The notes beneath the pieces were generated by a model. The model saw only the letters and a program-made list of their open reading frames with translations. It did not search any database and was not told the origin of the DNA. A DNA stretch of 64,000 nt from Chloroflexota bacterium (GTDB lineage: Bacteria > Chloroflexota > Anaerolineae > JAAYZQ01), in contig JAGVRI010000002.1 in the NCBI GenBank assembly GCA_018606645.1, positions 310,001-374,000 of the forward strand, in the 5' to 3' direction. This document shows positions 1 through 64,000 of the stretch, in pieces (position 1 is the first letter of the stretch; every line of letters begins with the position of its first letter). A program made the translations under genes and the position numbers.

Positions 1-173
1 AGTGGCCCTTGCGCGGTCCCTGACACGCCCGATCTGCGTCCAGCATACAGCTTGCCGACCCACAGCAGGTAGCCGGCCAGTATCGCCGGAAACAAGAGGA
101 CACAAACCATGTAGAAGATGACCACGGCGATGGGATCACGCCGCGAGACCACCTTTGGATCGGATTTGGTCAT
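1..173 (-). CDS. Partial small membrane protein, unknown function
   Basis: An open frame runs from an ATG at 173 off the left edge of the window, giving at least 57 residues. The start MTKSDPKVVSRRDP is basic and polar. It is followed by one strongly hydrophobic stretch (about residues 15-39, with IAVVIFYMVCVLF and ILAGYLLWV) and then a basic tail, as in a single-span protein with a cytoplasmic N-terminus. An AGGGGTG ribosome-binding site lies 5 bases before the ATG. I do not recognise the family, and the end of the gene is not in the window. It points the same way as the cassette gene at 767-1462. Confidence 0.5.
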   Translation of the reverse strand, partial: MTKSDPKVVSRRDPIAVVIFYMVCVLLFPAILAGYLLWVGKLYAGRRSGVSGTAQGP

Positions 174-672
174 GGTTCACCCCTACCATGGGCCGGCTAA
201 CGGCTAGGTTTAGCCACGCCCACCCGCCCCCACGGGCAAGATGCACTTGAGTTGCCCGGACATGCCGCGCATCCCCCATTCGTTGGAAGCGCAAAGATGG
301 TTGTCGGGTAGAACTCGCCCTGGCCGGCGCGCCCGCCTTTGCTGCCCATGCCTCGCTCTTGCGGTTTCGGGTAAACCGGTTGCACCAAGCGCAGGTTGGG
401 CGGCCCTCTTCCTCGCTTCCGAACAACCCGTATCCGAAATATTCGTCAAGATTCTTGGGAACGACACCACCCCTTTGTACTTTCTTTACGGATTTCCTAT
501 TGGTGCCTATATCTCTGTCCCTATTCTATATGACATCGCTCCACAAGGGCTTCTGTAGCCTCGATACCTCCGATGTGTTTCGTAAGACCCACCTCAGCCG
601 AAGTCAAAGAAGGTCAGCCGATTATCCATTTTGACTACCTCTTGAGGGTGATTGCTCCGCTCTGGTGTTGCG
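174..672. other. Gene-poor stretch, no convincing ORF
   Basis: Several short frames cross this 500-base stretch on both strands, but none has a good ribosome-binding site or a recognisable protein. A short inverted repeat (ggctaa/ttagcc, 192-212) sits just upstream of the partial gene at 1-173. If the attC at 673-745 is real, this is either the next cassette, without a recognisable gene, or the original chromosomal flank. I could not find a second complete attC here. Confidence 0.4.
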
Positions 673-745
673 ACCTAACGGCCCGCGCATCAGCCACAGG
701 CCGCGAAGCGGCCGAAGGCCTATCGGCTGGATGCGCGTGTTGGGC
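673..745 (-). other. Integron attC recombination site
   Basis: Read on the minus strand, the site has R'' gcccaac (745-739, matching RYYYAAC), an L'' arm (737-725), a central hairpin region, an L' arm (695-684) and R' gttaggt (679-673, matching GTTRRRY). The two L arms pair over 12 bases, with exactly one extra unpaired C on the L'' side. That is where canonical attC sites carry an extrahelical base, and it fixes the orientation as minus. The site lies 21 bases past the stop of the gene at 767-1462, the usual position of attC behind a cassette gene. The centre (ggccgcgaagcggcc) can form an inner hairpin. Confidence 0.75.
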
Positions 746-766
746 TTGCCAGTAGTGAATGACGAA

Positions 767-1462
767 TTACCATACGCCCGGCACTAGACGGAAACGAACC
801 TTCTCAGCATATTCCTTGTAGCCAGGCAACTCGGCAAGCAGCGTCTTGTCCTCCAGTGCGGTGCGGATCACAATGCCGATGCAGAGAAGAATGATTGGCG
901 GAAAAGCTAACAAAGAGTCAAGCAACAACGGGATGCCACACATCGCGATTGCACCAGTGATGTAGGCGGGATGGCGGACGATGGCATAGGGCCCCGTGGC
1001 CACTACCGTTTGGCCGCGGTCTTTCTGGATGCGCACGTGCGAAGAGAAAAACGCGTTGACGGCCATTGCCCACGTGCCAACCGAATAGCCGAAAACCAGA
1101 AGAGCCAGGCCAAGCCAATGTACCCAGTCAGGCATAGAGGTGGACCAGCCCAATCGTTTGTCCAGACCGGCGATCAACACAGCCAGAAACGGCAGCCAAA
1201 GTGCGATGAGAGGCACGATCCATCTGTCCCAGCTCTTGGTATCCTGCATCGCACTGGCGGTAGCCCTTTCCCGGGCAAAGCCGGGGTGCAGACGGATGGC
1301 AATGATGCGGCTGACAAGTGTGTACAGTATCATCGAGCTTGTATAGAGCCAGCCCAGGTCCCACCCCCAATCACCCGAAGCCAAGAAGGGTGACAAGAGA
1401 AGCAGGATGAGGGACAGGAAGTTGACAACGATGGAGATCCTTATATGTTTCTGATCAGACAT
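767..1462 (-). CDS. Isoprenylcysteine carboxyl methyltransferase-family membrane protein
   Basis: 231 residues with several membrane spans: about residues 10-29, 35-55, 85-105, 117-138 and a long hydrophobic segment near 175-200. The C-terminal half carries the family pattern: RHPAY (about 163-167) followed, after hydrophobic helices, by an ELPGYKEYAEKV tail ending in RLVPGVW. ICMT/PEMT-like enzymes use S-adenosylmethionine to methylate small or lipidic substrates at the membrane. The substrate here cannot be told. The start is ATG at 1462. The gene lies inside an apparent integron cassette (attC at 673-745), so it was probably acquired horizontally, and a consensus promoter at 1644-1672 reads into it from outside the cassette. 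Confidence 0.8.
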   Translation of the reverse strand: MSDQKHIRISIVVNFLSLILLLLSPFLASGDWGWDLGWLYTSSMILYTLVSRIIAIRLHPGFARERATASAMQDTKSWDRWIVPLIALWLPFLAVLIAGLDKRLGWSTSMPDWVHWLGLALLVFGYSVGTWAMAVNAFFSSHVRIQKDRGQTVVATGPYAIVRHPAYITGAIAMCGIPLLLDSLLAFPPIILLCIGIVIRTALEDKTLLAELPGYKEYAEKVRFRLVPGVW

Positions 1463-1643
1463 AGTTCAACTCTGCAGTGAATGGCAAGCCCAACCATTCG
1501 GTATACGGAATCCACCTTTACTGCCAAGACAGCCTCTTGGATAGATTCTAACTAGAACCCCGAATCGCCAGTATCACGGAGAATCTCCATAACAGGCCTC
1601 ACTGGGGCAACTCAAGGTGTCTGGCATGAATCTCCACAATTAC

Positions 1644-1672
1644 ATTATAGATCAAAACCCGAGATCTGTCAA
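1644..1672 (-). promoter_or_regulatory. Consensus sigma-70-type promoter reading into the cassette
   Basis: On the minus strand TTGACA (1672-1667) is followed after 17 bases by TATAAT (1649-1644), a perfect match to the housekeeping consensus. Transcription would start near 1637, about 175 bases before the methyltransferase ATG and outside the cassette boundary at 1494, much as an integron Pc promoter drives cassettes. The ten bases TTGACAGATC are shared with the oppositely directed gyrB promoter. Confidence 0.75.
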
Positions 1673-1784
1673 ATGATAGGAAATCAGCCATGAGCAATGA
1701 TCGGCAGCCACGTCTTGCAGCGTGGCGGACTGTCCATCCGCAGCCCGCCGCATGGACAGCAGTTGGGGCAGGCAGATTTATCTT

Positions 1785-1813
1785 TTGACAGATCGCTTTT
1801 GTCGTGATACAAT
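1785..1813 (+). promoter_or_regulatory. gyrB promoter
   Basis: TTGACA (1785-1790), a 17-base spacer and TACAAT (1808-1813). The predicted transcript start is near 1820. That excludes the upstream in-frame ATGs at 1722 and 1812 as gyrB starts and leaves a leader of about 30 bases before the GTG at 1851. The rest of 1495-1784 holds only the opposing promoter at 1644-1672. Confidence 0.8.
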
Positions 1814-1850
1814 GATTTCAGTCAATCTCGGACGCAGCAAGGAAGTACAG

Positions 1851-3800
1851 GTGGCCAGGAGTCAAACAACACCCAGCTACGAAGTCACCGACATCCAGGT
1901 TCTGGAAGGGTTGGAGGCGGTGCGCCGTCGCCCCGGCATGTACATCGGTTCCACCGATAGCCGTGGACTGCACCATCTGGTGCAGGAGGTGGTGGACAAC
2001 AGCGTGGACGAGGCGCTGGCCGGCGCCTGCGACCGGATCGAGGTGACGATCCATCCCGACAGCTCGATCACGGTGCAGGATAACGGTCGCGGCATTCCCG
2101 TCGGTCCCCACCCGACCCAGAAAAAGCCGGACGGCTCGCCGATGGACACCCTGGAGGTGGTCATGACCATCCTCCACGCCGGCGGCAAGTTCGGCGGCGG
2201 CGGATACAAGGTCGCTTCGGGATTGCACGGCGTGGGCGTATCGGCGGTCAACGCTCTGTCGGAATGGCTCGAGGTGGAGGTGCGACGCGACGGCAAGGTC
2301 TACCGGCAGCGGTATCAGCGGGGCAAGCCGGTCACGCCAGTCGAACTGATCGGTCGAACCCGGCCCGAAGACACCGGCACCCGGACTACTTTCCTGGCCG
2401 ATCAGACCATCTTCAAGAGCCTGGATTACAAATTCGAGACATTGGCCCAGCGCTTCCGGGAAATGGCCTTCCTGACCCGGGGCCTGACGATCCGCCTGGT
2501 CGATCTCCGGGTGATCAAGGGCGAACCGCCGTGGCGGGAGACAACCTTTTACTTTGAGGGCGGGATCGCCTCCTTTGTGCGCTACCTGAACAAGAACCGG
2601 GAGGTGTTGCATCCGCCGATCTATGTCGAGAAGCAGGTCAACGGCACCCTGGTGGAAGCGGCCATTCAGTACACCGATGGGTATGCCGAGTCGGTCTTTG
2701 CCTTTGCCAACAATATCAACACTGTCGATGGAGGAACCCATCTGACCGGCTTTCGCTCGGCCCTGACCCGCGTGCTGAACGACTATGCGCGGAGCAAAGG
2801 GTTGCTCAAGGAGAAGGACCTGAACTTTTCGGGCGAGGACACGCGCCAGGGACTTACCGCCGTGCTCAGCGTCAAGATGACCGACCCGCAGTTCGAGAGC
2901 CAGACCAAAGCCAAGTTGGGCAATGCCGAGGTGCGGGGCCAGGTTGAATCGGTGGTCGCCGAGGCGCTGGCCGCTTTTCTAGAGGAAAACGGCAGCGTCG
3001 CCCGCAAGATCGTGCAAAAGTGCATCACTTCGTCACGGGCGCGAGAAGCCGCCCGCCAGGCCCGCGACCTGGTGATCCGCAAGAGCGCCCTGGAAAGCAT
3101 GACCCTGCCCGGGAAGCTGGCCGACTGCTCGGATCGGGACCCGACCAAGACCGAGATCTTTATCGTCGAAGGCGATAGCGCCGGCGGCAGCGCCAAGCAG
3201 GGCCGGGACCGTCGTTTCCAGGCGATCTTGCCCTTGCGGGGCAAAATCTTGAATGTAGAAAAGGCGCGACTGGACAAGATCCTGAGCAGCAACGAGATCA
3301 AGGCCATTATCACTGCCCTGGGCACCGGCGTTGGTTCGCAGTTCAACCTGGAGGGGTTGCGCTACAACCGGGTGGTCATCATGACCGACGCCGATGTGGA
3401 CGGCAGCCACATCCGCACCTTGCTGCTGACCTTCTTCTACCGCTACATGGAACCGCTCATTGAGAATGGTCATCTGTTCATCGCCCAACCTCCCCTGTAC
3501 CGCATCGAGACGGGCAAGAGCCACCACTATGTCTATACCGAGGAGCAAAAAGAGCAATTGCTGAAAAAGCTCAAAGGCGAGAAGGTGGCCATCCAGCGTT
3601 ATAAGGGGCTGGGGGAGATGAATCCGGAGCAGTTGTGGGAAACGACGTTAAATCCCGAAAACCGGACGCTCCTCCAGGTGACCATCGAAGATGCGGCAGC
3701 CGCCGACCGGATTTTCGACATGCTGATGGGCGAGAGCGTCCCGCCCCGCCGACGGTTCATCCAGACGCACGCCAAAAATGTGCGCAATCTGGATGTGTAA
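1851..3800 (+). CDS. gyrB: DNA gyrase subunit B
   Basis: 649 residues, the usual length for GyrB without the proteobacterial insertion. It is the ATPase/TOPRIM subunit of the A2B2 gyrase that introduces negative supercoils. Visible motifs in order: RRRPGMYIG and the GHKL ATP-binding residues ([31 protein letters not shown]), [27 protein letters not shown], the acidic DADVDGSHI metal site, [10 protein letters not shown], and a C-terminal [18 protein letters not shown] place the start at GTG 1851: AAGGAAG lies 5 bases upstream, and the promoter at 1785-1813 rules out earlier codons. gyrA is not nearby. The stop is only 8 bases from the convergent kinase gene. ParE is the alternative, but the C-terminus fits GyrB better. 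Confidence 0.95.
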
Positions 3801-3808
3801 GGTCACCT

Positions 3809-4462
3809 CTACTTTGTTGGATTGTTGGGAAAGATGACCTCTTCCTTCCCGGCCAGCTTGTCCTGAATGCGCTGGACCACAATATCCAGGTGTTTGGGCT
3901 TGTGGACAAAATCCAGGTCATCAGTGTGTAACGTCAGCACCGGACAGAGATCGAACGTCTGGATCCACTCCTCGTAAAAAGACTCGAGCAATGACAAGTA
4001 CTCGGCAGTGATGCCGCTCTCGATGGCCCGCCCCCGACGGGTAATCCGGTCCATGAGCACCGGGACCGGGGCTTTGAGATAAAGCAGCAGGTCGGGAGGG
4101 GGTAAGTTATCCACAACCAGATCAAAGACGCGCCGATAGGCCTGGTAATCGCGTTCCGACAGGTTGCCCATGTGGTGCAGCGCCCGGGCAAAGATGTGCG
4201 CATCCTCGTAGATGCTGCGATCGGCGATGGCCGACTCGGGACAACAGGCCAGGGCCAGATGCTGTTGCGCCCGGTGGCCCAGGAAAAAGACCTGGAGATG
4301 AAAGGACCACTGGCGCATATCGGCGTAAAAGTCGGCCAGGTACGGATTGTCGGCGACCGATTCAAACGATGTGCGCCAGCCCAGCCGGGCGCCCAGCCGC
4401 TCGGTGAGCGAAGTCTTGCCGGTGCCGATGTTGCCGGCGACGAGAACCAGACGTTTCGTCAT
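3809..4462 (-). CDS. Deoxynucleoside kinase (dGK/dAK type)
   Basis: About 217 residues. The N-terminal P-loop reads AGNIGTGKTS, followed by FESVADNPYL and the DRSIYEDAHIF motif (DRS box) typical of the deoxyadenosine/deoxyguanosine kinase family. ITRRGRAIE forms the arginine-rich lid that closes over ATP. The enzyme phosphorylates deoxynucleosides at the 5' position for dNTP salvage. The start is ATG 4462 with GGAGGG 5-6 bases upstream. An in-frame TTG at 4474 overlaps that ribosome-binding site and is unlikely. It is the last gene of the long minus-strand run that begins at 13823. The base preference (A, G or C) cannot be decided from sequence. Confidence 0.88.
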   Translation of the reverse strand: MTKRLVLVAGNIGTGKTSLTERLGARLGWRTSFESVADNPYLADFYADMRQWSFHLQVFFLGHRAQQHLALACCPESAIADRSIYEDAHIFARALHHMGNLSERDYQAYRRVFDLVVDNLPPPDLLLYLKAPVPVLMDRITRRGRAIESGITAEYLSLLESFYEEWIQTFDLCPVLTLHTDDLDFVHKPKHLDIVVQRIQDKLAGKEEVIFPNNPTK

Positions 4463-4492
4463 TGCGCCCTCCAAGCAGGATTGGTAAAATAG

Positions 4493-5359
4493 CTACTCCA
4501 CCCAACTGACAACATACTCGGTCTGTTCATCAGGGCAGGCGATCGCTGGTTTCTGGACAAGCCAGTGGCCCGACAGACCCAACTCGCTGGCCGTCAGGGC
4601 AAAGTGACACATTGCAATCCCGATGTCCAGCCGCTGGATATCGGCCAGACGCATGAGTTTGAAGATCAGGCTGTCCCCATAGCCCGGGGTTCGCTTCAGG
4701 AAAAAGTGCCAAGCTTTCCCCTCACGCACGATCCGCCAAGGCTGTTTGTTGGAAGCAGAAGGTCCCAACCGGACCATCTCCAGAGGCACAGCATAGGCTC
4801 CTGCCTCGGCCTTTGAGAGCGGCTGGTCAAAACTGACGCGAAAGAACAACTGCTCCCAAGGCAACCGGTGAACAGCTCCCAATCGCCGACGCAGCGGTTC
4901 ATTGCGGACATCACCTCGGGCAGCCATGTACCCGATGGCCACGACGGCAGGCACGCTCTCTCCCTCTACAACCGCGACCCTGCGCGCAAAACTGCTCTTG
5001 GTAAAGCTCCCACCGAGCCAGCAAGTGCCCAACCCGAGATCGGTCGCGTACAAGACAAGATGCTCCAGTATATAGCCGCAATCTTCGAGGTTTCTCTCCC
5101 CTGACTGGACCGCACCGACCAGGAATCCTGCCGGATTCTTGATAAAGCCGTAGGTCCCTAGGCCGCGCAATGACCGACGGTCAGATTCTGTAGCCGCCAG
5201 TAACACGCAGCGTACCGGTGTGCCCAGAGGACCGACCTGAAAAGAGGCAGCCAAGTCGGCCAGCAACTGGCGAGTGTCATCCGCGATCGGGAGGTTCAAA
5301 TAACTCCGGCATGAAAAACGCTGTTGAATGATCTCAATCACCGATTGGCTAAAGTGCAT
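4493..5359 (-). CDS. Nitroreductase-family protein (TM1586-like)
   Basis: 288 residues, longer than ordinary single-domain nitroreductases. The N-terminus IIQQRFSCRSY is the usual FMN phosphate-binding start. GLGTCWLGGSF and PAVVAIGYMAARGDVR are family features, and a second, related half carries GPSASNKQPWRIV. This two-part layout matches the putative TM-nitroreductase family, whose members are FMN oxidoreductases of mostly unknown substrate. The ATG at 5359 has GGAGGG just upstream. It lies 14 bases after the GyrI-like gene and 30 before the kinase, so it is probably cotranscribed with them. A different nitroreductase is at 40813-41322. Confidence 0.82.
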   Translation of the reverse strand: MHFSQSVIEIIQQRFSCRSYLNLPIADDTRQLLADLAASFQVGPLGTPVRCVLLAATESDRRSLRGLGTYGFIKNPAGFLVGAVQSGERNLEDCGYILEHLVLYATDLGLGTCWLGGSFTKSSFARRVAVVEGESVPAVVAIGYMAARGDVRNEPLRRRLGAVHRLPWEQLFFRVSFDQPLSKAEAGAYAVPLEMVRLGPSASNKQPWRIVREGKAWHFFLKRTPGYGDSLIFKLMRLADIQRLDIGIAMCHFALTASELGLSGHWLVQKPAIACPDEQTEYVVSWVE

Positions 5360-5373
5360 CTTCCCTCCGATAA

Positions 5374-5991
5374 CTACTGGATCTTGCGCACCGGTTGTCG
5401 CAGGATCGTCCTCAACTTTTCGGGCGCGGTCCGACGGGGATCGCCCAGATAGATCTCGTGGTGTCTGCCGTTGAAGGTATAGCCCTGATCGCGGATGAAC
5501 TGGTGCATCCGGGCGATGGTGGGCCCCTCGTCGGCATACGCACCCACGTACATGGTCTGGATCGACAGCCCTTCATGATAGGTCTCGAAGCGCAGATGGG
5601 AAAGGGCAGGCAGCTCTTTCTTTCGGGCCAGTTCAGCCCGCGCCGCCTCGACCATCTCGGCCGTGATCAGGGACGGTTGCAGGATCATTAACGTCCACAG
5701 CCATTGCTCCGTGGCCTGAAGGTCGAATTCGGTCGCCCCTTCGGTCCACCACAGTCCCTCCAGGCCCATGACCGTGTAATCCACGCCCAGTTCTTTCTTG
5801 GCGGTGAACTTGAGCGTGTAAGCCATGCCATATAGGGCCTGCATCGCGTCCTGAAACGCCGGAGAGACGTTCGGATCGCCCTTGCCGTCCACCATCAGGA
5901 ACGGCAATGGCGGCACGTCGACGAGGGTGAACTCTCCAGGCGGCGGTGCGTAGAGGTGTTTCAGTTCTTTCCTGAGATCGATCTTGGTCAT
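5374..5991 (-). CDS. GyrI-like small-molecule-binding domain protein
   Basis: 205 residues, resembling the stand-alone GyrI-like (SOUL/BacSR) domain proteins. The N-terminal LRKELKHLYAPPPGEFTLVDVPPLPFLMVDGKG, with the following ALYGMAYTLKF and GLEGLWW, is characteristic, and the C-terminal part runs through HHEIYLGDPRRTAPEKLRTILRQP. Family members bind small hydrophobic or cationic compounds and some hydrolyse them. No DNA-binding domain is attached, so it is not an AraC/MerR regulator. The ATG at 5991 has GGAGGAG upstream and overlaps the acyltransferase stop by 4 bases (ATGA), indicating translational coupling. The ligand is unknown. Confidence 0.78.
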   Translation of the reverse strand: MTKIDLRKELKHLYAPPPGEFTLVDVPPLPFLMVDGKGDPNVSPAFQDAMQALYGMAYTLKFTAKKELGVDYTVMGLEGLWWTEGATEFDLQATEQWLWTLMILQPSLITAEMVEAARAELARKKELPALSHLRFETYHEGLSIQTMYVGAYADEGPTIARMHQFIRDQGYTFNGRHHEIYLGDPRRTAPEKLRTILRQPVRKIQ

Positions 5992-6923
5992 CTTGCTCCT
6001 CCTCCATGAACTGAGGGCCGGGCTGCATCGATCATCCCGACATGGGCAGCCAGCAAGGCCTTGGCTCGCTCGACCAGAGGAACGATCAAGCCAGGGGCGG
6101 CCGGGTCCCGACTTAGCTCCGCCACTGTCACCGGTGGGGCGAACGAGAGTGCCGGGTGAACCAACAGGCTGCGCGGTAAGAGCATCTGCTGGATCACCTG
6201 GAGGAACTCGGCCGTTCGCCGTTGATCCCGCTCTGTCCTCCGCAATCGGACGAGGGGATTTCTGGCCCAGACCGAAGCCAGCACCCCGCTGACAATGGTC
6301 ACCAGCACCTGGGCGTGGGGTACCCGGCGCAGGATGATTTCCAGGCTGGGCGACCAGCTTTCCAGTGCCCGCTCTGCCCCGGGCAGTACAGCCGGGTCCG
6401 GATCGATCGTCCCACTGGGAAAAATCAACAACGCTCCGCCGTCTCGCAAGTGCCGGATGGCCGAACGGACGACGTTCATCCGCTGGTAGGGGTCGAGAGT
6501 GGTGTAGATCAGATACCGGGCCGTTGAGGGCAGGCTGCGAACAAACGGCACCCCGGTGGCCACGATCTTCAGATCCGGTCGGGACACGTGCGCGGCGATG
6601 ACCAGCGAATCACAGGTACCCGGATGATTAGACACCACCAGCAGCGGCCCTTCCGCCGGGACCTGCTCAGCGCCGTGCACCCGAACCTCCCGACTGAACG
6701 TTGGCAGTACCCACTGGGCAGCCTGATTCAGTCCAAAGTTGGCCACATAATGGTCAAAGCTCGCAGCCAATTGGGAGAACCGTTGCGCGGCCGGTCGGAA
6801 TAGCGATGTGAGCAACCAGCGGGTCCAGCGCGAGGAGGCGCCGAAGGTCTTGACCACTTCCTCGGTAATATACCGCCGCAGGTCCTCGACATCGGCCATG
6901 GCCTCCACGTGTTGCATATCCAT
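5988..6923 (-). CDS. 1-acylglycerol-3-phosphate acyltransferase-like protein (PlsC family)
   Basis: About 311 residues from ATG 6923, which has GAGAGGG 5 bases upstream. The GTG at 6953 is an alternative. Block I reads NHPGTCDS (the NHx4D-type catalytic His/Asp) and block III FPSGTIDPD in place of the usual FPEGTRS. Block II PFVRSLPSTARYLI lies between them. The enzyme would move an acyl chain onto a glycerophospholipid precursor at the membrane. The variant block III and an extended N-terminal region make the exact acceptor uncertain. It sits between nadB and the GyrI-like gene and overlaps the latter by 4 bases. Confidence 0.8.
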   Translation of the reverse strand: MDMQHVEAMADVEDLRRYITEEVVKTFGASSRWTRWLLTSLFRPAAQRFSQLAASFDHYVANFGLNQAAQWVLPTFSREVRVHGAEQVPAEGPLLVVSNHPGTCDSLVIAAHVSRPDLKIVATGVPFVRSLPSTARYLIYTTLDPYQRMNVVRSAIRHLRDGGALLIFPSGTIDPDPAVLPGAERALESWSPSLEIILRRVPHAQVLVTIVSGVLASVWARNPLVRLRRTERDQRRTAEFLQVIQQMLLPRSLLVHPALSFAPPVTVAELSRDPAAPGLIVPLVERAKALLAAHVGMIDAARPSVHGGGAR

Positions 6924-6962
6924 CGGGTCCCTCTCATAAAGCGTCTGGCCCACCGAACGTCG

Positions 6963-8591
6963 CTATACCCAGCGTTCATCCAGGGTTTGACTTTCGCCCA
7001 GATTGGCGAACTGATCGGCCTGAGCGTCTTCCCGATAGTGGGCACCTCGCGATTGACGATTATGCCAGGCCGCCCGCGTGACCACCCACGCTGCCTGGGC
7101 CATGTTGCGCAGTCCGATTAGCTCATCGCTCAACCGCGTGGCGCGATAGAACCCGTCAATTTCTTCCCAGAGGTGGTTCAGGTCCCGAAGCGCCCGGGCC
7201 AGGCGGTGGGTGCTGCGCGCCAGGCCTACATACAGCCACATGATATGTTGGATGGTGCGGTGATCTCGATAGACAAGCACCGGATCGGCCGGGGTCTGGG
7301 TGGTCACATCTTCCCAGGGCGGGATCTCTTGTTCGTTTACCCGGCGCAGATCGTTGCGGGCGGCAATGTCTCGCCCGGCGCGGTCTCCCCATACCAGACC
7401 TTCGAGGAGCGAAGTGCTGGCCAGGCGGTTGGCCCCGTGCACCCCGGTGCAACTGACCTCGCCCACCGCATACAATCCCTCAATGGTGGTCCGTCCCCAG
7501 CCGTCGACCAGTACCCCACCGCAGAAATAATGGGCCGCCGGCACCACCGGGATCGGCTCGGCAGTGATGTCGATGCCCGCCCGAAGGCAAGTGGCATAGA
7601 TGGTGGGGAACCGCTCCCGGATCTGGTCCGCCTTCATGTGGCTTGCCAGGTCGAGCAGGACATAGGGATAGCCATGGACGATCATCTCCCGATGGATGGC
7701 CCGGGCGACAATATCGCGGGGGGCCAGGTCTCCCCAGCGAGGGGCATATTGGTCCATAAAATGTCGTCCATCCGGGGTGTACAGCCGGCCTCCTTCGCCG
7801 CGGACTGCTTCCGAGATCAAGAAATTCTCCGCGCCCGGCGCGGCCAGCGTGGTCGGGTGGAACTGGACGAATTCGGCGTTGACGATCCGGGCCCCGGCGC
7901 GGTAGGCCATGGCCACCCCATCTCCCCGGGCCCCTTCCGGATTGGTGGTGTAGCGGTAAATGCGCCCCAATCCGCCGGTGGCCAGTACCGTAGCTTGAGC
8001 CAGGACGCGATGGACCACACCGCTCTCCCGCTCGAGGACGTACGCTCCATGGCAGGTGATCGGCTGATACACCGCCAGGGGGTCCCGGGAGTGATGGGAC
8101 GAGGTGATCAGGTCCACCGCCGTCATTCCAGTCCGCAAGGTGATATTCGGGTATTGCCGCAGCCGGGCGACCAACGCCTGCTCGATGGCCTGGCCGGTGG
8201 CATCTCCGACGTGCAGGATACGGGGGACCGAATGGCCGCCTTCCAGTGTGCAGGTGAGGTGACCCTCGGTGTCTCGATCGAACGGTACGCCTAGCTCCTC
8301 CACCAGGAGGCGTTGGACCAGTTCCGGCCCTTCTTCGGCCAGGATCTGCACCGCGCTGGGCAGGCTCAAGCCCGCTCCGGCGGCCAGAATATCCTGAGCC
8401 AGGCGCGCCGATGAATCGCCGACGCCCCGGCTGACGATCCCACCCTGGGCATAGCGGGTATTCGACTCCTCCGGATGGAAGGCCCGGGTCACGACCAACA
8501 CCTGCCGCTGCCGGTCCTGCGCCAGGCGCAGAGCAGCCGCCGCTCCGGCCACCCCACAGCCAATGACTAGTACATCGGTCTCTATCGGCAT
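6963..8591 (-). CDS. nadB: L-aspartate oxidase
   Basis: 542 residues, normal for NadB. It oxidises L-aspartate to iminoaspartate, the first step of de novo NAD synthesis, using FAD. The N-terminal dinucleotide fold reads VLVIGCGVAGAAAALRL, followed by the RYAQGGI flavin loop, HVGDATGQAI, and the C-terminal FAD segment GEVSCTGVHGANRLASTSL typical of the aspartate oxidase/succinate dehydrogenase flavoprotein family. The start ATG overlaps the stop of the upstream nadC-nadA fusion (TGATG), so the two are coupled and supply consecutive steps. The absence of an adjacent iron-sulfur subunit, plus the NAD neighbours, favour NadB over SdhA/FrdA. Confidence 0.95.
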   Translation of the reverse strand: MPIETDVLVIGCGVAGAAAALRLAQDRQRQVLVVTRAFHPEESNTRYAQGGIVSRGVGDSSARLAQDILAAGAGLSLPSAVQILAEEGPELVQRLLVEELGVPFDRDTEGHLTCTLEGGHSVPRILHVGDATGQAIEQALVARLRQYPNITLRTGMTAVDLITSSHHSRDPLAVYQPITCHGAYVLERESGVVHRVLAQATVLATGGLGRIYRYTTNPEGARGDGVAMAYRAGARIVNAEFVQFHPTTLAAPGAENFLISEAVRGEGGRLYTPDGRHFMDQYAPRWGDLAPRDIVARAIHREMIVHGYPYVLLDLASHMKADQIRERFPTIYATCLRAGIDITAEPIPVVPAAHYFCGGVLVDGWGRTTIEGLYAVGEVSCTGVHGANRLASTSLLEGLVWGDRAGRDIAARNDLRRVNEQEIPPWEDVTTQTPADPVLVYRDHRTIQHIMWLYVGLARSTHRLARALRDLNHLWEEIDGFYRATRLSDELIGLRNMAQAAWVVTRAAWHNRQSRGAHYREDAQADQFANLGESQTLDERWV

Positions 8592-10504
8592 CAGACTTGT
8601 AACATCCGTTCCAAAGCCAATCGCGCCCAGTGAGCGTTCTCGGCGTCCACGACTACTTCATTCACGATCTGGCCCCTGGCCAGGGCCGCCAGCAGGTCCA
8701 CCAGATTCCGCTCGGTGATCTGGCTCATCGTCCGGCAGAACGGCGGCACGTCGGCCAGGGAGAGGATCTGCTGATCCGGGTGTTCCTGCTGGAGGCGACG
8801 CACTAACCGGGTTTCGGTGCCAATGGCCCATCGCGTCCCTGATGGCGCGGCTCTCACCTGTTGGATAATATAGGCCGTCGAACCAACCTCATCGGCCAGG
8901 TCCACCACCTTCATCGGGCATTCCGGATGAACCAGGATACGGATGTCAGGGAAGTGCTCGCGTCGGGCGCGGACATGTTCCGGTCGGAAGCGCTGATGGA
9001 CATTGCACGCTCCCGGCCAGAGGATCACCCTGGCCCGACGGATGGCCTCCGCATCGGGAGGTTGATCTCGATCCCAAAGGAGCATCTCGGTCAGCGGGAT
9101 GCCCAAACGTTTGGCCGTGTTGCGTCCCAGATGTTGGTCTGGAAAGAAAAAGACGCGCGGGCGCCGCTCCAGGGCCCAACGGAGCACCCGCTCGGCATTG
9201 CTCGACGTACAGACGATCCCGCCGCGCTGCCCACAAAATGCCTTCAAGGCGGCGGATGAGTTGACATAGGTCACCGGGGTGATCTCGGCCTCGGCGTTGC
9301 CCAGGGCGGCATCGATCCGGTCCCAGGCAGCCGCCACCGCCTCTGGGGTTGCGGTATCGGCCAGATAACAGCCAGCGGTGAGATCGGGACTCAGCACCCG
9401 CTGGCCGGGCCGGGCAAGGACAGCCGCCGTTTCGGCCATAAAGTGAACACCGCAAAAGACGATGAACTCAGCATCGGTTCGGGTGGCATTGCGCGCCAGT
9501 TCGAGCGAATCACCGCGAAAATCGGCGACTGCCATCACCTCATCCCGCTGATAATGATGGGCCAAGATGACGATACGATGGCCCAACCCGGACTTGAACT
9601 CCACAAGCTGCGAAGCGAGGGAGAGGGGGGCCTGGGCCTCGGGTCGGGCTACTTTCATGCTCAGGTCTAGCGCCGGCGCTGAATGGGTCAATGCTCCTAC
9701 CGAGATCAGATCCACCCCGGTGGCGGCGATTTCAGCCGCCCGTTCCAGGGTGACGTTCCCGGAGGCTTCCAACGGCACTCGTCCGGCAGCCAGCGCCACC
9801 GCCTGGCGCATCTCCGCCAGGCTCATATTATCGAGCATGACCCGATCCACCGGAGGGGTAATGCCCAACACTTCGCGCAACTCGGCCAGAGTTCGGACCT
9901 CCACTTCGATGGGCAGCGCTGGATAGGCGGCGCGGGCGCGGGCCACGGCGGGGAGGATCCCCCCGGCCGCGTCCACATGGTTATCCTTGATCAGGATCAT
10001 GTCATAGAGCGCCAGGCGATGGTTCTGTCCCCCTCCCATGCGTACCGCATATTTATCCAGCAGCCGGTGACCCGGCAACGTCTTTCGGGTGTCCAGAATC
10101 GTGGCCGGGGTGCAGGCGACAGCGTCCACGAACTGGCGGGTGAGGGTGGCGATGCCCGACATCCGCTGTAAGAAGTTCAGCGCGGTGCGCTCGGCCGCTA
10201 ACAGACTACGACCCAGGCCGGTCACCTCGGCGATGACTTCGCCCGGCACTACCTCCTGACCATCGGCCACCCGCGCCGTAAACTCGATGGCCGGATCGAT
10301 GGCATGGAACACGGCCTCCGCCACCGGCAGTCCCGCCACTACCCCCGCCGCCTTGGCCACGATCCGGCCGTGGAGCACCAGGTCGGCGGGCAATGTGGCC
10401 TGGCTGGTCACATCGCCCGGCCCCACATCTTCGGCGATCGCCAAGTCGATGAGCGGTTTGGCGGCTTGCAGCAAAAGCTCTTTCTCTTCCATCTTGCGGT
10501 GCAA
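8591..10504 (-). CDS. Fused nicotinate-nucleotide pyrophosphorylase / quinolinate synthase (NadC-NadA)
   Basis: About 637 residues in one frame. The first ~290 residues are NadC, with DTRKTLPGHRLLDKYAV, GGGQNHRLALYDMILIKDNH and VMLDNMS, and convert quinolinate and PRPP to nicotinate mononucleotide. From about residue 295 on comes NadA, with AHHYQRDEVMAVAD, SPDLTAGCYLAD and YVNSSAALKAF. Its three 4Fe-4S cysteines appear in FCGVHFMAET, WPGACNVHQRF and PPFCRTMSQI. NadA condenses iminoaspartate with DHAP. I chose TTG 10504 because AGGAGG lies 6 bases upstream. ATG 10492, and GTG 10543 overlapping the ecfS stop, are alternatives. The normal gene order is separate genes, so the fusion is unusual. 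Confidence 0.93.
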   Translation of the reverse strand: MHRKMEEKELLLQAAKPLIDLAIAEDVGPGDVTSQATLPADLVLHGRIVAKAAGVVAGLPVAEAVFHAIDPAIEFTARVADGQEVVPGEVIAEVTGLGRSLLAAERTALNFLQRMSGIATLTRQFVDAVACTPATILDTRKTLPGHRLLDKYAVRMGGGQNHRLALYDMILIKDNHVDAAGGILPAVARARAAYPALPIEVEVRTLAELREVLGITPPVDRVMLDNMSLAEMRQAVALAAGRVPLEASGNVTLERAAEIAATGVDLISVGALTHSAPALDLSMKVARPEAQAPLSLASQLVEFKSGLGHRIVILAHHYQRDEVMAVADFRGDSLELARNATRTDAEFIVFCGVHFMAETAAVLARPGQRVLSPDLTAGCYLADTATPEAVAAAWDRIDAALGNAEAEITPVTYVNSSAALKAFCGQRGGIVCTSSNAERVLRWALERRPRVFFFPDQHLGRNTAKRLGIPLTEMLLWDRDQPPDAEAIRRARVILWPGACNVHQRFRPEHVRARREHFPDIRILVHPECPMKVVDLADEVGSTAYIIQQVRAAPSGTRWAIGTETRLVRRLQQEHPDQQILSLADVPPFCRTMSQITERNLVDLLAALARGQIVNEVVVDAENAHWARLALERMLQV

Positions 10505-10539
10505 CCAGCTCCTCCTGTCCCCGGCGAGCGTTCTGCGCG

Positions 10540-11085
10540 TCACATCCGGGCCGTGCCCCGGCCCACTTCAACCTGTCTCCAGGCCACGACCACGGCGACA
10601 GTAATAATCGCTGCCACAATAATTTCCGGAATCCCGTGGGTCACAGCTACCGTCAGCGCGACCCCAGGGGCCATGTATCCTCGCACCACCGCCATGCCCA
10701 GGACGAGAAGGGTGTTGGTCAGCGTCCCGACCGTCGCGCTGACGATCAGGGCCAGGTACTGATTGAGCCTTTTCAGTCCGGCATAGGTCAGGTAGGCGGT
10801 CACGCCGATGAACAGACGCGGCACGATGGCCACCAGCGGGTCCTTGAACATGGGGACGGTGGCCTGCAAAAAACTAAACAAGCCAAAGATAAAACCCACC
10901 AGGCCGCCGACCACCCAACCTTCCATGATGCCGCCGATGATGGCCGGGACGTGCATGATGGTCGCAGCTCCGGCCGCCGTCGGCACCGGAATAAAACCCA
11001 GCCGGGTCCATCCCAGCAGAATAGCGATGGCTCCCAACACCCCGGAAATGACGATTTTGCGCACCGACAATGTACCTTCGGTCAT
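10540..11085 (-). CDS. ECF transporter substrate-binding S component
   Basis: 181 residues with about six hydrophobic segments, for example VISGVLGAIAILLGW, GWVVGGLVGFIFGLF, LALIVSATVGTLTNTLLVLG and IIVAAIITVAVVVAW. Size, topology and the N-terminal LGWTRLGFIPVPTAAGAATI stretch fit the ECF S-component family (PF12822 type), which captures a vitamin or precursor. It follows ecfAA' and ecfT, so the module is complete, and it ends against the NAD genes (4-base overlap with an alternative nadCA start). Context suggests nicotinate or a related pyridine. The sequence type could equally fit pantothenate or another vitamin. The ATG has GGGGGAGA upstream. Confidence 0.85.
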   Translation of the reverse strand: MTEGTLSVRKIVISGVLGAIAILLGWTRLGFIPVPTAAGAATIMHVPAIIGGIMEGWVVGGLVGFIFGLFSFLQATVPMFKDPLVAIVPRLFIGVTAYLTYAGLKRLNQYLALIVSATVGTLTNTLLVLGMAVVRGYMAPGVALTVAVTHGIPEIIVAAIITVAVVVAWRQVEVGRGTARM

Positions 11086-11154
11086 GATTCTCCCCCCTGT
11101 TTTGAAAGATCGGTTCCTTTCACCAGATCAGCATTGGCAAAAGGGTCACAGCCG

Positions 11155-12012
11155 CTAGATTGGGAATCGGTTGCGAAATACCAGCATCGCCGCCGAGAAC
11201 GACAACCCCAGCGCATAGGCAATATAGTCGGTCTGCCTGAACTTCAGACGGACAAAGTGGCTGCGGCCTCGACCGCCCACGTAACACCGCGCTTGCATGG
11301 CCAGGATGAGATCCTCGGCGCGCCGGAAGGCGTCGATAAACAGCGGGACCACCAGAGCAGCCATCTGCCGGGCGGTGGCCACAAAGCGGAACCGGCCCTG
11401 ATGGGCCAGGCTGACGCCGCGAGACGCCTGCGCCTTCATAATGATCTCCAACTGTTCGGCCAGAAGCGGAATGAAGCGCAAGGCCACCGTCGCGACCAGC
11501 GACAACTCGTGGGCCGGAAGCCCGACCCGGGAAAAGGGGCGGAGCATGGCCTCCATGCCGTGCGTCAGGTCGCTCAAGGTGGTTGTATTGGTCAGCAGGC
11601 TGGTCAGGAACAGGAGTTCAACAAAGCGCAGGGCCGAGACAATGACCAGTTGCACACTGCCGGTGGTGATATGGATCCAGCCCTTCTGGAAGAGCGTCTG
11701 GGCCGCCATGCCGTAGGGGACGTAGGCATCTCCATAGAAAAGAAGTTGCAGCACTGCCAGGATGATAATCAACGGCACTGCCGGCTTCAGGCCGGCAAAG
11801 ATATACCCCAATGGAAGGCGAGCCAGGAGCACCAGACCGAGGGTAACCGCCACCAGGATCAGATTGCCCGTGTACGACAGGCTAAAGGTCACCGCCAGGG
11901 TGAGGAACAAAAAGACCGAGAGCTTGGTGCGCGGGTCCAGGCGATGGACCACCGAATCACCGGGCAGATACTGGCCGATGGTGACATATCTTAGGAATTC
12001 AAAATCTTCCAT
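11155..12012 (-). CDS. ecfT: ECF transporter transmembrane component EcfT
   Basis: 285 residues from ATG 12012, which overlaps the end of ecfAA' by 22 bases. A longer open frame upstream overlaps that gene and is not coding. The protein starts with a short soluble stretch (GDSVVHRLDPRTKLSVF, the typical EcfT start) and then has hydrophobic spans (FLFLTLAVTFSLSY, LILVAVTLGLVLLA, PLIIILAVLQLLF). The family's coupling helices include the Ala-Arg-Gly-type motif MKAQASRGV (about residues 172-180). EcfT links the ATPases to the S component. The gene order A-A'-T-S is that of a dedicated (group I) transporter. Confidence 0.93.
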   Translation of the reverse strand: MEDFEFLRYVTIGQYLPGDSVVHRLDPRTKLSVFLFLTLAVTFSLSYTGNLILVAVTLGLVLLARLPLGYIFAGLKPAVPLIIILAVLQLLFYGDAYVPYGMAAQTLFQKGWIHITTGSVQLVIVSALRFVELLFLTSLLTNTTTLSDLTHGMEAMLRPFSRVGLPAHELSLVATVALRFIPLLAEQLEIIMKAQASRGVSLAHQGRFRFVATARQMAALVVPLFIDAFRRAEDLILAMQARCYVGGRGRSHFVRLKFRQTDYIAYALGLSFSAAMLVFRNRFPI

Positions 12013-13823
12013 ACCATCTCCACCCCTTCGGCCACGGTCAACGGGACCTCCGGTGCTGCCATTCCCCTGGCTTGCAGTTGATGGGCCATCTCGGTCACCG
12101 GCGGGACGTTCATCCCATATTCGCGCAGCCTCTCTGGCTGAGCAAAGACCTGGCGGACGGCGCCGCTCATCACCACCCGGCCGGCGTCCAGGACATACAC
12201 CCGGCTGACCAGCTCCGCCACGTCTTCCATGTTGGACGAAACGAGAACCAGGGTCAGGCCGTGATCCCGATGCCATCGCCGCAGCCGCTCCAGCAGGTCC
12301 CGGCGGCTGCGGGGGTCCAGGCCGGAAATGCACTCATCGAGGATGAGCACCTCTGGCCGTAGAGCGAGCACACCGGCCAAGGCCACCTTGCGCATCTCCC
12401 CTCCGCTCAGGGAGAAGGTGAAACGGTCTTTGAAAAGTTCAAAGTCGAGCCCGACCATCTCCATGGCCCACCGCACCCGTTCCCGGCGCTCCTCCGGCGG
12501 CAGGCCCAATTTCCGCAGCCCGAAGGCGATATCATCCCCCACCAACCGCTCAAACAGTTGTTGTTCGGGGTATTGGAACACCAGTCCGACTTTTTGTCGG
12601 ATAGACCGCACGTCGGTGTTCGGCTCGGCGAGGTCCTGTCCATCCACCCATACCTTGCCCGGCTCGCGGGGGCGGAGCAAGCCGTTCAGATGCTGCACTA
12701 GGGTGGATTTGCCCGAACCAGTGCGCCCGATGATCCCCACTGCCTCCCCCCGATAGACCTCCAGGTCTACGCCGCGCAGGGCCACCACCTCTAGCGGGGT
12801 ACCGCGCAGATAGGTATGGTGCAGGTCGGTGACCTGAATCAATGGCTTGGGCTGGGGAGGGGTCTCGCGTTGCTCAGGGGACTGGATCGGATTCCAGGCA
12901 GAGACTGGTCGGTCATTCGCGAGGATGGGATGCACTGCCTGACCGTGTCCGGCGCTCTGCTTGGTCCGTTCCTGGATCGCATCCACGACCTCGGGCACCG
13001 ACAACAGGTTGGAGGGGAACCGGGCATCTCGCTGGCTTACCCGGTAGGCTAGCTCCGTGATCTGCGGCACATCCAGTTGGAGCCGGTGCAGTTGTTCGAT
13101 ATGGGCAAATACCTGGCGCGGCGAGCCCTCCACCACGATTCTACCTGCCTCCATGACCAATACCCGATCTCCTTCAATCGCTTCCTCCATGAAATGGGTG
13201 ATGGCGATCACCGTGACCCCGTCGTCGTTCAACTTGCGGACGGCGGCCAGGATCTCGCGCCGCCCTTCAGGGTCCAACATGGAGGTCGCTTCATCCAGGA
13301 CCAGTACATCGGGTCTCATGGCTATAACCCCGGCGATGGCGACTCGTTGCTTTTGCCCGGCTGACAGCCGATGGGGTTGTCGGTGGCGCTGCTCCTTCAT
13401 GTCCACCACATCCAATGCCCATTCCACCCGCTGGCGCAGTTCCTTCTCCGGGACCCCCAGGTTCTCCGGGCCAAACGCCACATCCTCTTCGACGATGGTC
13501 GCCACCAACTGGTTGTCCGGCACCTGAAACACCATCCCGACCGTCTGGCGAATGGCCAGGGTATGGGCCAACACCCGCGTGTTGAATCCCTTGACCCAGA
13601 CATTGCCCTGTGTCGGCCTGAGCAGGGCGTTCAGGTGTTTGGCCAAGGTAGACTTGCCCGAACCGTTATGACCTATGATCACCAGGTACTCACCGGGATA
13701 GACCTGCAGGTCTATGCCCCTGAGCGCATAGATGGGTTGCTCCGCCTCCGGGTGATAGGCAAAGTGCAGATCCTGGATGACGATAATCGGTTCGCTCGAT
13801 CCTGTCGAGAACCTCTCGCTCAC
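11991..13823 (-). CDS. ECF transporter fused ATPase EcfA-EcfA'
   Basis: About 610 residues holding two complete ABC ATPases. Domain 1: Walker A GHNGSGKST, Q-loop FQVPDNQ, signature LSAGQKQ, Walker B VLVLDEATSMLD. Domain 2: Walker A GRTGSGKST, Q-loop FQYPEQQ, signature LSGGEMRK, Walker B VLILDECISGLD. Both keep the catalytic glutamate. Each is followed by the EcfA C-terminal helix region (VPQITELA, VPPVTEMAHQL). A linker near residues 275-325 joins them. Most organisms encode EcfA and EcfA' separately. I use GTG 13823, which has GGAGGA upstream. The ATG at 13838 would lie at the very 5' end of the transcript from the promoter at 13845-13873. Confidence 0.93.
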   Translation of the reverse strand: MSERFSTGSSEPIIVIQDLHFAYHPEAEQPIYALRGIDLQVYPGEYLVIIGHNGSGKSTLAKHLNALLRPTQGNVWVKGFNTRVLAHTLAIRQTVGMVFQVPDNQLVATIVEEDVAFGPENLGVPEKELRQRVEWALDVVDMKEQRHRQPHRLSAGQKQRVAIAGVIAMRPDVLVLDEATSMLDPEGRREILAAVRKLNDDGVTVIAITHFMEEAIEGDRVLVMEAGRIVVEGSPRQVFAHIEQLHRLQLDVPQITELAYRVSQRDARFPSNLLSVPEVVDAIQERTKQSAGHGQAVHPILANDRPVSAWNPIQSPEQRETPPQPKPLIQVTDLHHTYLRGTPLEVVALRGVDLEVYRGEAVGIIGRTGSGKSTLVQHLNGLLRPREPGKVWVDGQDLAEPNTDVRSIRQKVGLVFQYPEQQLFERLVGDDIAFGLRKLGLPPEERRERVRWAMEMVGLDFELFKDRFTFSLSGGEMRKVALAGVLALRPEVLILDECISGLDPRSRRDLLERLRRWHRDHGLTLVLVSSNMEDVAELVSRVYVLDAGRVVMSGAVRQVFAQPERLREYGMNVPPVTEMAHQLQARGMAAPEVPLTVAEGVEMVWKILNS

Positions 13824-13844
13824 TTCTCCTCCGAGCATGCCCGC

Positions 13845-13873
13845 ATTATACCACCGACAGAACCGATTACCAA
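13845..13873 (-). promoter_or_regulatory. Promoter of the ECF-NAD operon
   Basis: TTGGTA (13873-13868), a 17-base spacer and TATAAT (13850-13845) on the minus strand. The transcript would start about at 13838, only ~15 bases before the GTG start of ecfAA'. No other promoter of this quality was seen before 3809, so it may drive the whole ten-gene run. Confidence 0.7.
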
Positions 13874-14504
13874 ACCTTCTGACCGGTAACGAGAGAAAAT
13901 CGCCGGCGGCCAGTGCGGATCAACAAATCAACGCGGACATCATCAGGACAAGCCCGACGATTGGTTCGCCCTCCGGTACGTTCGCCCGCCGCTGGAAGCG
14001 GCGGGCTCCGCCAATAAAGCCCCGTTCGGGGCTGGCCAACAGCCCGCCGGGTTTGGCTGGCTGAGCCCGATGGTTCATCATTGGCCGAGAGTGCCTAGCC
14101 TGGCTCACGATTCAGGGTGCAAATCGTCGGGCGGGCCATGTCCGGTTGAATTCGTCACGATACAAAAGCCGCGCCTGTGGGGCGGCGGCTAGGCGTCCCC
14201 CGGCGGGGTCTTCACCCCTACCTAACCTCCCCCATCAAGGGGGAGGGACTCAGATACCCCCTCCCCTGGTGGGAGGGGCGGGGGGAGGGGGCCGGCAGGG
14301 AGGCTCTCCGGCGCAGGCCGACGGCCAGCCGAAGGCTCTTGAGGAGCGATTTCAATCGCCGTCTATTTTCGAGGGGGGGTGGGAGTGGAGCCTTCAGGCG
14401 GTGGACCAGCTAAAGCCTCGACTCCCGCGTGCGGGGAGCGGTCTATTTTCGACGGAGTTGCCATGCACGGCAGGGCGCCACGAGGGATGAGAATATCGAG
14501 GGGC
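13874..14504. repeat. Intergenic cluster of GC-rich hairpins, no gene
   Basis: This 630-base stretch separates the end of meaB from the ECF promoter. It holds several perfect or near-perfect palindromes: a 9-bp stem at 13984-13992/13998-14006, gcccc/ggggc at 14019-14032, cctccccc/gggggagg at 14226-14246, and cccctccc/gggagggg at 14258-14278. A repeat unit shared with 26 kb follows at 14383-14424. None is followed by a clear T-run on either strand, so they look more like dispersed palindromic repeats than classical terminators. Frames here are short and lack ribosome-binding sites. Confidence 0.6.
14383..14424. repeat. Imperfect-palindrome repeat, copy 1
   Basis: A 42-base unit begins gagtggagccttcaggcgg and ends ccagctaaagcctcgactc. 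The two halves are near reverse complements (about 14 of 19 positions), giving a long hairpin. The same pattern recurs at 26032-26074 and 26100-26140. Confidence 0.65.
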
Positions 14505-15569
14505 CTAACCACCCAGCAGGTGTTGGCTGGCTGTATAGGGATCGATCTCGCGGCGTACGATCCGGTCGATCAGCGCCGCCAGCTTTTCCCCCTGAGCGCA
14601 AGCCAGGACCCGACGCAGCGACTCTTGCTGGATGATCGTCTCCAGTTCAGCCGCCGCGCGTTCCCGTTCTCGCTGGACGAGTTGCCCGCTCTGCTCCAGA
14701 TAGGCTCGATGGGCCAGGATCGCAGTGGCCAGATCCACCACCCCTTCATGGCGGGTGGCGATGGTCTTGAAAATGGGCGGGCGCCAGGCGGATGGCCGGG
14801 CTGGTGGTAGCGGACCTTGGCTCGGCGGTTCTTCGCCCCCGGTGACGGTCCGCACCACTTCCATCAACCGTCCGTGGTGCAGGACTGTGGCTGTGCCACC
14901 GAGGTCCAGATCGAGCATCATCCGCAGGGCCATCACCGCGTGATCGGCTCCTTCGTGGTCGGCCTTGTTGACGGCAAAGATATCAGCGATCTCTAGGATA
15001 CCGGCTTTGATGGCCTGCACATCATCGCCCAGACCCGGCACTTCGACGACGACGGTGGTGTGGGCGGTGCGGGCAATATCGACTTCTGCCTGGCCGGCGC
15101 CCACTGTCTCGATAAAGATCAGCTCAAAGCCGGCCGCATCCAACACCTTGACCGCGTCGGCCGTCGCCCAAGCCAATCCCCCCAGGCTCCCGCGGCTGGC
15201 CATGCTGCGGATAAAAATGCCCGGGTCGCCGGCCAGGTCCCGCATGCGGATCCGGTCGCCCAAGATGGCTCCGCCGGAGAAGGGACTGGTCGGGTCAACG
15301 GCGATGATTCCCACAGTTTTGGGGGAGCCTCCCTCGCCTCGTTCACCGGTGGCGCCTCGGCGAAAGTACAGGGCCAGAGCGTTGACCAGCGAGCTTTTGC
15401 CGCTGCCCGGCGGGCCGGTCACCCCGACAATATGGGCCCGTCCGGTGTGGGGGTGGAGGGCGGCCAGCGTCGCCTGGGCCTCAGCCCCGTTGTCCTCGAT
15501 GAGGCTGATGGTCCGCGCAATCGCCCGTCGGTCGCCGGCCAGGACCCCTTCGACCAGATGATCCGTCAC
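14505..15569 (-). CDS. meaB: Methylmalonyl-CoA mutase-associated GTPase MeaB
   Basis: 354 residues. It is a G3E P-loop GTPase that gates cobalamin loading and protects B12-dependent acyl-CoA mutases. Seen: Walker [13 protein letters not shown], the [22 protein letters not shown] block specific to MeaB/Arg[12 protein letters not shown] (switch III/Walker B region) and the guanine-specificity NKAD. The GTG start overlaps the stop of the B12 subunit by 4 bases (GTGA), so it is coupled to the mutase it serves. Two mutase large subunits lie upstream, and the gene's position favours the isobutyryl-type enzyme as its partner, though it may serve both. Confidence 0.95.
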
Positions 15570-15961
15570 GAGAGATGCTCGCGAATAAAGCGGACGATGG
15601 TATCGGTCGAGGTGCCGGGGCCAAAGACCCCCTTGACGCCCATGGCCTGGAGAGCCGGCACGTCTTCATCGGGGATGATGCCTCCGGCCACGACCAACAC
15701 ATCGTCCAGCCCGTGCTGGCGCATCAGGTCCATGATCCGCGGAAAGAGGGCCATGTGGGCTCCGGAGAGGATTGACAGGCCCACCACGTCCACATCTTCC
15801 TGCAGCGCCGCCTCCACGATCATTTCCGGCGTCTGACGGATGCCGGTATAGACCACTTCCATCCCGGCGTCGCGCAAGGCCCGGGCGATGACCTTGGCCC
15901 CCCGGTCGTGGCCGTCCAACCCCGGCTTGGCAATCAACACGCGAATCTTCTTATCGGTCAT
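15566..15961 (-). CDS. Acyl-CoA mutase small, cobalamin-binding subunit
   Basis: 131 residues from ATG 15961 (GGAGG upstream). It is a free-standing B12-binding Rossmann domain with the base-off/His-on motif DxHxxG (D16, H18, G21 in [10 protein letters not shown]). LSILSGAH and [15 protein letters not shown] follow, then [16 protein letters not shown] near the end. It holds adenosylcobalamin for a mutase large subunit that lacks its own B12 domain. Both large subunits in this operon lack one, and this is the only B12 subunit seen, so it may be shared. Its size matches the small subunit of Streptomyces isobutyryl-CoA mutase. Confidence 0.92.
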
Positions 15962-15983
15962 CCATATCCTCCACCACTCCCTC

Positions 15984-17663
15984 TCAGATAATGGTCGGCT
16001 CCCGGTACTCGCCGAAGACCTGCCGGAAGACGCCCATGATTTCACCCAATGTGGCATAGGCCCGCACGCAGTTCAGAATGTACGGCATGGTATTCTCCGT
16101 ACCCCGAGCTGCCTGACGTAATGCTGCCAGTGTGCTGCTGACCCGCTCGTTATCCCGCTCGCGACGGAGGCGCTCCAGGCGCGCCACCTGGCGCTCATAG
16201 CCGTGGGGGTCCATCTCCAGCAACGGAATGCGGATCGGTTCATCCTCGATATACTCATTCACCCCGACAATCACCCGTTGATGGGTATCGATCTCCATCT
16301 GGTACCGGTAGGCGGCCTCGGCGATCTCACGCTGGAAAAATCCTTTTTCGATGGCGGGAATGACGCCGCCCAGCGCCTCGATCTGCCGGAAGTAGCGGTA
16401 GACCTCCTGCTCGATGCGGTTGGTCATGGCCTCGACGAAATAGGAACCGGCCAGGGGGTCCACCGTGTGCGTCACGCCGCTTTCGTGGGCAATCAGTTGT
16501 TGGGTGCGCAAGGCGATTTTCACCGCATACTCGCTGGGCAGAGCCAGGGCTTCGTCCATGCTATTCGTATGGAGCGATTGCGTGCCGCCCAATACCGCCG
16601 CCAGCGCCTGCCAGGCGGTCCGCACGATGTTGTTCTCCGGCTGGCAGGCGGTTAGGGAGCAACCGGCCGTCTGAGTATGGAAGCGCAATCGCCAACTCCG
16701 GGGATCCTGGGCGCCGAAGGTCTCGCGCATTTCCCGCGCCCAGATCCGCCGCGCGGCGCGGAATTTGGCAATCTCTTCAAAGAAATCGTTGTGCGAGTTG
16801 AAAAAGAAGGAAAGACGCGGGGCAAATTCATCCACCTTGAGTCCGCGTTCCATCCCCCACCGGACATACTCAAAGCCATCGGCCAGGGTAAACGCCAATT
16901 CCTGCACTGCCGTGGCTCCCGCCTCACGGATGTGGTAGCCGCTGATGCTGATCGTGTTCCAGCGAGGGAGGTACTTGCTGCCGAACTCGAAGGTGTCCAC
17001 CACCAGCCGCATCGAGGGCCTCGGCGGGAAGATAAACTCTTTTTGGGCGATGAACTCTTTCAAGATGTCGTTCTGGATGGTGCCGCCGAGGACTTGCATC
17101 GGGATACCCCGCTTTTCGGCCATGACGATATACATCGCCCAGATCACCGCCGCCGGGCTGTTGATGGTCATCGAAGTCGTGATCTGGTCGACCGGGATGC
17201 CGTCGAACAGGATCTCCATATCGGCCAGGCTGGAGACGGCCACGCCGCATTTGCCGAACTCGCCCAGGGCCTCGGGGGCATCGCTGTCGTAGCCATAGAG
17301 AGTCGGCATATCAAAAGCTACCGACAAACCGGTCTCCCCGTGGTCCAGCAGGTACTTGTAGCGGGCATTGGTCTCTTCGGCGGTGCCAAACCCGGCGAAC
17401 ATGCGCATCGTCCACAACCGGCCCCGGTGCATGGTAGCGTGAATGCCGCGGGTAAACGGGTACTCGCCGGGAAAGCCCAGGTCGCGCTCATAGTCCAGGC
17501 TGGCGACATCCAGCGGCGTGTACAGCCGCTCCACCGGCGCCCCGGAGGTCGTAAGGAACTGCCCCATCCGCTCCGGGCGATCGGCCAGCGATTGCTGAAG
17601 GGTGGTCTCCTCCCACCGGCTTTTCTGCTCTTGGAGCTTTTTGAGTTTCTCCGGATCAAACAT
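15984..17663 (-). CDS. Acyl-CoA mutase large subunit with isobutyryl-CoA mutase signature
   Basis: 559 residues from ATG 17663 (GGAGG 7 bases upstream; an in-frame GTG at 17681 is less likely). It is a TIM-barrel domain of the methylmalonyl-CoA mutase family without a B12 domain. General motifs: [54 protein letters not shown]. In methylmalonyl-CoA mutase, Tyr89 and Arg207 bind the substrate carboxylate. Here the equivalent residues are Phe89 (MRMFAGFG) and Gln207 (FIAQKEF), the pair known from isobutyryl-CoA mutase. I therefore infer butyryl-CoA/isobutyryl-CoA interconversion rather than methylmalonyl-CoA. Automated annotation would probably call it methylmalonyl-CoA mutase. The B12 subunit gene is 22 bases downstream. 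Confidence 0.9.
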
Positions 17664-17751
17664 GGCCCATCCTCCCTCCACTCTCCCGTCTGGGCCCTGG
17701 ACAGAGCCGGGTCAAGATGGCCTCTTCACCCGGAATCGCTGGCAAAACCTA

Positions 17752-18153
17752 TCAGTGGCTTCGCTCGACCAGCTCCACCAGGACGCCATGCATCGCCTTC
17801 GGATGGACAAACGCCACCCGTCCGTGGGCTCCCTGGCGCGGCACCTCATCGATCAATTGCACCTGGTGCTCCTTGAGTTGGGCCAGCACCGCCTCGATGT
17901 CCTCTACTTCGAAGCAGATGTGATGGATGCCTTCGCCTCGTTGAGTCAGGAACCTGGCAATCCCGGTATCGTCGCTGAGGGGCTGCACCAGTTCTACATT
18001 GCTTTCCCCAACCGGCAAGAAGGCAACTTGCACCTTCTGGTCAGGCACGGCTACGATCTCTTTCAACGGCAGTCCTAATGCCGCTTGGTAGGCCTTGAGT
18101 GCTTCTTGGATGTCGTGCACGACGATACCTACATGATCGATCTTGGCTTTCAT
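17752..18153 (-). CDS. mce: Methylmalonyl-CoA epimerase
   Basis: 133 residues, a vicinal-oxygen-chelate fold. It starts KIDHVGIVVHDI (metal His), followed by GEGIHHICFEVEDI (second metal His) and ends GVLVELVERSH (metal Glu). The enzyme interconverts (R)- and (S)-methylmalonyl-CoA, linking the transcarboxylase or carboxylase product to the mutase substrate. GAGGAAAGG precedes the ATG. A short upstream frame ends in an ATGA overlap with this start, but I do not trust it as a gene. The gene lies between the two mutase large subunits, supporting a methylmalonyl-CoA pathway here. Confidence 0.93.
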   Translation of the reverse strand: MKAKIDHVGIVVHDIQEALKAYQAALGLPLKEIVAVPDQKVQVAFLPVGESNVELVQPLSDDTGIARFLTQRGEGIHHICFEVEDIEAVLAQLKEHQVQLIDEVPRQGAHGRVAFVHPKAMHGVLVELVERSH

Positions 18154-18493
18154 TGCCTTTCCTCATTGTAGGGATGGACCAGGTCATTGTACAACAAAAG
18201 ATCCCGCCGGGCAAACGGATCGGGATCTATCATGATCCTGGCCGGGCAAGCGTGAATGTGCGGTCCCATTCGCACCCCATTTGGCGACGGCGCAGGGTAT
18301 CGGGCAAGGGGACTGGCGGAGGCGTCTCCATCCAAGGAAACGGCTGGCGAATGGTGGACGGCTCCGGTATGGCCTCGGCCCTGCGTCGCCGAGTCTCCTC
18401 GGGCCTAAGCTTTTCACCCTGTTGGGATAATATTGACGACATTTTGGCTCCACCTCTGTCATCGTTGGCCGCTATCCGAGGGTTCGGACAGCT
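18154..18493 (-). other. 340-base gap in the mutase operon; possible small ORF at 18230-18442
   Basis: Two overlapping minus-strand frames cover this gap. The 70-codon frame at 18442-18230 (starting MSSILSQQGEKLRP) has a fair ribosome-binding site, GGTGGAG, 5 bases before its ATG. It is rich in Arg and Pro and matches nothing I recognise. A second frame ends at 18150 in an ATGA overlap with mce. They conflict over about 100 bases, so at most one is real. Comparative data would be needed, and either could be decayed sequence. Confidence 0.3.
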
Positions 18494-20158
18494 CTAAAAC
18501 ATCGTCGTCGGCTGATATTCGCCGAATACGCTGCGCAAGACATTACAGATTTCACCCAAAGTGGCATATTTCTCCACGGCATCCAGAATAAGTGGCATGA
18601 GATTGTCCCTGCCTTTGGCTCCGGCCTTCAGCCTGTCAAGGGCCGCCGATACCGCTTCCGTGTCCCGTCGCTCGCGCAGCGCCTTTAAGCGGGCCGCTTG
18701 CTGCTCGCCGATGCGGGGATCGACCCGCAACAGGTCCAAGGTCAGCGTCTCTTCCACCTGAAAGCGATTCACTCCGACGATGATCTTGTCGCCGTGGTCC
18801 ACCGCCATCTGCCAGCGATAGGCGCTCTCCAGGATCTCGCGCTGGATGAAGCCCTGTTCGATAGCCCGAAGGGCGCCACCCATGGCGTCGATCTTGTCAA
18901 TATACTCCTGGGCACGTTTTTCGATCTCGTTGGTCCATGCTTCGATCAGATAACTACCCGCCAGGGGATCGATCGAATCTGCCACGCCGCTCTCATAGGC
19001 CAGGATCTGCTGGGTGCGCAGGGCAATCTGCACCGATTCTTCGGTGGGCAGGCTCAGGGCCTCATCCCGTGAGTTGGTGTGAAGGCTCTGCGTGCCGCCC
19101 AGCACAGCTGCCAGAGCCTGCAACGTGACGCGGACCACATTGTTTTCTGGTTGTTGAGCAGTAAGCATCGAGCCTGCCGTCTGGGTGTGGAAGCGCAGCA
19201 TCCAGGAGCGGGGGTCCTGAGCGCCAAACCGCTCGCGCATGATCCGCGCCCACAGCCGCCGGGCGGCGCGGAATTTGGCCACCTCCTCCAATAGATTGTT
19301 ATGGGCGTTGAAAAAGAAGGAGAGCCGGGGGCCAAAATCGTCCACGGCCAGACCCGCATCCAAGGCAGCCTGCACATAGGCGATGGCATTGGCTAGGGTG
19401 AAGGCCACTTCCTGCACCGCGGTGCTCCCTGCCTCGCGGATGTGATATCCGGAGATGCTGATCGTATTCCAGCGCGGCAGGTGGGCGTGGCAGTAGCGGA
19501 ACAGGTCGGTGACCAGTCGCATCGAAGGCTCGGGCGGAAAGATATAAGTTCCCCGGGCAATGTACTCTTTCAGGATGTCGTTTTGGACCGTCCCTTGCAG
19601 GACGTGCGGATCCACTCCCTGTTTTTTGGCTACGGCAATATACATGGCCAGTAACACCGTCGCCGGGGCATTGATGGTCATGGACGTGGACACCTGGTCG
19701 AGAGGAATGCCGTCAAACAAACGCTCCATGTCTTCCAGCGACGAGATGGCGACCCCGACTTTGCCGACCTCCCCAGCCGCCAACGGATCATCCGAATCAT
19801 AGCCGATCTGAGTCGGCAGGTCAAAGGCCACCGACAGGCCCGTCTGTCCCTGTTGCAGCAGGTACCTGTAACGGGCATTGGTCTCCTCAGCCGTGCCAAA
19901 ACCGGCGTACTGGCGCATCGTCCAGAAGCGCCCCCGGTACATGGTGGGCTGAACCCCCCGAGTGAACGGGTATTGCCCGGGGAATCCCAGGTCCTGGACA
20001 TAGTCGGTCCGCACGTCGGCGGGGGTATAGATCCGTTCAATGGGGATGCCGGACTCGGTGCGGAACTCGGTCTGGCGTTCCGGGAATTTGCGCAATGTGC
20101 TCTGGAGCGTCTTGGCTTCCCACTCTTCCTTGAGTCGGCGGATCAGTTCATCGGACAT
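18494..20158 (-). CDS. Methylmalonyl-CoA mutase large (catalytic) subunit
   Basis: 554 residues. It is a TIM-barrel mutase domain without a fused B12 domain. The substrate-defining residues of true methylmalonyl-CoA mutase are present: Tyr84 in MRQYAGFG (equivalent to Tyr89) and Arg202 in YIARGTYIF (equivalent to Arg207). Other motifs are [32 protein letters not shown] and [15 protein letters not shown]. With adenosylcobalamin it interconverts succinyl-CoA and (R)-methylmalonyl-CoA. The partner B12 subunit is probably the one at 15566-15961, about 2.5 kb downstream. The neighbouring 1.3S, 5S and 12S-type carboxyltransferase genes and the epimerase complete a succinate/propionate route. Confidence 0.93.
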
Positions 20159-20179
20159 TCAGTAGCTCCCATTGCTCTT

Positions 20180-20647
20180 TCATTGGATTTCAGCCAATAC
20201 GGCCCCTCTCTCCACATCCTGACCGGGGCGGACATGGAGTGCCTTCAGAGTTCCGGTTTTAGGCGCCTTTAACTCGTTCTCCATCTTCATTGCTTCCAGG
20301 ATGCAGATCACATCGCCTTCTGCGACTCGATCGCCCTCGTTGACCAGCACGCGGATGATCTTGCCCGGCATGATGGCCGTCACCACCCCCTCACCGGGAG
20401 TCACAACCCCCGCCGCCCTGGAAGGGGCCTTTTCCTCCACCAGGCCATCCACCTTGAGTTTGTAGGCAATGCCCGCCACCACGACCTTGTCCCCTTCGAG
20501 TTTGATCTCATAGGGAACGTCGTTCACCAGTACGGTATCCCCCTGAAAGCCGACAGTGAACGGCTGACCGTTGACGATGACCGTGTTGCCGTCCGCTGAG
20601 ATCTTGTACTCGATGTCGTCCAGCGTCAAGGAGAACTCGCGTTTCAT
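20180..20647 (-). CDS. Biotin carboxyl carrier protein (transcarboxylase 1.3S-type)
   Basis: 155 residues. The C-terminal ~75 residues form a biotinyl domain with EAMKMEN, biotin attaching to Lys121. The first ~80 residues hold repeated beta-rich segments (NTVIVNGQPFTV, DTVLVNDVPYEI, DKVVVAGIAYKL). The protein carries CO2 as carboxybiotin between the 12S and 5S subunits. The ATG overlaps the stop of the 5S gene by 4 bases (ATGA). With no biotin carboxylase in the cluster, a role in transcarboxylase or a decarboxylase fits better than in an ATP-dependent carboxylase. Confidence 0.9.
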   Translation of the reverse strand: MKREFSLTLDDIEYKISADGNTVIVNGQPFTVGFQGDTVLVNDVPYEIKLEGDKVVVAGIAYKLKVDGLVEEKAPSRAAGVVTPGEGVVTAIMPGKIIRVLVNEGDRVAEGDVICILEAMKMENELKAPKTGTLKALHVRPGQDVERGAVLAEIQ

Positions 20648-22170
20648 CGGGCTCCTCCCGCGCCATCAATCAGGCCCATCCACCGTCCACTTTGCGGCCT
20701 CCAGGCGATCTTCCACGGCGTCGCCAGCCGACGGGGAGCAATGGCAGCTTCAGCTTTGGCGGCCGGCTTGCATTCCTGTTGCCGAAGCAGCCAGGCGGCG
20801 ACGGCCGCCGCCAGGGCATTCCTGGAATCAGCGCCTCTTTTACGTCGCTCGAGAAAGGGGCGAGCCACCTGAGGGAAGAGGGCATAGCTAATCACATCTT
20901 CTTCGCTCTCGGCCAGATCGCCGATCTCGGCGCGCGCCTGTTCCATCCCCGGCGGGATCAGATCGGCCGGTCGGCAATCGATCGGCTCCTCATCGCCAAT
21001 GATCTTTTTCTTGATCTCCGGGTCGATCGGGCCAGGGGGCCGGCCGTAATAGCCGCGGACGTAATTCTTGACTTCAGCGGGAACCACCTTGTAGCGCTCC
21101 CCCAGGACCACATTGAGGGTGGCCTGGGTGCCCACGATCTGACTGGTGGGCGTGACCAGCGGCGGATAGCCTAACTCGGCACGCACGCGAGGCACCTCGG
21201 CCAGCACCTCGGCGTACCGGTCTTCGGCCCCTTGTTCCCGAAGTTGGGAGACCAGGTTAGAGAGCATCCCGCCCGGGATCTGGAATTGCAGGACGTTCAC
21301 ATCCACGCCCATCATCCCACTCTCAAAGGCGGCATATTTCCTGCGCACCTGGGCAAAGTAGTGGCTGATCTCGGCCAGCAGGTTGAGGTCCAGACCGGTA
21401 TCGCGGGGCGATTCCTGAAGGATGCGCACCAAGGTCTCGGTCGGTGGCTGGGAAGTGATCAGGGCCAGGGAGGAGATGGCTGTATCCACGATATCTACCC
21501 CCGCCTCGATCCCCTTCAGCACCGTCGCCATGGCCATGCCGCTGGTGTAATGGGTATGGAGCTGGATAGGGACCCGAAGCTCCGATTTCAGGCGCCCGAT
21601 CAGCTCGTAGGCGACATACGGGGATAGGAGCCCGGCCATATCCTTGACGCAGATCGAATCGGCTCCCATATCTTCCAGAATGTGGCCCAGTTTGACAAAG
21701 GCATCCACGCTATGCACCGGACTGATGGTATAGCTGATGGTGGCCTGGACATGGGCCTTCTCCCGTTTGGCTACCTCCATGGCCTTGCTCATGTTGCGCA
21801 CGTCATTCAAGGCATCAAAAATGCGAAAGACCTGGATGCCATTCTCATGGGCTTTGACGATAAAGCGTTCCAATACATCATCTGGATAATGCCGGTAGCC
21901 GACCACATTCTGGCCACGCAAGAGCATCTGGAACGGGGTGTTGGGCATCCTAGCCTTGAGCTTGCGGATCCGCTCCCACGGGTCCTCATTCAGGAAACGC
22001 ATGGCCGAATCAAAGGTCGCCCCACCCCACATCTCGACCGACCAGTATCCAACCTGGTCCATCTTGTCTGCGATGGGCAGCATGTCGTCGGTGCGCATGC
22101 GGGTGGCCAGCAGGCTCTGATGGGCATCGCGCAGAACGGTGTCACAGATGCGAACCGGATTTTTCTCCAT
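20644..22170 (-). CDS. Pyruvate/oxaloacetate carboxyltransferase subunit (transcarboxylase 5S-type)
   Basis: 508 residues of the pyruvate carboxylase carboxyltransferase/OadA family. The HMGL-like TIM barrel carries LRDAHQSLLATRMRT, VEMWGGATFD and RGQNVVGYRHYPDDV. The metal/carbamyl-lysine region SICVKDMAGLL and LHTHYTSGMA follow, then the conserved PycB domain (TPTSQIVGTQA, KNYVRGYYGRPPGPID). It lacks a fused biotinyl domain, which is encoded by the next gene. It transfers the carboxyl group between carboxybiotin and pyruvate/oxaloacetate. AGGAGA precedes the ATG. Oxaloacetate decarboxylase alpha is the alternative, but no membrane beta subunit is present. Confidence 0.9.
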   Translation of the reverse strand: MEKNPVRICDTVLRDAHQSLLATRMRTDDMLPIADKMDQVGYWSVEMWGGATFDSAMRFLNEDPWERIRKLKARMPNTPFQMLLRGQNVVGYRHYPDDVLERFIVKAHENGIQVFRIFDALNDVRNMSKAMEVAKREKAHVQATISYTISPVHSVDAFVKLGHILEDMGADSICVKDMAGLLSPYVAYELIGRLKSELRVPIQLHTHYTSGMAMATVLKGIEAGVDIVDTAISSLALITSQPPTETLVRILQESPRDTGLDLNLLAEISHYFAQVRRKYAAFESGMMGVDVNVLQFQIPGGMLSNLVSQLREQGAEDRYAEVLAEVPRVRAELGYPPLVTPTSQIVGTQATLNVVLGERYKVVPAEVKNYVRGYYGRPPGPIDPEIKKKIIGDEEPIDCRPADLIPPGMEQARAEIGDLAESEEDVISYALFPQVARPFLERRKRGADSRNALAAAVAAWLLRQQECKPAAKAEAAIAPRRLATPWKIAWRPQSGRWMGLIDGAGGAR

Positions 22171-22179
22171 GGAACTCTC

Positions 22180-22500
22180 CTATTCGGCAAACAGATGAGC
22201 GGCCTTGAACATTAACACCAACGCCTCTTTCTCGGCCCGGGAGCGATGACGCTCTCCGGCGCGAAGGACCAGCGCTTCTCCCTGGCGCACCGGGACAGTG
22301 GGTCCATCATAATAGTCGATGAGGATCTCCCCCTCCAGCACCAGGTACATCTCGTCTTTGGCATGTTCATGGAATTTGTAAGCTCCCTGAAAGCGGCTCA
22401 GATACGCGCAGTAATCGTCCACCTGGCCCACGACCGTGTGAGTGAACGGCTGGACCAACAAGGCCGCCGCCTCGGCGATGCTCGTCTTCCGCTCAGGCAT
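22180..22500 (-). CDS. Small cupin-domain protein
   Basis: 106 residues from ATG 22500, with GGGAGGA 7 bases upstream; the start overlaps the end of the TPR gene by 8 bases. It is a single cupin barrel with FHEHAKDEMYLVLEGE (His-x-His and Glu metal ligands), the glycine turn PVRQGEALVLRAGERH and a final beta strand. Such proteins can be metal-dependent enzymes or small-molecule sensors, and no substrate can be read here. Its place between the TPR gene and the 5S subunit, with tight spacing, suggests a role in carboxyl transfer or in its assembly. Confidence 0.8.
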   Translation of the reverse strand: MPERKTSIAEAAALLVQPFTHTVVGQVDDYCAYLSRFQGAYKFHEHAKDEMYLVLEGEILIDYYDGPTVPVRQGEALVLRAGERHRSRAEKEALVLMFKAAHLFAE

Positions 22501-23509
22501 TTGGTTTTCCTCCCTTTTGTGATGAATGCAAGGACTCATCGGTCCCATGGAGCTCCCGTGTTCCCCAAGGCTTCACAATTTCGCGCCACGCTCTGGCGGC
22601 CAGTTCGGCGTGATCGGCCGCTTTCAGCCAGTTGCCCATCAGTCGGTAGACATCGGCGATGGCCCAGTGGGCTTCGGCGATGAGGGCCTGGCTTCCAACG
22701 GCCATCCGCAACTCGAGCGACTGGTGATACGCAGCCAAGGCTTGTTCCAGCCGGCCCTGCCCTTTCTCCCACTGGCCCCGGGTGAACAGGACATACGACA
22801 GGCCGATCTGGTCGCCCACCTCCTGGGCAATGGCTTCGCTATCGCGCAAGAATTTATCGGCCTGACGCCAGTAGCCCTGGCTGACCAATACCTCCGCAAT
22901 GTTGTGCAGGCTGCGCCCCTCTTCCAGGCGCAACCCTTCTTCGCGGCGGATGGCGAGGCTGGCTCGATGGGCATCCAGCGCTTTTTCGGGGTCGCCCAGT
23001 CGCAGGTAGGCCAGACCCAGATTGTTGAGCGCCCAGGCTTCCTGCTCCCGCGAGCCGGAGCCCTGGCAGAGGCGCAGACTGTGCTCAAAAGCGACCAACG
23101 CTTCCTGCACGCGACTCTGTCGGAGGTGCGTCCAGCCCATCATGTTATAGATCGCCGCCCGGTTGCTGTCATCACCCAACACTGAAGTGAGGATCAATGC
23201 CTCCTGTTCCAGGAGGAGCTGTTCCTGCCATTGTCCTCCGTAATGCAACGACTCACCCAGCCAACGGAGAGCCCGAGCGCGGAGGTCCACGGGCAGGTCC
23301 TGGGCCAGCAATTTCCGAAACCCGCTCTCGGCCGCACGCCAGTCCTGACGCGCCCAATCCAGTCGCGCCTGATAATAGCGCAGCCACATCTGAACCGGCG
23401 GGGGCACTTCAGAATCTTGCTGCGCCCAGTCCAGAAGGGATTGGAGATCCTCCAATTGGTGGGCGGCCAGCAACTGTTCCGCCCGCTCGCTCAGTTCCTG
23501 TGCGTTCAT
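22493..23509 (-). CDS. TPR-repeat protein
   Basis: 338 residues from ATG 23509 (AGGAG 8 bases upstream). The protein is alpha-helical throughout, with at least five tetratricopeptide repeats, seen as AIYNMMGWTHLRQSRVQEAL, AWALNNLGLAYLRLGDPEKA, SLHNIAEVLVSQGYWRQADK, GLSYVLFTRGQWEKGQGRLE and EAHWAIADVYRLMGNWLKAA. There is no signal peptide and no DNA-binding domain, so it should be a cytoplasmic scaffold or interaction protein. It is embedded between the 12S and 5S transcarboxylase genes. A role in assembling that large complex is an attractive but unproven idea. Confidence 0.85.
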   Translation of the reverse strand: MNAQELSERAEQLLAAHQLEDLQSLLDWAQQDSEVPPPVQMWLRYYQARLDWARQDWRAAESGFRKLLAQDLPVDLRARALRWLGESLHYGGQWQEQLLLEQEALILTSVLGDDSNRAAIYNMMGWTHLRQSRVQEALVAFEHSLRLCQGSGSREQEAWALNNLGLAYLRLGDPEKALDAHRASLAIRREEGLRLEEGRSLHNIAEVLVSQGYWRQADKFLRDSEAIAQEVGDQIGLSYVLFTRGQWEKGQGRLEQALAAYHQSLELRMAVGSQALIAEAHWAIADVYRLMGNWLKAADHAELAARAWREIVKPWGTRELHGTDESLHSSQKGGKPNA

Positions 23510-23569
23510 CGTCGTCACTCCTGGCCCCAGAAAAGGCCCATGCCGACTCCCTAAGCGCGATCGATCTCT

Positions 23570-25123
23570 CTAGAGCGGGATATTGCCATGTTTCTTGGGT
23601 GGGTTGGCATCCCGCTTGTTTTGGAGCATCTGCAGTGCCTCAATGAGCCGGGGACGGGTCTCATGAGGCTCGATCACGTCGTCAATATAGCCCCGTGCGG
23701 CGGCTACGTAGGGGTTGGCGAATGCCTCACGGTACTCCTGAACCAGCCGCGCCCGCTCCGCCTCAGGATCGGCGGCTTCGGCGATCTGCTTACGAAAGAT
23801 GATGTTGACCGCGCCATCGGGACCCATGACCGCGATCTCGGCAGAGGGCCAGGCATAGCTGATGTCCCCCCGGATGTGCTTGGAGCTCATGACGTCGTAC
23901 GCGCCGCCGTACGCTTTGCGGGTGATAATGGTGATCTTGGGTACCGTCGCTTCACAATAGGCATAGAGCAGTTTGGCACCGTTGCGGATGATGCCGCCAT
24001 GCTCCTGAGCCACCCCCGGCAAGAAACCGGGCACGTCCTCAAAGGTGATAATCGGGATGTTGAAGCAATCACAGAACCGCACGAAACGTGCCGCCTTGAT
24101 GCTGGAATCAATATCCAGCACTCCGGCCAGGACCATCGGCTGCTGGGCCACAATCCCGACCGAAAAGCCTCCTAACCGGGCAAAGCCGATGATGATGTTC
24201 TGCGCCCAGTGCTCTTGCACCTCAAAAAAGTCGCCGTTGTCCACCACCCGGCGGATGATATCCTTCATGTCGTACGGTTTCATCGGGCTGTCCGGCACGA
24301 TCCGATCCAGTTCCTCATCCATCCGGTCGGGCGGATCGTCGCTGGGCACGAAGGGCGGGTCTTCCATGTTGTTCTGGGGCAGGTAGCTGAGTAGTTTCCG
24401 GATCTGGTAAAAGCAGTCCTCCTCATCCTCGGCGGCAAAGTGGGCCACGCCGCTCCTGGCATTGTGGACCATCGCTCCGCCCAGCTCCTCGGAAGTGACC
24501 TCTTCGCGGGTCACTGCCTTGATCACATCGGGCCCGGTGATGTGCATGAAACTGGTGTTCTTGACCATCACGATAAAGTCGGTCATGGCCGGAGAGTAGA
24601 CGGCTCCCCCGGCGCAGGGTCCCATGATGGCGCTGATCTGGGGGATCACCCCCGAAGCCAGGACATTGCGCAGAAAGACGTAGGCATACGCCGCCAGACT
24701 GACCACGCCTTCCTGGATGCGCGCCCCGCCTGAATCATTCAGGCCGATAATCGGAGCGCCGTTCTTCATGGCCAGGTCCATGATCTTGCACACCTTCTCC
24801 GCATGGACCTCGCCCAATGAGCCGCCAAAGACAGTAAAATCCTGGCTAAAGATGTAGACCAATCGGCCGTCAATTTGACCCCAGCCGGTGACCACACTGT
24901 CGCCCAGGTACTTTTGTTCCTCGATGCCAAACCCCACCGTGCGGTGAACCACGAACATATCCAGTTCCCGGAATGTGCCGGGGTCCAACAGCCGCTCAAT
25001 CCGCTCCCGGGCAGTGAGTTTGCCCTGGGCATGCTGGCGGTCGATCCGCGCCTGGCCTCCTCCCAATCGAGCTTGAGCGCGCATCTCGCGGAGCTTCTGG
25101 ATCTTGGGATCCACAGTCATCAT
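23570..25123 (-). CDS. Acyl-CoA carboxyltransferase subunit (transcarboxylase 12S / PccB / MmdA type)
   Basis: About 517 residues with two crotonase-like halves. Seen: [18 protein letters not shown], the acyl-CoA oxyanion stretch [23 protein letters not shown] and [14 protein letters not shown]. In the second half come the biotin-side [40 protein letters not shown] and a C-terminal KKHGNIPL typical of PccB/12S. It moves CO2 between methylmalonyl-CoA/propionyl-CoA and carboxybiotin. AAGGAGG sits right before two ATGs (25123 and 25120), and the second is the better spaced. It lies 28 bases after tpiA. Propionyl-CoA carboxylase beta is the alternative if a biotin carboxylase exists elsewhere. 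Confidence 0.93.
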
Positions 25124-25151
25124 GCCTCCTTGTCATCCTTGATGATAGAAT

Positions 25152-25919
25152 TTATCGAGCTTTGGTCTGAGCGGCAATCCGCACCAGGTCCACAAACTCG
25201 GGCTTGAGGCTGGCACCGCCGACCAGCGCGCCATCAATATCGGGGTGAGCCATAAACTCGCCGATATTGGCCGGGGTGACGCTACCGCCGTACTGGACCC
25301 GCACGGCGGTCGCCGCAGCCTCTCCGTAGAGTTCAACGATCGTCCCTCGAATCGTCAACCCGATAACGGCTCCGGCTGCGGCGGCGGTGGCTGCTTTGCC
25401 GGTGCCAATCGCCCATACCGGCTCGTAGGCGATGACTAACCCGGCCACCTGGTCGGCGGTGAGCCCGGCCAATGCATTACGGACCTGCGCACTGACGACG
25501 GTCTGGGTCTGGCCGGCATCATACTGAGCCTCGGTCTCGCCCACACAGACGATCGGCACCAGACCGTGGGCCAGGGCCGCCTTCACCTTGCGGTTCACCG
25601 CCTCGTCGGTTTCACCGAAATAGGTCCGTCGTTCGGAGTGGCCCAGGATGACATATTGACATAACTCCTGAAGCATCAGCGGCGAAATCTCGCCGGTATA
25701 CGCTCCCTTCTCTTCCCAATGCATGTTTTGCGCCCCCAGACCGATTTCGGTCGCCTGTAACAGGTCCTTCACCGCCGCCAGGGCGGTGAAGGGGGGGCAC
25801 AGGACCCGATCCACGTCCTTGATCTCATTCAGTCCCCGGCGAATCGCCCGGACCAAGTCGACCGCCTCGGCGATGGTCTTGTTCATCTTCCAGTTACCGG
25901 CCAGAATAGGTCGTCGCAT
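25152..25919 (-). CDS. tpiA: Triosephosphate isomerase
   Basis: 255 residues from ATG 25919, preceded by GGAGAAG. It is a complete TIM barrel. The catalytic residues are visible: Asn/Lys in AGNWKMNKT, His in ILGHSERRTYFGE and Glu in AYEPVWAIGTGKAAT. The phosphate loop is VQYGGSVTPANI and the C-terminal ALVGGASL follows. It interconverts DHAP and glyceraldehyde 3-phosphate. The longer frame to 25976 would cross the promoter's -10 box and is rejected. tpiA heads the transcarboxylase-mutase operon, tying glycolytic flux to propionate metabolism. pgi and tal are in another cluster at 42-45 kb. Confidence 0.96.
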   Translation of the reverse strand: MRRPILAGNWKMNKTIAEAVDLVRAIRRGLNEIKDVDRVLCPPFTALAAVKDLLQATEIGLGAQNMHWEEKGAYTGEISPLMLQELCQYVILGHSERRTYFGETDEAVNRKVKAALAHGLVPIVCVGETEAQYDAGQTQTVVSAQVRNALAGLTADQVAGLVIAYEPVWAIGTGKAATAAAAGAVIGLTIRGTIVELYGEAAATAVRVQYGGSVTPANIGEFMAHPDIDGALVGGASLKPEFVDLVRIAAQTKAR

Positions 25920-25947
25920 CTTCTTCTCCAGCGGCAGGATTTGGGCT

Positions 25948-25976
25948 ATTATACTTGAAAAATACCCCCCTGTCAT
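25948..25976 (-). promoter_or_regulatory. Promoter of tpiA and the transcarboxylase-mutase operon
   Basis: ATGACA (25976-25971), 17 bases, then TATAAT (25953-25948) on the minus strand. The predicted start near 25941 leaves a ~20-base leader before the tpiA ATG. The genes down to meaB (14505) follow with only one gap over 100 bases (18154-18493), so one long transcript is possible. Confidence 0.75.
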
Positions 25977-26009
25977 CTTTCAGCCGACGGATGGCAGGGG
26001 TGGGGCCTT

Positions 26010-26141
26010 GTGGCTGACGCCTCAACTCCCGGAGTGAAGCGTTCAGGTGGTTTTCCAGCTAAAGCCTCCATTCCCGTTCTGAGGGGGCTTCGACTCCGCG
26101 AATGAAGGCTTCAGGTGGTCTCCGGCTGAAGCTTCGACTCC
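26010..26141. repeat. Tandem imperfect-palindrome repeats, copies 2 and 3
   Basis: Two full units (26032-26074 and 26100-26140) and a preceding half unit (26011-26030) share the pattern gagtgaagNcttcaggtggt ... ccagctaaagcctcgactcc with the unit at 14383-14424. Each unit can fold on itself. The last copy runs into the 3' end of the GT2 gene and supplies its final nine codons and stop. No T-run follows, so they are not obvious terminators. The spacing suggests insertion of a dispersed repeat behind the gene. Confidence 0.65.
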
Positions 26142-27115
26142 TGGGCGAAAGGGGAGTTGGTCAGGATCGATTCGACATAATCCAGCGGCACTCGCCGCGC
26201 AGCCTGGATGCGCCGCCGCTTGCCCAGCATTCTGGGCCAGCCGAACAGGCCAGCCAGTTGCCCGCGCAAGCGGGCCCGGGCCGCCTCACCGCGCCAGGCT
26301 CGCAGCGCATCGCAAAAGATGGCCCACTGGGCGCGGACCACCTGCGGCCAATATTTCCGCAACAATGCCCCGGGGTAATTCTTGGCGATGACCCACAGCG
26401 TGTTCCGACCGGTATAGAAGCTGGCGATAGGGCCCCCGCCGGTCGCGCTCAGCTTGTGGTAGACGACGGCATCCGGCGTGTACCAGCAGCGCCAACCGGC
26501 CAACTGTGCCCGCCAGTTCAGGTCTACATCTTCACAATACATAAAGAATGATTCATCAAAGAGACCGATGTCGTCCAGCATAGCCCGTCGATAGGCCACG
26601 GCGCCGCCGCATCCACCAAAGATCCAGCCTGGTTCATCAAACTGCCCTTCATCCTGCTGCCACACCCCCCGGTTGAAGGGGATGCCGTCTACGCCATAGC
26701 CATCGCCGGCGGAGTGGATGACACGGCGCCGATCAAAGAGCAGGATCTTGGCTGCGGCGATGCCTGCTTCAGGGTGATCGAGGAGGGCAGTCACCAGGGC
26801 TTCGACAAAATCGGGGGCCGCTTCCGTATCGTTGTTGAGCGAGATCAATACGTCCCCCAAGGCAGCGCGAAACCCCAGGTTGTTGCCCCCGGTCAGTCCG
26901 AGGTTACGATCCAAGGCCAGTAACCGTACCTCCGGATATCGCTCCGCCACCAGAGCTGGCGACCCGTCGGTTGAGCCGTTGTCCACCAGGATCACCTCAC
27001 AATGCGGGTAGGTTTGGGCCCGCAGGGCGTTGAGGCATATCGGCAGATGGTGAGCGCCGTTCCAATTGGGGATGACAATCGAAGCCAAGGGCTTCCGAAC
27101 GCGATCAAGGTTCAT
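26111..27115 (-). CDS. Glycosyltransferase family 2
   Basis: About 334 residues. It has a GT-A fold with SIVIPNWNGAHHL at the start, VDNGSTDGSP, NLGLTGGNNLGFRAA, the DxD-type metal motif in LISLNNDTEAAPDF, and FFMYCEDVDLNWR (ED acceptor/catalytic region). This pattern fits the rhamnosyltransferase (WbbL/RfbF-like) branch, and the preceding gene makes or reduces dTDP-sugar, so transfer of rhamnose to a cell-surface glycan is likely. The start may be ATG 27115 or TTG 27124 (AGGA 5 bases upstream). The last nine residues (ESKLQPETT region) are encoded by the palindromic repeat at 26100-26140. Confidence 0.88.
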   Translation of the reverse strand: MNLDRVRKPLASIVIPNWNGAHHLPICLNALRAQTYPHCEVILVDNGSTDGSPALVAERYPEVRLLALDRNLGLTGGNNLGFRAALGDVLISLNNDTEAAPDFVEALVTALLDHPEAGIAAAKILLFDRRRVIHSAGDGYGVDGIPFNRGVWQQDEGQFDEPGWIFGGCGGAVAYRRAMLDDIGLFDESFFMYCEDVDLNWRAQLAGWRCWYTPDAVVYHKLSATGGGPIASFYTGRNTLWVIAKNYPGALLRKYWPQVVRAQWAIFCDALRAWRGEAARARLRGQLAGLFGWPRMLGKRRRIQAARRVPLDYVESILTNSPFAQESKLQPETT

Positions 27116-27944
27116 GACCGGCAAAATATTCCTGGAGGGCCTCCTCCCACGGCCGCAGGGTAATCCCCAACGCGGCCCCCATAAAGTTCACCAGAGGGGA
27201 ATAGAGAGGAGGAGGCGCCGCTCGCGACCACTGGAGGGTGGTGATGGGCTCCACCGGGATATGCGCCCGACCGGAAAAGTCCAGGATCTTGCGCGCCCAC
27301 TCGTAGCGAGAGCAGAAGCCGCTATTGGTGAAATGATAGATGCCATAATGACCAGTGCGGAGGAGTCGGGCAACAGCTTGAGCCAGATCAGGGGCGTAGG
27401 TAGGGGAGCTGACTTCGTCGGTGACCACGCGCAGCGTACCATGCCGGTCGGCGGCAGCGATGATCTTGGTCACAAAGTTGCTGCCGCCGCGGGCATACAG
27501 CCAGGCGGTGCGTACGATATAGAAACGATGCAACAGAGTCCGTACCGATAGCTCGGCCGCCGCCTTGGACTGAGCATAGATGCTGCGCGGCGAGGGAGGG
27601 TCCCACTCGTAATAGGGGCGGCCCAAGGTTCCGTCAAAGACGTCATTGGTGCTGATGTGGATCATGGTCGCCCCACAGCGCTCACAGGCCAGGGCGATGT
27701 TGTGCGTGCCCAAGGTGTTCACACGAAAGGCCAGTTCCGGATTCCGCTCACAGCCATCCACGTCGGTCATGGCCGCGGTGTGAATCACCACCTCCGGCCG
27801 GAGCGCGGTGATGGCGTCCACGATCGTCGTCGGGTCGGCAATATCATGCTCGGGCAGGTCCAATCCATAGAGTTCCTCGCACGCCAGTTCCTGCTGCAGA
27901 GCCTGACCCAACTGTCCTTTATGTCCGGTTATCACCACACGCAT
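27105..27944 (-). CDS. rmlD: dTDP-4-dehydrorhamnose reductase-like SDR
   Basis: 279 residues from ATG 27944 (GGGGA 5 bases upstream). It is an extended SDR with the nucleotide motif VITGHKGQLGQAL, the family's DLPEHDIAD, VIHTAAMTDVDGCE, ISTNDVFDG and the catalytic YAQSK (YxxxK). RmlD makes dTDP-L-rhamnose by NAD(P)H reduction of the 4-keto intermediate. RmlA, B and C are not in this window. The gene overlaps the GT2 start, so the two probably act together in glycan synthesis. Another NDP-sugar reductase of the RmlD family is possible. Confidence 0.87.
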   Translation of the reverse strand: MRVVITGHKGQLGQALQQELACEELYGLDLPEHDIADPTTIVDAITALRPEVVIHTAAMTDVDGCERNPELAFRVNTLGTHNIALACERCGATMIHISTNDVFDGTLGRPYYEWDPPSPRSIYAQSKAAAELSVRTLLHRFYIVRTAWLYARGGSNFVTKIIAAADRHGTLRVVTDEVSSPTYAPDLAQAVARLLRTGHYGIYHFTNSGFCSRYEWARKILDFSGRAHIPVEPITTLQWSRAAPPPLYSPLVNFMGAALGITLRPWEEALQEYFAGHEP

Positions 27945-27961
27945 GACGTTCCCCATCCTGA

Positions 27962-29917
27962 TTATGGCACCCATGACAGCCGCTCACTGAGCGGGTCCGG
28001 GTATGGATCGCCGGTGGTGGTCAACATCTGCACCGATCCGCTTCGGATGTCCAACAGATGGATGGCCCACCGACCATCTCGGTTTGAGAGAAAGGCTAAC
28101 TGTTTGCCGCTGGGCGACCAGACCGGAGCGACATCGGCGGCCGGGTGGTCGGTCAGCCGCCTCTCTTGACCGGTGGCCAGATCGACCACATAGAGCTCCC
28201 AATTGCCCGAGCGGGCCGAGACAAAGGCGATCTGACGGCCATCTGGCGACCAGGCCGGCGCGGTGTCACTGGGATGAGAAGTCAGGCGACGGGGATTGAA
28301 TCCACCGGCCAGCATCAACCACACGGCACAATTGTCGCCGCGCTCATCGCAGCCGTGATAGGCGAGCTCGCTGCCGTCGGGGGACCAGGCCGGCATCTGG
28401 CCGTAGACCCACTCTTGACCCTCACCTCGGACCTCACCGGGTGAAATGACATAGATGCGCCATTTGCGATCGCCATGCTTGTTCGAGGCAAAGGCGATCT
28501 GCAGGTTATCTGGCGACCAGGCCGGGGTCGAATCTTCCGGATGGTTAGTCATTTCGCTGACCGTTCGGCTCCGCAAATCGAGGATGCTCAGCCCCAGGTG
28601 GAACGGATCGAGGTTACGAAATGCCAGTCGCCCGCCACCGAGGCCGAATGCCGGCTGGCTACCGCTTTCCCACAACAGTGTGACCTCTCCAGTGGAGAGG
28701 TTCAGAAGATAGAGGTCCGTTTTTTGCCGCACGGCATCCAGTGCGCTGAACACGATCCGGCCTTCCCCCGCACCACGCGGTATGGTGGCAGAGGCGGTCG
28801 GGCCTGCAGTTGGGCGCTCCTGGCCCGTGCTGGCGCTCGTCGGGATGGGTGAAACCTGGGGCTGTGCCGTAGCCAGGGAGGTGGGTCGCGGGCTGACCCT
28901 GATCTCCACAGTCGCCTCCGGGGTTCTGGCCATGGCCTGGCAGCGCATCAAGGCGTCGTCGCGGATATCCACCGTGGACTCTAATGGTAAAACCTCGGCT
29001 GCCGAGGTGTAATCCTCGGCCACGCGGCACCAATCGCCCTGGGTCACATACGACTGCGCCCGGTACAGATAGGCATCGTGCAGGCGGGTTCTCACATCCT
29101 TGTACTCTGGAGCGATGGCATAGAGGCCCTTGAGCGCCTGAATCGCGGCGGACCAATCCTGCCCCCAGTTGCTCAGCGCGGCGGTATACAGCTCCAGCAT
29201 GTTCAATTGATCCTGCGCGCTGGGGTCGCCGGGTTTCAGGGCCAGGACCGCTTTGAAATGGGTGGCGGCTTCCTCCAGGTGATTCTGAGCGGCCGCATTG
29301 AGCCCCAGTTGGTAATGGGCAGTAGTCAGCATCAGCTCCACATTCTTCTGCTGATAGTCCGGATCCAGCCCTCGAAGCTCCTCCAGGACGGTCACTGCCT
29401 GAGCCAGGTTGCCGCTCTCGTAATAGGCGACCGCCTCCCGGTAGAGAAGCTGGGCGGCGTCCTGTCGGGTTTCCGAGGTCGGGGTAGCCAGCGTCCGCGC
29501 CAGCTCCTTGGCATACCGCAGTTGAGCCTGCGCCTCGCGCAATTTGGGATTGTGATTCAAAGCCAGATCAAACTCAGCGATGGCCAGTTCGTATTCGCCG
29601 GCCTGCAGATAGCCCATGCCCAGAGCATAGTGCTCCTGGGCCAGTTGCTGATCCCGAAGAGCCCGATCGCGGAGACCGTCGTAGACACCTAGGATACCGG
29701 CTGCAACGATGTAGCCGATCAGGCAGATCAAAGCCAGGGCGATCACCAGCGGCCGGAGCCATGGTCGCCGGACAGGCTCATGAGCAGAGTCTGCGAGTTC
29801 GCCGATCTCTTGCCTGGCGGACAGATCGGATGGTGCCACTGTAATAGCAGTCCCCTCCTGTCTTGTACCCGGCCGTTTGTCGCCTCGCCGGGAAAAGTTC
29901 TGGAAAAATGTTCTCAT
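27962..29917 (-). CDS. TPR and PD40 (TolB-like) beta-propeller membrane protein
   Basis: 651 residues. A basic cytoplasmic N-terminus (1-55) is followed by one membrane span (about 56-78, PLVIALALICLIGYIVAAGIL). Next come several TPR units (about 90-330, for example EHYALGMGYLQAGEYELAIA), a Thr/Pro/Ser-rich linker (about 335-390), and a C-terminal PD40 propeller with repeated PAWSPDG-type blades (AWSPDNLQIAFAS, AWSPDGSELAYHG, AWSPDGRQIAFVS, VWSPSGKQLAFLS). The propeller would face outside. No catalytic residues are evident. The start ATG has only a weak ribosome-binding site. It follows the DUF5107 gene by 18 bases. Function unknown, probably surface protein interaction. Confidence 0.85.
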   Translation of the reverse strand: MRTFFQNFSRRGDKRPGTRQEGTAITVAPSDLSARQEIGELADSAHEPVRRPWLRPLVIALALICLIGYIVAAGILGVYDGLRDRALRDQQLAQEHYALGMGYLQAGEYELAIAEFDLALNHNPKLREAQAQLRYAKELARTLATPTSETRQDAAQLLYREAVAYYESGNLAQAVTVLEELRGLDPDYQQKNVELMLTTAHYQLGLNAAAQNHLEEAATHFKAVLALKPGDPSAQDQLNMLELYTAALSNWGQDWSAAIQALKGLYAIAPEYKDVRTRLHDAYLYRAQSYVTQGDWCRVAEDYTSAAEVLPLESTVDIRDDALMRCQAMARTPEATVEIRVSPRPTSLATAQPQVSPIPTSASTGQERPTAGPTASATIPRGAGEGRIVFSALDAVRQKTDLYLLNLSTGEVTLLWESGSQPAFGLGGGRLAFRNLDPFHLGLSILDLRSRTVSEMTNHPEDSTPAWSPDNLQIAFASNKHGDRKWRIYVISPGEVRGEGQEWVYGQMPAWSPDGSELAYHGCDERGDNCAVWLMLAGGFNPRRLTSHPSDTAPAWSPDGRQIAFVSARSGNWELYVVDLATGQERRLTDHPAADVAPVWSPSGKQLAFLSNRDGRWAIHLLDIRSGSVQMLTTTGDPYPDPLSERLSWVP

Positions 29918-29935
29918 TCTCGGCTGCGACGATCC

Positions 29936-31942
29936 TTACTTGATCCCAAAATTGGCACCATATTCGGCCACTATGGTGCCGTCAGAGGCCTGGAGTCGGA
30001 GGGTGAGCCGTCCTTCCTGGGGCGGATTATCGCCCAACGACACACTCTGTCGGAGAGCGGGGCCAGGCACCAGGGAGACTGCCTGTTGCCAATGTTCCTG
30101 GTCGTTGACCAACAGGATCACCCTCCCGGACCAGGGCCGAGCCACGGCCACGGCCAGCCGGGCCTGTCCTTGAGCGGCTGTCAGGTCCAAAGCGGCGATG
30201 GCGTTGGCAAAGCGCAGCCGGCCCAATCCGGCGACGGGATACCAGGTCTCTACCCACTCGATGCTGCCACCGGGAGGAAGGTGGACGCTATCATCGAAAG
30301 TGGGTGCCGGCCCACCGTGAATCTCTACATAACTCGATCCGTCGTCGGTCCAATAATGGGCCGGGATCGGGTCGCTCCAACCAAAGGCAAAGACTTTGGC
30401 TCCATGGGCCACCTCTGCCGGAAAAACGCGGACCATCCCTTCGTCGTACTCCTCATCGTATACCGCCTGGAACGGTCCGATGGCCGGATCCTCAAAGAAA
30501 CCAAGCCAGCGGTTCCAGTTCCCCAGACGACTCAGGTCCACGCCGTTAAAGATGGGCCAGGACATCCGTTGGTTGTAATCGGGCAACCAATCGTCCCCCC
30601 GACTGTGAACCGTAACCGCCGTGACCGCTTCGGGCAGGACGAAACGGAGCCCGGCCGAGGGCGCATTTCGACCGCCAGGAGCCAGCATGGCGTTCGTCCA
30701 GTACTTTACATTCACCCCGGTGCTCGTCGGATTCTCCAGCCGAGGGCGGATGGTGAAATAGCCGGCGCCGGCGTCCAATCGCACGGCGATGACGGCCCGC
30801 ACCCGATCCGAGGCGCTGCTATCGCGCAGGAGAACGGTCACATCCGGGCCCTCGCGGTTGACCTGGATCTGCCAGGGGATGCCCCATTCGTACCCGTGCT
30901 CCTCCACCGGGAAACACCATTCCAGCCCGCCGGCTGCCAGCCACCAACCCTGCTCGGGCGGTCCCCACGGGCTGGGCTTGAGCACCGGGTTGCGGTAGGT
31001 CTCGCGACGGCCGGTGGGCTTGAACACGATCTCATACAGGCGGCCCCCCACATCGGGCAAGAAGGTGAGCTTCAGATATTCGTTCTCGACCACGACGACG
31101 CGGTATGTGACCTCTCTGGGGGTGGGATTCGACGCGTCGTAGGCGGACCGGTTGAGGATCGGGTAGGGCATGTTGAAGGTCGGGTTCCAGCCTTGAGTGA
31201 GAAAGTCGGCGTAGGGGTAGGTCGCGATGCGGACCTGTTCCTCGCGGACCACGACCGGCGAGGATGAGGGGAGATACGGCAGCCATGCCTGTTCGGGTGT
31301 TGCCGTGGGTTCCTCATGCGTCACAGCGGCAGACGACGAGGGAAGAGGGGTCGGGGTCGAACCAGGGGTTTGCGTGGCCGGCGGGGGCGCAGATGCCGGC
31401 GGCTGGCTCGGCTGAGGAGAGGGCGCGATGGGAAGGCCAGCGACAGAAGTTGACCGCTCTACGCTTGGAGATGGTGTACCGGTTGCCATGGGGGCCGGCA
31501 GCGCGGACGAGGGTGGGCTGGCATCTACCGGGGCGGTGGCCAAGGAGACGGCGGAAGGTTCCACCGGAACCAACACACCCGGGATGGTCACTTGATCGCC
31601 TGGGCCGATGGTGATCTCTTGTTCAAGCGGTTGAAATCCGTCCACTTCAACGCGGATGCGGTAGGTGCCGGCCGGACCTTCCAGGAGCAGTGGGGTGGTG
31701 CCGACAACCTGCCCATCGATCGAGACCCGGGAACCGGCCGGCTCGACTTGGACGCTCAGATAGGCTGTGGCTGTCTCCATGGTCGGGGTCTGGGTGACCG
31801 GAGCGGGCGGCGACTCACAACCGGCCACCAGAACCACGAGGATGCCCAGGATCAGCCAGGCCATCGACCGCTGAACAGCGAGCCCATTCCAACGACCCGG
31901 GCTGTGCTCTTTTGCCCCTTTTGGCTCCAGGATCACGAACAT
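29936..31942 (-). CDS. DUF5107 lipoprotein with PEGA domain
   Basis: 668 residues from ATG 31942 (AGGAGG upstream). An N-terminal hydrophobic segment ends in a lipobox (LVVLVAGC, Cys at about residue 42), so it should be a lipid-anchored surface protein. A PEGA domain (about 55-120, SVQVEPAGSRVSIDGQVVGT) follows. A long Ser/Thr/Pro-rich linker (about 125-240) leads into a large domain with PDVGGRLYEIVFKPTGR, GGLEWCFPVEEHGYEWG and YWTNAMLAPGG, which I recognise as DUF5107. Related domains sit on putative carbohydrate-active proteins with a beta-sandwich galactose-mutarotase-like fold. A carbohydrate role is inferred only. Genes on both sides encode surface-type proteins. Confidence 0.82.
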   Translation of the reverse strand: MFVILEPKGAKEHSPGRWNGLAVQRSMAWLILGILVVLVAGCESPPAPVTQTPTMETATAYLSVQVEPAGSRVSIDGQVVGTTPLLLEGPAGTYRIRVEVDGFQPLEQEITIGPGDQVTIPGVLVPVEPSAVSLATAPVDASPPSSALPAPMATGTPSPSVERSTSVAGLPIAPSPQPSQPPASAPPPATQTPGSTPTPLPSSSAAVTHEEPTATPEQAWLPYLPSSSPVVVREEQVRIATYPYADFLTQGWNPTFNMPYPILNRSAYDASNPTPREVTYRVVVVENEYLKLTFLPDVGGRLYEIVFKPTGRRETYRNPVLKPSPWGPPEQGWWLAAGGLEWCFPVEEHGYEWGIPWQIQVNREGPDVTVLLRDSSASDRVRAVIAVRLDAGAGYFTIRPRLENPTSTGVNVKYWTNAMLAPGGRNAPSAGLRFVLPEAVTAVTVHSRGDDWLPDYNQRMSWPIFNGVDLSRLGNWNRWLGFFEDPAIGPFQAVYDEEYDEGMVRVFPAEVAHGAKVFAFGWSDPIPAHYWTDDGSSYVEIHGGPAPTFDDSVHLPPGGSIEWVETWYPVAGLGRLRFANAIAALDLTAAQGQARLAVAVARPWSGRVILLVNDQEHWQQAVSLVPGPALRQSVSLGDNPPQEGRLTLRLQASDGTIVAEYGANFGIK

Positions 31943-31982
31943 GGTCCTCCTCGGTCTTTTTGACAGGGGGATGAATCGTCCA

Positions 31983-34088
31983 TTATTGGTCATAGACGAT
32001 TTGGGTGATAGCCGTGATGGCCGAGGGGGGTCCACCCAGGGTCACCCGGGCGATGTTGGCTGTCGCAGAACCCAACGTCACCTCAAAGGTGCCGCCATAA
32101 GCCACCGCATTCTGGGATGCGGACCCCAACAGGTTATCGGCGCTGTCGTAGGCCTGCATGGTATAGATCGCGGTCGCGCCGGCAAAGGTCAAAGTCACCT
32201 GCCGGACCGGGCTGGTGAAGCGGATGCCGATCGGACCAAAGTTGCAGGCGTTGACATCGCCCGGGCGAGCGGTAGTCAAAAAGTTGCCGCTGATGCCGTA
32301 TGCATTGCGGAGAATCGCCGGCACGGTGGCCACCCCGCCGCAGGACGAGGAAGAAGCCGGCGCCCCTTCCAGCCGAATGCCTTTCGCCAGGAACTCGTCG
32401 CCGCTCAGGATCAGGTCCGAATTGATAGGCGTGCCATCCGGAAACGCCTCAAAGGTCACCACGACGGTACGAGGATTGATCGTGATGGTCCATCCACGGC
32501 CGTTGTTGGTCTCGTCCGTCTCCTGGACCTCGTTTCGGCTGTCGGCTTCGACCTCAACGTAATAGTCCCCCGGTTCGGTGTACGAGAAATAGAGGGACTT
32601 GGTGCAAGATGCATAGCTATTGTTTACCGGGCAGACCTCTTCCTGCCAGGGAAAGCCGGGTCCCTGCCGCCAGCGAAAGTGCGAAGCAGGGAAGAAAGGA
32701 CCCTCACCGGGATAGATGTCGGTGGCGATCATGGCATCCAGTCGAATGGTCTCTCCGACAAACAGGTTTGGCGAGAAATCCATCCGCCGGACATACAGAT
32801 CGTACTGGGGTGGTGGATTGGTCGGCGTTGGGGTGGGGGTTGGAGTGGAGGTGGGCGTCGGGGTGGCGGTTGGGGTCCGGGTCGGGGTCGGGATGAAGGT
32901 CGCCGTCGGGATCTCGGTTGGCGGAGGGGTGCAGGTGGGAGGCAAGGTCGGGATGGGCACCATCTGCGAGACCGCATTGTTGTTCTCGTTGCTCTCCTGA
33001 ACCTGATTGGTTACATCCACGATCACCCGATTCTCACCGGGATAGGCGTACCCGGGGAACCACAACGTAGCGATCATGCCCGCTGGCACCCCGGTGGCGA
33101 CCGTTTGCTGCACACCGTTCGCTTCGACGACGAAAGGACCTGCGTCTGCATTGCCGATATTCCAGATGCCGACTCGCAGACCCAACTGGGTGGAGCTATA
33201 GTTGCAATCCCCCCCTGTTTCCAGCTCGATCTTGAGTTGCGAGACGAACAGATCGGGGAGGGGGACTGTCGTCGAGAGCGGAGTGACAGCCGTGGCTGTC
33301 GGCGTGATCATACTCAGCGACTCGACCACCATCACCTCAATCGATGCCGGTTCGCTGGCCCGTTCGCGGACGGTATAGGCCACTGCTGAGATCGCGTGGG
33401 GACCGGTCTGCCCGAACGTCCATGGCTGACTGACAGTGAGGGATGGCGAACCGTTCGGATCGGGGCTGGAGACGGTGGCCACCAGGAACTCGTCCACGCG
33501 CAGCTCTAACCGGGCGATATCACGAACGCCGGTGGCCGCCGCCTGCAGGCTGATCTCCTGGCCGACGACGATCTGGGCACCTTGGACCGGGGATTGGATG
33601 GCCACGGTGGGCTTGCCTCCCAGCAAAACCGGCCAAAGCAAGATCACGGCGATAACCAGCGCCACGATCGCGATCCCGGCCAGGATCACGCCGAGAAGGA
33701 TGGGCCCCACCGGCCGTCGGGCCAACCCGCCGACACCGGCCGGCATCGCCGCCACCGCCCGGGTTTCGGCGACTGGCTGAACGCCAGAAGCGACCTGAAT
33801 ATCAAAGATCGTATTGCCCATCCGCAATACATAGCCGGGGCGGAGCGGATGCGGTCCGGTAATCCGTCGGTTGTTGACAAAGGTGCCGTTGACGCTCCCC
33901 AGGTCCTGGATCACATACGTTCCGGCCTGCCAGGAGATGACGGCGTGATGCCGGGATACATCGGGGTCAGAAAGGATGATCACATTGTCCGACTGCCGAC
34001 CAATGGTGATCGGGGCCTGGGTTAAGGGAAAGACCTGGCCGGTGTGTCGAACGACCAGTGCCAGATTGGCTGCTTCCGAATACGCCAT
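31983..34088 (-). CDS. FHA-domain membrane protein with CARDB-like extracellular repeats
   Basis: 701 residues. N-terminal cytoplasmic FHA domain (about 10-100) with GRQSDN, DPDVSRHHA and GSVNGTFVNN, the phosphothreonine-binding residues. One membrane span follows (about 125-155, ILLGVILAGIAIVALVIAVILLW). Outside come an Ig-like stretch (PTVAIQSPVQGAQIVVGQ), a CARDB-like domain with ESNENNNAV, a (Thr-Pro)n linker, a second CARDB-like domain (NEVQETDETNNG) and a C-terminal beta domain. FHA domains read Ser/Thr kinase signals, but no kinase lies nearby. AAGGAGATGAGGA precedes the ATG. It probably couples an internal phospho-signal to an external adhesion or wall module. Confidence 0.88.
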   Translation of the reverse strand: MAYSEAANLALVVRHTGQVFPLTQAPITIGRQSDNVIILSDPDVSRHHAVISWQAGTYVIQDLGSVNGTFVNNRRITGPHPLRPGYVLRMGNTIFDIQVASGVQPVAETRAVAAMPAGVGGLARRPVGPILLGVILAGIAIVALVIAVILLWPVLLGGKPTVAIQSPVQGAQIVVGQEISLQAAATGVRDIARLELRVDEFLVATVSSPDPNGSPSLTVSQPWTFGQTGPHAISAVAYTVRERASEPASIEVMVVESLSMITPTATAVTPLSTTVPLPDLFVSQLKIELETGGDCNYSSTQLGLRVGIWNIGNADAGPFVVEANGVQQTVATGVPAGMIATLWFPGYAYPGENRVIVDVTNQVQESNENNNAVSQMVPIPTLPPTCTPPPTEIPTATFIPTPTRTPTATPTPTSTPTPTPTPTNPPPQYDLYVRRMDFSPNLFVGETIRLDAMIATDIYPGEGPFFPASHFRWRQGPGFPWQEEVCPVNNSYASCTKSLYFSYTEPGDYYVEVEADSRNEVQETDETNNGRGWTITINPRTVVVTFEAFPDGTPINSDLILSGDEFLAKGIRLEGAPASSSSCGGVATVPAILRNAYGISGNFLTTARPGDVNACNFGPIGIRFTSPVRQVTLTFAGATAIYTMQAYDSADNLLGSASQNAVAYGGTFEVTLGSATANIARVTLGGPPSAITAITQIVYDQ

Positions 34089-34164
34089 TCCTCATCTCCT
34101 TGGTGTCAGTGCCAATGTGCCTCACCTGCCCACCACCTGGCCGATCAGAGAGGCGGCACGGGAC

Positions 34165-35214
34165 CTAGCTGTCTGCAAACTGGCTTGTGTCCACGTCGAG
34201 CCCTCGACCGACCATCGACATGAATACATCCTCCAGGGTGGGTTCCCGTTTTTCCAGAGCCAGAAGCCGGGCAGTTCGAGCCCCCAAGGAAACAATCACC
34301 GGCCCCAGGATCTCTTCGGCCTCCAGGATCAACTCGAGTTCGGTGTGATCGTTCACGTGCCGCTGGATACACTGGCGGACGCCCTCGATGGCACACACCG
34401 TGTTGGCTGCTTCCGGGAGGTAGGTGGTGTGCAGGCGGAAAATCACCTCGTGTTGAAGAGCACGTTTGAGGTTGAACGGGGTATCGCAAGCCAGAATCCG
34501 ACCCTGATCGATGATGGCCACCCGGTCACATAGTTCGTCCGCTTCGGTCATGTAATGGGTGGTCAACAGCACCGTCTTGTGAGGGTTTTCCCTGACCCAC
34601 TGCTTGATATATTGTCGCACGTCTCGAGAGGAACCTACATCCAGCCCCAAGGTGGGTTCGTCCAGGAAGATAATCTGCGGATCGGTGATAAAGCCGCGGA
34701 CGAAATTCATCTTTTGGCGGAGACCGGTCGACAGGTCCGAAATCTTGGTCCGTTTGCGATCGCTCAGTCCTACGATCTCCAAGAGGTCGTTGATCCGGCG
34801 GTAAGATGTCTTGTTGTCCAGGCCGTAGAACTGGGCGAACATCCACAGGTTTTCTTCGACGGTGAGCAGCCCGTAGCCTGAGGTCTCTCCTCCGGTGACC
34901 ATGTTGATCCGCTGGCGGATTTCCGCTGCTTCCGTTTCGACATCCAGGCCGTCCACCCAGGCCTTGCCGGTGGTAGGGGAAAGCAGGGTGGTCAAGATCT
35001 TGATCAGGGTTGTCTTGCCCGCTCCATTGGGGCCCAGCAGGCCAAAGATCTCCCCCTGGTGGACCTCCAGGTTAACATCGTCCAGGGCAACCAATTCCCG
35101 GATCAAAGGCTCCCGCTGGCCCTCCTTGCGAGCTGCTCGCCTCTCTTTCCGACTGGGTCGTAACTTGTACACCCGACCCAGATGCTCAGTGCGAACGGCC
35201 AGTTCGTGATTCAT
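34165..35214 (-). CDS. ABC transporter ATP-binding protein (DrrA/NatA type)
   Basis: 349 residues from ATG 35214 (AAGGGA 7 bases upstream). Walker A is GPNGAGKTT, the signature LSTGLRQKM (a variant of LSGGQ), Walker B IIFLDEPTLGLD, and the H-loop TTHYM. The C-terminal ~110 residues match the extension of daunorubicin/sodium-export type ATPases. A positively charged insertion (SRKERRAARKEG) sits before the ATPase core. No permease gene is adjacent: the neighbours are an FHA protein and, upstream, a protease. The membrane partner must be encoded elsewhere, and the substrate is unknown. Confidence 0.88.
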   Translation of the reverse strand: MNHELAVRTEHLGRVYKLRPSRKERRAARKEGQREPLIRELVALDDVNLEVHQGEIFGLLGPNGAGKTTLIKILTTLLSPTTGKAWVDGLDVETEAAEIRQRINMVTGGETSGYGLLTVEENLWMFAQFYGLDNKTSYRRINDLLEIVGLSDRKRTKISDLSTGLRQKMNFVRGFITDPQIIFLDEPTLGLDVGSSRDVRQYIKQWVRENPHKTVLLTTHYMTEADELCDRVAIIDQGRILACDTPFNLKRALQHEVIFRLHTTYLPEAANTVCAIEGVRQCIQRHVNDHTELELILEAEEILGPVIVSLGARTARLLALEKREPTLEDVFMSMVGRGLDVDTSQFADS

Positions 35215-35281
35215 ATCTGCATCCCTTTTCAGGACCCAGTATAGCATAGCTCCAGAGACGGATCAAATCAACTCTGGCACG

Positions 35282-35313
35282 AAAAAGGAGGACAAGCAAT
35301 GAGCTTGTCCTCC
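35282..35313 (-). terminator. Rho-independent terminator behind the site-2 protease gene
   Basis: An 11-bp perfect stem (35313-35303 with 35297-35287, ggaggacaagc/gcttgtcctcc) with a 5-base loop is followed on the minus strand by TTTTT (35286-35282). It lies 30 bases past the protease stop and before the ABC gene, so those two are separate transcripts. Confidence 0.85.
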
Positions 35314-35342
35314 CCTTGACTCGAGACCGATGGCGAGAGCGG

Positions 35343-36464
35343 CTAGATGCCAAGAGTCGAGCGAGTCTGGGCAAAGCGCAACAAGCTGTCCTGGCGCACC
35401 AATCCGAGAAAACGGCCGTCATCCACCACCGGCAACAGGCTCTGTCCCTCGGCCATCATTCGCTCCAGGACGCTGTAGGCCGACTCGCTGGCCCGTACCG
35501 GCTTGAGAGTGCTGAGTGGGGTCATGATCTGGCGCATGGGGGTCCACCCCCAGCGCTGGCGCGGCACCTGTCGGATCTGGCTCAGCGTGGTCAGCCCCTG
35601 CGTCTGCTCGCCCTCAGTCACGATGAAACAGTTCTGTCCCTGCGAGAGGACATAATCGCGCACCACCCAGTCAAGAGGGGTATTGCTATCCACCGCCTGA
35701 CAGGCCGAAGAGGCAAAATCGCGCGCCGTATAGCCCTCTAACGCCTCGCGCACCCAGGCCTGCTGGGCGCTCTGGCCGGCAGCGTTGTCGAGGAACCAAC
35801 CGATGAAGACCAACCATAGGCCGCTGCTCCAGTTACCTCTCAGGAACAGGACCCCGCCCGCCACGATCAACAGGATGGCGATGCCACGGCCGATCGTGGC
35901 CGCCCAACGGGTAGCACGGTTCATGTTCCCCGTCCAGGCCCACACCAGCGAGCGGAACACCCGGCCGCCGTCCAATGGAAAGCCGGGGATCATATTAAAG
36001 AGCGCCAGACTCAGGTTGATCCCTCCCAGGTACAGGCCTAGCGCGGCCAGCGGAACCCAGTCTAGCATCTGACCGGTCAGCCACAGTCCGCCAAACCCGA
36101 CCGCCAGCAGCAGGCTGGAGATGGGACCGGCGATGGCGATCAAAAACTCGGCCAGCGGTCGAGGTGGCTCGCGCACGATGTGGGCAACCCCTCCAAATAC
36201 AAAGAGGGTGATGCTCTGGACCGGCACCCCGCAGAATCGGGCAACCACGCTGTGGGCAACTTCGTGGATCAGCACCGAGGCGAAGAAGAGAAGACTGGTC
36301 AGCAGGCCAATGCTCAGATAGCCAACCTGGCTCCAACCCTCATACCGGCTGGGGAAGTAACCCGTTGTCAGGGATAGGGTCACCAGAGTAAAGATGATAA
36401 ACCACGTATAATGGATCCCGATCGGGATGCCCAGGATTTTGCCAATCTGTAACGAACTTTTCAT
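35343..36464 (-). CDS. Site-2 protease family metallopeptidase with CBS domains
   Basis: 373 residues from ATG 36464 (AAGGAGG 5 bases upstream). The M50 zinc motif is LIHEVAHS (HExxH), and the third ligand lies in FPLDGGRVF. About six hydrophobic segments (HYTWFIIFTLVTLSL, YLSIGLLTSLLFFASVLIH and others) place the active site in the membrane. The last ~130 residues form a CBS pair (MRQIMTPLSTLKPV, SLLPVVDDGRFLGLV), which often binds adenosyl ligands. This is the SpoIVFB-like S2P-M50 plus CBS type common in bacteria and archaea. It would cut membrane-anchored regulators or peptides. The transcript ends at the terminator 35282-35313. Confidence 0.92.
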   Translation of the reverse strand: MKSSLQIGKILGIPIGIHYTWFIIFTLVTLSLTTGYFPSRYEGWSQVGYLSIGLLTSLLFFASVLIHEVAHSVVARFCGVPVQSITLFVFGGVAHIVREPPRPLAEFLIAIAGPISSLLLAVGFGGLWLTGQMLDWVPLAALGLYLGGINLSLALFNMIPGFPLDGGRVFRSLVWAWTGNMNRATRWAATIGRGIAILLIVAGGVLFLRGNWSSGLWLVFIGWFLDNAAGQSAQQAWVREALEGYTARDFASSACQAVDSNTPLDWVVRDYVLSQGQNCFIVTEGEQTQGLTTLSQIRQVPRQRWGWTPMRQIMTPLSTLKPVRASESAYSVLERMMAEGQSLLPVVDDGRFLGLVRQDSLLRFAQTRSTLGI

Positions 36465-36571
36465 TGGGTCCTCCTTCCTAATTATCCAATGTACCACACC
36501 CAAGTTAGAACGATGTTATAGAAATATTAGAAATCTATTAAATCCAAACTCGCCCAACGCGAGCGTTGCTT

Positions 36572-36601
36572 TTTGCAGAGTGGAACATTATGCAGTATAA
36601 T
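36572..36601 (+). promoter_or_regulatory. Promoter and long leader of the DUF4332 gene
   Basis: TTTGCA (36572-36577), an 18-base spacer and TATAAT (36596-36601). The transcript would start near 36608, leaving a ~178-base untranslated leader before the ATG at 36786. No riboswitch class was recognised in it. The rest of the 36465-36785 gap is AT-richer than its surroundings and has no ORF of note. Confidence 0.55.
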
Positions 36602-36785
36602 ATGGTCAGGTTCGCTGCGTAGTGTCTAGCACTCACCTGTGGGTTTTGGAGTCAAGCCTGTTTTTTGCGGTATAGACTTAGCCTCATCTCCGTTGGAGTG
36701 GAGAGGGAAGAAAAGGTCAAAAGGGTGAACGTGGTCGGGTGGAGAATTTTGAACTAGCGCGAATTCCGCAGAAAGGAGAAGCACA

Positions 36786-37190
36786 ATGGCCAAGATTACC
36801 GCAGTCGAGGGAATTGGCGAAGTCTATGCTCAGAAATTGAGGGAAGCAGGCATTCACACGACCGAAGCTCTGTTGGCGGCAGGTGCTACACCTAAGGGCC
36901 GGAAGGAGCTCGAGGAAAAGACCGGCATCAGCCACAAGTTGATCCTGGAGTGGGTGAACCACGTGGACCTCTTCCGCATCAAGGGGGTCGGTGAGGAATA
37001 CTCGGACTTGCTCGAGGAAGCAGGGGTAGATACCGTGCCCGAGCTGGCTCAGCGAAACCCGGAGAACCTGTATCTCGCCCTGGAAAAGACCAACGAAGAA
37101 AAGAAGCTGGTGCGCAGGCTGCCCACTCTGGCCCAGGTCGCCGATTGGATCGAACAGGCCAAGAACCTGCCACGGGTCGTGACTTACTGA
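36786..37190 (+). CDS. DUF4332 helix-hairpin-helix protein
   Basis: 134 residues with two helix-hairpin-helix units. The first reads AVEGIGEVYAQKLREAGIHT TEALL and the second FRIKGVGEEYSDLLEEAGVDT, then a final helical stretch RLPTLAQVADWIEQAK. This is the DUF4332 layout: small HhH proteins thought to bind nucleic acid or proteins, with no known activity. AAAGGAG lies 7 bases before the ATG. It is monocistronic: the next gene downstream is a glycosyltransferase after 190 bases, with an uneventful spacer. Confidence 0.85.
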   Translation: MAKITAVEGIGEVYAQKLREAGIHTTEALLAAGATPKGRKELEEKTGISHKLILEWVNHVDLFRIKGVGEEYSDLLEEAGVDTVPELAQRNPENLYLALEKTNEEKKLVRRLPTLAQVADWIEQAKNLPRVVTY

Positions 37191-37380
37191 CGGCTTCTCT
37201 TCCCTGAAGGAAACTGGTCACTAGGGGACTGTACCGCCGGCCATTTGGTACGGTCCGATAGCGAGCCTTCTATCACAGGAGGGTGGGTGGATGTTGTCTC
37301 CCCTCTCTCCTTGGTGTTTGTCACACCTGAGTACGTCTCTCTAGACTGGTCCATTATACCACATAGTTCCTGGAGTGCGT

Positions 37381-38553
37381 ATGCGCATCCTGATGTCCAG
37401 CCATGGCTATCCCCCGACGGTGAGCGGTGTAACTCGGGTTGTCCAGAAATTGGCGAGGGCGATGGTGCGTCGGGGTCATACCGTAGCCGTAGTCACGGCG
37501 AGCGATCACGGCGAACCGTATGAGGCCGAAGATGAAGGGGTCCGGCTGATCCGGGTGCCATCCGTCCCGAACCCGTTTTGGGAGGAAGGGCCTCTCCCGT
37601 ACGCCAATCGAAACCGATTGGAGAAGATCGTCGCGGAGGTCCGGCCCGAGATCGTACATTGCCACGATCCGCTCCCTTTGGCGTTCCCCCTCCTGCGTCT
37701 ATTCGATGAGACCGATGTGCCGCTGACGGCGACCTGTCATTACGTTCCCCGCTTTGCCGCCGGCTATCTGCTTCAGAGCGAAGACATCCAGAACCTGGTG
37801 GAATCGCTCGTGTGGGAGATCGCGATCTGGCTCTACAACCAGTTCCATCACTTGGTCTTTGCCACCGCCGCCCATCGAGACCTGTTTCTCGGCCATGGGT
37901 TGACCGTTCCGACCTCTATCATCTCGAATGGGGTGGACATCGGGCGGTATTACCCATCTTCAGAGGGAGTCACGGAAGTCGAGGCCCGCTATCGCCTGCC
38001 GCCCCGGCCGCGGATCCTCTTTGTCAGCCGCCTGGCCAAGGACAAAAAGATCGATGTCCTGATCCAGGCGATGGCCCATGTCTGGGCTGAGCAAGAAGCG
38101 CATCTGCTTTTGGTGGGGCGTGGGCAGGAACGGGAGCGATTGGAGACGTTGAGCAGAAAGCTAGCGCTGGAGCACTGTGTCCACTTTGTCGGCTTTGTTC
38201 CGGAAGAAGACATGCCAGCGATCTATCGCGCCGCAGACCTGTTCGCCATCGCATCCACCTATGAGGTGCAGAGCCTGCCGGCGTTGCAGGCGGCAGCCAC
38301 GGCGCTGCCAATTGTGGCGGCAAATGCGGTGGCCCTTCCCGAGTTGGTGCATGATGGGGTGAATGGTCTGCTCGTCCCACCTGACGATCCCCAGGCCATG
38401 GCCAGGGCAATTGTCACCATCTTGCAGGATCCGGATCGGGCCAAAGCCATGGGCCAGGCCGGTCTGTCTATCGCCCGATTTCATGCCGAGGAGAGCACCT
38501 TTGGAGCGTATGAAGACCTGTACCGCCAGTTGTCAGGCTTTGGGTCGCAGTAA
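37381..38553 (+). CDS. Glycosyltransferase family 4 (group 1)
   Basis: 390 residues from ATG 37381 (GGAG 5 bases upstream; a GTG 6 bases earlier is unlikely). It is a GT-B fold with the family start SSHGYPPTVSGVTRVV. IVHCHDPLPLAFPLL, ISNGVDIGRYYP, ILFVSRLAKDKKIDVLIQA and the donor-site segment ASTYEVQSLPALQAAATALP (E-x7-E type) follow. It uses an NDP-sugar and retains configuration. Relatives include mannosyltransferases and diacylglycerol glucosyltransferases, so a membrane glycolipid acceptor is plausible. The neighbour downstream is a membrane-stress type protein, not a glycan operon, so the role stays open. Confidence 0.9.
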   Translation: MRILMSSHGYPPTVSGVTRVVQKLARAMVRRGHTVAVVTASDHGEPYEAEDEGVRLIRVPSVPNPFWEEGPLPYANRNRLEKIVAEVRPEIVHCHDPLPLAFPLLRLFDETDVPLTATCHYVPRFAAGYLLQSEDIQNLVESLVWEIAIWLYNQFHHLVFATAAHRDLFLGHGLTVPTSIISNGVDIGRYYPSSEGVTEVEARYRLPPRPRILFVSRLAKDKKIDVLIQAMAHVWAEQEAHLLLVGRGQERERLETLSRKLALEHCVHFVGFVPEEDMPAIYRAADLFAIASTYEVQSLPALQAAATALPIVAANAVALPELVHDGVNGLLVPPDDPQAMARAIVTILQDPDRAKAMGQAGLSIARFHAEESTFGAYEDLYRQLSGFGSQ

Positions 38554-38674
38554 GGGCTTATTCGAGAGCCCGTATCAGTCACGCCAGTTACAGTCCGGTG
38601 GCGGACGGTGATCCGGTTTGAGTGCGTTTTCGGGCCGGCATTCGGAAGATCACACACAACAGGGGAGGGCTGTA

Positions 38675-39592
38675 ATGGAAAACTCAAGACCGATGTCTCG
38701 CCGTCGGCGGCCGCCGAGTCTATTCTGGCCGGTGATCCTGATCACGGCCGGGGTGCTGTTCCTTCTGGACAATCTCGGGTTGTTGAATATTAACTTCTGG
38801 CAGTTGTGGCGTTTATGGCCCATCCTGCTGATCCTGGCCGGCCTGGATATCCTGGTGGCCTCTCGTTCCTGGCTGGGGAATCTATTTGTTCTGATCCTGA
38901 CCTTGGCCGTCATTGCCGGAGTGGTCATCTTGCTGCTCACGGCCCCCCAGGCGCTGGGACCCATCGCCGGGCAAGAGGTCGAGCATGTCTCTGAACCTCT
39001 GGACGGGGTGGAGCGAGCCCGTCTGGAGATTGATTTTGCCGCCGGCCAGCTTGCCATCGGACGGTTGGAGGATTCGCCCTTGCTCGTAGATGGCGAACTG
39101 AAGCTGGCGACCTCAGCCAAACCGGTCTGGCAAGCCGAACGGAGCGACGCCCAGGCCAACCTCAGCCTGAGATACACGCAGAGCTACCAGAGCTGGGGCA
39201 AAGGGGACGAGTGGACGTTACGCCTGTCGCCCCAGGTGGGCTTTTCCCTGGAGTTCAATATAGGCGCCGGCGGAGCCAAATTGGACCTGACCGGCCTGGA
39301 CATCCGGGACATGAAAGTTAAATCCGGGGTGAGCGGCACCCAGATCCGTTTCCCGGCCAGGGGGCAGTTCTCGGCAGAGATTAGCGGGGGAGTCGGGGCC
39401 CTCGAGATAGAGGTTCCGGAGGAGATGGCGGTGCGGCTGGAGATCGATCGGGGGATTGGTGCCGTGCATCTCTCGGACCGGTTCAAAAAGGAGGGAGCAG
39501 AGTTTGTGACCAGCGACTGGCTGACCAATCCGAACCGCATTGACCTCAAGATCCAGGTGGGCGTTGGGGCGGTGACGGTGCGAGAGCCCTAA
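38675..39592 (+). CDS. LiaF-like / toast-rack membrane protein
   Basis: 305 residues from ATG 38675 (GGGGAGGG 5 bases upstream). The N-terminus has the LiaF transmembrane-domain pattern, FWPVILITAGVLFLLDNLGLL and LWRLWPILLILAGLDIL, with a third span LFVLILTLAVIAGVVILLL. After it comes a beta-rich domain with regular repeats such as NIGAGGAKLDLTGL, SGGVGALEIEVP and GVGAVTVREP, the toast-rack type. Related proteins act in envelope-stress sensing, but no LiaRS-type kinase lies nearby. Function is inferred only. Confidence 0.82.
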   Translation: MENSRPMSRRRRPPSLFWPVILITAGVLFLLDNLGLLNINFWQLWRLWPILLILAGLDILVASRSWLGNLFVLILTLAVIAGVVILLLTAPQALGPIAGQEVEHVSEPLDGVERARLEIDFAAGQLAIGRLEDSPLLVDGELKLATSAKPVWQAERSDAQANLSLRYTQSYQSWGKGDEWTLRLSPQVGFSLEFNIGAGGAKLDLTGLDIRDMKVKSGVSGTQIRFPARGQFSAEISGGVGALEIEVPEEMAVRLEIDRGIGAVHLSDRFKKEGAEFVTSDWLTNPNRIDLKIQVGVGAVTVREP

Positions 39593-39633
39593 TCACTATC
39601 CTCTGACATTCAGTAGGCTCTCAGGGAGGAGAA

Positions 39634-40809
39634 ATGCTGGAACAGGCTCGTGCGATTCAGGGGCAACTGATTGAATGGCGGCGCAGAATCCATCAGCATC
39701 CGGAACTCGGGTTTCAGGAGTTTCAGACGGCCGCCCTCGTCGCTCACGTCCTGGAATCGTTGGGGTTCCGGGTGCGCACTGGCGTCGGGCGCACGGGGGT
39801 GATCGGAGAATTAGGGCAGGGCCGGCCCATCATCGCCATTCGGGCCGACATGGATGCCCTCCCCATTCAGGAAGCCAACGAGGTCCCCTACGCCTCGCAG
39901 GTGCCCGGCGTGATGCACGCCTGCGGCCATGACGCCCACACGGCGATTGTCCTGGGGGTGGCGACCTTGCTGGCGCGCCAGACCTTTCCGGGCACCCTTC
40001 GCCTCCTCTTCCAGCCGGCGGAAGAAGTATCGGATGACGAGGGGCTCAGTGGTGCACCGAGGATGGTAGAAGATGGGGCGATGGAAGGAGTCGAGGCCAT
40101 CCTGGCTCTCCATGTGAACGCCCAGCAACCAACTGGCGACATCCTGGTAGAAGCCGGTCCTGCTTCGGCGGGGGTGGACAGCTTCTATGCCACGATCATT
40201 GGACAAGGCATGCACGGTGCCTATCCTCACTATGGCACCGACCCCATCTACCTGGCGGCCCATGTGGTCCTGGCCTTACACGGGATCGTCTCACGGCGGC
40301 TGGATCCGCTCGAACCAGCGGTGGTGAGCATCGGCACGATCCACGGTGGACAGGTGACCAACGTCATCCCCGAACAGGTGGAGCTCTCTGGCACCATTCG
40401 CTACAAGAAGCCCGAGGTACAGCAATTGCTCCACACCGAGATCGAACGGGCATTCGGGATAGCACGCGCCCTGGGCGGCGATTATCAACTCAAGATCGAA
40501 ATCGGCGGTCCGCCGATGATCAACGACGAGAAAATGGTCCACCTCGTGCGGCAAGTGGTGACCGACTTGCTCGGAGCCGATCACCTCAAGATGTCACCCA
40601 AAGGGATGGGAGCAGAAGACTTTGGATCCTTCTCATCCCTGGCGCCAGGCGTGATGTTTGGACTGGGGTGTCGGATCGAGGGCGATGAGCGGCTGGGCCA
40701 CAACCCCCGCTTTGACATTGACGAAGCCTGTCTACCTATTGGCACGGCGATCCTGGCCGAGGCTGCCCTGCGGTTGTTGCGGAGCGAAACACAAGATCGA
40801 GGGGAGTGA
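39634..40809 (+). CDS. M20 family amidohydrolase (amino acid amidohydrolase type)
   Basis: 391 residues. It is a dinuclear zinc or manganese enzyme that removes an N-acyl group from amino acids. Metal and catalytic motifs: IHQHPELGFQEF, IRADMDALPIQE, HACGHDAHT and FQPAEEVSDDEG. The dimerisation lid holds GQGMHGAYPHYGTDPI, and the C-terminal metal site lies in PKGMGAEDFG and LGHNPRFDIDE. This is the hippurate hydrolase/N-acetyl-diaminopimelate deacetylase/IAA-amino acid hydrolase group, and the true substrate is unknown. The stop is 3 bases before the nitroreductase ATG, so they are cotranscribed. Confidence 0.92.
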   Translation: MLEQARAIQGQLIEWRRRIHQHPELGFQEFQTAALVAHVLESLGFRVRTGVGRTGVIGELGQGRPIIAIRADMDALPIQEANEVPYASQVPGVMHACGHDAHTAIVLGVATLLARQTFPGTLRLLFQPAEEVSDDEGLSGAPRMVEDGAMEGVEAILALHVNAQQPTGDILVEAGPASAGVDSFYATIIGQGMHGAYPHYGTDPIYLAAHVVLALHGIVSRRLDPLEPAVVSIGTIHGGQVTNVIPEQVELSGTIRYKKPEVQQLLHTEIERAFGIARALGGDYQLKIEIGGPPMINDEKMVHLVRQVVTDLLGADHLKMSPKGMGAEDFGSFSSLAPGVMFGLGCRIEGDERLGHNPRFDIDEACLPIGTAILAEAALRLLRSETQDRGE

Positions 40810-40812
40810 ACG

Positions 40813-41322
40813 ATGGAATTCTTGGAACTGATTCGAAAGCGGTACAGTGTCCGGGCCTACAAGCCCGATCCGGTCGAGGAGGAAAAGCTGGAACAGGTGC
40901 TCGAGGCGGCGCGGCTGGCCCCGACGGCGGCGAACCGGCAGCCCTTCCTGTTTCTCGTCCTCCCCACCGCAGGCCGGGAGGCTGAACTGCGACGGATCTA
41001 CAACAGAGAGTGGTTCGTCCAGGCGCCGCTGGTCATCTGCGCCTGCAGTATTCCGGCCCAGGGATGGGTGCGCATGGATGGCAAACCGTACACCGATGTG
41101 GACGTGGCCATTGCCATGGACCACCTGATCCTGGCCGCCACCGAGTTGGGGTTAGGCACCTGTTGGATCGCGGCCTTTGATCCGGCGGCGGCCCGCGAGG
41201 TATTGGGCCTGCCCGAGGGCGTGGAACCGGTTATCTTTACCCCGCTGGGCTATCCGGCCGATCAGCCCCGGCCAAAAAGCCGCAAGCCGCTGTCGGAACT
41301 GGTCCGGCGCGGCGGCTGGTAA
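40813..41322 (+). CDS. Nitroreductase family protein
   Basis: 169 residues, a typical one-domain FMN enzyme. The start LIRKRYSVRAYKPDPVEEEKL and the segment ARLAPTAANRQPFLFLV bind FMN. DVAIAMDHLILAATELGLGTCWIAAFD is the helical core, and the end PLGYPADQPRPKSRKPLSELV is conserved. It would reduce a nitro, quinone or flavin-like substrate with NAD(P)H. It follows the M20 amidohydrolase at once and ends 1 base before the convergent pentapeptide-repeat gene. It is unrelated in layout to the larger nitroreductase at 4493-5359. Confidence 0.9.
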   Translation: MEFLELIRKRYSVRAYKPDPVEEEKLEQVLEAARLAPTAANRQPFLFLVLPTAGREAELRRIYNREWFVQAPLVICACSIPAQGWVRMDGKPYTDVDVAIAMDHLILAATELGLGTCWIAAFDPAAAREVLGLPEGVEPVIFTPLGYPADQPRPKSRKPLSELVRRGGW

Positions 41323-42366
41323 TCAGGGGTCTTTCTGGAGCTGCCCGTCGGGTAGGATCGCCCTGGAGAGCGACCTGGCCTGGGCCAATTGATGGGAGGT
41401 CACTTTGGCCCAACCGAGGTTGGCTGCCTCGAGGTTGGCCCCGGCCAGGTTGGCATCAAAAAAGTGTGCCCGCCGCAAGTCAGCCTCGGCCAGATTGGCG
41501 CCCTCCAGGTTCGTTCCTCGCAGGACCGCCATAAACAGGTTGACCTGACGCAGATCGGCTCCCCGCAGGTTGGCCCGGCGCAGATCCGCTTCGTGCAGGT
41601 TCGCCCGTTCCAGATTCGCCACGCTCAGATCGGCCTCGATCAGATTGGCTCCGCGCAGATCGGCCTCGTTCAGGTGGGCGCCCTGGAGATTCGCTCCTCG
41701 AAGGTTCACGCCGCGCAGCTCCGCCCGGCTCAGCACGGCCAGGGGAAGATGGGCGTCCTGGAGCGACGCCGTCGTCAAATCCACGAACGGGTTTCCCTTT
41801 TCAATGAGGCCCGATTCATAGAGGAATTGCAGGAGGATACCTCTCCGCTTCCCATCCAACTGGCGCAGCGCGGTGAGCACCTGCGCCCGCGCCACCTCTC
41901 TGACTTCCGCTTCCGGTTCCGAAGCGCGCAGCCCTTCTTTGAGCAACAATTCTCCCAAAAAGTCCAGGCAGGCCTGTAACACCGACTGCCGCCAGCGGTC
42001 GGCCTCGATCTCGCGTTGGGTATCGGCCCGCCGTTGCTCGGCCTCCCGTTGCCTTCGATTCGCTTCCTTGCTGAGCAGGGCGGCCGTGGCTGCCAGGACA
42101 AGGGGGATGAGAAGCAGGTTGAGCCAGTCCCATAAGGTCTTGGCTCTCTGGGTGGCGGGCGTTGGAGGGGTGTACTCGGCAAGGCCTGGGTCCAGATGCC
42201 CGGACTCGATCAACCAGACCAGGAGCGCCACCCCGATCAGCCCGATCGAGGCGATGGTAACCCAACCCCATCGCTTTGCCAAGAAGGCACGGAGAGTTTG
42301 CCATCCCTGTCTGACTGTTGCCTTGATCGCCTGCCTTGCCATGGCCAGCCCGCCCTTCTCCTCCAT
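41323..42366 (-). CDS. Pentapeptide-repeat membrane protein
   Basis: About 347 residues. Two hydrophobic segments (about 34-52, WVTIASIGLIGVALLVWLI, and 80-100, WLNLLLIPLVLAATAALLS) anchor the protein. A charged helical, probably coiled-coil stretch (KEANRRQREAEQRRADTQRE) follows. The C-terminal ~120 residues are about 25 pentapeptide repeats of A(D/N)LxxA type, for example DLRGANLIEADLSVANLERA, forming a right-handed quadrilateral beta-helix. The function of such proteins is mostly unknown. The start may be ATG 42366 or ATG 42342. It lies behind pgi and its stop abuts that of the convergent nitroreductase. Confidence 0.85.
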   Translation of the reverse strand: MEEKGGLAMARQAIKATVRQGWQTLRAFLAKRWGWVTIASIGLIGVALLVWLIESGHLDPGLAEYTPPTPATQRAKTLWDWLNLLLIPLVLAATAALLSKEANRRQREAEQRRADTQREIEADRWRQSVLQACLDFLGELLLKEGLRASEPEAEVREVARAQVLTALRQLDGKRRGILLQFLYESGLIEKGNPFVDLTTASLQDAHLPLAVLSRAELRGVNLRGANLQGAHLNEADLRGANLIEADLSVANLERANLHEADLRRANLRGADLRQVNLFMAVLRGTNLEGANLAEADLRRAHFFDANLAGANLEAANLGWAKVTSHQLAQARSLSRAILPDGQLQKDP

Positions 42367-42426
42367 CTCAGATTCTACCGCAAAACCAGAAAAAGCACAA
42401 ACTGACGGTCACATGCCCAGGGGCTG

Positions 42427-44112
42427 TCAGACCAATTGCTCAGCCACGCGGTTCAGCTCATCCACTCCTTGTTCCCCCAGGTGAAAATGGATCACCTGCC
42501 GTCCGGCGGCGACGAGCGCCTGACGATCGCCCAGCGCTTGCGCTCGCTTGAGCACCCCGAAAGTCAGGGTTCCACCATCGTCGGGGATACGGATATCTCG
42601 CGGGTCGTCGGCCGTAATCTGGATGAACAGCCCGTGGCCGGCATCCCCTTTGTGCAGTTGGCCGGTCGAATGCAGGAAACGGGGGCCGTAGCCGACCGTC
42701 GTCGCCAACCGGTACCGATCCCGCAGTCGCAGGCGGAAAGCCAGCAGCGCCGCATCGGTTTCGGGCGTTGGTTGAAGATAGGCATGGATGGCGATGTAGC
42801 TTCTGCCCGCACCGGTGACCGGGTCTCCGGGCCGGGCCTGGGCCAAAAAGCAGGACAGAGTCTCGGCGGTGAGTGGGGCAGGTTCGTCCACAGGAAGGAC
42901 GCCGCTCTCCTGATAGGCGGCGATGGCGCGGCGGGCCAGCGCTTTGGCCGCTTCGACATCGGGTTGATCGAACGGGTTGATGCCCAGACGATGCCCAGCC
43001 ACCGCCGTCGCCATCTCCCACAGAAAGAACTGCGCTCCCAGTTCATAAGGGTCGTCCACCGGCAGTTGGATAACCGGATGGCCGTCCAACGCTGACATCC
43101 GGCAGTCATCATCGCCCAGGAAGACAAACAGACGATCCGGGCCATAGATTTCAGGCGGCCCGAGCGGTTCTCCCACTACCGGCAGGATGCCTTTCCCCTC
43201 TTTGCCCGTGCTCTCAGCAATGAGCTGCTCGATCCAGTCCCCCAGGCTAGCCAGTCGGGAGGGCATGCAAAAGGTAACCTTGTCACGACCCGATTGGGCC
43301 AGTTCGCCCAGAACTGCACCGAGCCAGGCCGCCGGATTGTCGCGGACGGCGACCTCTGGCCCGCAGGCCCGGACGGCCACAAGCGCATGGTCCAACAGAC
43401 GGGGCAGGTCCACCCCGACCAGCGCCGCCGGCACCAATCCAAAATAGGACAGGGCGGAATACCGCCCCCCGATGTGAGGATTGTTCAAGAAGGTAGCGCG
43501 GAAGCGACATCGTTCGGCCAGATTGGCCAGGCTGCTGCCGGGATCGGTAATGGCGACAAAATGCTCTCCGGCGCGTTCCGTCCCCAATTGTTCGGCCAGC
43601 CAGCGGTAGAAGAACTTGAACAAAGAGAGGGTCTCCACGGTGGTGCCCGATTTGGTGGACACGAGGAACAGGGTCCGGGCCGGATTCAAGCGTTCAGCCT
43701 GCGCCAGGACCGCCCCCGGAACGGTGCTATCCAGGACCGCCAGGTGGAGCCGAGGGCGGGGTGAGTTAGCCGCCTCTTCTGGGCCCCAGAATACCCGGCT
43801 GAACAGTTCCGGCGCCAGACTGGAGCCGCCCATGCCCAGGAGTAGAGCATCGGTGTAACCGGCCGCGTGTACCGATTCTACCAGATCGACCATGGCATCC
43901 ACCTTATCGGCCATCTCTTCGACGGTGTGAAGCCAACCCAGGCGATTGGTAATCTCGGTCGGTTCCGGTTTCCAGACGGTATGGTCATGGGCCCAGATGC
44001 GCGCTATGATCCGCCCCTCGGCCATTTCGTCGAGGGCCGCTTCCACCACCGAACGGTACACGCCCAGTTCGAGCCTCCCCCACCGTTCATCGGCCAGCGA
44101 TACTGCGTTCAT
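42427..44112 (-). CDS. pgi: Glucose-6-phosphate isomerase
   Basis: 561 residues with the two SIS domains of phosphoglucose isomerase: GMGGSSLAPELFSRVFWG, the sugar phosphate-binding STKSGTTVETLSLFKFFY, IGGRYSALSYFGLVP, and the second domain with PVVGEPLGPPEIYG and ATAVAGHRLGINPFDQPDVE. It interconverts glucose 6-phosphate and fructose 6-phosphate. This type of PGI is also known fused behind transaldolase. Here transaldolase is a separate gene 24 bases upstream, so the pair looks like a split version of that fusion. Confidence 0.92.
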   Translation of the reverse strand: MNAVSLADERWGRLELGVYRSVVEAALDEMAEGRIIARIWAHDHTVWKPEPTEITNRLGWLHTVEEMADKVDAMVDLVESVHAAGYTDALLLGMGGSSLAPELFSRVFWGPEEAANSPRPRLHLAVLDSTVPGAVLAQAERLNPARTLFLVSTKSGTTVETLSLFKFFYRWLAEQLGTERAGEHFVAITDPGSSLANLAERCRFRATFLNNPHIGGRYSALSYFGLVPAALVGVDLPRLLDHALVAVRACGPEVAVRDNPAAWLGAVLGELAQSGRDKVTFCMPSRLASLGDWIEQLIAESTGKEGKGILPVVGEPLGPPEIYGPDRLFVFLGDDDCRMSALDGHPVIQLPVDDPYELGAQFFLWEMATAVAGHRLGINPFDQPDVEAAKALARRAIAAYQESGVLPVDEPAPLTAETLSCFLAQARPGDPVTGAGRSYIAIHAYLQPTPETDAALLAFRLRLRDRYRLATTVGYGPRFLHSTGQLHKGDAGHGLFIQITADDPRDIRIPDDGGTLTFGVLKRAQALGDRQALVAAGRQVIHFHLGEQGVDELNRVAEQLV

Positions 44113-44136
44113 GGGCGCCTTGCTCCTTTCGGCTAT

Positions 44137-45249
44137 CTACCCGGCGTTGGCGAGTCGGGCGCTTTTTTGCTGGAGGCTGGCCAGGAGAGAATGGAAGGAA
44201 GCGGCAAACGCGGCCACGCCATCCTCTTGGAGTTTTTGCGTCACTGCTTCCAGATCGATACCTGCCTGGGCCAGGCGGTCCAGGTGCGCACGCGCCTCCT
44301 CCAGGCCGGTATCCACCGTCCGAGCCACCACCCCGTGATCAAGGAAGGCTGCCAGGGTCTCTGGCGGCACGGTGTTGACCGTGTGGGGTCCGATGAGGTG
44401 GTCCACATACAAGGTGTCGGGGTAGGCGGGGTTTTTGGTGCTGGTGCTGGCCCAGAGGGGGCGCTGGACCCGGGCTCCTTGGGCGGCCAATCGCTGCCAG
44501 CGATCGCCGGACACCATCTCGCCAAAGAGGGCGTAGGCCATCTTGGCGCAGGCAATGGCCGTCTTGCCCTTGAGGAGAGACAGACCGGGATTGCTCTCCA
44601 CCTTGCTGTCCAGGATTCGATCCACGGCGGTGTCAATGCGGCTCACAAAAAAAGAGGCTACCGAAGCGACATGGGAGAGGTCCCCGCCAGCGGCGGCCCG
44701 GCTCTCCAGACCGTCCATGTAGGCGTCCACCACTGCCCGGTACTGGCGTACCGAAAAGATCAAGGTGACATTGATGTTCAGTCCCTCGCTGATGAGGGCG
44801 CGGATCGCCGGGATGCCCGCTGGCGTGGCCGGCACCTTGATCATCGCGTTGGGGCGGCCCACGGCGGCAAAGAGTCGCCGGGCTTCGGCGATGGTGCCCT
44901 GCGTATCGTAGGCCAGCTTGGGATCGACCTCCAGGCTGACATAGCCATCGACGCCATTCGTTCGTTCGTACACCGGACGCAACCGATCGGCCGCGGCGCG
45001 AATGTCCTCCAGGGCCAGGGCTTCGTACAACTCCTCAACCGTATGGGTGCGGGGCGCCACGAGACGGATCTGCTCGTCGTAGTCATCGCTTCCGGCGATC
45101 GCCTTCTCAAAGATCGTCGGGTTGGAGGTCATGCCTCGCAGGCCTTGCTCCACCAGGGATTGGAGTTCGCCGGACGTGATCAGGGACCGGTGGATGAAAT
45201 CCAGCCAGATCGATTGACCCAGCGCCGCCAGTTGTTCCAGTTTGGTCAT
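44137..45249 (-). CDS. tal: Transaldolase
   Basis: 370 residues from ATG 45249 (GGAGG 8 bases upstream; the longer frame to 45282 is not preferred). It is a TIM barrel with the family start GQSIWLDFIHRSLI, the second motif GMTSNPTIFEKAI, EVDPKLAYDTQ, the active-site lysine in MIKVPATPAGIPAI, and LNINVTLIFSVRQY. The mid region SFFVSRIDTAVD is typical of the longer (~370 aa) transaldolases. It transfers dihydroxyacetone units in the pentose phosphate pathway. It sits next to pgi and behind an SDR gene in a sugar-metabolism operon. Confidence 0.94.
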   Translation of the reverse strand: MTKLEQLAALGQSIWLDFIHRSLITSGELQSLVEQGLRGMTSNPTIFEKAIAGSDDYDEQIRLVAPRTHTVEELYEALALEDIRAAADRLRPVYERTNGVDGYVSLEVDPKLAYDTQGTIAEARRLFAAVGRPNAMIKVPATPAGIPAIRALISEGLNINVTLIFSVRQYRAVVDAYMDGLESRAAAGGDLSHVASVASFFVSRIDTAVDRILDSKVESNPGLSLLKGKTAIACAKMAYALFGEMVSGDRWQRLAAQGARVQRPLWASTSTKNPAYPDTLYVDHLIGPHTVNTVPPETLAAFLDHGVVARTVDTGLEEARAHLDRLAQAGIDLEAVTQKLQEDGVAAFAASFHSLLASLQQKSARLANAG

Positions 45250-45319
45250 TGCGTCATCCTCCGCTATTTCGATGGAATACACCGTGTTGTCTCAGAACTG
45301 CTGTGGACCTCCTGGCCTC

Positions 45320-46036
45320 TCAGCCTGTCCCATAGACGGGGATGGCCGCGCCATGGACCGCCTGGGCAGCGTCGGAGGCCAGGAAGAGGATCACCTCGGC
45401 AATGGCCTCCGGTTTGACCCAACGGCTCGGATCGGCCTTGGGCATGGATTCCCGGTTCTGAGGGGTATCGATTGTACTGGGCAGGACGCAGTTCACGTTG
45501 ATGCCGTGATTCTTGAGTTCGGCGGCCATCGTCTCGGTCAGGCGCAGGACCGAACTCTTGGCCGCGCTGTACGGTCCCTGCCGGGCCCCTCCCTGCAACG
45601 CAGCGCGGGAGGCAACGTTGATGATCGTGCCCGATCCCTGTTTGAGCATGATGGGGATCACGGCGCGGCTGACCTCAACCATGGTGCGGACGTTGAGGTC
45701 GATCATCCGTTCCCAGACCTCCCAGGGGGTTTCGTGAAGAGGTGTGCCGCCCTGGAAGCCCCCGGCGACGTTAACCAGGATGTCGATGCGCTCAAAGCGT
45801 TGGAGCGCTTCCTCGATCACCGAGCGGACCGCCTCTTCCTGGGTCAAGTCAACGGAAGTGGCCAGGTAATGATCAGGCGAATCCACCCAATCTGGAAAGA
45901 GACGCGGCAAACGATCGGCAGCACGGTCCACCAGCACCAGCCTGGCCCCGGCGGATGCAAAGGTTCTGCCGACCGCGCTTCCCAGATTACCGGCGGCTCC
46001 GGTTACAATGGCCACTCGTCCCGTTACGTTACACAT
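45320..46036 (-). CDS. SDR-family oxidoreductase
   Basis: 238 residues from ATG 46036 (GAGGAGG 5 bases upstream). It is a classical short-chain dehydrogenase with TGxxxGxG as VTGAAGNLGSAVG, the NAD-type acidic residue in LVLVDRAADRL, NVAGG in place of NNAG, catalytic Ser/Tyr/Lys in INVASRAALQGGARQGPYSAAKSS, and a C-terminal PVYGTG. It probably uses NAD(H) as judged by the Asp after the second strand. The substrate is not predictable. Its location next to transaldolase, pgi and a GH4 glycosidase suggests sugar or sugar-alcohol metabolism. Confidence 0.88.
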   Translation of the reverse strand: MCNVTGRVAIVTGAAGNLGSAVGRTFASAGARLVLVDRAADRLPRLFPDWVDSPDHYLATSVDLTQEEAVRSVIEEALQRFERIDILVNVAGGFQGGTPLHETPWEVWERMIDLNVRTMVEVSRAVIPIMLKQGSGTIINVASRAALQGGARQGPYSAAKSSVLRLTETMAAELKNHGINVNCVLPSTIDTPQNRESMPKADPSRWVKPEAIAEVILFLASDAAQAVHGAAIPVYGTG

Positions 46037-46046
46037 CGAGACCTCC

Positions 46047-46703
46047 TCATTCCACGAGTCGTGAACCTTCTTGAGATCGCTGCCAGGCCAGCCAGCCGCT
46101 AAGCGCCAGCAGCAATGCCATCCCCAACACGCGGGCCAACCCGGCCCACGCGCAAGCAAAGGCAAGCGTGCTCGCCACCGGAAACAGAAAGAGCAGGATC
46201 GTCACTGCCCAACTCAGTCGGTCCCAACGCGGCAGGCCCAAGGCAAAGAGGAACACGGCCACATGGCTACACAGGAACTTGAGCTGACCGATCAGATACA
46301 GTTCCCGCACGGTGCCAGGGCTTATTTCTACCGCCCCTCCCACCTCCTGAGCCAGGATCAACCATCGGGCGTTTTCGTTCAGGTCTAGCAGTGCTGCGGC
46401 CAGCCCCCACATCACGGCGATCCCGGCGACCCAGCGAGAACGGGGCCAGACCAGGGCAGCCAGCGCCAGGAACCCTCCCGTATAGGCCGGCACAGAGAGG
46501 TCATCCAGGAGGATACCGGTCTGGACGAGGCGGCGCGATTCGGTTATCAGCTTTGCCAGGAGGGCCGGATCGGTAGGTTGGAACAGTTGTGCCGAGTGAG
46601 GACCGGCCAGAACCCCGGCCACGGCCATGGCGATCAGGATGAGTGCAGCCACCATGCCGCTCAGCCCGCCCCAGCGCAAGACATGTTGTCGTTCGAATTG
46701 CAT
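46047..46703 (-). CDS. Multi-pass membrane protein, unknown function
   Basis: 218 residues with six or more hydrophobic segments, such as GMVAALILIAMAVAGVLAG, GGFLALAALVWP, WVAGIAVMWGLAAALLDL, LCSHVAVFLFALGLP, LSWAVTILLFLFPVAST and GMALLLALSGWLAW. No motif of a known transporter or enzyme was seen. Charged residues (LNENARWLILAQEVGG) lie in a loop after the fourth segment. It sits 10 bases before the SDR gene and 48 after the GH4 glycosidase, so it belongs to that operon. Confidence 0.75.
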   Translation of the reverse strand: MQFERQHVLRWGGLSGMVAALILIAMAVAGVLAGPHSAQLFQPTDPALLAKLITESRRLVQTGILLDDLSVPAYTGGFLALAALVWPRSRWVAGIAVMWGLAAALLDLNENARWLILAQEVGGAVEISPGTVRELYLIGQLKFLCSHVAVFLFALGLPRWDRLSWAVTILLFLFPVASTLAFACAWAGLARVLGMALLLALSGWLAWQRSQEGSRLVE

Positions 46704-46750
46704 CGCACTGCCTCAGCCGCTCGTCCTCACGCCACAGCGCCGCCTGATCA

Positions 46751-48130
46751 TTATCGGAATTGTGGGAGGTACGGGGCGTATTCGGTCAGATACGCATCGA
46801 GGATCGACCGAGCCGTGTCCAGGTCATTGATGCATGGATCGAGGACCATGGCCTGGAGCGCGGCGCGTTGGTCGCCATGTGCTGCCGCCTCGACCGCCAG
46901 ATCCGCCACCTTGATCTCACGGCGACAGAGCTCCGCGATCACCTCTGGCAGAGGGCCGATATTCAACCCATAGATGCCTCGCCCTCCGACCAGGGCCGGC
47001 AGTTCAACGATCGCCCCGTCGGGCAGGTTGGCGATGTGGCCCCGGTTGGCAATGTTGACTGCCGGGTAATACACCTCTTCTCCCAGGAGCCCGGCGATGA
47101 TCTCGGCCGCGCCTTCGCCCCTGGCTTGCTGCAAGGCGTCTACCGGAGCGCCCTCCTGGACCATGGCCTTGATACGCTGCCATTGCGCTTCCCGTCGGAG
47201 GCGCGACCGATCCCATTCATACAAGTAGAGGTTGTACTTCTCCCATGGCCGGCTCTGAGGATCGTGGCACCAGGGCAAATATTCCGCCAGATGACTATCG
47301 CCGGGCACCGGACAGAGACCAGCAATCTCGAATACAGCGCGCGTCAACGGCTCAAATTCGCGGGGCAATGCCATCAACGTCTGACGGAACGCGGGATACA
47401 GGTCCTCCCCCGTTTGCCGGTCGCGCAGATCGAGGATCCAGGTAAAGTGATTCAGCCCGGCGGCCTTGATGTCCACCTTGGGTTTCATCTGTTCGGCCAC
47501 GTAGCGGGCTTTGGACCAGGTGTCCGGATGGGCGTTGCTATTGACCCCGGCCGGTACGTCAATGGCGTAGCGGTGGGCCAGCGCGACCCCGGCCATCATA
47601 TAGGCGATATCGAGCTGGTGGCAGAGGCCGACCACCTTGATCCGGCTGTATCGGCTCACGGCCAGGCACAGCCGAGGTAACGGGTTGCTGAAGTTGATCA
47701 GCCAGGCCTCAGGGCAGAGACGCTCCATATCGCGCACAATGGCCAACATCTCGGGCACCTGACGCAAGGTATGAGCCAACCCTCCGGGGCCACCGTTTTC
47801 CCCGTAGGGCTGGCGTACTCCAAACTGAAGCGGGATCTCCCAGTCGCGCCGCCACAACTCTTCGCGCGGGCTAACTTCGATAGAGACAATGACAAAGTCA
47901 GCCCCATCCAGCACCTCTTCCCTGCGCGTCGAGCTTTCAATGGTCAGATCCGCCCGCCACTCCCGGATCAAACGGCGGGCCAGCGCCTCGATGAGCGCCA
48001 GGCCTTCGGCGTTCAAGTCAACTAGGGCCAATGTGCTACCCTGCAATCTGGGGCTGCGCACCAGGGTCGCCAGGGTCTCCAGGCCAAAGATCGCGCTACC
48101 GGCCCCGATGATTACTACCTTGATTCCCAC
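46751..48130 (-). CDS. Family 4 glycoside hydrolase (alpha-galactosidase/6-phospho-glucosidase type)
   Basis: 459 residues from GTG 48130 (GAGGAAC upstream). GH4 enzymes need NAD+ and Mn2+ and cleave by redox elimination. Seen: the NAD fold VVIIGAGSAIFGLETL, INFSNPLPRLCL, the metal-binding Cys/His region VGLCHQLDIAY and GLNHFTWILDL, and IANRGHIANLPDGAIVELPA near the end. There is no signal peptide, so it is cytoplasmic. Sequence alone does not separate alpha-galactosidase, alpha-glucuronidase and phospho-glucosidase, and no PTS gene is nearby. It heads the operon down to the pentapeptide gene. Confidence 0.9.
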   Translation of the reverse strand: MGIKVVIIGAGSAIFGLETLATLVRSPRLQGSTLALVDLNAEGLALIEALARRLIREWRADLTIESSTRREEVLDGADFVIVSIEVSPREELWRRDWEIPLQFGVRQPYGENGGPGGLAHTLRQVPEMLAIVRDMERLCPEAWLINFSNPLPRLCLAVSRYSRIKVVGLCHQLDIAYMMAGVALAHRYAIDVPAGVNSNAHPDTWSKARYVAEQMKPKVDIKAAGLNHFTWILDLRDRQTGEDLYPAFRQTLMALPREFEPLTRAVFEIAGLCPVPGDSHLAEYLPWCHDPQSRPWEKYNLYLYEWDRSRLRREAQWQRIKAMVQEGAPVDALQQARGEGAAEIIAGLLGEEVYYPAVNIANRGHIANLPDGAIVELPALVGGRGIYGLNIGPLPEVIAELCRREIKVADLAVEAAAHGDQRAALQAMVLDPCINDLDTARSILDAYLTEYAPYLPQFR

Positions 48131-48243
48131 GTTTGTTCCTCGAATCAGAATGAATTTCCCTTCTCGTGAGCCGGCGATCCTTCCGGTGCGTGACCTTCAA
48201 CCTAGAGAGTCTCCCGAACCTGAGAAGAGATTTGATGTCAGCC

Positions 48244-48272
48244 ATTGTACCCGAGAGTCCCTTACAAGTCAA
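48244..48272 (-). promoter_or_regulatory. Promoter of the GH4-transaldolase-pgi operon
   Basis: TTGACT (48272-48267), 17 bases, TACAAT (48249-48244) on the minus strand. The transcript would start near 48237, giving a leader of about 105 bases before the GTG at 48130. The rest of the 440-base gap 48131-48572 has no ORF of note apart from the divergent promoter at 48509-48537. Confidence 0.75.
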
Positions 48273-48508
48273 TTATGGCCAGGCCGCTCTATCTAGGGGC
48301 GCACCTGTGTGTGCGCCCGAATCAGGGTGGGCTCTCTCCCCTGGAAGTCGCTCCCCATCCTGCTTGTGCAGAGCACCTGTCTTGCATTATCTTTTGACAT
48401 AAGAACTGGTCAAATCAAGGTCATCCTCCCTCAGGAGGCGGCGATCCTTTCACGGGCCTGCTCCTTGAGTCTCACCATACGGCTCCTCCAAGGCACCCGC
48501 GGGCCGTT

Positions 48509-48537
48509 TGACAAAGCAGGACAGACATGGTAAGATG
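48509..48537 (+). promoter_or_regulatory. Promoter of the CNB/PH protein gene
   Basis: TTGACA (48509-48514), 17 bases, TAAGAT (48532-48537). The start near 48544 leaves a ~29-base leader with GGGGTG just before the GTG at 48573. Confidence 0.7.
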
Positions 48538-48572
48538 AATCTGAACGAAGGACGCTGGTCTGGGGTGAACTG

Positions 48573-50969
48573 GTGAGCGAACCAACGCTCTACGAACGGT
48601 TAGGTCAATTTGGCCTCTTTCAGGGGTTCTCGGTGCCGGCGCTGATCCAGGTGGCCGGTTTTGGGGCGCTCCAGACCTTTTCCGCCGGTCATGTCCTGTA
48701 CACGCAAGGGGACCCGCCCCGGTTCTTTTATCTGGTGGTGCACGGGGCAGTGTTGGAGATCGGCCGTAACCCGCAAGGCGAAACAGTCCTGAAACGCAAG
48801 GCGGAAGCGGGCGATGCTCTGGGTCATCGGGCGTTGATTGCGGGGCAGTCGTATCCAGCCACGGCGACCGTGATCCAACAGGCCACGCTGCTGACCTTTG
48901 CGGCGGAGGGGTTTCATGAACTGCTCCGCCTGTATCCGGTGTTACGGGACCGGCTGGAGCGGGTCGAGATTGTCGGCCGACTGCTCACCATCCCCCTCTT
49001 CAGCCGTTTTTCCGAAAAGGAGCTGTCTCTCGTCGCCGATCTGCTGCGCGTGGTCGAGTATCCGGCCGGTCAGACGATCTTCGAGCAGGGGGAACCGGCC
49101 GATGCCTTCTATGTGATTGACAGCGGCCAAGTCATGGAAAGCGCCGAGGGCCTGGTTCCAGGCAGTCAATCTTGGCCTAAATACTTTGCGGCTGGGAATT
49201 TTTTCGGTCGCTATGCCCTGCGTCATCTGGATCCGCCCCGCCGGGCCACGGCCGTCGCCGTCAGCGATGTCCGGCTGTTTCGGTTTGACGCCGAGGCGTT
49301 TCAGTGGCTGTGTGAGCGGTTCCCCCACCTGGCCGAGTCGGCCGGCCAACGTTTTGATATGTTAAGCGCCCTGCGGCGGGTTCGGGCGTTTGCCGCCCTG
49401 GACGAAGCAGAGCTCAAGCGTCTGGCGGGCTATGTGGGCCTGGTCCATGTGCGCCCTGGAGAGGTGCTGGTTCGGCAGGGTCAGGTGGATGGTACGCTCT
49501 ATATCCTCTACCAGGGGGAAGCGCTGGTCCGGAGCCGGGATGAATGGGGGAAAGAACGTCCCCGTGGCTATTTGAAACCCGGTGATGTGGTAGGCGAGGC
49601 GGCGTTCTTCAGAGACCGGCCGTGCGAGGTCACGGTGGAGGCCAAGTCACGGTCCGACTGGCTGTACCTCACCCGCCCGGACTATGAACAGTTCCGCGCC
49701 CGCGAGCCCAAGGCCGCGGCCAAGATCACGCTGTCCCAAGAGGAAGAGAATCGGAAGGACGAGAAGCGGTTGAAATGGCTGAGCCCGGGGGAGAGGGTGA
49801 TTCTGTGGAAACGTCGGCACTGGTTCTACCTCGCCTCCCGCTTGGTGGTGCCCCTCCTGCTGCTGCCCGTGGCGTTGATCCTGATCGTGACCGGGGTGCG
49901 CGGGCTCGAGGTCGCCGGCGGAACGTTGTTGGTATTGATGGCGATGGGGCTGGCCTGGCTGTGGATCGATTGGTGGAACGATTTTTACCTGCTGACCAAC
50001 CAACGCATCGTACACCGCGAGAAGGTGCTGTTGATCCGGGAGAAGCGGGAAGGCGTCCCACTGGATAAAGTTCAAAACGTGAATGTGGACCGCGATTTGA
50101 TGGGGAACCTGTTCGGATATGGGACGCTGGCAATCCAGTCGGCAGCGGTGGCCGGCGCGGCCCAGGTGCGCTTTAGCTATCTGCCGGAACCGGACGAAAT
50201 GTACGATCAGGTGTTTCAGCAGATTACTGAACTGCGGACCCAGGAAGCCGCCTTGAAGCAGGTGGACCTGGGAAGGGCGGAAGGAGTGGAAAGACGGCAT
50301 CCGCAGCCCAGGTTCCCGCGGCCGGCGACCGGAACCTTTGCCCCTGTTTCGTCTCCACCAGCTTCGGCTCCCCCGACTGGCCGCCGGACATTCTTCGTGA
50401 AGCTGTGGTCCCGCTGGAAGGCGCCCTCCTTCTCGTGGCCCTTCTGGACGGAGAAGCGGACCGACGGCCAGGTCATCTGGCGCAAGCACTGGATCAATCT
50501 GCTGGCGCGGACGTGGGTGCCGCTGTTGCTGACGGTGATCGTGCTCCTGTTCTTGACCCTGTATCTCATCTCGGTCGAGCGCCCGTTGGTGGGGGTTGTG
50601 GCGGTGCTGGTCTTTTGCTTTCTGGTAGGGGCTGGCTGGTGGTGGTGGAACTTTGCTAACTGGGGGAACGACCAGTACATTGTGACCGAGGAGGCGCTGA
50701 TTGATATCGAGAAACTGCCGCTCGGCCTGCGGACCAAGCAAACGAAAACCACTTTTGATCGGGTCCAGAATGTGAATTTCGAGATCCCTGATCCGGTGGC
50801 CACCTTGCTCAACTACGGGACGGTGGTCATTTACACTGCCGGCGCAGAAGGGCGGCTCGATTTTGTCTATGTGCCCAGGCCCAGTCAGGTCCAGGCAGAG
50901 ATCTTTCGCCGTCTGGAAGCCTATCGCGAGCGACAGCGGCGCCTGCGACAAGAAACGAGCTGGGGCTGA
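48573..50969 (+). CDS. Multi-domain protein with three cyclic-nucleotide-binding-like domains and two bPH-like membrane modules
   Basis: 798 residues from GTG 48573. N-terminal half: three cNMP-binding-like folds, about 10-130 (LFQGFSVPALIQVAG, FYLVVHGAVLEIGR), 135-255 (IPLFSRFSEKELSLVADLLR, FYVIDSGQVM) and 265-395 (AFAALDEAELKRLAGYVG, LYILYQGEALVRS, GDVVGEAAFFRDRP). The third keeps the PBC-like GEAAFFRDRP, while the others are more degenerate. Two related modules follow (about 415-560 and 640-790). Each has a double membrane span and a PH-like domain with YLLTNQRIVHREKVLL/KVQNVNVD and YIVTEEALIDIEKLPL/RVQNVNFE. The protein should be membrane-bound with the sensors in the cytoplasm. Ligands are unknown and no kinase is attached. 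Confidence 0.85.
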   Translation: MSEPTLYERLGQFGLFQGFSVPALIQVAGFGALQTFSAGHVLYTQGDPPRFFYLVVHGAVLEIGRNPQGETVLKRKAEAGDALGHRALIAGQSYPATATVIQQATLLTFAAEGFHELLRLYPVLRDRLERVEIVGRLLTIPLFSRFSEKELSLVADLLRVVEYPAGQTIFEQGEPADAFYVIDSGQVMESAEGLVPGSQSWPKYFAAGNFFGRYALRHLDPPRRATAVAVSDVRLFRFDAEAFQWLCERFPHLAESAGQRFDMLSALRRVRAFAALDEAELKRLAGYVGLVHVRPGEVLVRQGQVDGTLYILYQGEALVRSRDEWGKERPRGYLKPGDVVGEAAFFRDRPCEVTVEAKSRSDWLYLTRPDYEQFRAREPKAAAKITLSQEEENRKDEKRLKWLSPGERVILWKRRHWFYLASRLVVPLLLLPVALILIVTGVRGLEVAGGTLLVLMAMGLAWLWIDWWNDFYLLTNQRIVHREKVLLIREKREGVPLDKVQNVNVDRDLMGNLFGYGTLAIQSAAVAGAAQVRFSYLPEPDEMYDQVFQQITELRTQEAALKQVDLGRAEGVERRHPQPRFPRPATGTFAPVSSPPASAPPTGRRTFFVKLWSRWKAPSFSWPFWTEKRTDGQVIWRKHWINLLARTWVPLLLTVIVLLFLTLYLISVERPLVGVVAVLVFCFLVGAGWWWWNFANWGNDQYIVTEEALIDIEKLPLGLRTKQTKTTFDRVQNVNFEIPDPVATLLNYGTVVIYTAGAEGRLDFVYVPRPSQVQAEIFRRLEAYRERQRRLRQETSWG

Positions 50970-51000
50970 CGACGATAGGGCAGCGGCGCGGCCCAGCCGG

Positions 51001-51043
51001 CTCTCAGGTGTCCGCCGTCGATGAGGTAACGGACACCTGAGAG
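51001..51043. terminator. Long hairpin between convergent genes
   Basis: A perfect 14-bp stem (51001-51014 with 51030-51043, ctctcaggtgtccg/cggacacctgagag) with a 15-base loop lies between the convergent CNB/PH and L,D-transpeptidase genes. Position fits a shared terminator, but there is no T-run on either strand, so it may instead be a palindromic repeat. Confidence 0.5.
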
Positions 51044-51093
51044 GGGGGCGTTGGGTGGTGCCGGTCATCGTGACCGACGCAGGGTCGGTGGGT

Positions 51094-52104
51094 CTAATAG
51101 TGGATCACGACCAAGGTACCGATGGGCGCCCAGGCGTACATCCACGCGGCGTCGGCGCGGGTGAGATTGATACAGCCATGGCTCATCGGCCGGCCAAAGT
51201 TGTTATGCCAGTAGGTTCCGTGGATGGCATATCCCCGGTAGAAATACATGGTATGAGGCACGCCGGGTAAATAGTACCCCGGCCCGGACATGGTCACGCT
51301 GGGATACTTGGCATAGATGCGGAACCGTCCCGGCGGAGTGGGATAGCGGGCAATGCCGGTGGAAACGAGCATGCTCCGCACGGCGACGTTGCCTTCCATG
51401 GCGGTCAGCGTCTGGCTGCTCAGGTCAATATCAATCCACTTGCCGGCGCCACCGCCCGAACTGCCGCCGGAGGTGCCGCCCCCGGTGGTACCGCCGCCAC
51501 GGCTTCCCCCACCTGAGATGCGCAGCCGCTGGCCCACATAGATCCAGTTGGGGTTGCTCAGGCCGTTGGCCCGCATCAGGGCCGAGACGCTGGTGCCGTA
51601 GCGAGCGGCAATGCTTGATAGAGTCTCGCCCCGCCGTACGACGTGGACTCCCCCACCCGAACTGCTTCCGCCGCTTGGGTTGCCGCCACCGGCGCTGGGC
51701 ACGACAAGCCGCTGGCCGACCCAGATAAAGTTGGGGTTGCTGAGGCCGTTGGCCCGCATCAATGCCGACACACTGGTGCCGTAGCGGGCGGCAATACTGG
51801 ACAGGGTCTGGCCCGGCTGGACAATGTGCACCCCGCCGCCACTGCCGGCCGATGAGCCGCTTCCACCCGTTGGAATCCGCAGCCGCTGGCCGACCCAGAT
51901 GAAATTGGGATTGCTCAAGCCGTTAGCCCGCATCAATGCAGACACGCTCGTGCCGTAGCGCGTGGCGATGCTATACAGGGTCTCCCCCCGTTGGACCACG
52001 TGAATTCCCCCTTGGGCGTGGGCGGACAGCGGCGCGAAGAGCAAGATCAAGCCAAGCCCTACCCACAAAGCGGTTCGGATCCCCCATCGATTTCGCATGG
52101 ACAT
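51094..52104 (-). CDS. L,D-transpeptidase with three LysM domains
   Basis: 336 residues. A Sec signal peptide (MSMRNRWGIRTALWVGLGLILL...SAHA-QG, cut near residue 31) exports it. Three nearly identical LysM units (about 33-78, 90-136, 151-198) share SIATRYGTSVSALMRANGL and FIWVGQRL, and are joined by Gly/Ser linkers. A glycine-rich spacer leads to a YkuD domain with MYFYRGYAIHGTYWHNNFG and the catalytic MSHGCINL (His, Gly, Cys). It forms 3-3 peptidoglycan crosslinks or attaches proteins. AAGGAGG precedes the ATG. The near-identical LysM copies look like recent internal duplication. TATAAT-type promoter at 52270-52298. Confidence 0.93.
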   Translation of the reverse strand: MSMRNRWGIRTALWVGLGLILLFAPLSAHAQGGIHVVQRGETLYSIATRYGTSVSALMRANGLSNPNFIWVGQRLRIPTGGSGSSAGSGGGVHIVQPGQTLSSIAARYGTSVSALMRANGLSNPNFIWVGQRLVVPSAGGGNPSGGSSSGGGVHVVRRGETLSSIAARYGTSVSALMRANGLSNPNWIYVGQRLRISGGGSRGGGTTGGGTSGGSSGGGAGKWIDIDLSSQTLTAMEGNVAVRSMLVSTGIARYPTPPGRFRIYAKYPSVTMSGPGYYLPGVPHTMYFYRGYAIHGTYWHNNFGRPMSHGCINLTRADAAWMYAWAPIGTLVVIHY

Positions 52105-52269
52105 GTCGAATCCTCCTTTTCAGAATCAGCAGATCGCGGATCTGCCTTTGTCCATCATGGGCGCAGATGGTCGAGAAGGGGTTGAGCACCCCGTCCCAGT
52201 CCCGTCGTAGCCCTCTCCGCCAGAAATCGTCCATTGTCTCTCATGTCCTCTACCAAAGCGTGTGATTCG

Positions 52270-52298
52270 ATTATATCGTAGATGGCGGATCGAATCAT
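52270..52298 (-). promoter_or_regulatory. Promoter of the L,D-transpeptidase gene
   Basis: ATGATT (52298-52293), 17 bases, TATAAT (52275-52270) on the minus strand. The ~160-base leader holds a small hairpin (gcagatc/gatctgc, 52129-52145) just before the ribosome-binding site. The gap 52105-52666 otherwise holds only the hairpin at 52583-52631; a short frame (52155-52409) is crossed by this promoter and is not a gene. Confidence 0.55.
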
Positions 52299-52582
52299 CC
52301 TCTTTGGGGCGGAAACGATGGACGAATTTATGGACCTGGGCAGCTTAGCCTGACGATGGGGGCGGAGGAACCCTGCCCTAGGCACGGTGCTCAGCCGGTA
52401 GGGAGTCAACGCCGGGGAAGAGAGTAGGCGTAGCCGTCCTTTCCTCTACCATTGCGGCTCTCCGACTTGGCATCGCCATCCGCCGTGAGGGCAGAAACGG
52501 ATGCATCTTACCTCATCCCCTCGGCCCCCTTCTTTGGATGGAGGTCAAAATGCCGGACGTAACGGCCATGTAGGCTTGTTCG

Positions 52583-52631
52583 CCGGCGAAAGCCCCGACT
52601 CCCGCGCAGAAGGAGCCGGGGCTTTCGCCGG
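52583..52631. repeat. Long GC-rich hairpin behind pckA
   Basis: A 20-bp stem (52583-52602 with 52612-52631) with a single mismatch and a 9-base loop, of the type ccggcgaaagccccgactcc. It sits 36 bases past the pckA stop. It could end that transcript, but no T-run follows on the minus strand. The gactcc motif resembles the ends of the palindromic repeats at 14.4 and 26 kb. Confidence 0.6.
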
Positions 52632-52666
52632 ACACACATCCTGGGGCAAGTGGCCTCGCGGAACGC

Positions 52667-54310
52667 TCACTTGCCGGGGCATTGGCTGGCCACGGCCGGG
52701 TCGATACCCTTGTTACCGTAGGCTTTGTCAAAGTGTTTGCTAAAGTCGTTGGCCAGTTTCCTGGCCCGTAGATCGAACGCCTCTTGATCGGCCCAGGTCT
52801 GGCGAGGGTTCAGAATTTCCGGATTGACGTTGGGACAAGTTCGAGGGACCAGGATATGGAACAACGGGTCTTCATCGTACTCGACGTCGTCCAGCCCGCC
52901 GCTGAGCGCCACCCGAACGATGGTCCGTGTAACGTCAATGTCCATTCGCGCGCCAATGCCGAACGGGCCGCCGCTCCAACCGGTGTTGATCAAAAAGACG
53001 CGAGAGCCGTGTTTCCTCAGCTTTTCTCCCAGCATCGAGGCATAGACATCGGGATTGCGGGGCATGAACGGTTCGCCAAAGAAACGGGAGAAGGTGCTGA
53101 CCGGATCGATGATGCCCGTTTCGGTGCCGGCCAGCTTGCTGGTGTAGCCCATCAGGAACCAGAGCATGGCCTGCTCTGGCGTCAGCCGGGCGACGGGCGG
53201 CAGCACGCCGTTGGCATCGGCGGCCAGGAAGAGGATCGTCCGGGGATGATCGCCCATCGGCGGGTCTTTGACGTTGCTCAGAAAGCTGAGCGGGTAGGAA
53301 GCCCGCGAGTTGGGAGTCAATCGCTCGTCGTCCACGTCGAACAGGCCGCTGGGGTACATCATCGCGTTCTCGACGATAGCTCCATGCTCCAGGTAAGGGG
53401 CCTCATGGAACACGGCGTTCCAGATCTCCGGCTCCTTATGGGGTCGGAGGTTGATCAACTTGGCGTAGCAGCCGTACTCGAAATTGGCCACGCCGTAGTC
53501 GCTCCAGCCATGCTCGTCGTCGCCGTACAAAGCCCGCGTCGGATCGGCCGACAGACTCGTCTTGCCCGTCCCCGAAAGGCCCAGCAGCAACGCCACATCG
53601 CCATCAGGACCTTCGTTGGCCGAACAATGGAGAGGTAAGATGCCTACCGCCGGCAGCATATAGTTCATCACCGAAAACATCAGCTTTTTTACACTGCCGC
53701 AGTAGGCCGAGCCATAGACCAGGCCCAACCGACGGTCAAAGTCCATCGCTACAGCCATGTCCGAAGTCCGACCATCGGGCAACTTGCGCAGACGGCCCTC
53801 GTACTTGTTCCGGTCCAGCTTGTCGTAGGGCAGGGCGACCAGGGTGAAGCCCTGATCGGCAAAGATGCTGCGATGGAGGTCAGAGGGTACCGGTCGGAAC
53901 ATGTTGTCCGCAAACAACACTGTTAGCGCCCTGTCGCTGACCACTTTCAAGGGCAGGGCATAGCGGCTATCGGCCGACAGGACCCGGTCCACGGTGTAGA
54001 GCCGAGGCTTGGTCGCAAGCACCCGAAGGGCGTCTTCCATGATCATATCGAACGTTTCGGGTTCCATGGGGATGTTGTTGGGCGAATCCCAATCGATCTC
54101 GGCCTCGCTCTCCGGACGTCGGACGGTGTAAGTATCCTTCGGGCTGCGCCCGGTGGATTCGACCGGGGTCCAGGTCGCCAGGGCGCCGTTGGCGCTGACC
54201 AGAGCCTCCCGCCGGACCACGGCTTCGTGGATCATCACTTTTCGTTCCGGGTTGACCAACACGTCGGGGTGTTGGTGCAGAAGCTGCTGTATTCTCTTTT
54301 GAAATTCCAC
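52667..54310 (-). CDS. pckA: Phosphoenolpyruvate carboxykinase (ATP)
   Basis: 547 residues from GTG 54310 (GGAGG 5 bases upstream; the longer frame to 54361 runs into glcD). It converts oxaloacetate and ATP to PEP, CO2 and ADP. Motifs: PPKDTYTV-like RSPKDTYTVRRP, the Mn2+ site YGSAYCGSVKKLMFSVMNYMLP, the kinase P-loop GLSGTGKTSLSADP, DDEHGWSDYGVANFEYGCYAKLI, and TGWSGGPFGIGARMDI. The P-loop and size mark the ATP-type rather than the GTP-type enzyme. It ends the larA-glcF-glcD-pckA run and would turn lactate-derived carbon into PEP. Confidence 0.95.
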   Translation of the reverse strand: MEFQKRIQQLLHQHPDVLVNPERKVMIHEAVVRREALVSANGALATWTPVESTGRSPKDTYTVRRPESEAEIDWDSPNNIPMEPETFDMIMEDALRVLATKPRLYTVDRVLSADSRYALPLKVVSDRALTVLFADNMFRPVPSDLHRSIFADQGFTLVALPYDKLDRNKYEGRLRKLPDGRTSDMAVAMDFDRRLGLVYGSAYCGSVKKLMFSVMNYMLPAVGILPLHCSANEGPDGDVALLLGLSGTGKTSLSADPTRALYGDDEHGWSDYGVANFEYGCYAKLINLRPHKEPEIWNAVFHEAPYLEHGAIVENAMMYPSGLFDVDDERLTPNSRASYPLSFLSNVKDPPMGDHPRTILFLAADANGVLPPVARLTPEQAMLWFLMGYTSKLAGTETGIIDPVSTFSRFFGEPFMPRNPDVYASMLGEKLRKHGSRVFLINTGWSGGPFGIGARMDIDVTRTIVRVALSGGLDDVEYDEDPLFHILVPRTCPNVNPEILNPRQTWADQEAFDLRARKLANDFSKHFDKAYGNKGIDPAVASQCPGK

Positions 54311-54350
54311 TTGAACCTCCGTTGGCCAAAGTGTGATTCTGAAGATGGAG

Positions 54351-55766
54351 CTACCAGGCAAACAGGTCCCGGCCGCCCGGCACGGGGCCAGGGATCACCT
54401 TTCCGGGGTTGAGGATGTTTTTCGGGTCTAGGGCTTTCTTGATCTGATTCATCACATCAATAAAGACCGGGCCGACGTCCTGCTCGACGAAGGGGCGCTT
54501 GAGACTGCCCACGCCATGCTCACCGGAGAGCGTCCCTCCCAGCTGCAGCGCCACACGAAAGATCTCGGCCGCGGCCTTTTTCATCTTTTCCACCTGGACC
54601 GGATCGCGCCGGTCAAACAGAATGTTGGGGTGCAGGTTTCCATCCCCGGCATGGCCAAAGATGGCGATCGGGATGCGGACCTGACGCGAGATCTCCTTGA
54701 TAGCGGCGACGGCGTCGGGAATGGCGCTGCGCGGCACCGAGATATCCTCTCCCAGCTTGTTCGGGGCGCGCCGGGCCAGAGAGGGACTGATGGCGCGCCG
54801 CGCCACCCAAAGATCATTGCGTTCTTTTTCAGTGCGGGCCACCTGGACTTCCCGCGCCCCGGTCGCCCGGCAGATGTCGGCGATGGCCTCGATCTCCTGG
54901 TTCACCCGCTGCTCATCCATCCCATCCGACTCGATGATCAGGATCGCTTCGACGTCGAGGGGCAGGTTGAGGTGCATCGCCTCTTCGATGGTGGCGATGG
55001 TCGTTTCGTCCATCAGCTCGATCGTCGCCGGGGTGATCCCGGCGGTCAGGATGCGGTTCACACACTGGCTGGCATCGGCCAGTTTGGGAAAGACCGCTTT
55101 TGCCGTGCGGGCCACTTTCGGGAGGGGGATCAACTTGAGGATCAGCTCGGTGATGACTCCCAACGTTCCCTCCGAACCGACAAACAGTTGGGTCAGGTTA
55201 TAGCCGGTCACGTTCTTGATGGCTTTGCCGCCGGTTTTGATCACCCGGCCGTCAGCCAGGACGACCGTCAGTCCGCGGACATAATCGCTGGTCACCCCGT
55301 ATTTCAGGCAGCGGGGACCGCCGGCGTTGCACGCCGCATTTCCCCCCAGCGTGCTCTGTTTGATGCTGCTGGGGTCGGGCGGGTAAAAGAGGCCCTTCCT
55401 GGCAACGGCATCGGCCAGGTCCTGGGTGACCACCCCGGCCTCGGCGGTGACCGTAAAGTTCAACTCATCGATCTCCAGAATGCGGTTCATTCGACACAGG
55501 TTGAGGACGATGCCGCCATTGATCGGAACTGAAGCGGCGGCCAGCCCAGACGCCATACCCCGGGGCACGACCGGGATCTCTTCCCGATAAGCCAACCCCA
55601 TGATCTGGCTGACCTGTTCGGTGGAATTCGGACTGACGACGACATCGGGACGGCGTTCGGCAAAGGTGCCGTCGTAGGAATAGGCCACCAGGTCCTCGGG
55701 TGAGGTCAGTACATGCTGCTTGCCGACCAGGTTCTGCAACTCTTTGATAATTCGTGGTTCAATCAT
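54351..55766 (-). CDS. glcD: FAD-linked glycolate/D-lactate oxidase subunit GlcD
   Basis: 471 residues. The N-terminal FAD-binding type 4 (PCMH) domain has VVSPNSTEQVSQIM, EEIPVVPRGMASGL, LGGNAACNAGGPRCLKYG and FVGSEGTLGVITEL. The C-terminal FAD oxidase domain has FGHAGDGNLHPNIL and GGTLSGEHGVGSLKRPFV. It oxidises a 2-hydroxy acid (glycolate or D-lactate) and passes electrons to the iron-sulfur subunit encoded just upstream. larA in the operon makes lactate the likelier substrate. The ATG is 22 bases after glcF. Confidence 0.92.
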   Translation of the reverse strand: MIEPRIIKELQNLVGKQHVLTSPEDLVAYSYDGTFAERRPDVVVSPNSTEQVSQIMGLAYREEIPVVPRGMASGLAAASVPINGGIVLNLCRMNRILEIDELNFTVTAEAGVVTQDLADAVARKGLFYPPDPSSIKQSTLGGNAACNAGGPRCLKYGVTSDYVRGLTVVLADGRVIKTGGKAIKNVTGYNLTQLFVGSEGTLGVITELILKLIPLPKVARTAKAVFPKLADASQCVNRILTAGITPATIELMDETTIATIEEAMHLNLPLDVEAILIIESDGMDEQRVNQEIEAIADICRATGAREVQVARTEKERNDLWVARRAISPSLARRAPNKLGEDISVPRSAIPDAVAAIKEISRQVRIPIAIFGHAGDGNLHPNILFDRRDPVQVEKMKKAAAEIFRVALQLGGTLSGEHGVGSLKRPFVEQDVGPVFIDVMNQIKKALDPKNILNPGKVIPGPVPGGRDLFAW

Positions 55767-55788
55767 CGGAATCCCTCAGGATATCGTC

Positions 55789-57090
55789 TCACTCGTCCGA
55801 TTTCTTTTTCCGATAGGCCTGGGCCAGCAATTGACTGGGGTGCACGACCCGGGCATCCAACCCCCGGCGCTTGACCCCCAGATTCAACTGCATCTGGCAG
55901 CCCGGGCATCCGCTGGCGATGATCTCTGCCTCAGTTGCCGCCACATTGTCCATCTTGCGCTCCAGGATGCCGACCGAGGTATGGTAATGGGTGATCAGTT
56001 GTGTTCCGGCGGAACCACAGCAGGTGTCCGACTCTTTCATCTCGATCAGGTCCACCCCGGCGGCGCGGAGCACTTCGCGCGGCTGGGAGCGGATGCCCTG
56101 TGCTCGGCAGAGGTGACAGGGATCGTGATAGGTCACGCGGGCCCCGACCTGACCGGCCGGGGGGCGGATGCCCAGCTCTACCAGGAACTCGCTGATATCC
56201 CGCACTTTGGCCGCAAACTGCTTTGCTCGCTCGGCATATTCTGGATCGTTCTCCAGCCACTCCGGATACTCTTTCAACGAGGAGCCGCAGGTCGCACAGT
56301 CGGTGATGATCGCCTCGACATTCAGCCCCAGCAGCAGGTCAATGTTATGGCGGGCCATCTGGCGCGCCTCATCCTTGAATCCGTAGCCGACCATCGGCAT
56401 TCCGCAGCATTTGACCTGTTTGGGGATCACCACATCACAGCCGTTCTCGGCCAGGACCTCGACGGTGGCCTTGCATCCTTCGGCCATCATCACCCCTTGG
56501 ACACAGCCCAAAAAGTAGGCGACGTGGGCGCGCCGTTCGCCTCGCGCCAGCACCCTATCGGGCAACTGATGGCGAGTCCCCCGCCACGGCAGCCGGTTCG
56601 GCAACATCCGTTCCATGTCACGGAGCTGGGAGGGTAAGACACCGGTGACCCCCAGGGCGTTCACCACCTTGCGCACCCCGCTGCGGTCATACAACGCCAC
56701 CGGCTTGGTCAGCAATTCCAACAAACCGGTGCGGGGAAAGATGCCCCGGAACAGGAGCGGCTTGAGCAGCGGCGTCGGCTGGACCTGTTCAATGGCATAG
56801 CGCGCTTCCAGGCACAATTCGGCCGGTTTGATGCCCACCGGGCAGATGTGGGTGCAGGCCAGACAGGCCAGGCAGCGATACATATGGTCTTTGAAATTGC
56901 GGGTGAGCTCCAATTCGCCCTCGATGGCCTTGGCGACCAGGGCCACTCGACCTCGGGGGGACTCGGTTTCCCGCAAACTCTCTTTATAGGTGGGACAGAC
57001 CGACAGACACAGCCCGCAGCGGATACAGTACGCTACCTGTTCCTCGGTCGGTCCTTCCACCCCGTCCCACGCAGATTTGCCACTGTGCAT
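55789..57090 (-). CDS. glcF: Glycolate/lactate oxidase iron-sulfur subunit GlcF
   Basis: 433 residues. Two 4Fe-4S ferredoxin clusters lie in the first 100 residues (CIRCGLCLSVCPTYK and CLACLACTHICPVGIK, giving CxxCxxCxxxCP). Two CCG domains (VKCCGMPMVGYG, DTCCGSAGTQ with later SGCPGCQMQL), typical of heterodisulfide reductase/GlcF subunits, follow. It accepts electrons from GlcD and hands them to quinone or another carrier. The gene precedes glcD by 22 bases and follows larA by 60. A third subunit (GlcE) is absent, as in many GlcDF systems outside the proteobacteria. Confidence 0.92.
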   Translation of the reverse strand: MHSGKSAWDGVEGPTEEQVAYCIRCGLCLSVCPTYKESLRETESPRGRVALVAKAIEGELELTRNFKDHMYRCLACLACTHICPVGIKPAELCLEARYAIEQVQPTPLLKPLLFRGIFPRTGLLELLTKPVALYDRSGVRKVVNALGVTGVLPSQLRDMERMLPNRLPWRGTRHQLPDRVLARGERRAHVAYFLGCVQGVMMAEGCKATVEVLAENGCDVVIPKQVKCCGMPMVGYGFKDEARQMARHNIDLLLGLNVEAIITDCATCGSSLKEYPEWLENDPEYAERAKQFAAKVRDISEFLVELGIRPPAGQVGARVTYHDPCHLCRAQGIRSQPREVLRAAGVDLIEMKESDTCCGSAGTQLITHYHTSVGILERKMDNVAATEAEIIASGCPGCQMQLNLGVKRRGLDARVVHPSQLLAQAYRKKKSDE

Positions 57091-57150
57091 TCTCGATCCC
57101 TGCTCCTTCCAGAATCTTTACCACACCCCATGCCCCGTAGACAGACTGGC

Positions 57151-58437
57151 TCACCCGCCCACAATCGGCAGCGTCAACAGGGCATGGGGGACGATCAGCA
57201 CATCCAGGTTGCCCCCCAGTTTCCCAGCAACGATGTCAAACGCCGCGTCCATGGTCGGCGCGGCCAGGAACTTGGCCGAGCGGACCAGGTCCGGGTCCTT
57301 GGCGCCGACGATGATCACCTCGTTCTGCTCCAGCACCTTGGCCATGACGAACGCCCGCTGCTGACCCGGCGGATAGCCGTGGCGACGGCCGTCGTCCAGG
57401 ATGGCCTGGACGCTGGGGGCCTCTTGCATGGCCCGCAAGAAGCGTTGCTCTCCGACCCCTTCCCCGGCCCCTTCCTCACAGGGGGCCGGGACGATGAAGA
57501 ACCCTCCCGGTTTGACCACCGGCGTCGGGGCGAAAAAGAGGTAGCTGGCCGCCCGGCTGGCCTGATACAGGTTCGCATCCTTGGGAAAGCCGACTCCGGC
57601 AATAGCCAGATCGTACTGCTGCGGCACCGGCACCTCGTACAGCGTCCGGGCAAAGGCGACCAGTTCCTGGAAGGTGGTCTCCGGTTCGCCGGCGCGGACA
57701 TAGACCACCCGCTTCTGGTCATCCTGGACGACATTGACGATGAACCGCAAACCGGCCCGCCGGGCTGCCTCGGAGATCGCCTCGTGGAACGGATTGCCCT
57801 CAATGCGGCCCAGTCGGGTGCCGGGATGATCGACCATGTGCGGGCCGTGGGTATAGGCGATCATCGCCTCGCCGGCGGCACCCACGGCCAGCGTCTTGCG
57901 TCCCCCGGAGTAGCCGGCATACTGATGTGGTTCGACCACGCCGGTGGCGATGAGCAGGTCCGCTTCATAGGCCACCTTATGCACCGACAGGGGAATGCCG
58001 CTCTCTGTATGTCCCAGGTCCACCAGCGCCTCGGGGTTCAACGGCTCGTTATCGATCACCCGATAGCGGTCCACCACCGCCTGGCCCAGCTTAAGGACCT
58101 TTTCCTCTCGCGTGCTGGGGCGGTGGAGACCGATCCCACACAGCAAGGTGATATCCTCGTCCCGGACGCCAGCCGCTTCCAGTTCGGCCAGAATGGGAGG
58201 CACCAAGAGATCATCGGGACTAGCACGGGTGATATCGGTAAAGACAATGCACACCCGATCCCCACGACGGGCCAACTGCCGAAGAGGTGGGGAGTTGGTC
58301 GGAGAAGCCAGGGCCTGGGCCACCGCTTGCGGCACATTTTCCAGGGGAGGCACGCTCCTCGATTCCACTACCGTACCCCGCCAACCCGGTGGCAGCTCAA
58401 AGGTCAGGTTGGTTTTGCTGAATGGAACCCGATACAT
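57151..58437 (-). CDS. larA: Nickel-dependent lactate racemase LarA
   Basis: 428 residues from ATG 58437. LarA interconverts L- and D-lactate using a nickel-pincer nucleotide cofactor bound through a lysine. Family motifs are visible: FTDITRASPD, GLHRPSTREE (active-site His), VVEPHQYAGYSGGRKTLA (His and the cofactor Lys) and HGPHMVDHPGTRLG. The cofactor genes larB, larC and larE are not in this window. It heads the operon with glcF, glcD and pckA, giving a route from either lactate isomer to pyruvate. LarA homologs also act on other 2-hydroxy acids, so the substrate is inferred from context. Confidence 0.9.
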   Translation of the reverse strand: MYRVPFSKTNLTFELPPGWRGTVVESRSVPPLENVPQAVAQALASPTNSPPLRQLARRGDRVCIVFTDITRASPDDLLVPPILAELEAAGVRDEDITLLCGIGLHRPSTREEKVLKLGQAVVDRYRVIDNEPLNPEALVDLGHTESGIPLSVHKVAYEADLLIATGVVEPHQYAGYSGGRKTLAVGAAGEAMIAYTHGPHMVDHPGTRLGRIEGNPFHEAISEAARRAGLRFIVNVVQDDQKRVVYVRAGEPETTFQELVAFARTLYEVPVPQQYDLAIAGVGFPKDANLYQASRAASYLFFAPTPVVKPGGFFIVPAPCEEGAGEGVGEQRFLRAMQEAPSVQAILDDGRRHGYPPGQQRAFVMAKVLEQNEVIIVGAKDPDLVRSAKFLAAPTMDAAFDIVAGKLGGNLDVLIVPHALLTLPIVGG

Positions 58438-58464
58438 TTCCTTCACTCCGATAGACAAACGCAC

Positions 58465-58487
58465 AACGCCCTGCAGGCCAGGGCGTT
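58465..58487 (-). promoter_or_regulatory. Hairpin in the larA leader
   Basis: A perfect 9-bp stem (aacgccctg/cagggcgtt) with a 5-base loop lies between the larA promoter (58541-58569) and its start. There is no T-run. It may be an attenuator, an operator or a palindromic repeat. Confidence 0.4.
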
Positions 58488-58540
58488 TGCGTCCACCTCT
58501 CTCAAGCCGCCATTGGCCTGATCTTTGTGTCTCGATTCAC

Positions 58541-58569
58541 ATTGTACCACAGGTGAAAGATGCCTACAA
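58541..58569 (-). promoter_or_regulatory. Promoter of the larA-glcF-glcD-pckA operon
   Basis: TTGTAG (58569-58564), 17 bases, TACAAT (58546-58541) on the minus strand. The transcript would start near 58534, leaving a ~97-base leader. The box lies just behind the arfB stop (58597). Confidence 0.6.
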
Positions 58570-58596
58570 GAATCCGAGAAGGCAAGGACGATCGAT

Positions 58597-59040
58597 CTAT
58601 TCCTCAGGGCGCACCGGGCCCCGCATCCTTTTGATCTCACTCCGCCGCCGCTTCTCGCGGAGCCGCCGCTCCCGCGACGCCAGAGTGGGGGAGGTCGGCT
58701 TGCGCCGCTTGCGCCGCTGGAGCGCCCACTGCATCAAGGTTTGAAAGCGGGCGATCACCTCCTTCCGGTTCTGGAGTTGACTGCGCTCCGACTGGGCGGT
58801 CAGATGCAAGGTCCCGCTCGAATCCACGTAACGGCCCAGCCGTCGCAGAACCAAGGCCCGCTGTTCATCGGTCAGGCTGGGCGATTGGGCGACGTCAAAC
58901 CGCAGTTCGACCCGGGTGGAGGTCTTTTGGACATGCTGTCCGCCTGGGCCGCTGCTTCGCGAAAAGTGAAAGCTCAGCTCCGAGAGGGGAATGCTGAGTT
59001 GTTCGTTGATCCACAGGCGTTCCTCTTCTATCTCGGGCAT
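58597..59040 (-). CDS. arfB: Ribosome rescue hydrolase ArfB (YaeJ family)
   Basis: 147 residues from ATG 59040 (GGGAG 8 bases upstream). It has the release-factor class 1 GGQ loop in SSGPGGQHVQKTSTRVELRF but no codon-recognition domains. The C-terminal tail is rich in Arg and Lys (RRKRRKPTSPTLASRERRLREKRRR), as in ArfB, whose tail enters the empty mRNA channel of stalled ribosomes. It hydrolyses peptidyl-tRNA on stalled ribosomes. The longer frame to 59103 lacks a ribosome-binding site. It diverges from trmD. Confidence 0.92.
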   Translation of the reverse strand: MPEIEEERLWINEQLSIPLSELSFHFSRSSGPGGQHVQKTSTRVELRFDVAQSPSLTDEQRALVLRRLGRYVDSSGTLHLTAQSERSQLQNRKEVIARFQTLMQWALQRRKRRKPTSPTLASRERRLREKRRRSEIKRMRGPVRPEE

Positions 59041-59141
59041 CACCCTCGCTCCCGGCCCGGCCGGATGGCTGACCGTTCCCCCGTTCCGCGACCAGTATAC
59101 CACACTCTGGAGGCAAATCCCAATCAGGTGATAGTCGCCTT

Positions 59142-59170
59142 TTGTCCCTCGTTGCGCAACGTGCTACAAT
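59142..59170 (+). promoter_or_regulatory. trmD promoter
   Basis: TTGTCC (59142-59147), 17 bases, TACAAT (59165-59170). The short leader holds AAGGAGGGAG before the ATG at 59193. Confidence 0.6.
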
Positions 59171-59192
59171 GGGCGCGGAAGGAGGGAGAGCA

Positions 59193-59933
59193 ATGCACTT
59201 TGACATTTTGACTCTGTTTCCCGGCCTGTTCGCCGGCGTTTTTGAAGAGAGCATCCTCAAACGCGCCCGAGAGGCCGGCCTGGTGACCATTGCGCTGCAC
59301 AACATCCGCGACTATGCCTCGGGACGCCACCGCATCACCGATGACCTGCCCTACGGCGGCGGAGGCGGGATGATCATGAAACCCGAGCCGATCTTTGCCG
59401 CAGTGGAGGCGATCCTGGGGGACCAGTTGGGCCGGGTGCCGGTCATCCTGCTCACCCCGCGGGGGCGGACCTTTACTCAACAGATAGCGCGCGAACTGTC
59501 GCGCCAGCGTCGTTTAGTACTGATCTGCGGTCGGTATGAAGGGGTGGATGAACGGGTGCATCAGTACCTGGCGACCGACGAGGTCTCCATCGGCGATTAT
59601 GTCTTGTCGGGAGGAGAAATCCCGGCCATGGTCCTGGTGGACGCTATCACCCGGCTGATCCCCGGCGTCCTGGGCGAGCCCACCGCGCCCTTTGAGGATT
59701 CCTATGCCGAGGGGTTGCTGGAATACCCGCACTACACCCGTCCGCCTGTCTTCCGCGGCCATGCCGTGCCCGAGGTGTTGCTTTCCGGGAACCATGCCGA
59801 GATTGTGCGCTGGCGCCGCCAACAGGCCCTGCGCCTCACCTGGGAACGCCGCCCGGACCTACTCGAGCGCGCCCGATTGACCGACGCGGACCGGGCCTAC
59901 CTGCGCCAACTGGAGGACGAACGGAAATCATAA
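59193..59933 (+). CDS. trmD: tRNA (guanine-37-N1)-methyltransferase
   Basis: 246 residues from ATG 59193, which follows a strong GGAGGGAG. It is a SPOUT knot methyltransferase that methylates G37 of tRNAs with S-adenosylmethionine and prevents frameshifts. Motifs: [46 protein letters not shown] (the trefoil knot), [11 protein letters not shown], and [11 protein letters not shown]. In most bacteria it sits in an rpsP-rimM-trmD-rplS operon. Here it has its own promoter and no such neighbours, so the operon is split. Confidence 0.96.
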
Positions 59934-59949
59934 ATCGCTTCTTGCTAAA

Positions 59950-59978
59950 TTGCTTTTCTTAGCGATTCGTGCTATAAT
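59950..59978 (+). promoter_or_regulatory. Promoter of the LysM-LCP gene
   Basis: TTGCTT (59950-59955), 17 bases, TATAAT (59973-59978), starting ~33 bases before the ATG at 60018. Confidence 0.55.
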
Positions 59979-60017
59979 ACCCGTGTTTGGCAAGCTTTAA
60001 CCGGCTATGGAGCAATC

Positions 60018-61739
60018 ATGAGGCTTGGTGAGATCGTACCCCTGCGCGGTGCCCGTGGGATGGGCATCCAGGATCACGACTGGCTGACGGACATCCTCAT
60101 CTGGATGACATTTTTCCTGACCGCCGCTTTGGTGGCGGTGGGAGTGGACCTGTGGCTGTGGCCGCCGTCGGAGGCATCGGTTGCTCAGGTCGGGGTGGCA
60201 TCCTCGCCGACCGCAGTGCCGACCCGTACTCCGGCACCGGAAGTTGCCTCCGCATCCACGTCGGCGGTTCCTTTCCCCACCATCCCTCCGACCATCGTGG
60301 CCGGTTCTCCGACCCCCGCCACTCCACCGCCCTGCGTCCCTCCCGATGATTGGGGCATCCACATTGTCCAGGAAGGCAACACCCTCTTTTCGCTGGCGCG
60401 GCGCTACGGCGTTGACGTGGAGACGCTGATGTACGTCAACTGCCTGAACACCTACACCATCTTTATCGGTCAGCGCCTCTATGTGCCGGGGGCGTTGGTC
60501 ACCCCCTCGCCGTTCCCTGCCTCGCCGGGGAGCGGCCCGTCGGCACCTCCCGCCACCCCACGGCCCGGCGCCTCGGTCACACCCCTCACCGGCAAAGCCG
60601 GTGTCGCCACGCCGCCTCCATCGCCGACCCCGCCTTCTCCCTTCCGGGTCAACATCCCCAATCGCTATCTCAACATCATCCTGCTCGGCTCGGACCGGCG
60701 TCCCGGGAGTGGGGCGTGGCGGACCGACAGCATGATTGTCGTCTCGGTGGACCTCCAGGACCCGACGGTCCGGCTCCTGTCCATTCCCCGCGACCTGTGG
60801 GTCTATATCCCGGGGCACGGCTACAACCGGATCAACACCGCCGACCTGTGGGGGGAATTGGCCAAGCGGGGGAGCGGTCCGGACCGGATCAAGCAGACCA
60901 TCTATCAGAACCTGGGGATTCCGATCCATTATTATGTGCGGGTTGACTTTCAGGGGTTTATCAAGATCATTGACACCGTGGGCGGGGTGACCATTGACGT
61001 GGATTGTCCACTGCCCGACATTAACCTCTCGGCCGGCATCCACCACATGGACGGCAAGCACGCCTTACGCTATGCCCGCTCACGCAAGAGCACCAACGAT
61101 TTTGACCGGGGGCGTCGTCAGCGGAAGGTGTTGCTGGCGCTGTGGGATCAGGCTCTGAACCTGGACATCATCCCCAAACTGCCGGAACTGTGGCGGACGA
61201 TGAGCAACAGCTTTCAAACCGACTTGCCCCTCGACCAGGTGATCAACCTGGCCTATGTTGGCGCTCAACTTCGTCCGCAACGGATCATCAGCCGGGCGAT
61301 CGGGCCGGCCCAGGTTCAAAGCTGGATCACGCCCGAAGGAGCGGCGGTCCTTCTGCCGCGCGAAGCCGAAATCCGGAAGCTGTTGGAGAGTCTGTATGCC
61401 CCGGTGCCGTCGGGGCAATTGGACGCCCCGGAGAAGGTACGACTCTGGGTGCTGAACGGCAACAACCGGCGTGAGGCGGAACAGTTGGCAGCGGCAGCCT
61501 TAAAGTGGGATGGGTTCCGGGTGGTAGGGACCGGCGTGGCCGACCGTCGCGATTACCCGCTGACCTCGATCCTGGTATTCCGCGGCGACCAGGCCACTGG
61601 CGAACGGGTCGCCCGCTCATTGCGCGTGCCCCTGACCGCCGTCCAGATGGCCCCGCCCGATCAGCCGCAGCCGGACCCGTCCAATCCGGTGGATATCCTG
61701 GTCATTCTGGGTCGGAACTACGATCCCTGCCAGCGGTAG
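60018..61739 (+). CDS. LytR-CpsA-Psr (LCP) family protein with LysM and LytR C-terminal domains
   Basis: 573 residues. A cytoplasmic N-terminus and one membrane span (about 26-47, LIWMTFFLTAALVAVGVDLWLW) anchor it outside. A Pro/Thr-rich linker and one LysM domain (about 115-158, HIVQEGNTLFSLARRYG and FIGQRLYVPG) follow. After a second linker comes the LCP domain (about 215-400) with GSDRRPGSGAWRTDSMIVV, LLSIPRDLWVYIPG and RYARSRKSTNDFDRGRRQR. A LytR_C-type domain (about 470-570) ends it. LCP enzymes attach glycans to peptidoglycan. The LysM insert should bind the wall directly. GGAG precedes the ATG. Confidence 0.92.
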   Translation: MRLGEIVPLRGARGMGIQDHDWLTDILIWMTFFLTAALVAVGVDLWLWPPSEASVAQVGVASSPTAVPTRTPAPEVASASTSAVPFPTIPPTIVAGSPTPATPPPCVPPDDWGIHIVQEGNTLFSLARRYGVDVETLMYVNCLNTYTIFIGQRLYVPGALVTPSPFPASPGSGPSAPPATPRPGASVTPLTGKAGVATPPPSPTPPSPFRVNIPNRYLNIILLGSDRRPGSGAWRTDSMIVVSVDLQDPTVRLLSIPRDLWVYIPGHGYNRINTADLWGELAKRGSGPDRIKQTIYQNLGIPIHYYVRVDFQGFIKIIDTVGGVTIDVDCPLPDINLSAGIHHMDGKHALRYARSRKSTNDFDRGRRQRKVLLALWDQALNLDIIPKLPELWRTMSNSFQTDLPLDQVINLAYVGAQLRPQRIISRAIGPAQVQSWITPEGAAVLLPREAEIRKLLESLYAPVPSGQLDAPEKVRLWVLNGNNRREAEQLAAAALKWDGFRVVGTGVADRRDYPLTSILVFRGDQATGERVARSLRVPLTAVQMAPPDQPQPDPSNPVDILVILGRNYDPCQR

Positions 61740-61754
61740 GCACAGACCAGCGGT

Positions 61755-62357
61755 TCAGGCGGTTGATTGCTGTTGTGTCTGATGGGCCAGGATGATGGCT
61801 TCGGCCACCTCCTTCATCGGCTTGCGGGTGTTCATGCTCATTTTCTGGATGCGGCGGAACGCCTCTGCTTCTGATAGCCCTTGCGTGTCCATCAGGATGC
61901 CCTTGGCCCGGTCCACAAACTTACGGGTTTCCAACGCTTCGCGCAGGTCCCCCACCTGCTTCTCCAACGCCTGGAATTCCTGGAAGCGGGCCAGGGCGAC
62001 CTCAATCGCCGGGACCAGGTCAGCCTCGCGGAAGGGCTTGACCAGATAGCCCACCACTCCCGCTTCTTTGGCCCGCACCACCAGGTCCCGCTGGCTGTAG
62101 GCGGTCAGGAGCAAGACCGGAGCGATCTTTTCCTCGGTGAGCACCCGGGCCGCGTCAATACCGTCGAACTCGTCGCCCTCGAACTTGATATCCATGATCA
62201 CCACATCAGGCTTCAGTTCGCGGGCCAGGTGGACGGCGCTCCGGCCATCGCCCACTTCGCCCACGACCAGATAGCCCAGGTTGTTCAGCATTTCCCGCAG
62301 GTCCATGCGAATAATGGACTCATCATCGGCGATAATCACCCGTATCCGTTCTGCCAT
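61755..62357 (-). CDS. ANTAR-domain response regulator (PdtaR-like)
   Basis: 200 residues from ATG 62357 (GGAGG 6 bases upstream). The receiver domain carries ADDESIIRMDLREML with the acidic pair, phospho-Asp in VVIMDIKFEGDEFDGID and LLLTAYSQRDL, followed by VVGYLVKPF. A coiled coil (FQEFQALEKQVGDLREALETR) leads to an ANTAR domain (FVDRAKGILMDTQGLSEAEAFRRIQKMSMNTRKPM). ANTAR binds paired RNA hairpins and stops transcription termination, so its targets are leader RNAs. It follows the kinase gene by overlap. Phospho-acceptor Asp is at about residue 56. Confidence 0.93.
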   Translation of the reverse strand: MAERIRVIIADDESIIRMDLREMLNNLGYLVVGEVGDGRSAVHLARELKPDVVIMDIKFEGDEFDGIDAARVLTEEKIAPVLLLTAYSQRDLVVRAKEAGVVGYLVKPFREADLVPAIEVALARFQEFQALEKQVGDLREALETRKFVDRAKGILMDTQGLSEAEAFRRIQKMSMNTRKPMKEVAEAIILAHQTQQQSTA

Positions 62358-63853
62358 CATCGGCCTCCTTGAGTATGCTTGGGGAAGGTCACGACAGCCG
62401 AGACCCCCTTGTCCCGGCGATGAAGCTCGAAGCTGCCTTTCAGATCGCTCTGAACCAATGTCCGGACGATCTGAAGCCCCAGGCTCTGGGCCTGGTTCAG
62501 GTCAAATTCCTCCGGCAATCCCACGCCATCATCTTCAACGGCGATAGTGATCTGCTCGTCGCCATCCTGCAGGCGGACGGTCACCGTTCCTCCGTCCTGC
62601 CGTTGGTAGCCGTGTTCCAACGCATTCTGGAGCAGTTCGTTGATCACCAGGGCGCAGGCCGTCGCCGGTTGGGTGGGCAGGTAGAGGTTGGGTCCGCGCA
62701 GGTCAATCCGGATCCGCTTTTCTCCATCCAGTGCACTCTCCCTCATCTGATTGATGATCCGCTGGCTGACGTCCCGGATATTGATCAGCCGCGCGTCCTG
62801 ATGGGCCAGGAACTCATGGATAACGGCCACGCTCAGCACGCGGTTGGTGCTCTCTTGCAGCGCCCGACGGACGGCTTCGGTTTCGGCGCGGCGGGCCTGA
62901 AGCCTCAGCAGCGAGGCGATGGTTTGCAGGTTGTTCTTGACCCGGTGGTGGATCTCCTGGATCATCGCCGACTTGACCCGCAGTTCCTCTTGCTGACGGC
63001 GTGCCTCTGTTTCGTCATGGATGGTAACCACGACGCTCCTCAGCCGGGGGCCGGCCCGGCCGGGCCTCAACCACCGCGATAGGCCCACGTCCCAGGAAAA
63101 GAGAGGGATCGCCTTTTTAATCCAGATCAGATGGTGAAGCTGGACCTCCCGTTCGATACACTGCCTTCGTTCCACCGCTTCGAGGACTAGGCGGTTATCG
63201 TCCAGCTCCAGGTCCTGGAGATGCCATTTGAGCAGGTTTCCGACATAGCCCAATTTCCGGTAAAGGCTGGTGGCGATGCTGCTCATATATTGGATGCGGA
63301 GCTGGGCGTCCACAACCATCACCCCATCGTGTTCGCCAAACGGGGACATCGGCCCGGCCGATTGGACGGCGCCCTCCAGTACGGCCCTCTGAAACTGCTT
63401 CAGCGTCCGCTGAAAGGCTTTACGGCGGCGACGGTGGCGTTCTCGCTCGATCAGATTGGTCTCGATACACACCGCCGCCACCACCCGGCCGTCGTGGGTC
63501 CGGATCGGATAGGTCTCCTGGATAACCGGCGCTCGTTTGGCCGGCGAGCCATGGTCATCCTTTCCCCGCCAGACCTCCATTAAGCTCCGCCGCCCCTGTT
63601 CCAGGGCACGGATGACGGCTGGCTCCTCAAGGAGGGTTACCCGGCGACCGATGAGCGGCTCGTCAAAGATGGGGAGGATCGAATGGGGTCGGGCCTGGGC
63701 GATGACCACTGCACGGTGGAGGCCGAGCGGGCCGTACATCACCACGTCGGCGCGGCTCAAATCGGCCAGCAGCCCGAGATGCGCTTCAATCCGTTCCAGA
63801 AAAGCAATATCCTCTTGAGTCAGGTTCTGGCATTCATGAACCACGCTGTCCAT
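62357..63853 (-). CDS. PdtaS-like histidine kinase (HisKA_2)
   Basis: 498 residues from ATG 63853 (the ATG at 63913 is an alternative). An N-terminal GAF-like sensor (about 1-145, LLADLSRADVVMYGPLG) is typical of PdtaS. A PAS domain (about 170-270, DGVMVVDAQLRIQYMS) follows. The phospho-acceptor region IQEIHHRVKNNLQTIASLL is the HisKA_2 signature with the HRVKNNLQ core. The HATPase domain has INELLQNALEHGY and VEDDGVGLP. It is soluble, with no membrane span. It should phosphorylate the ANTAR regulator at 61755-62357, whose start overlaps its stop. In actinobacteria this pair responds to metals and nitric oxide. The ligand here is unknown. Confidence 0.92.
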   Translation of the reverse strand: MDSVVHECQNLTQEDIAFLERIEAHLGLLADLSRADVVMYGPLGLHRAVVIAQARPHSILPIFDEPLIGRRVTLLEEPAVIRALEQGRRSLMEVWRGKDDHGSPAKRAPVIQETYPIRTHDGRVVAAVCIETNLIERERHRRRRKAFQRTLKQFQRAVLEGAVQSAGPMSPFGEHDGVMVVDAQLRIQYMSSIATSLYRKLGYVGNLLKWHLQDLELDDNRLVLEAVERRQCIEREVQLHHLIWIKKAIPLFSWDVGLSRWLRPGRAGPRLRSVVVTIHDETEARRQQEELRVKSAMIQEIHHRVKNNLQTIASLLRLQARRAETEAVRRALQESTNRVLSVAVIHEFLAHQDARLINIRDVSQRIINQMRESALDGEKRIRIDLRGPNLYLPTQPATACALVINELLQNALEHGYQRQDGGTVTVRLQDGDEQITIAVEDDGVGLPEEFDLNQAQSLGLQIVRTLVQSDLKGSFELHRRDKGVSAVVTFPKHTQGGR

Positions 63854-64000
63854 CGGGTTCTCGGCTCCGAGAAAGCGCCGGCCTGATCTCGACCAGGAAG
63901 AAGCACTGTGCATGGTCTTTCTGACGGCGCCCGTCTCCCTGATAAATGAATGGCCGACAGCACTGCGGCGCTATCGACCATCGTCTTTGTGGTCGGGGCG
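63854..64000. other. Right edge, nothing certain
   Basis: The last ~150 bases hold the possible longer N-terminus of the kinase and then noncoding-looking sequence. No ORF can be supported before the edge of the window. Confidence 0.4.

Follow-up and report, generated by a model that had tools for sequence, protein, structure and literature searches.

Integrons are usually pictured as a single integrase with a single docking site and array. An original prediction, made from a 64,000-nucleotide stretch of a Chloroflexota genome (here called the window), placed an integron gene cassette with an attC site beside gyrB, with no integrase up to that gene. How does a cassette come to lie there, and into what was it inserted? 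Our analysis indicates that the site is very probably an integron platform that has lost its integrase, and one of at least 11 related platforms on the chromosome. This answer draws on direct observations of the anatomy of the site, the number of its copies, the decay of intI, a mini-cassette shared between platforms, and the absence of a comparable site beside gyrB in relatives.

The cassette and the platform beside gyrB

The features of the site are as follows.

679..1493, minus strand: complete gene cassette of 815 bp that begins with TTGGGC, just past the attI G (1494), and ends at G 679 in its own R' box
673..745, minus strand: attC of the cassette (R'' 745-739; L'' about 737-725; L' 696-685; R' 679-673), supported by a covariance model, a strict scan, covariation and complementarity to the cassette start
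767..1462, minus strand: cassette ORF of 231 aa, a membrane methyltransferase of the PEMT/ICMT (isoprenylcysteine carboxyl methyltransferase-like) kind, from Pfam
1488..1592, minus strand: attI site, with the core G at 1494 and imperfect direct repeats (GGATTCCGTATAC and similar), from its genome copies and models
1644..1649, minus strand: -10 box TATAAT, after a 17-base spacer
1667..1672, minus strand: -35 box TTGACA (Pc-like)
1690..1755, plus strand: intI relic, a start codon (1690-1692) followed by a C-terminal tail
1811..3800, plus strand: gyrB, the chromosomal neighbour, given for context

The attC had been proposed from its RYYYAAC/GTTRRRY boxes, paired L arms, single extrahelical base and position 21 bases after a gene, all of which are present. 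On the minus strand the R'' box reads GCCCAAC and the R' box GTTAGGT, the L arms are complementary (CGCGCATC.CAGCC pairs with GGCTGATGCGCG), L'' carries one extra unpaired base, and the site begins 21 bases 3' of the stop of a single co-oriented ORF (1462..767). The match noted earlier, of the cassette start (1494-1483) with the complement of 750-739, has no mismatch and reaches 13 bases: the start is identical at 13 of 13 positions to the complement of the 13 bases ending in the cassette's own R'', as expected if the cassette circle closes via its own attC. In a strict scan that combined the two R boxes with arm pairing, this site scored 12.5 and the runner-up in the 64-kb window only 5.0; no score of 9 or more was obtained in 60 dinucleotide-preserving shuffles of the window (3.84 Mb). 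A covariance model (R2) scored the site at 72 bits (E 9e-17), partly by construction, the model having been built from seven attCs of the host genome including this one. The same model recovers attCs beside full-length intI genes in genomes outside the training set, with up to 74 bits, and covariation in the stem over 39 of its matches amounted to 74 double-changed cells vs 27 in shuffled and 9-40 in slid controls. Folding of the minus strand, proposed as a check, was informative in part: the L arms pair in the minimum-energy fold, with an unpaired base between the two stem halves, but the energy of the single-stranded site does not discriminate (z -1.37). No Rfam match was found in window positions 1-4000, and a search with the complement of the cassette start found no second cassette 3' of the attC. 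Mobility is indicated by a homologous gene that is a cassette elsewhere, and by relatives in which the site lacks the gene. The stretch 679-1493 is thus confirmed as a complete integron gene cassette with its attC.

The assignment of the cargo as a membrane methyltransferase was borne out by Pfam (PF04191, 36.4 bits; PF04140, 35.5 bits); the protein stays below the NCBIfam equivalog cut-off for ICMT. Its homolog in a relative (G105, stretch L092) is a cassette with an attC on both sides, and a platform on contig C5 of the host genome has a further PEMT/ICMT gene as its first cassette. Genes of this family were found in 91 of 298 genomes of the class, and because the family is so widespread the cassette gene was probably recruited from a class-wide pool. 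Tandem clusters of the family are common in the class. A paralog with 44% identity lies just 2 kb left of the window (G000:C2:308201-308845, G000 being the host genome), with no attC detected at it.

What the original prediction missed is upstream of the cassette. An attI and a predicted promoter with perfect sigma-70 consensus boxes, aimed into the cassette, occupy 1488-1672 on the minus strand. Window positions 1488-1754 align to other places in the host genome (E 1e-23 to 1e-10); the aligned copies have the promoter and the repeats in common, and the likeness ends at the GTTRRRY core, so we read the element as an attI. It scores 119.9 bits with a model of nine attI sequences (R1) and 65 bits with a broader model (R3). 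The direct repeats are likely IntI binding sites. Beyond the promoter, an ORF at 1690 starts like the intI of relatives and a few codons later enters the last ~17 residues of that protein. This tail (1697-1747) corresponds to about residues 302-318 of IntI, about 300 codons having been deleted, and is 76% identical over 17 residues to IntI of relatives (tblastn), at the expected place and on the expected strand. Comparable intI deletions were seen in stretches L015, L019 and L144, and more weakly in L146. The claim of no integrase up to gyrB therefore holds for an intact gene and fails for the relic at 1690-1755; likewise, the cassette lacks an integrase as proposed, yet it is no orphan, being led by an attI.

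Read in order, the site consists of an intI relic, a predicted Pc promoter, attI, a single captured cassette and attC. IntI would have cut the attI core (G^TTRRRY) and inserted the cassette as a folded single strand, and a predicted sigma-70 promoter in the former intI-attI spacer most likely now transcribes the captured methyltransferase gene. Examination of the gyrB flank, suggested as a further check, showed no attI, intI or cassette gene upstream of gyrB in any of 13 relatives.

Platforms across the host genome

Genomic searches for further attC and intI sequences, also among the proposed checks, were positive. Another attI with an intI stub sits 4.5 kb left of window base 1, and the 4.27 Mb host genome contains 11 strong (66-140 bits) and two weak attI copies with R1; both R1 and R2 were trained partly on these sites. 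All 11 strong copies have TTGACA and TAnnAT separated by exactly 17 bases. Identity among the copies is 80% in a core region of 24 bases and 53% in the remainder. At E 0.1 or better, R2 found 27 attC matches genome-wide, of which at least 22 are in line with an attI and co-oriented, and most attIs head arrays of 1-5 cassettes. No attC was detected right behind the first gene at the platforms on C9 and C23, nor at the C24:30584 platform. Two attC matches at the start of contig C9 (1401-1466 and 2370-2498) have no attI in view on the contig side, and may belong to a platform truncated where the contig ends. Over 21 cassettes, the start matched the complement of its own R'' with a mean leading match of 6.0 bases vs 3.8 when mispaired; the rule holds for part of the cassettes, and some arrays have therefore been rearranged.

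The relationships of the attI copies, 51-85% identical to one another, are not clearly those of one clade. Close pairs exist (C16/C3, 90% over 200 bases) and three copies on C2/C24 group together with a bootstrap of 99, while other pairs are only about 51% alike. The tree does not settle between one expansion and several arrivals, and a single origin is not strongly supported. No shared boundary beyond the intI stop, such as transposon ends, was seen among the platforms. Copies of an IS3-like transposase element were observed near two platforms (L020:3341-3949 and L041:7673-8710). The genome also contains, at many places, dispersed or tandem GC-rich repeats of ~50-150 bp that are unrelated to attI or attC (window 14375-14505 and 26002-26157; L014:7412-7832; L020:15978-16190; many in L021).

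Every intI found in the host genome is truncated or broken by deletions or stops. Searches with an IntI family model and the IntI of a relative recovered residues 5-118 on C16, residues 5-53 at C2:305520, residues 6-32 joined to 292-320 on C5, residues 265-320 at C5:116286, and a short piece on C3. In C16, C2:305520, C5 and the window, the fragments point away from attI, where they are expected. These searches found no intact IntI in the assembly, which is 91% complete, and an intact gene could sit in the missing part. C24, C4 and C8 encode complete tyrosine recombinases; these candidates for an intact IntI were rejected, since they match IntI at 23-33% only and look Xer-like.

A mini-cassette (GTTAGSTCGGACGCTTCGCTCCGCTTGCGTCCGACCTAATGGGGCGG) was found in six platforms, always at an R' junction or just behind attI; the stretches read around the hits had it at no other place. 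Its places are as follows.

L016:9730-9777
L019:8197-8244
L020:9744-9791
L014:13596-13642
L017:10247-10281
L041:4628-4666

By itself the mini-cassette has no ORF, and in some arrays it is fused to the leader of the next cassette. It forms a hairpin (GTTAGSTCGGACGC-loop-GCGTCCGACCTAAT-GGGGCGG) that recurs at junctions of attI or attC, and its distribution is best explained if IntI moved it between platforms. L016 and L041 share a 148-bp palindromic extension of the mini-cassette, 100% identical and inverted relative to attI.

The platforms may have multiplied in the genome, and they probably exchanged cassettes while the cell had an integrase. Each platform has retained attI and promoter and lost intI in part or entirely, and most have short arrays of their own.

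Relatives and alternative readings

The original prediction had called mobile cassettes of this kind rarely described from this type of bacterium. That view was not upheld: integrons have been reported from Chloroflexota before (PMC8618304, PMC2426708), and near full-length or partial IntI was found in 20 of 60 genomes of the class, so the surprise is the number of platforms and not the host. The classical order of intI and attI is seen in relatives G013 and G018. R3, built from 20 sequences and run over 346 genomes of the class, counted 11 attIs in the host, three in G043, two in six genomes and one in the other matching genomes; it leans to the attI type of the host, and other types are undercounted. 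Two copies each of a different attI family are present in G105 and G017. G105 has a full-length intI with attI at C1:602537 and, 519 kb away, a second attI that is 91% identical, lies beside a tRNA gene with at most a decayed intI tail, and heads four attCs. This second attI, at L146:7205-8962 on the same contig, lies beside tRNA-Asp with two tandem methyltransferase cassettes, and the repeats of its family have TAAACCGT-like motifs. G034 and G043 have a full-length intI locus alongside attI-only loci with attCs. An exact attI-core pattern run over GTDB contigs gave one match, in a long ORF of a Micrarchaeota MAG contig; this is about chance level and was discarded.

More than one intI per genome has been reported for 22% of carriers (PMC9024848) or about 20% (PMC2426708). 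In the literature searched, with its thin coverage of subscription journals, no report of many attI sites in one chromosome was found.

Two readings of the platforms were weighed. We see about an even chance that several integrons arrived or were duplicated independently of one another and are all in decay, in which case the high count of attIs has no functional meaning and the captured genes have simply been domesticated. The deletions or stops in all intI copies agree with such decay, as do the diversity of the host's own attIs, which are not clearly monophyletic, and the frequency of intI pseudogenes in general, about one third (PMC2426708). Against it stand an attI core and a promoter spacing that all 11 copies have preserved, the recurrence of the mini-cassette across platforms, and the pattern of an intact platform accompanied by intI-less ones, which recurs in other lineages.

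The same observations can be read, tentatively, as a distributed integron: one integrase may load many scattered attI-promoter platforms in trans, the platforms persisting as its satellites, and captured genes would then be expressed from numerous loci in place of one array. The site beside gyrB might then be one such satellite, a non-autonomous attI that is live and not a relic, and G105, G034 and G043 might represent an intermediate state, with one intact integron and one or more satellites. Selection could conceivably maintain attI and promoter, with surplus copies of intI being lost. The coexistence in G105 of an intact intI and attI with a 91% identical attI leading its own attCs favours this arrangement, as do the corresponding loci in G034 and G043, the stronger conservation of the attI core than of its surroundings together with a promoter kept in every strong copy, and the mini-cassette common to six platforms. 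On the other hand, no intact IntI was found in the host, so its sites have no known server at present, and the attI conservation could date from before duplication.

It is highly improbable that the attI count is a binning artefact, with contigs drawn from several organisms. The assembly has many contigs and an estimated contamination of 1.4%, but three attI copies share a 395 kb contig with gyrB, another three share a 45 kb contig, and at least five more contigs carry attIs of a common family. That the attC is a chance hairpin of an ordinary dispersed palindromic element or terminator would fit the imperfect palindromy of attCs, the unremarkable folding energy and the other dispersed repeats of the genome, but is refuted by the box motifs, the covarying arm pairs, the shared orientation of attC and attI, the placement of the intI relics on the side where they belong, and relatives whose full-length intI genes have attCs next to them.

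Known systems and cargo

As a platform without its integrase, the site works like a chromosomal integron as far as its sequence tells, and falls outside the definition of a complete integron: its attI adjoins the first cassette, but an intact intI with the IntI-specific additional domain is lacking. Sedentary chromosomal integrons of the Vibrio superintegron type similarly combine attI, Pc (here a predicted promoter) and co-oriented cassettes, with attCs that are similar within a genome and a cargo of toxins and of restriction and methyltransferase genes. They have one intI and one long array; the host genome has 11 or more short platforms lying apart, and no intact intI was detected in it. 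A CALIN is a cluster of attC sites without integrase, for which the IntegronFinder default is two attCs (PMC9024848). It resembles our platforms in having cassettes with attC and no adjoining intact integrase. However, CALINs are set by attCs alone, whereas these platforms keep attI, promoter and intI relic, and several have a single attC, below that default, as does the site beside gyrB. Pseudo-integrons, in which an inactivated intI lies beside attI and cassettes (PMC2426708), differ in multiplicity (at least 11 here) and in that nearly all of intI has been deleted in most of our copies. The delta-attI gene cassettes of class 1 integrons (PMC12901181) likewise provide attI-type sites in more than one copy; there the attI is at cassette ends inside one array, whereas here whole platforms occupy distant chromosomal places.

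If our reading is correct, a genome can distribute capture and expression over at least 11 docking sites, and captured genes could escape the first-position rule of array expression. The platforms would also offer many natural replicates for the study of attI evolution and intI loss. Surveys by integrase or attC clusters overlook them, since many lack a recognisable intI and have at most one attC.

The cargo of the platforms is typical of integrons in its Mrr-type endonuclease (at two platforms), type III-like DNA methyltransferase, ParE-like and PIN toxins, and LCM and other methyltransferases, among them the second PEMT/ICMT gene on C5. NERD/helicase, D-aminopeptidase and a 1757-aa subtilase with LVIVD repeats were also found. 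The subtilase, which has cadherin-like domains as well, is encoded at L014:8068-13341 in a possible cassette of 5.6 kb, unusually large, bounded by an attC at 13707-13636 and a weak attC at 8056-7995.
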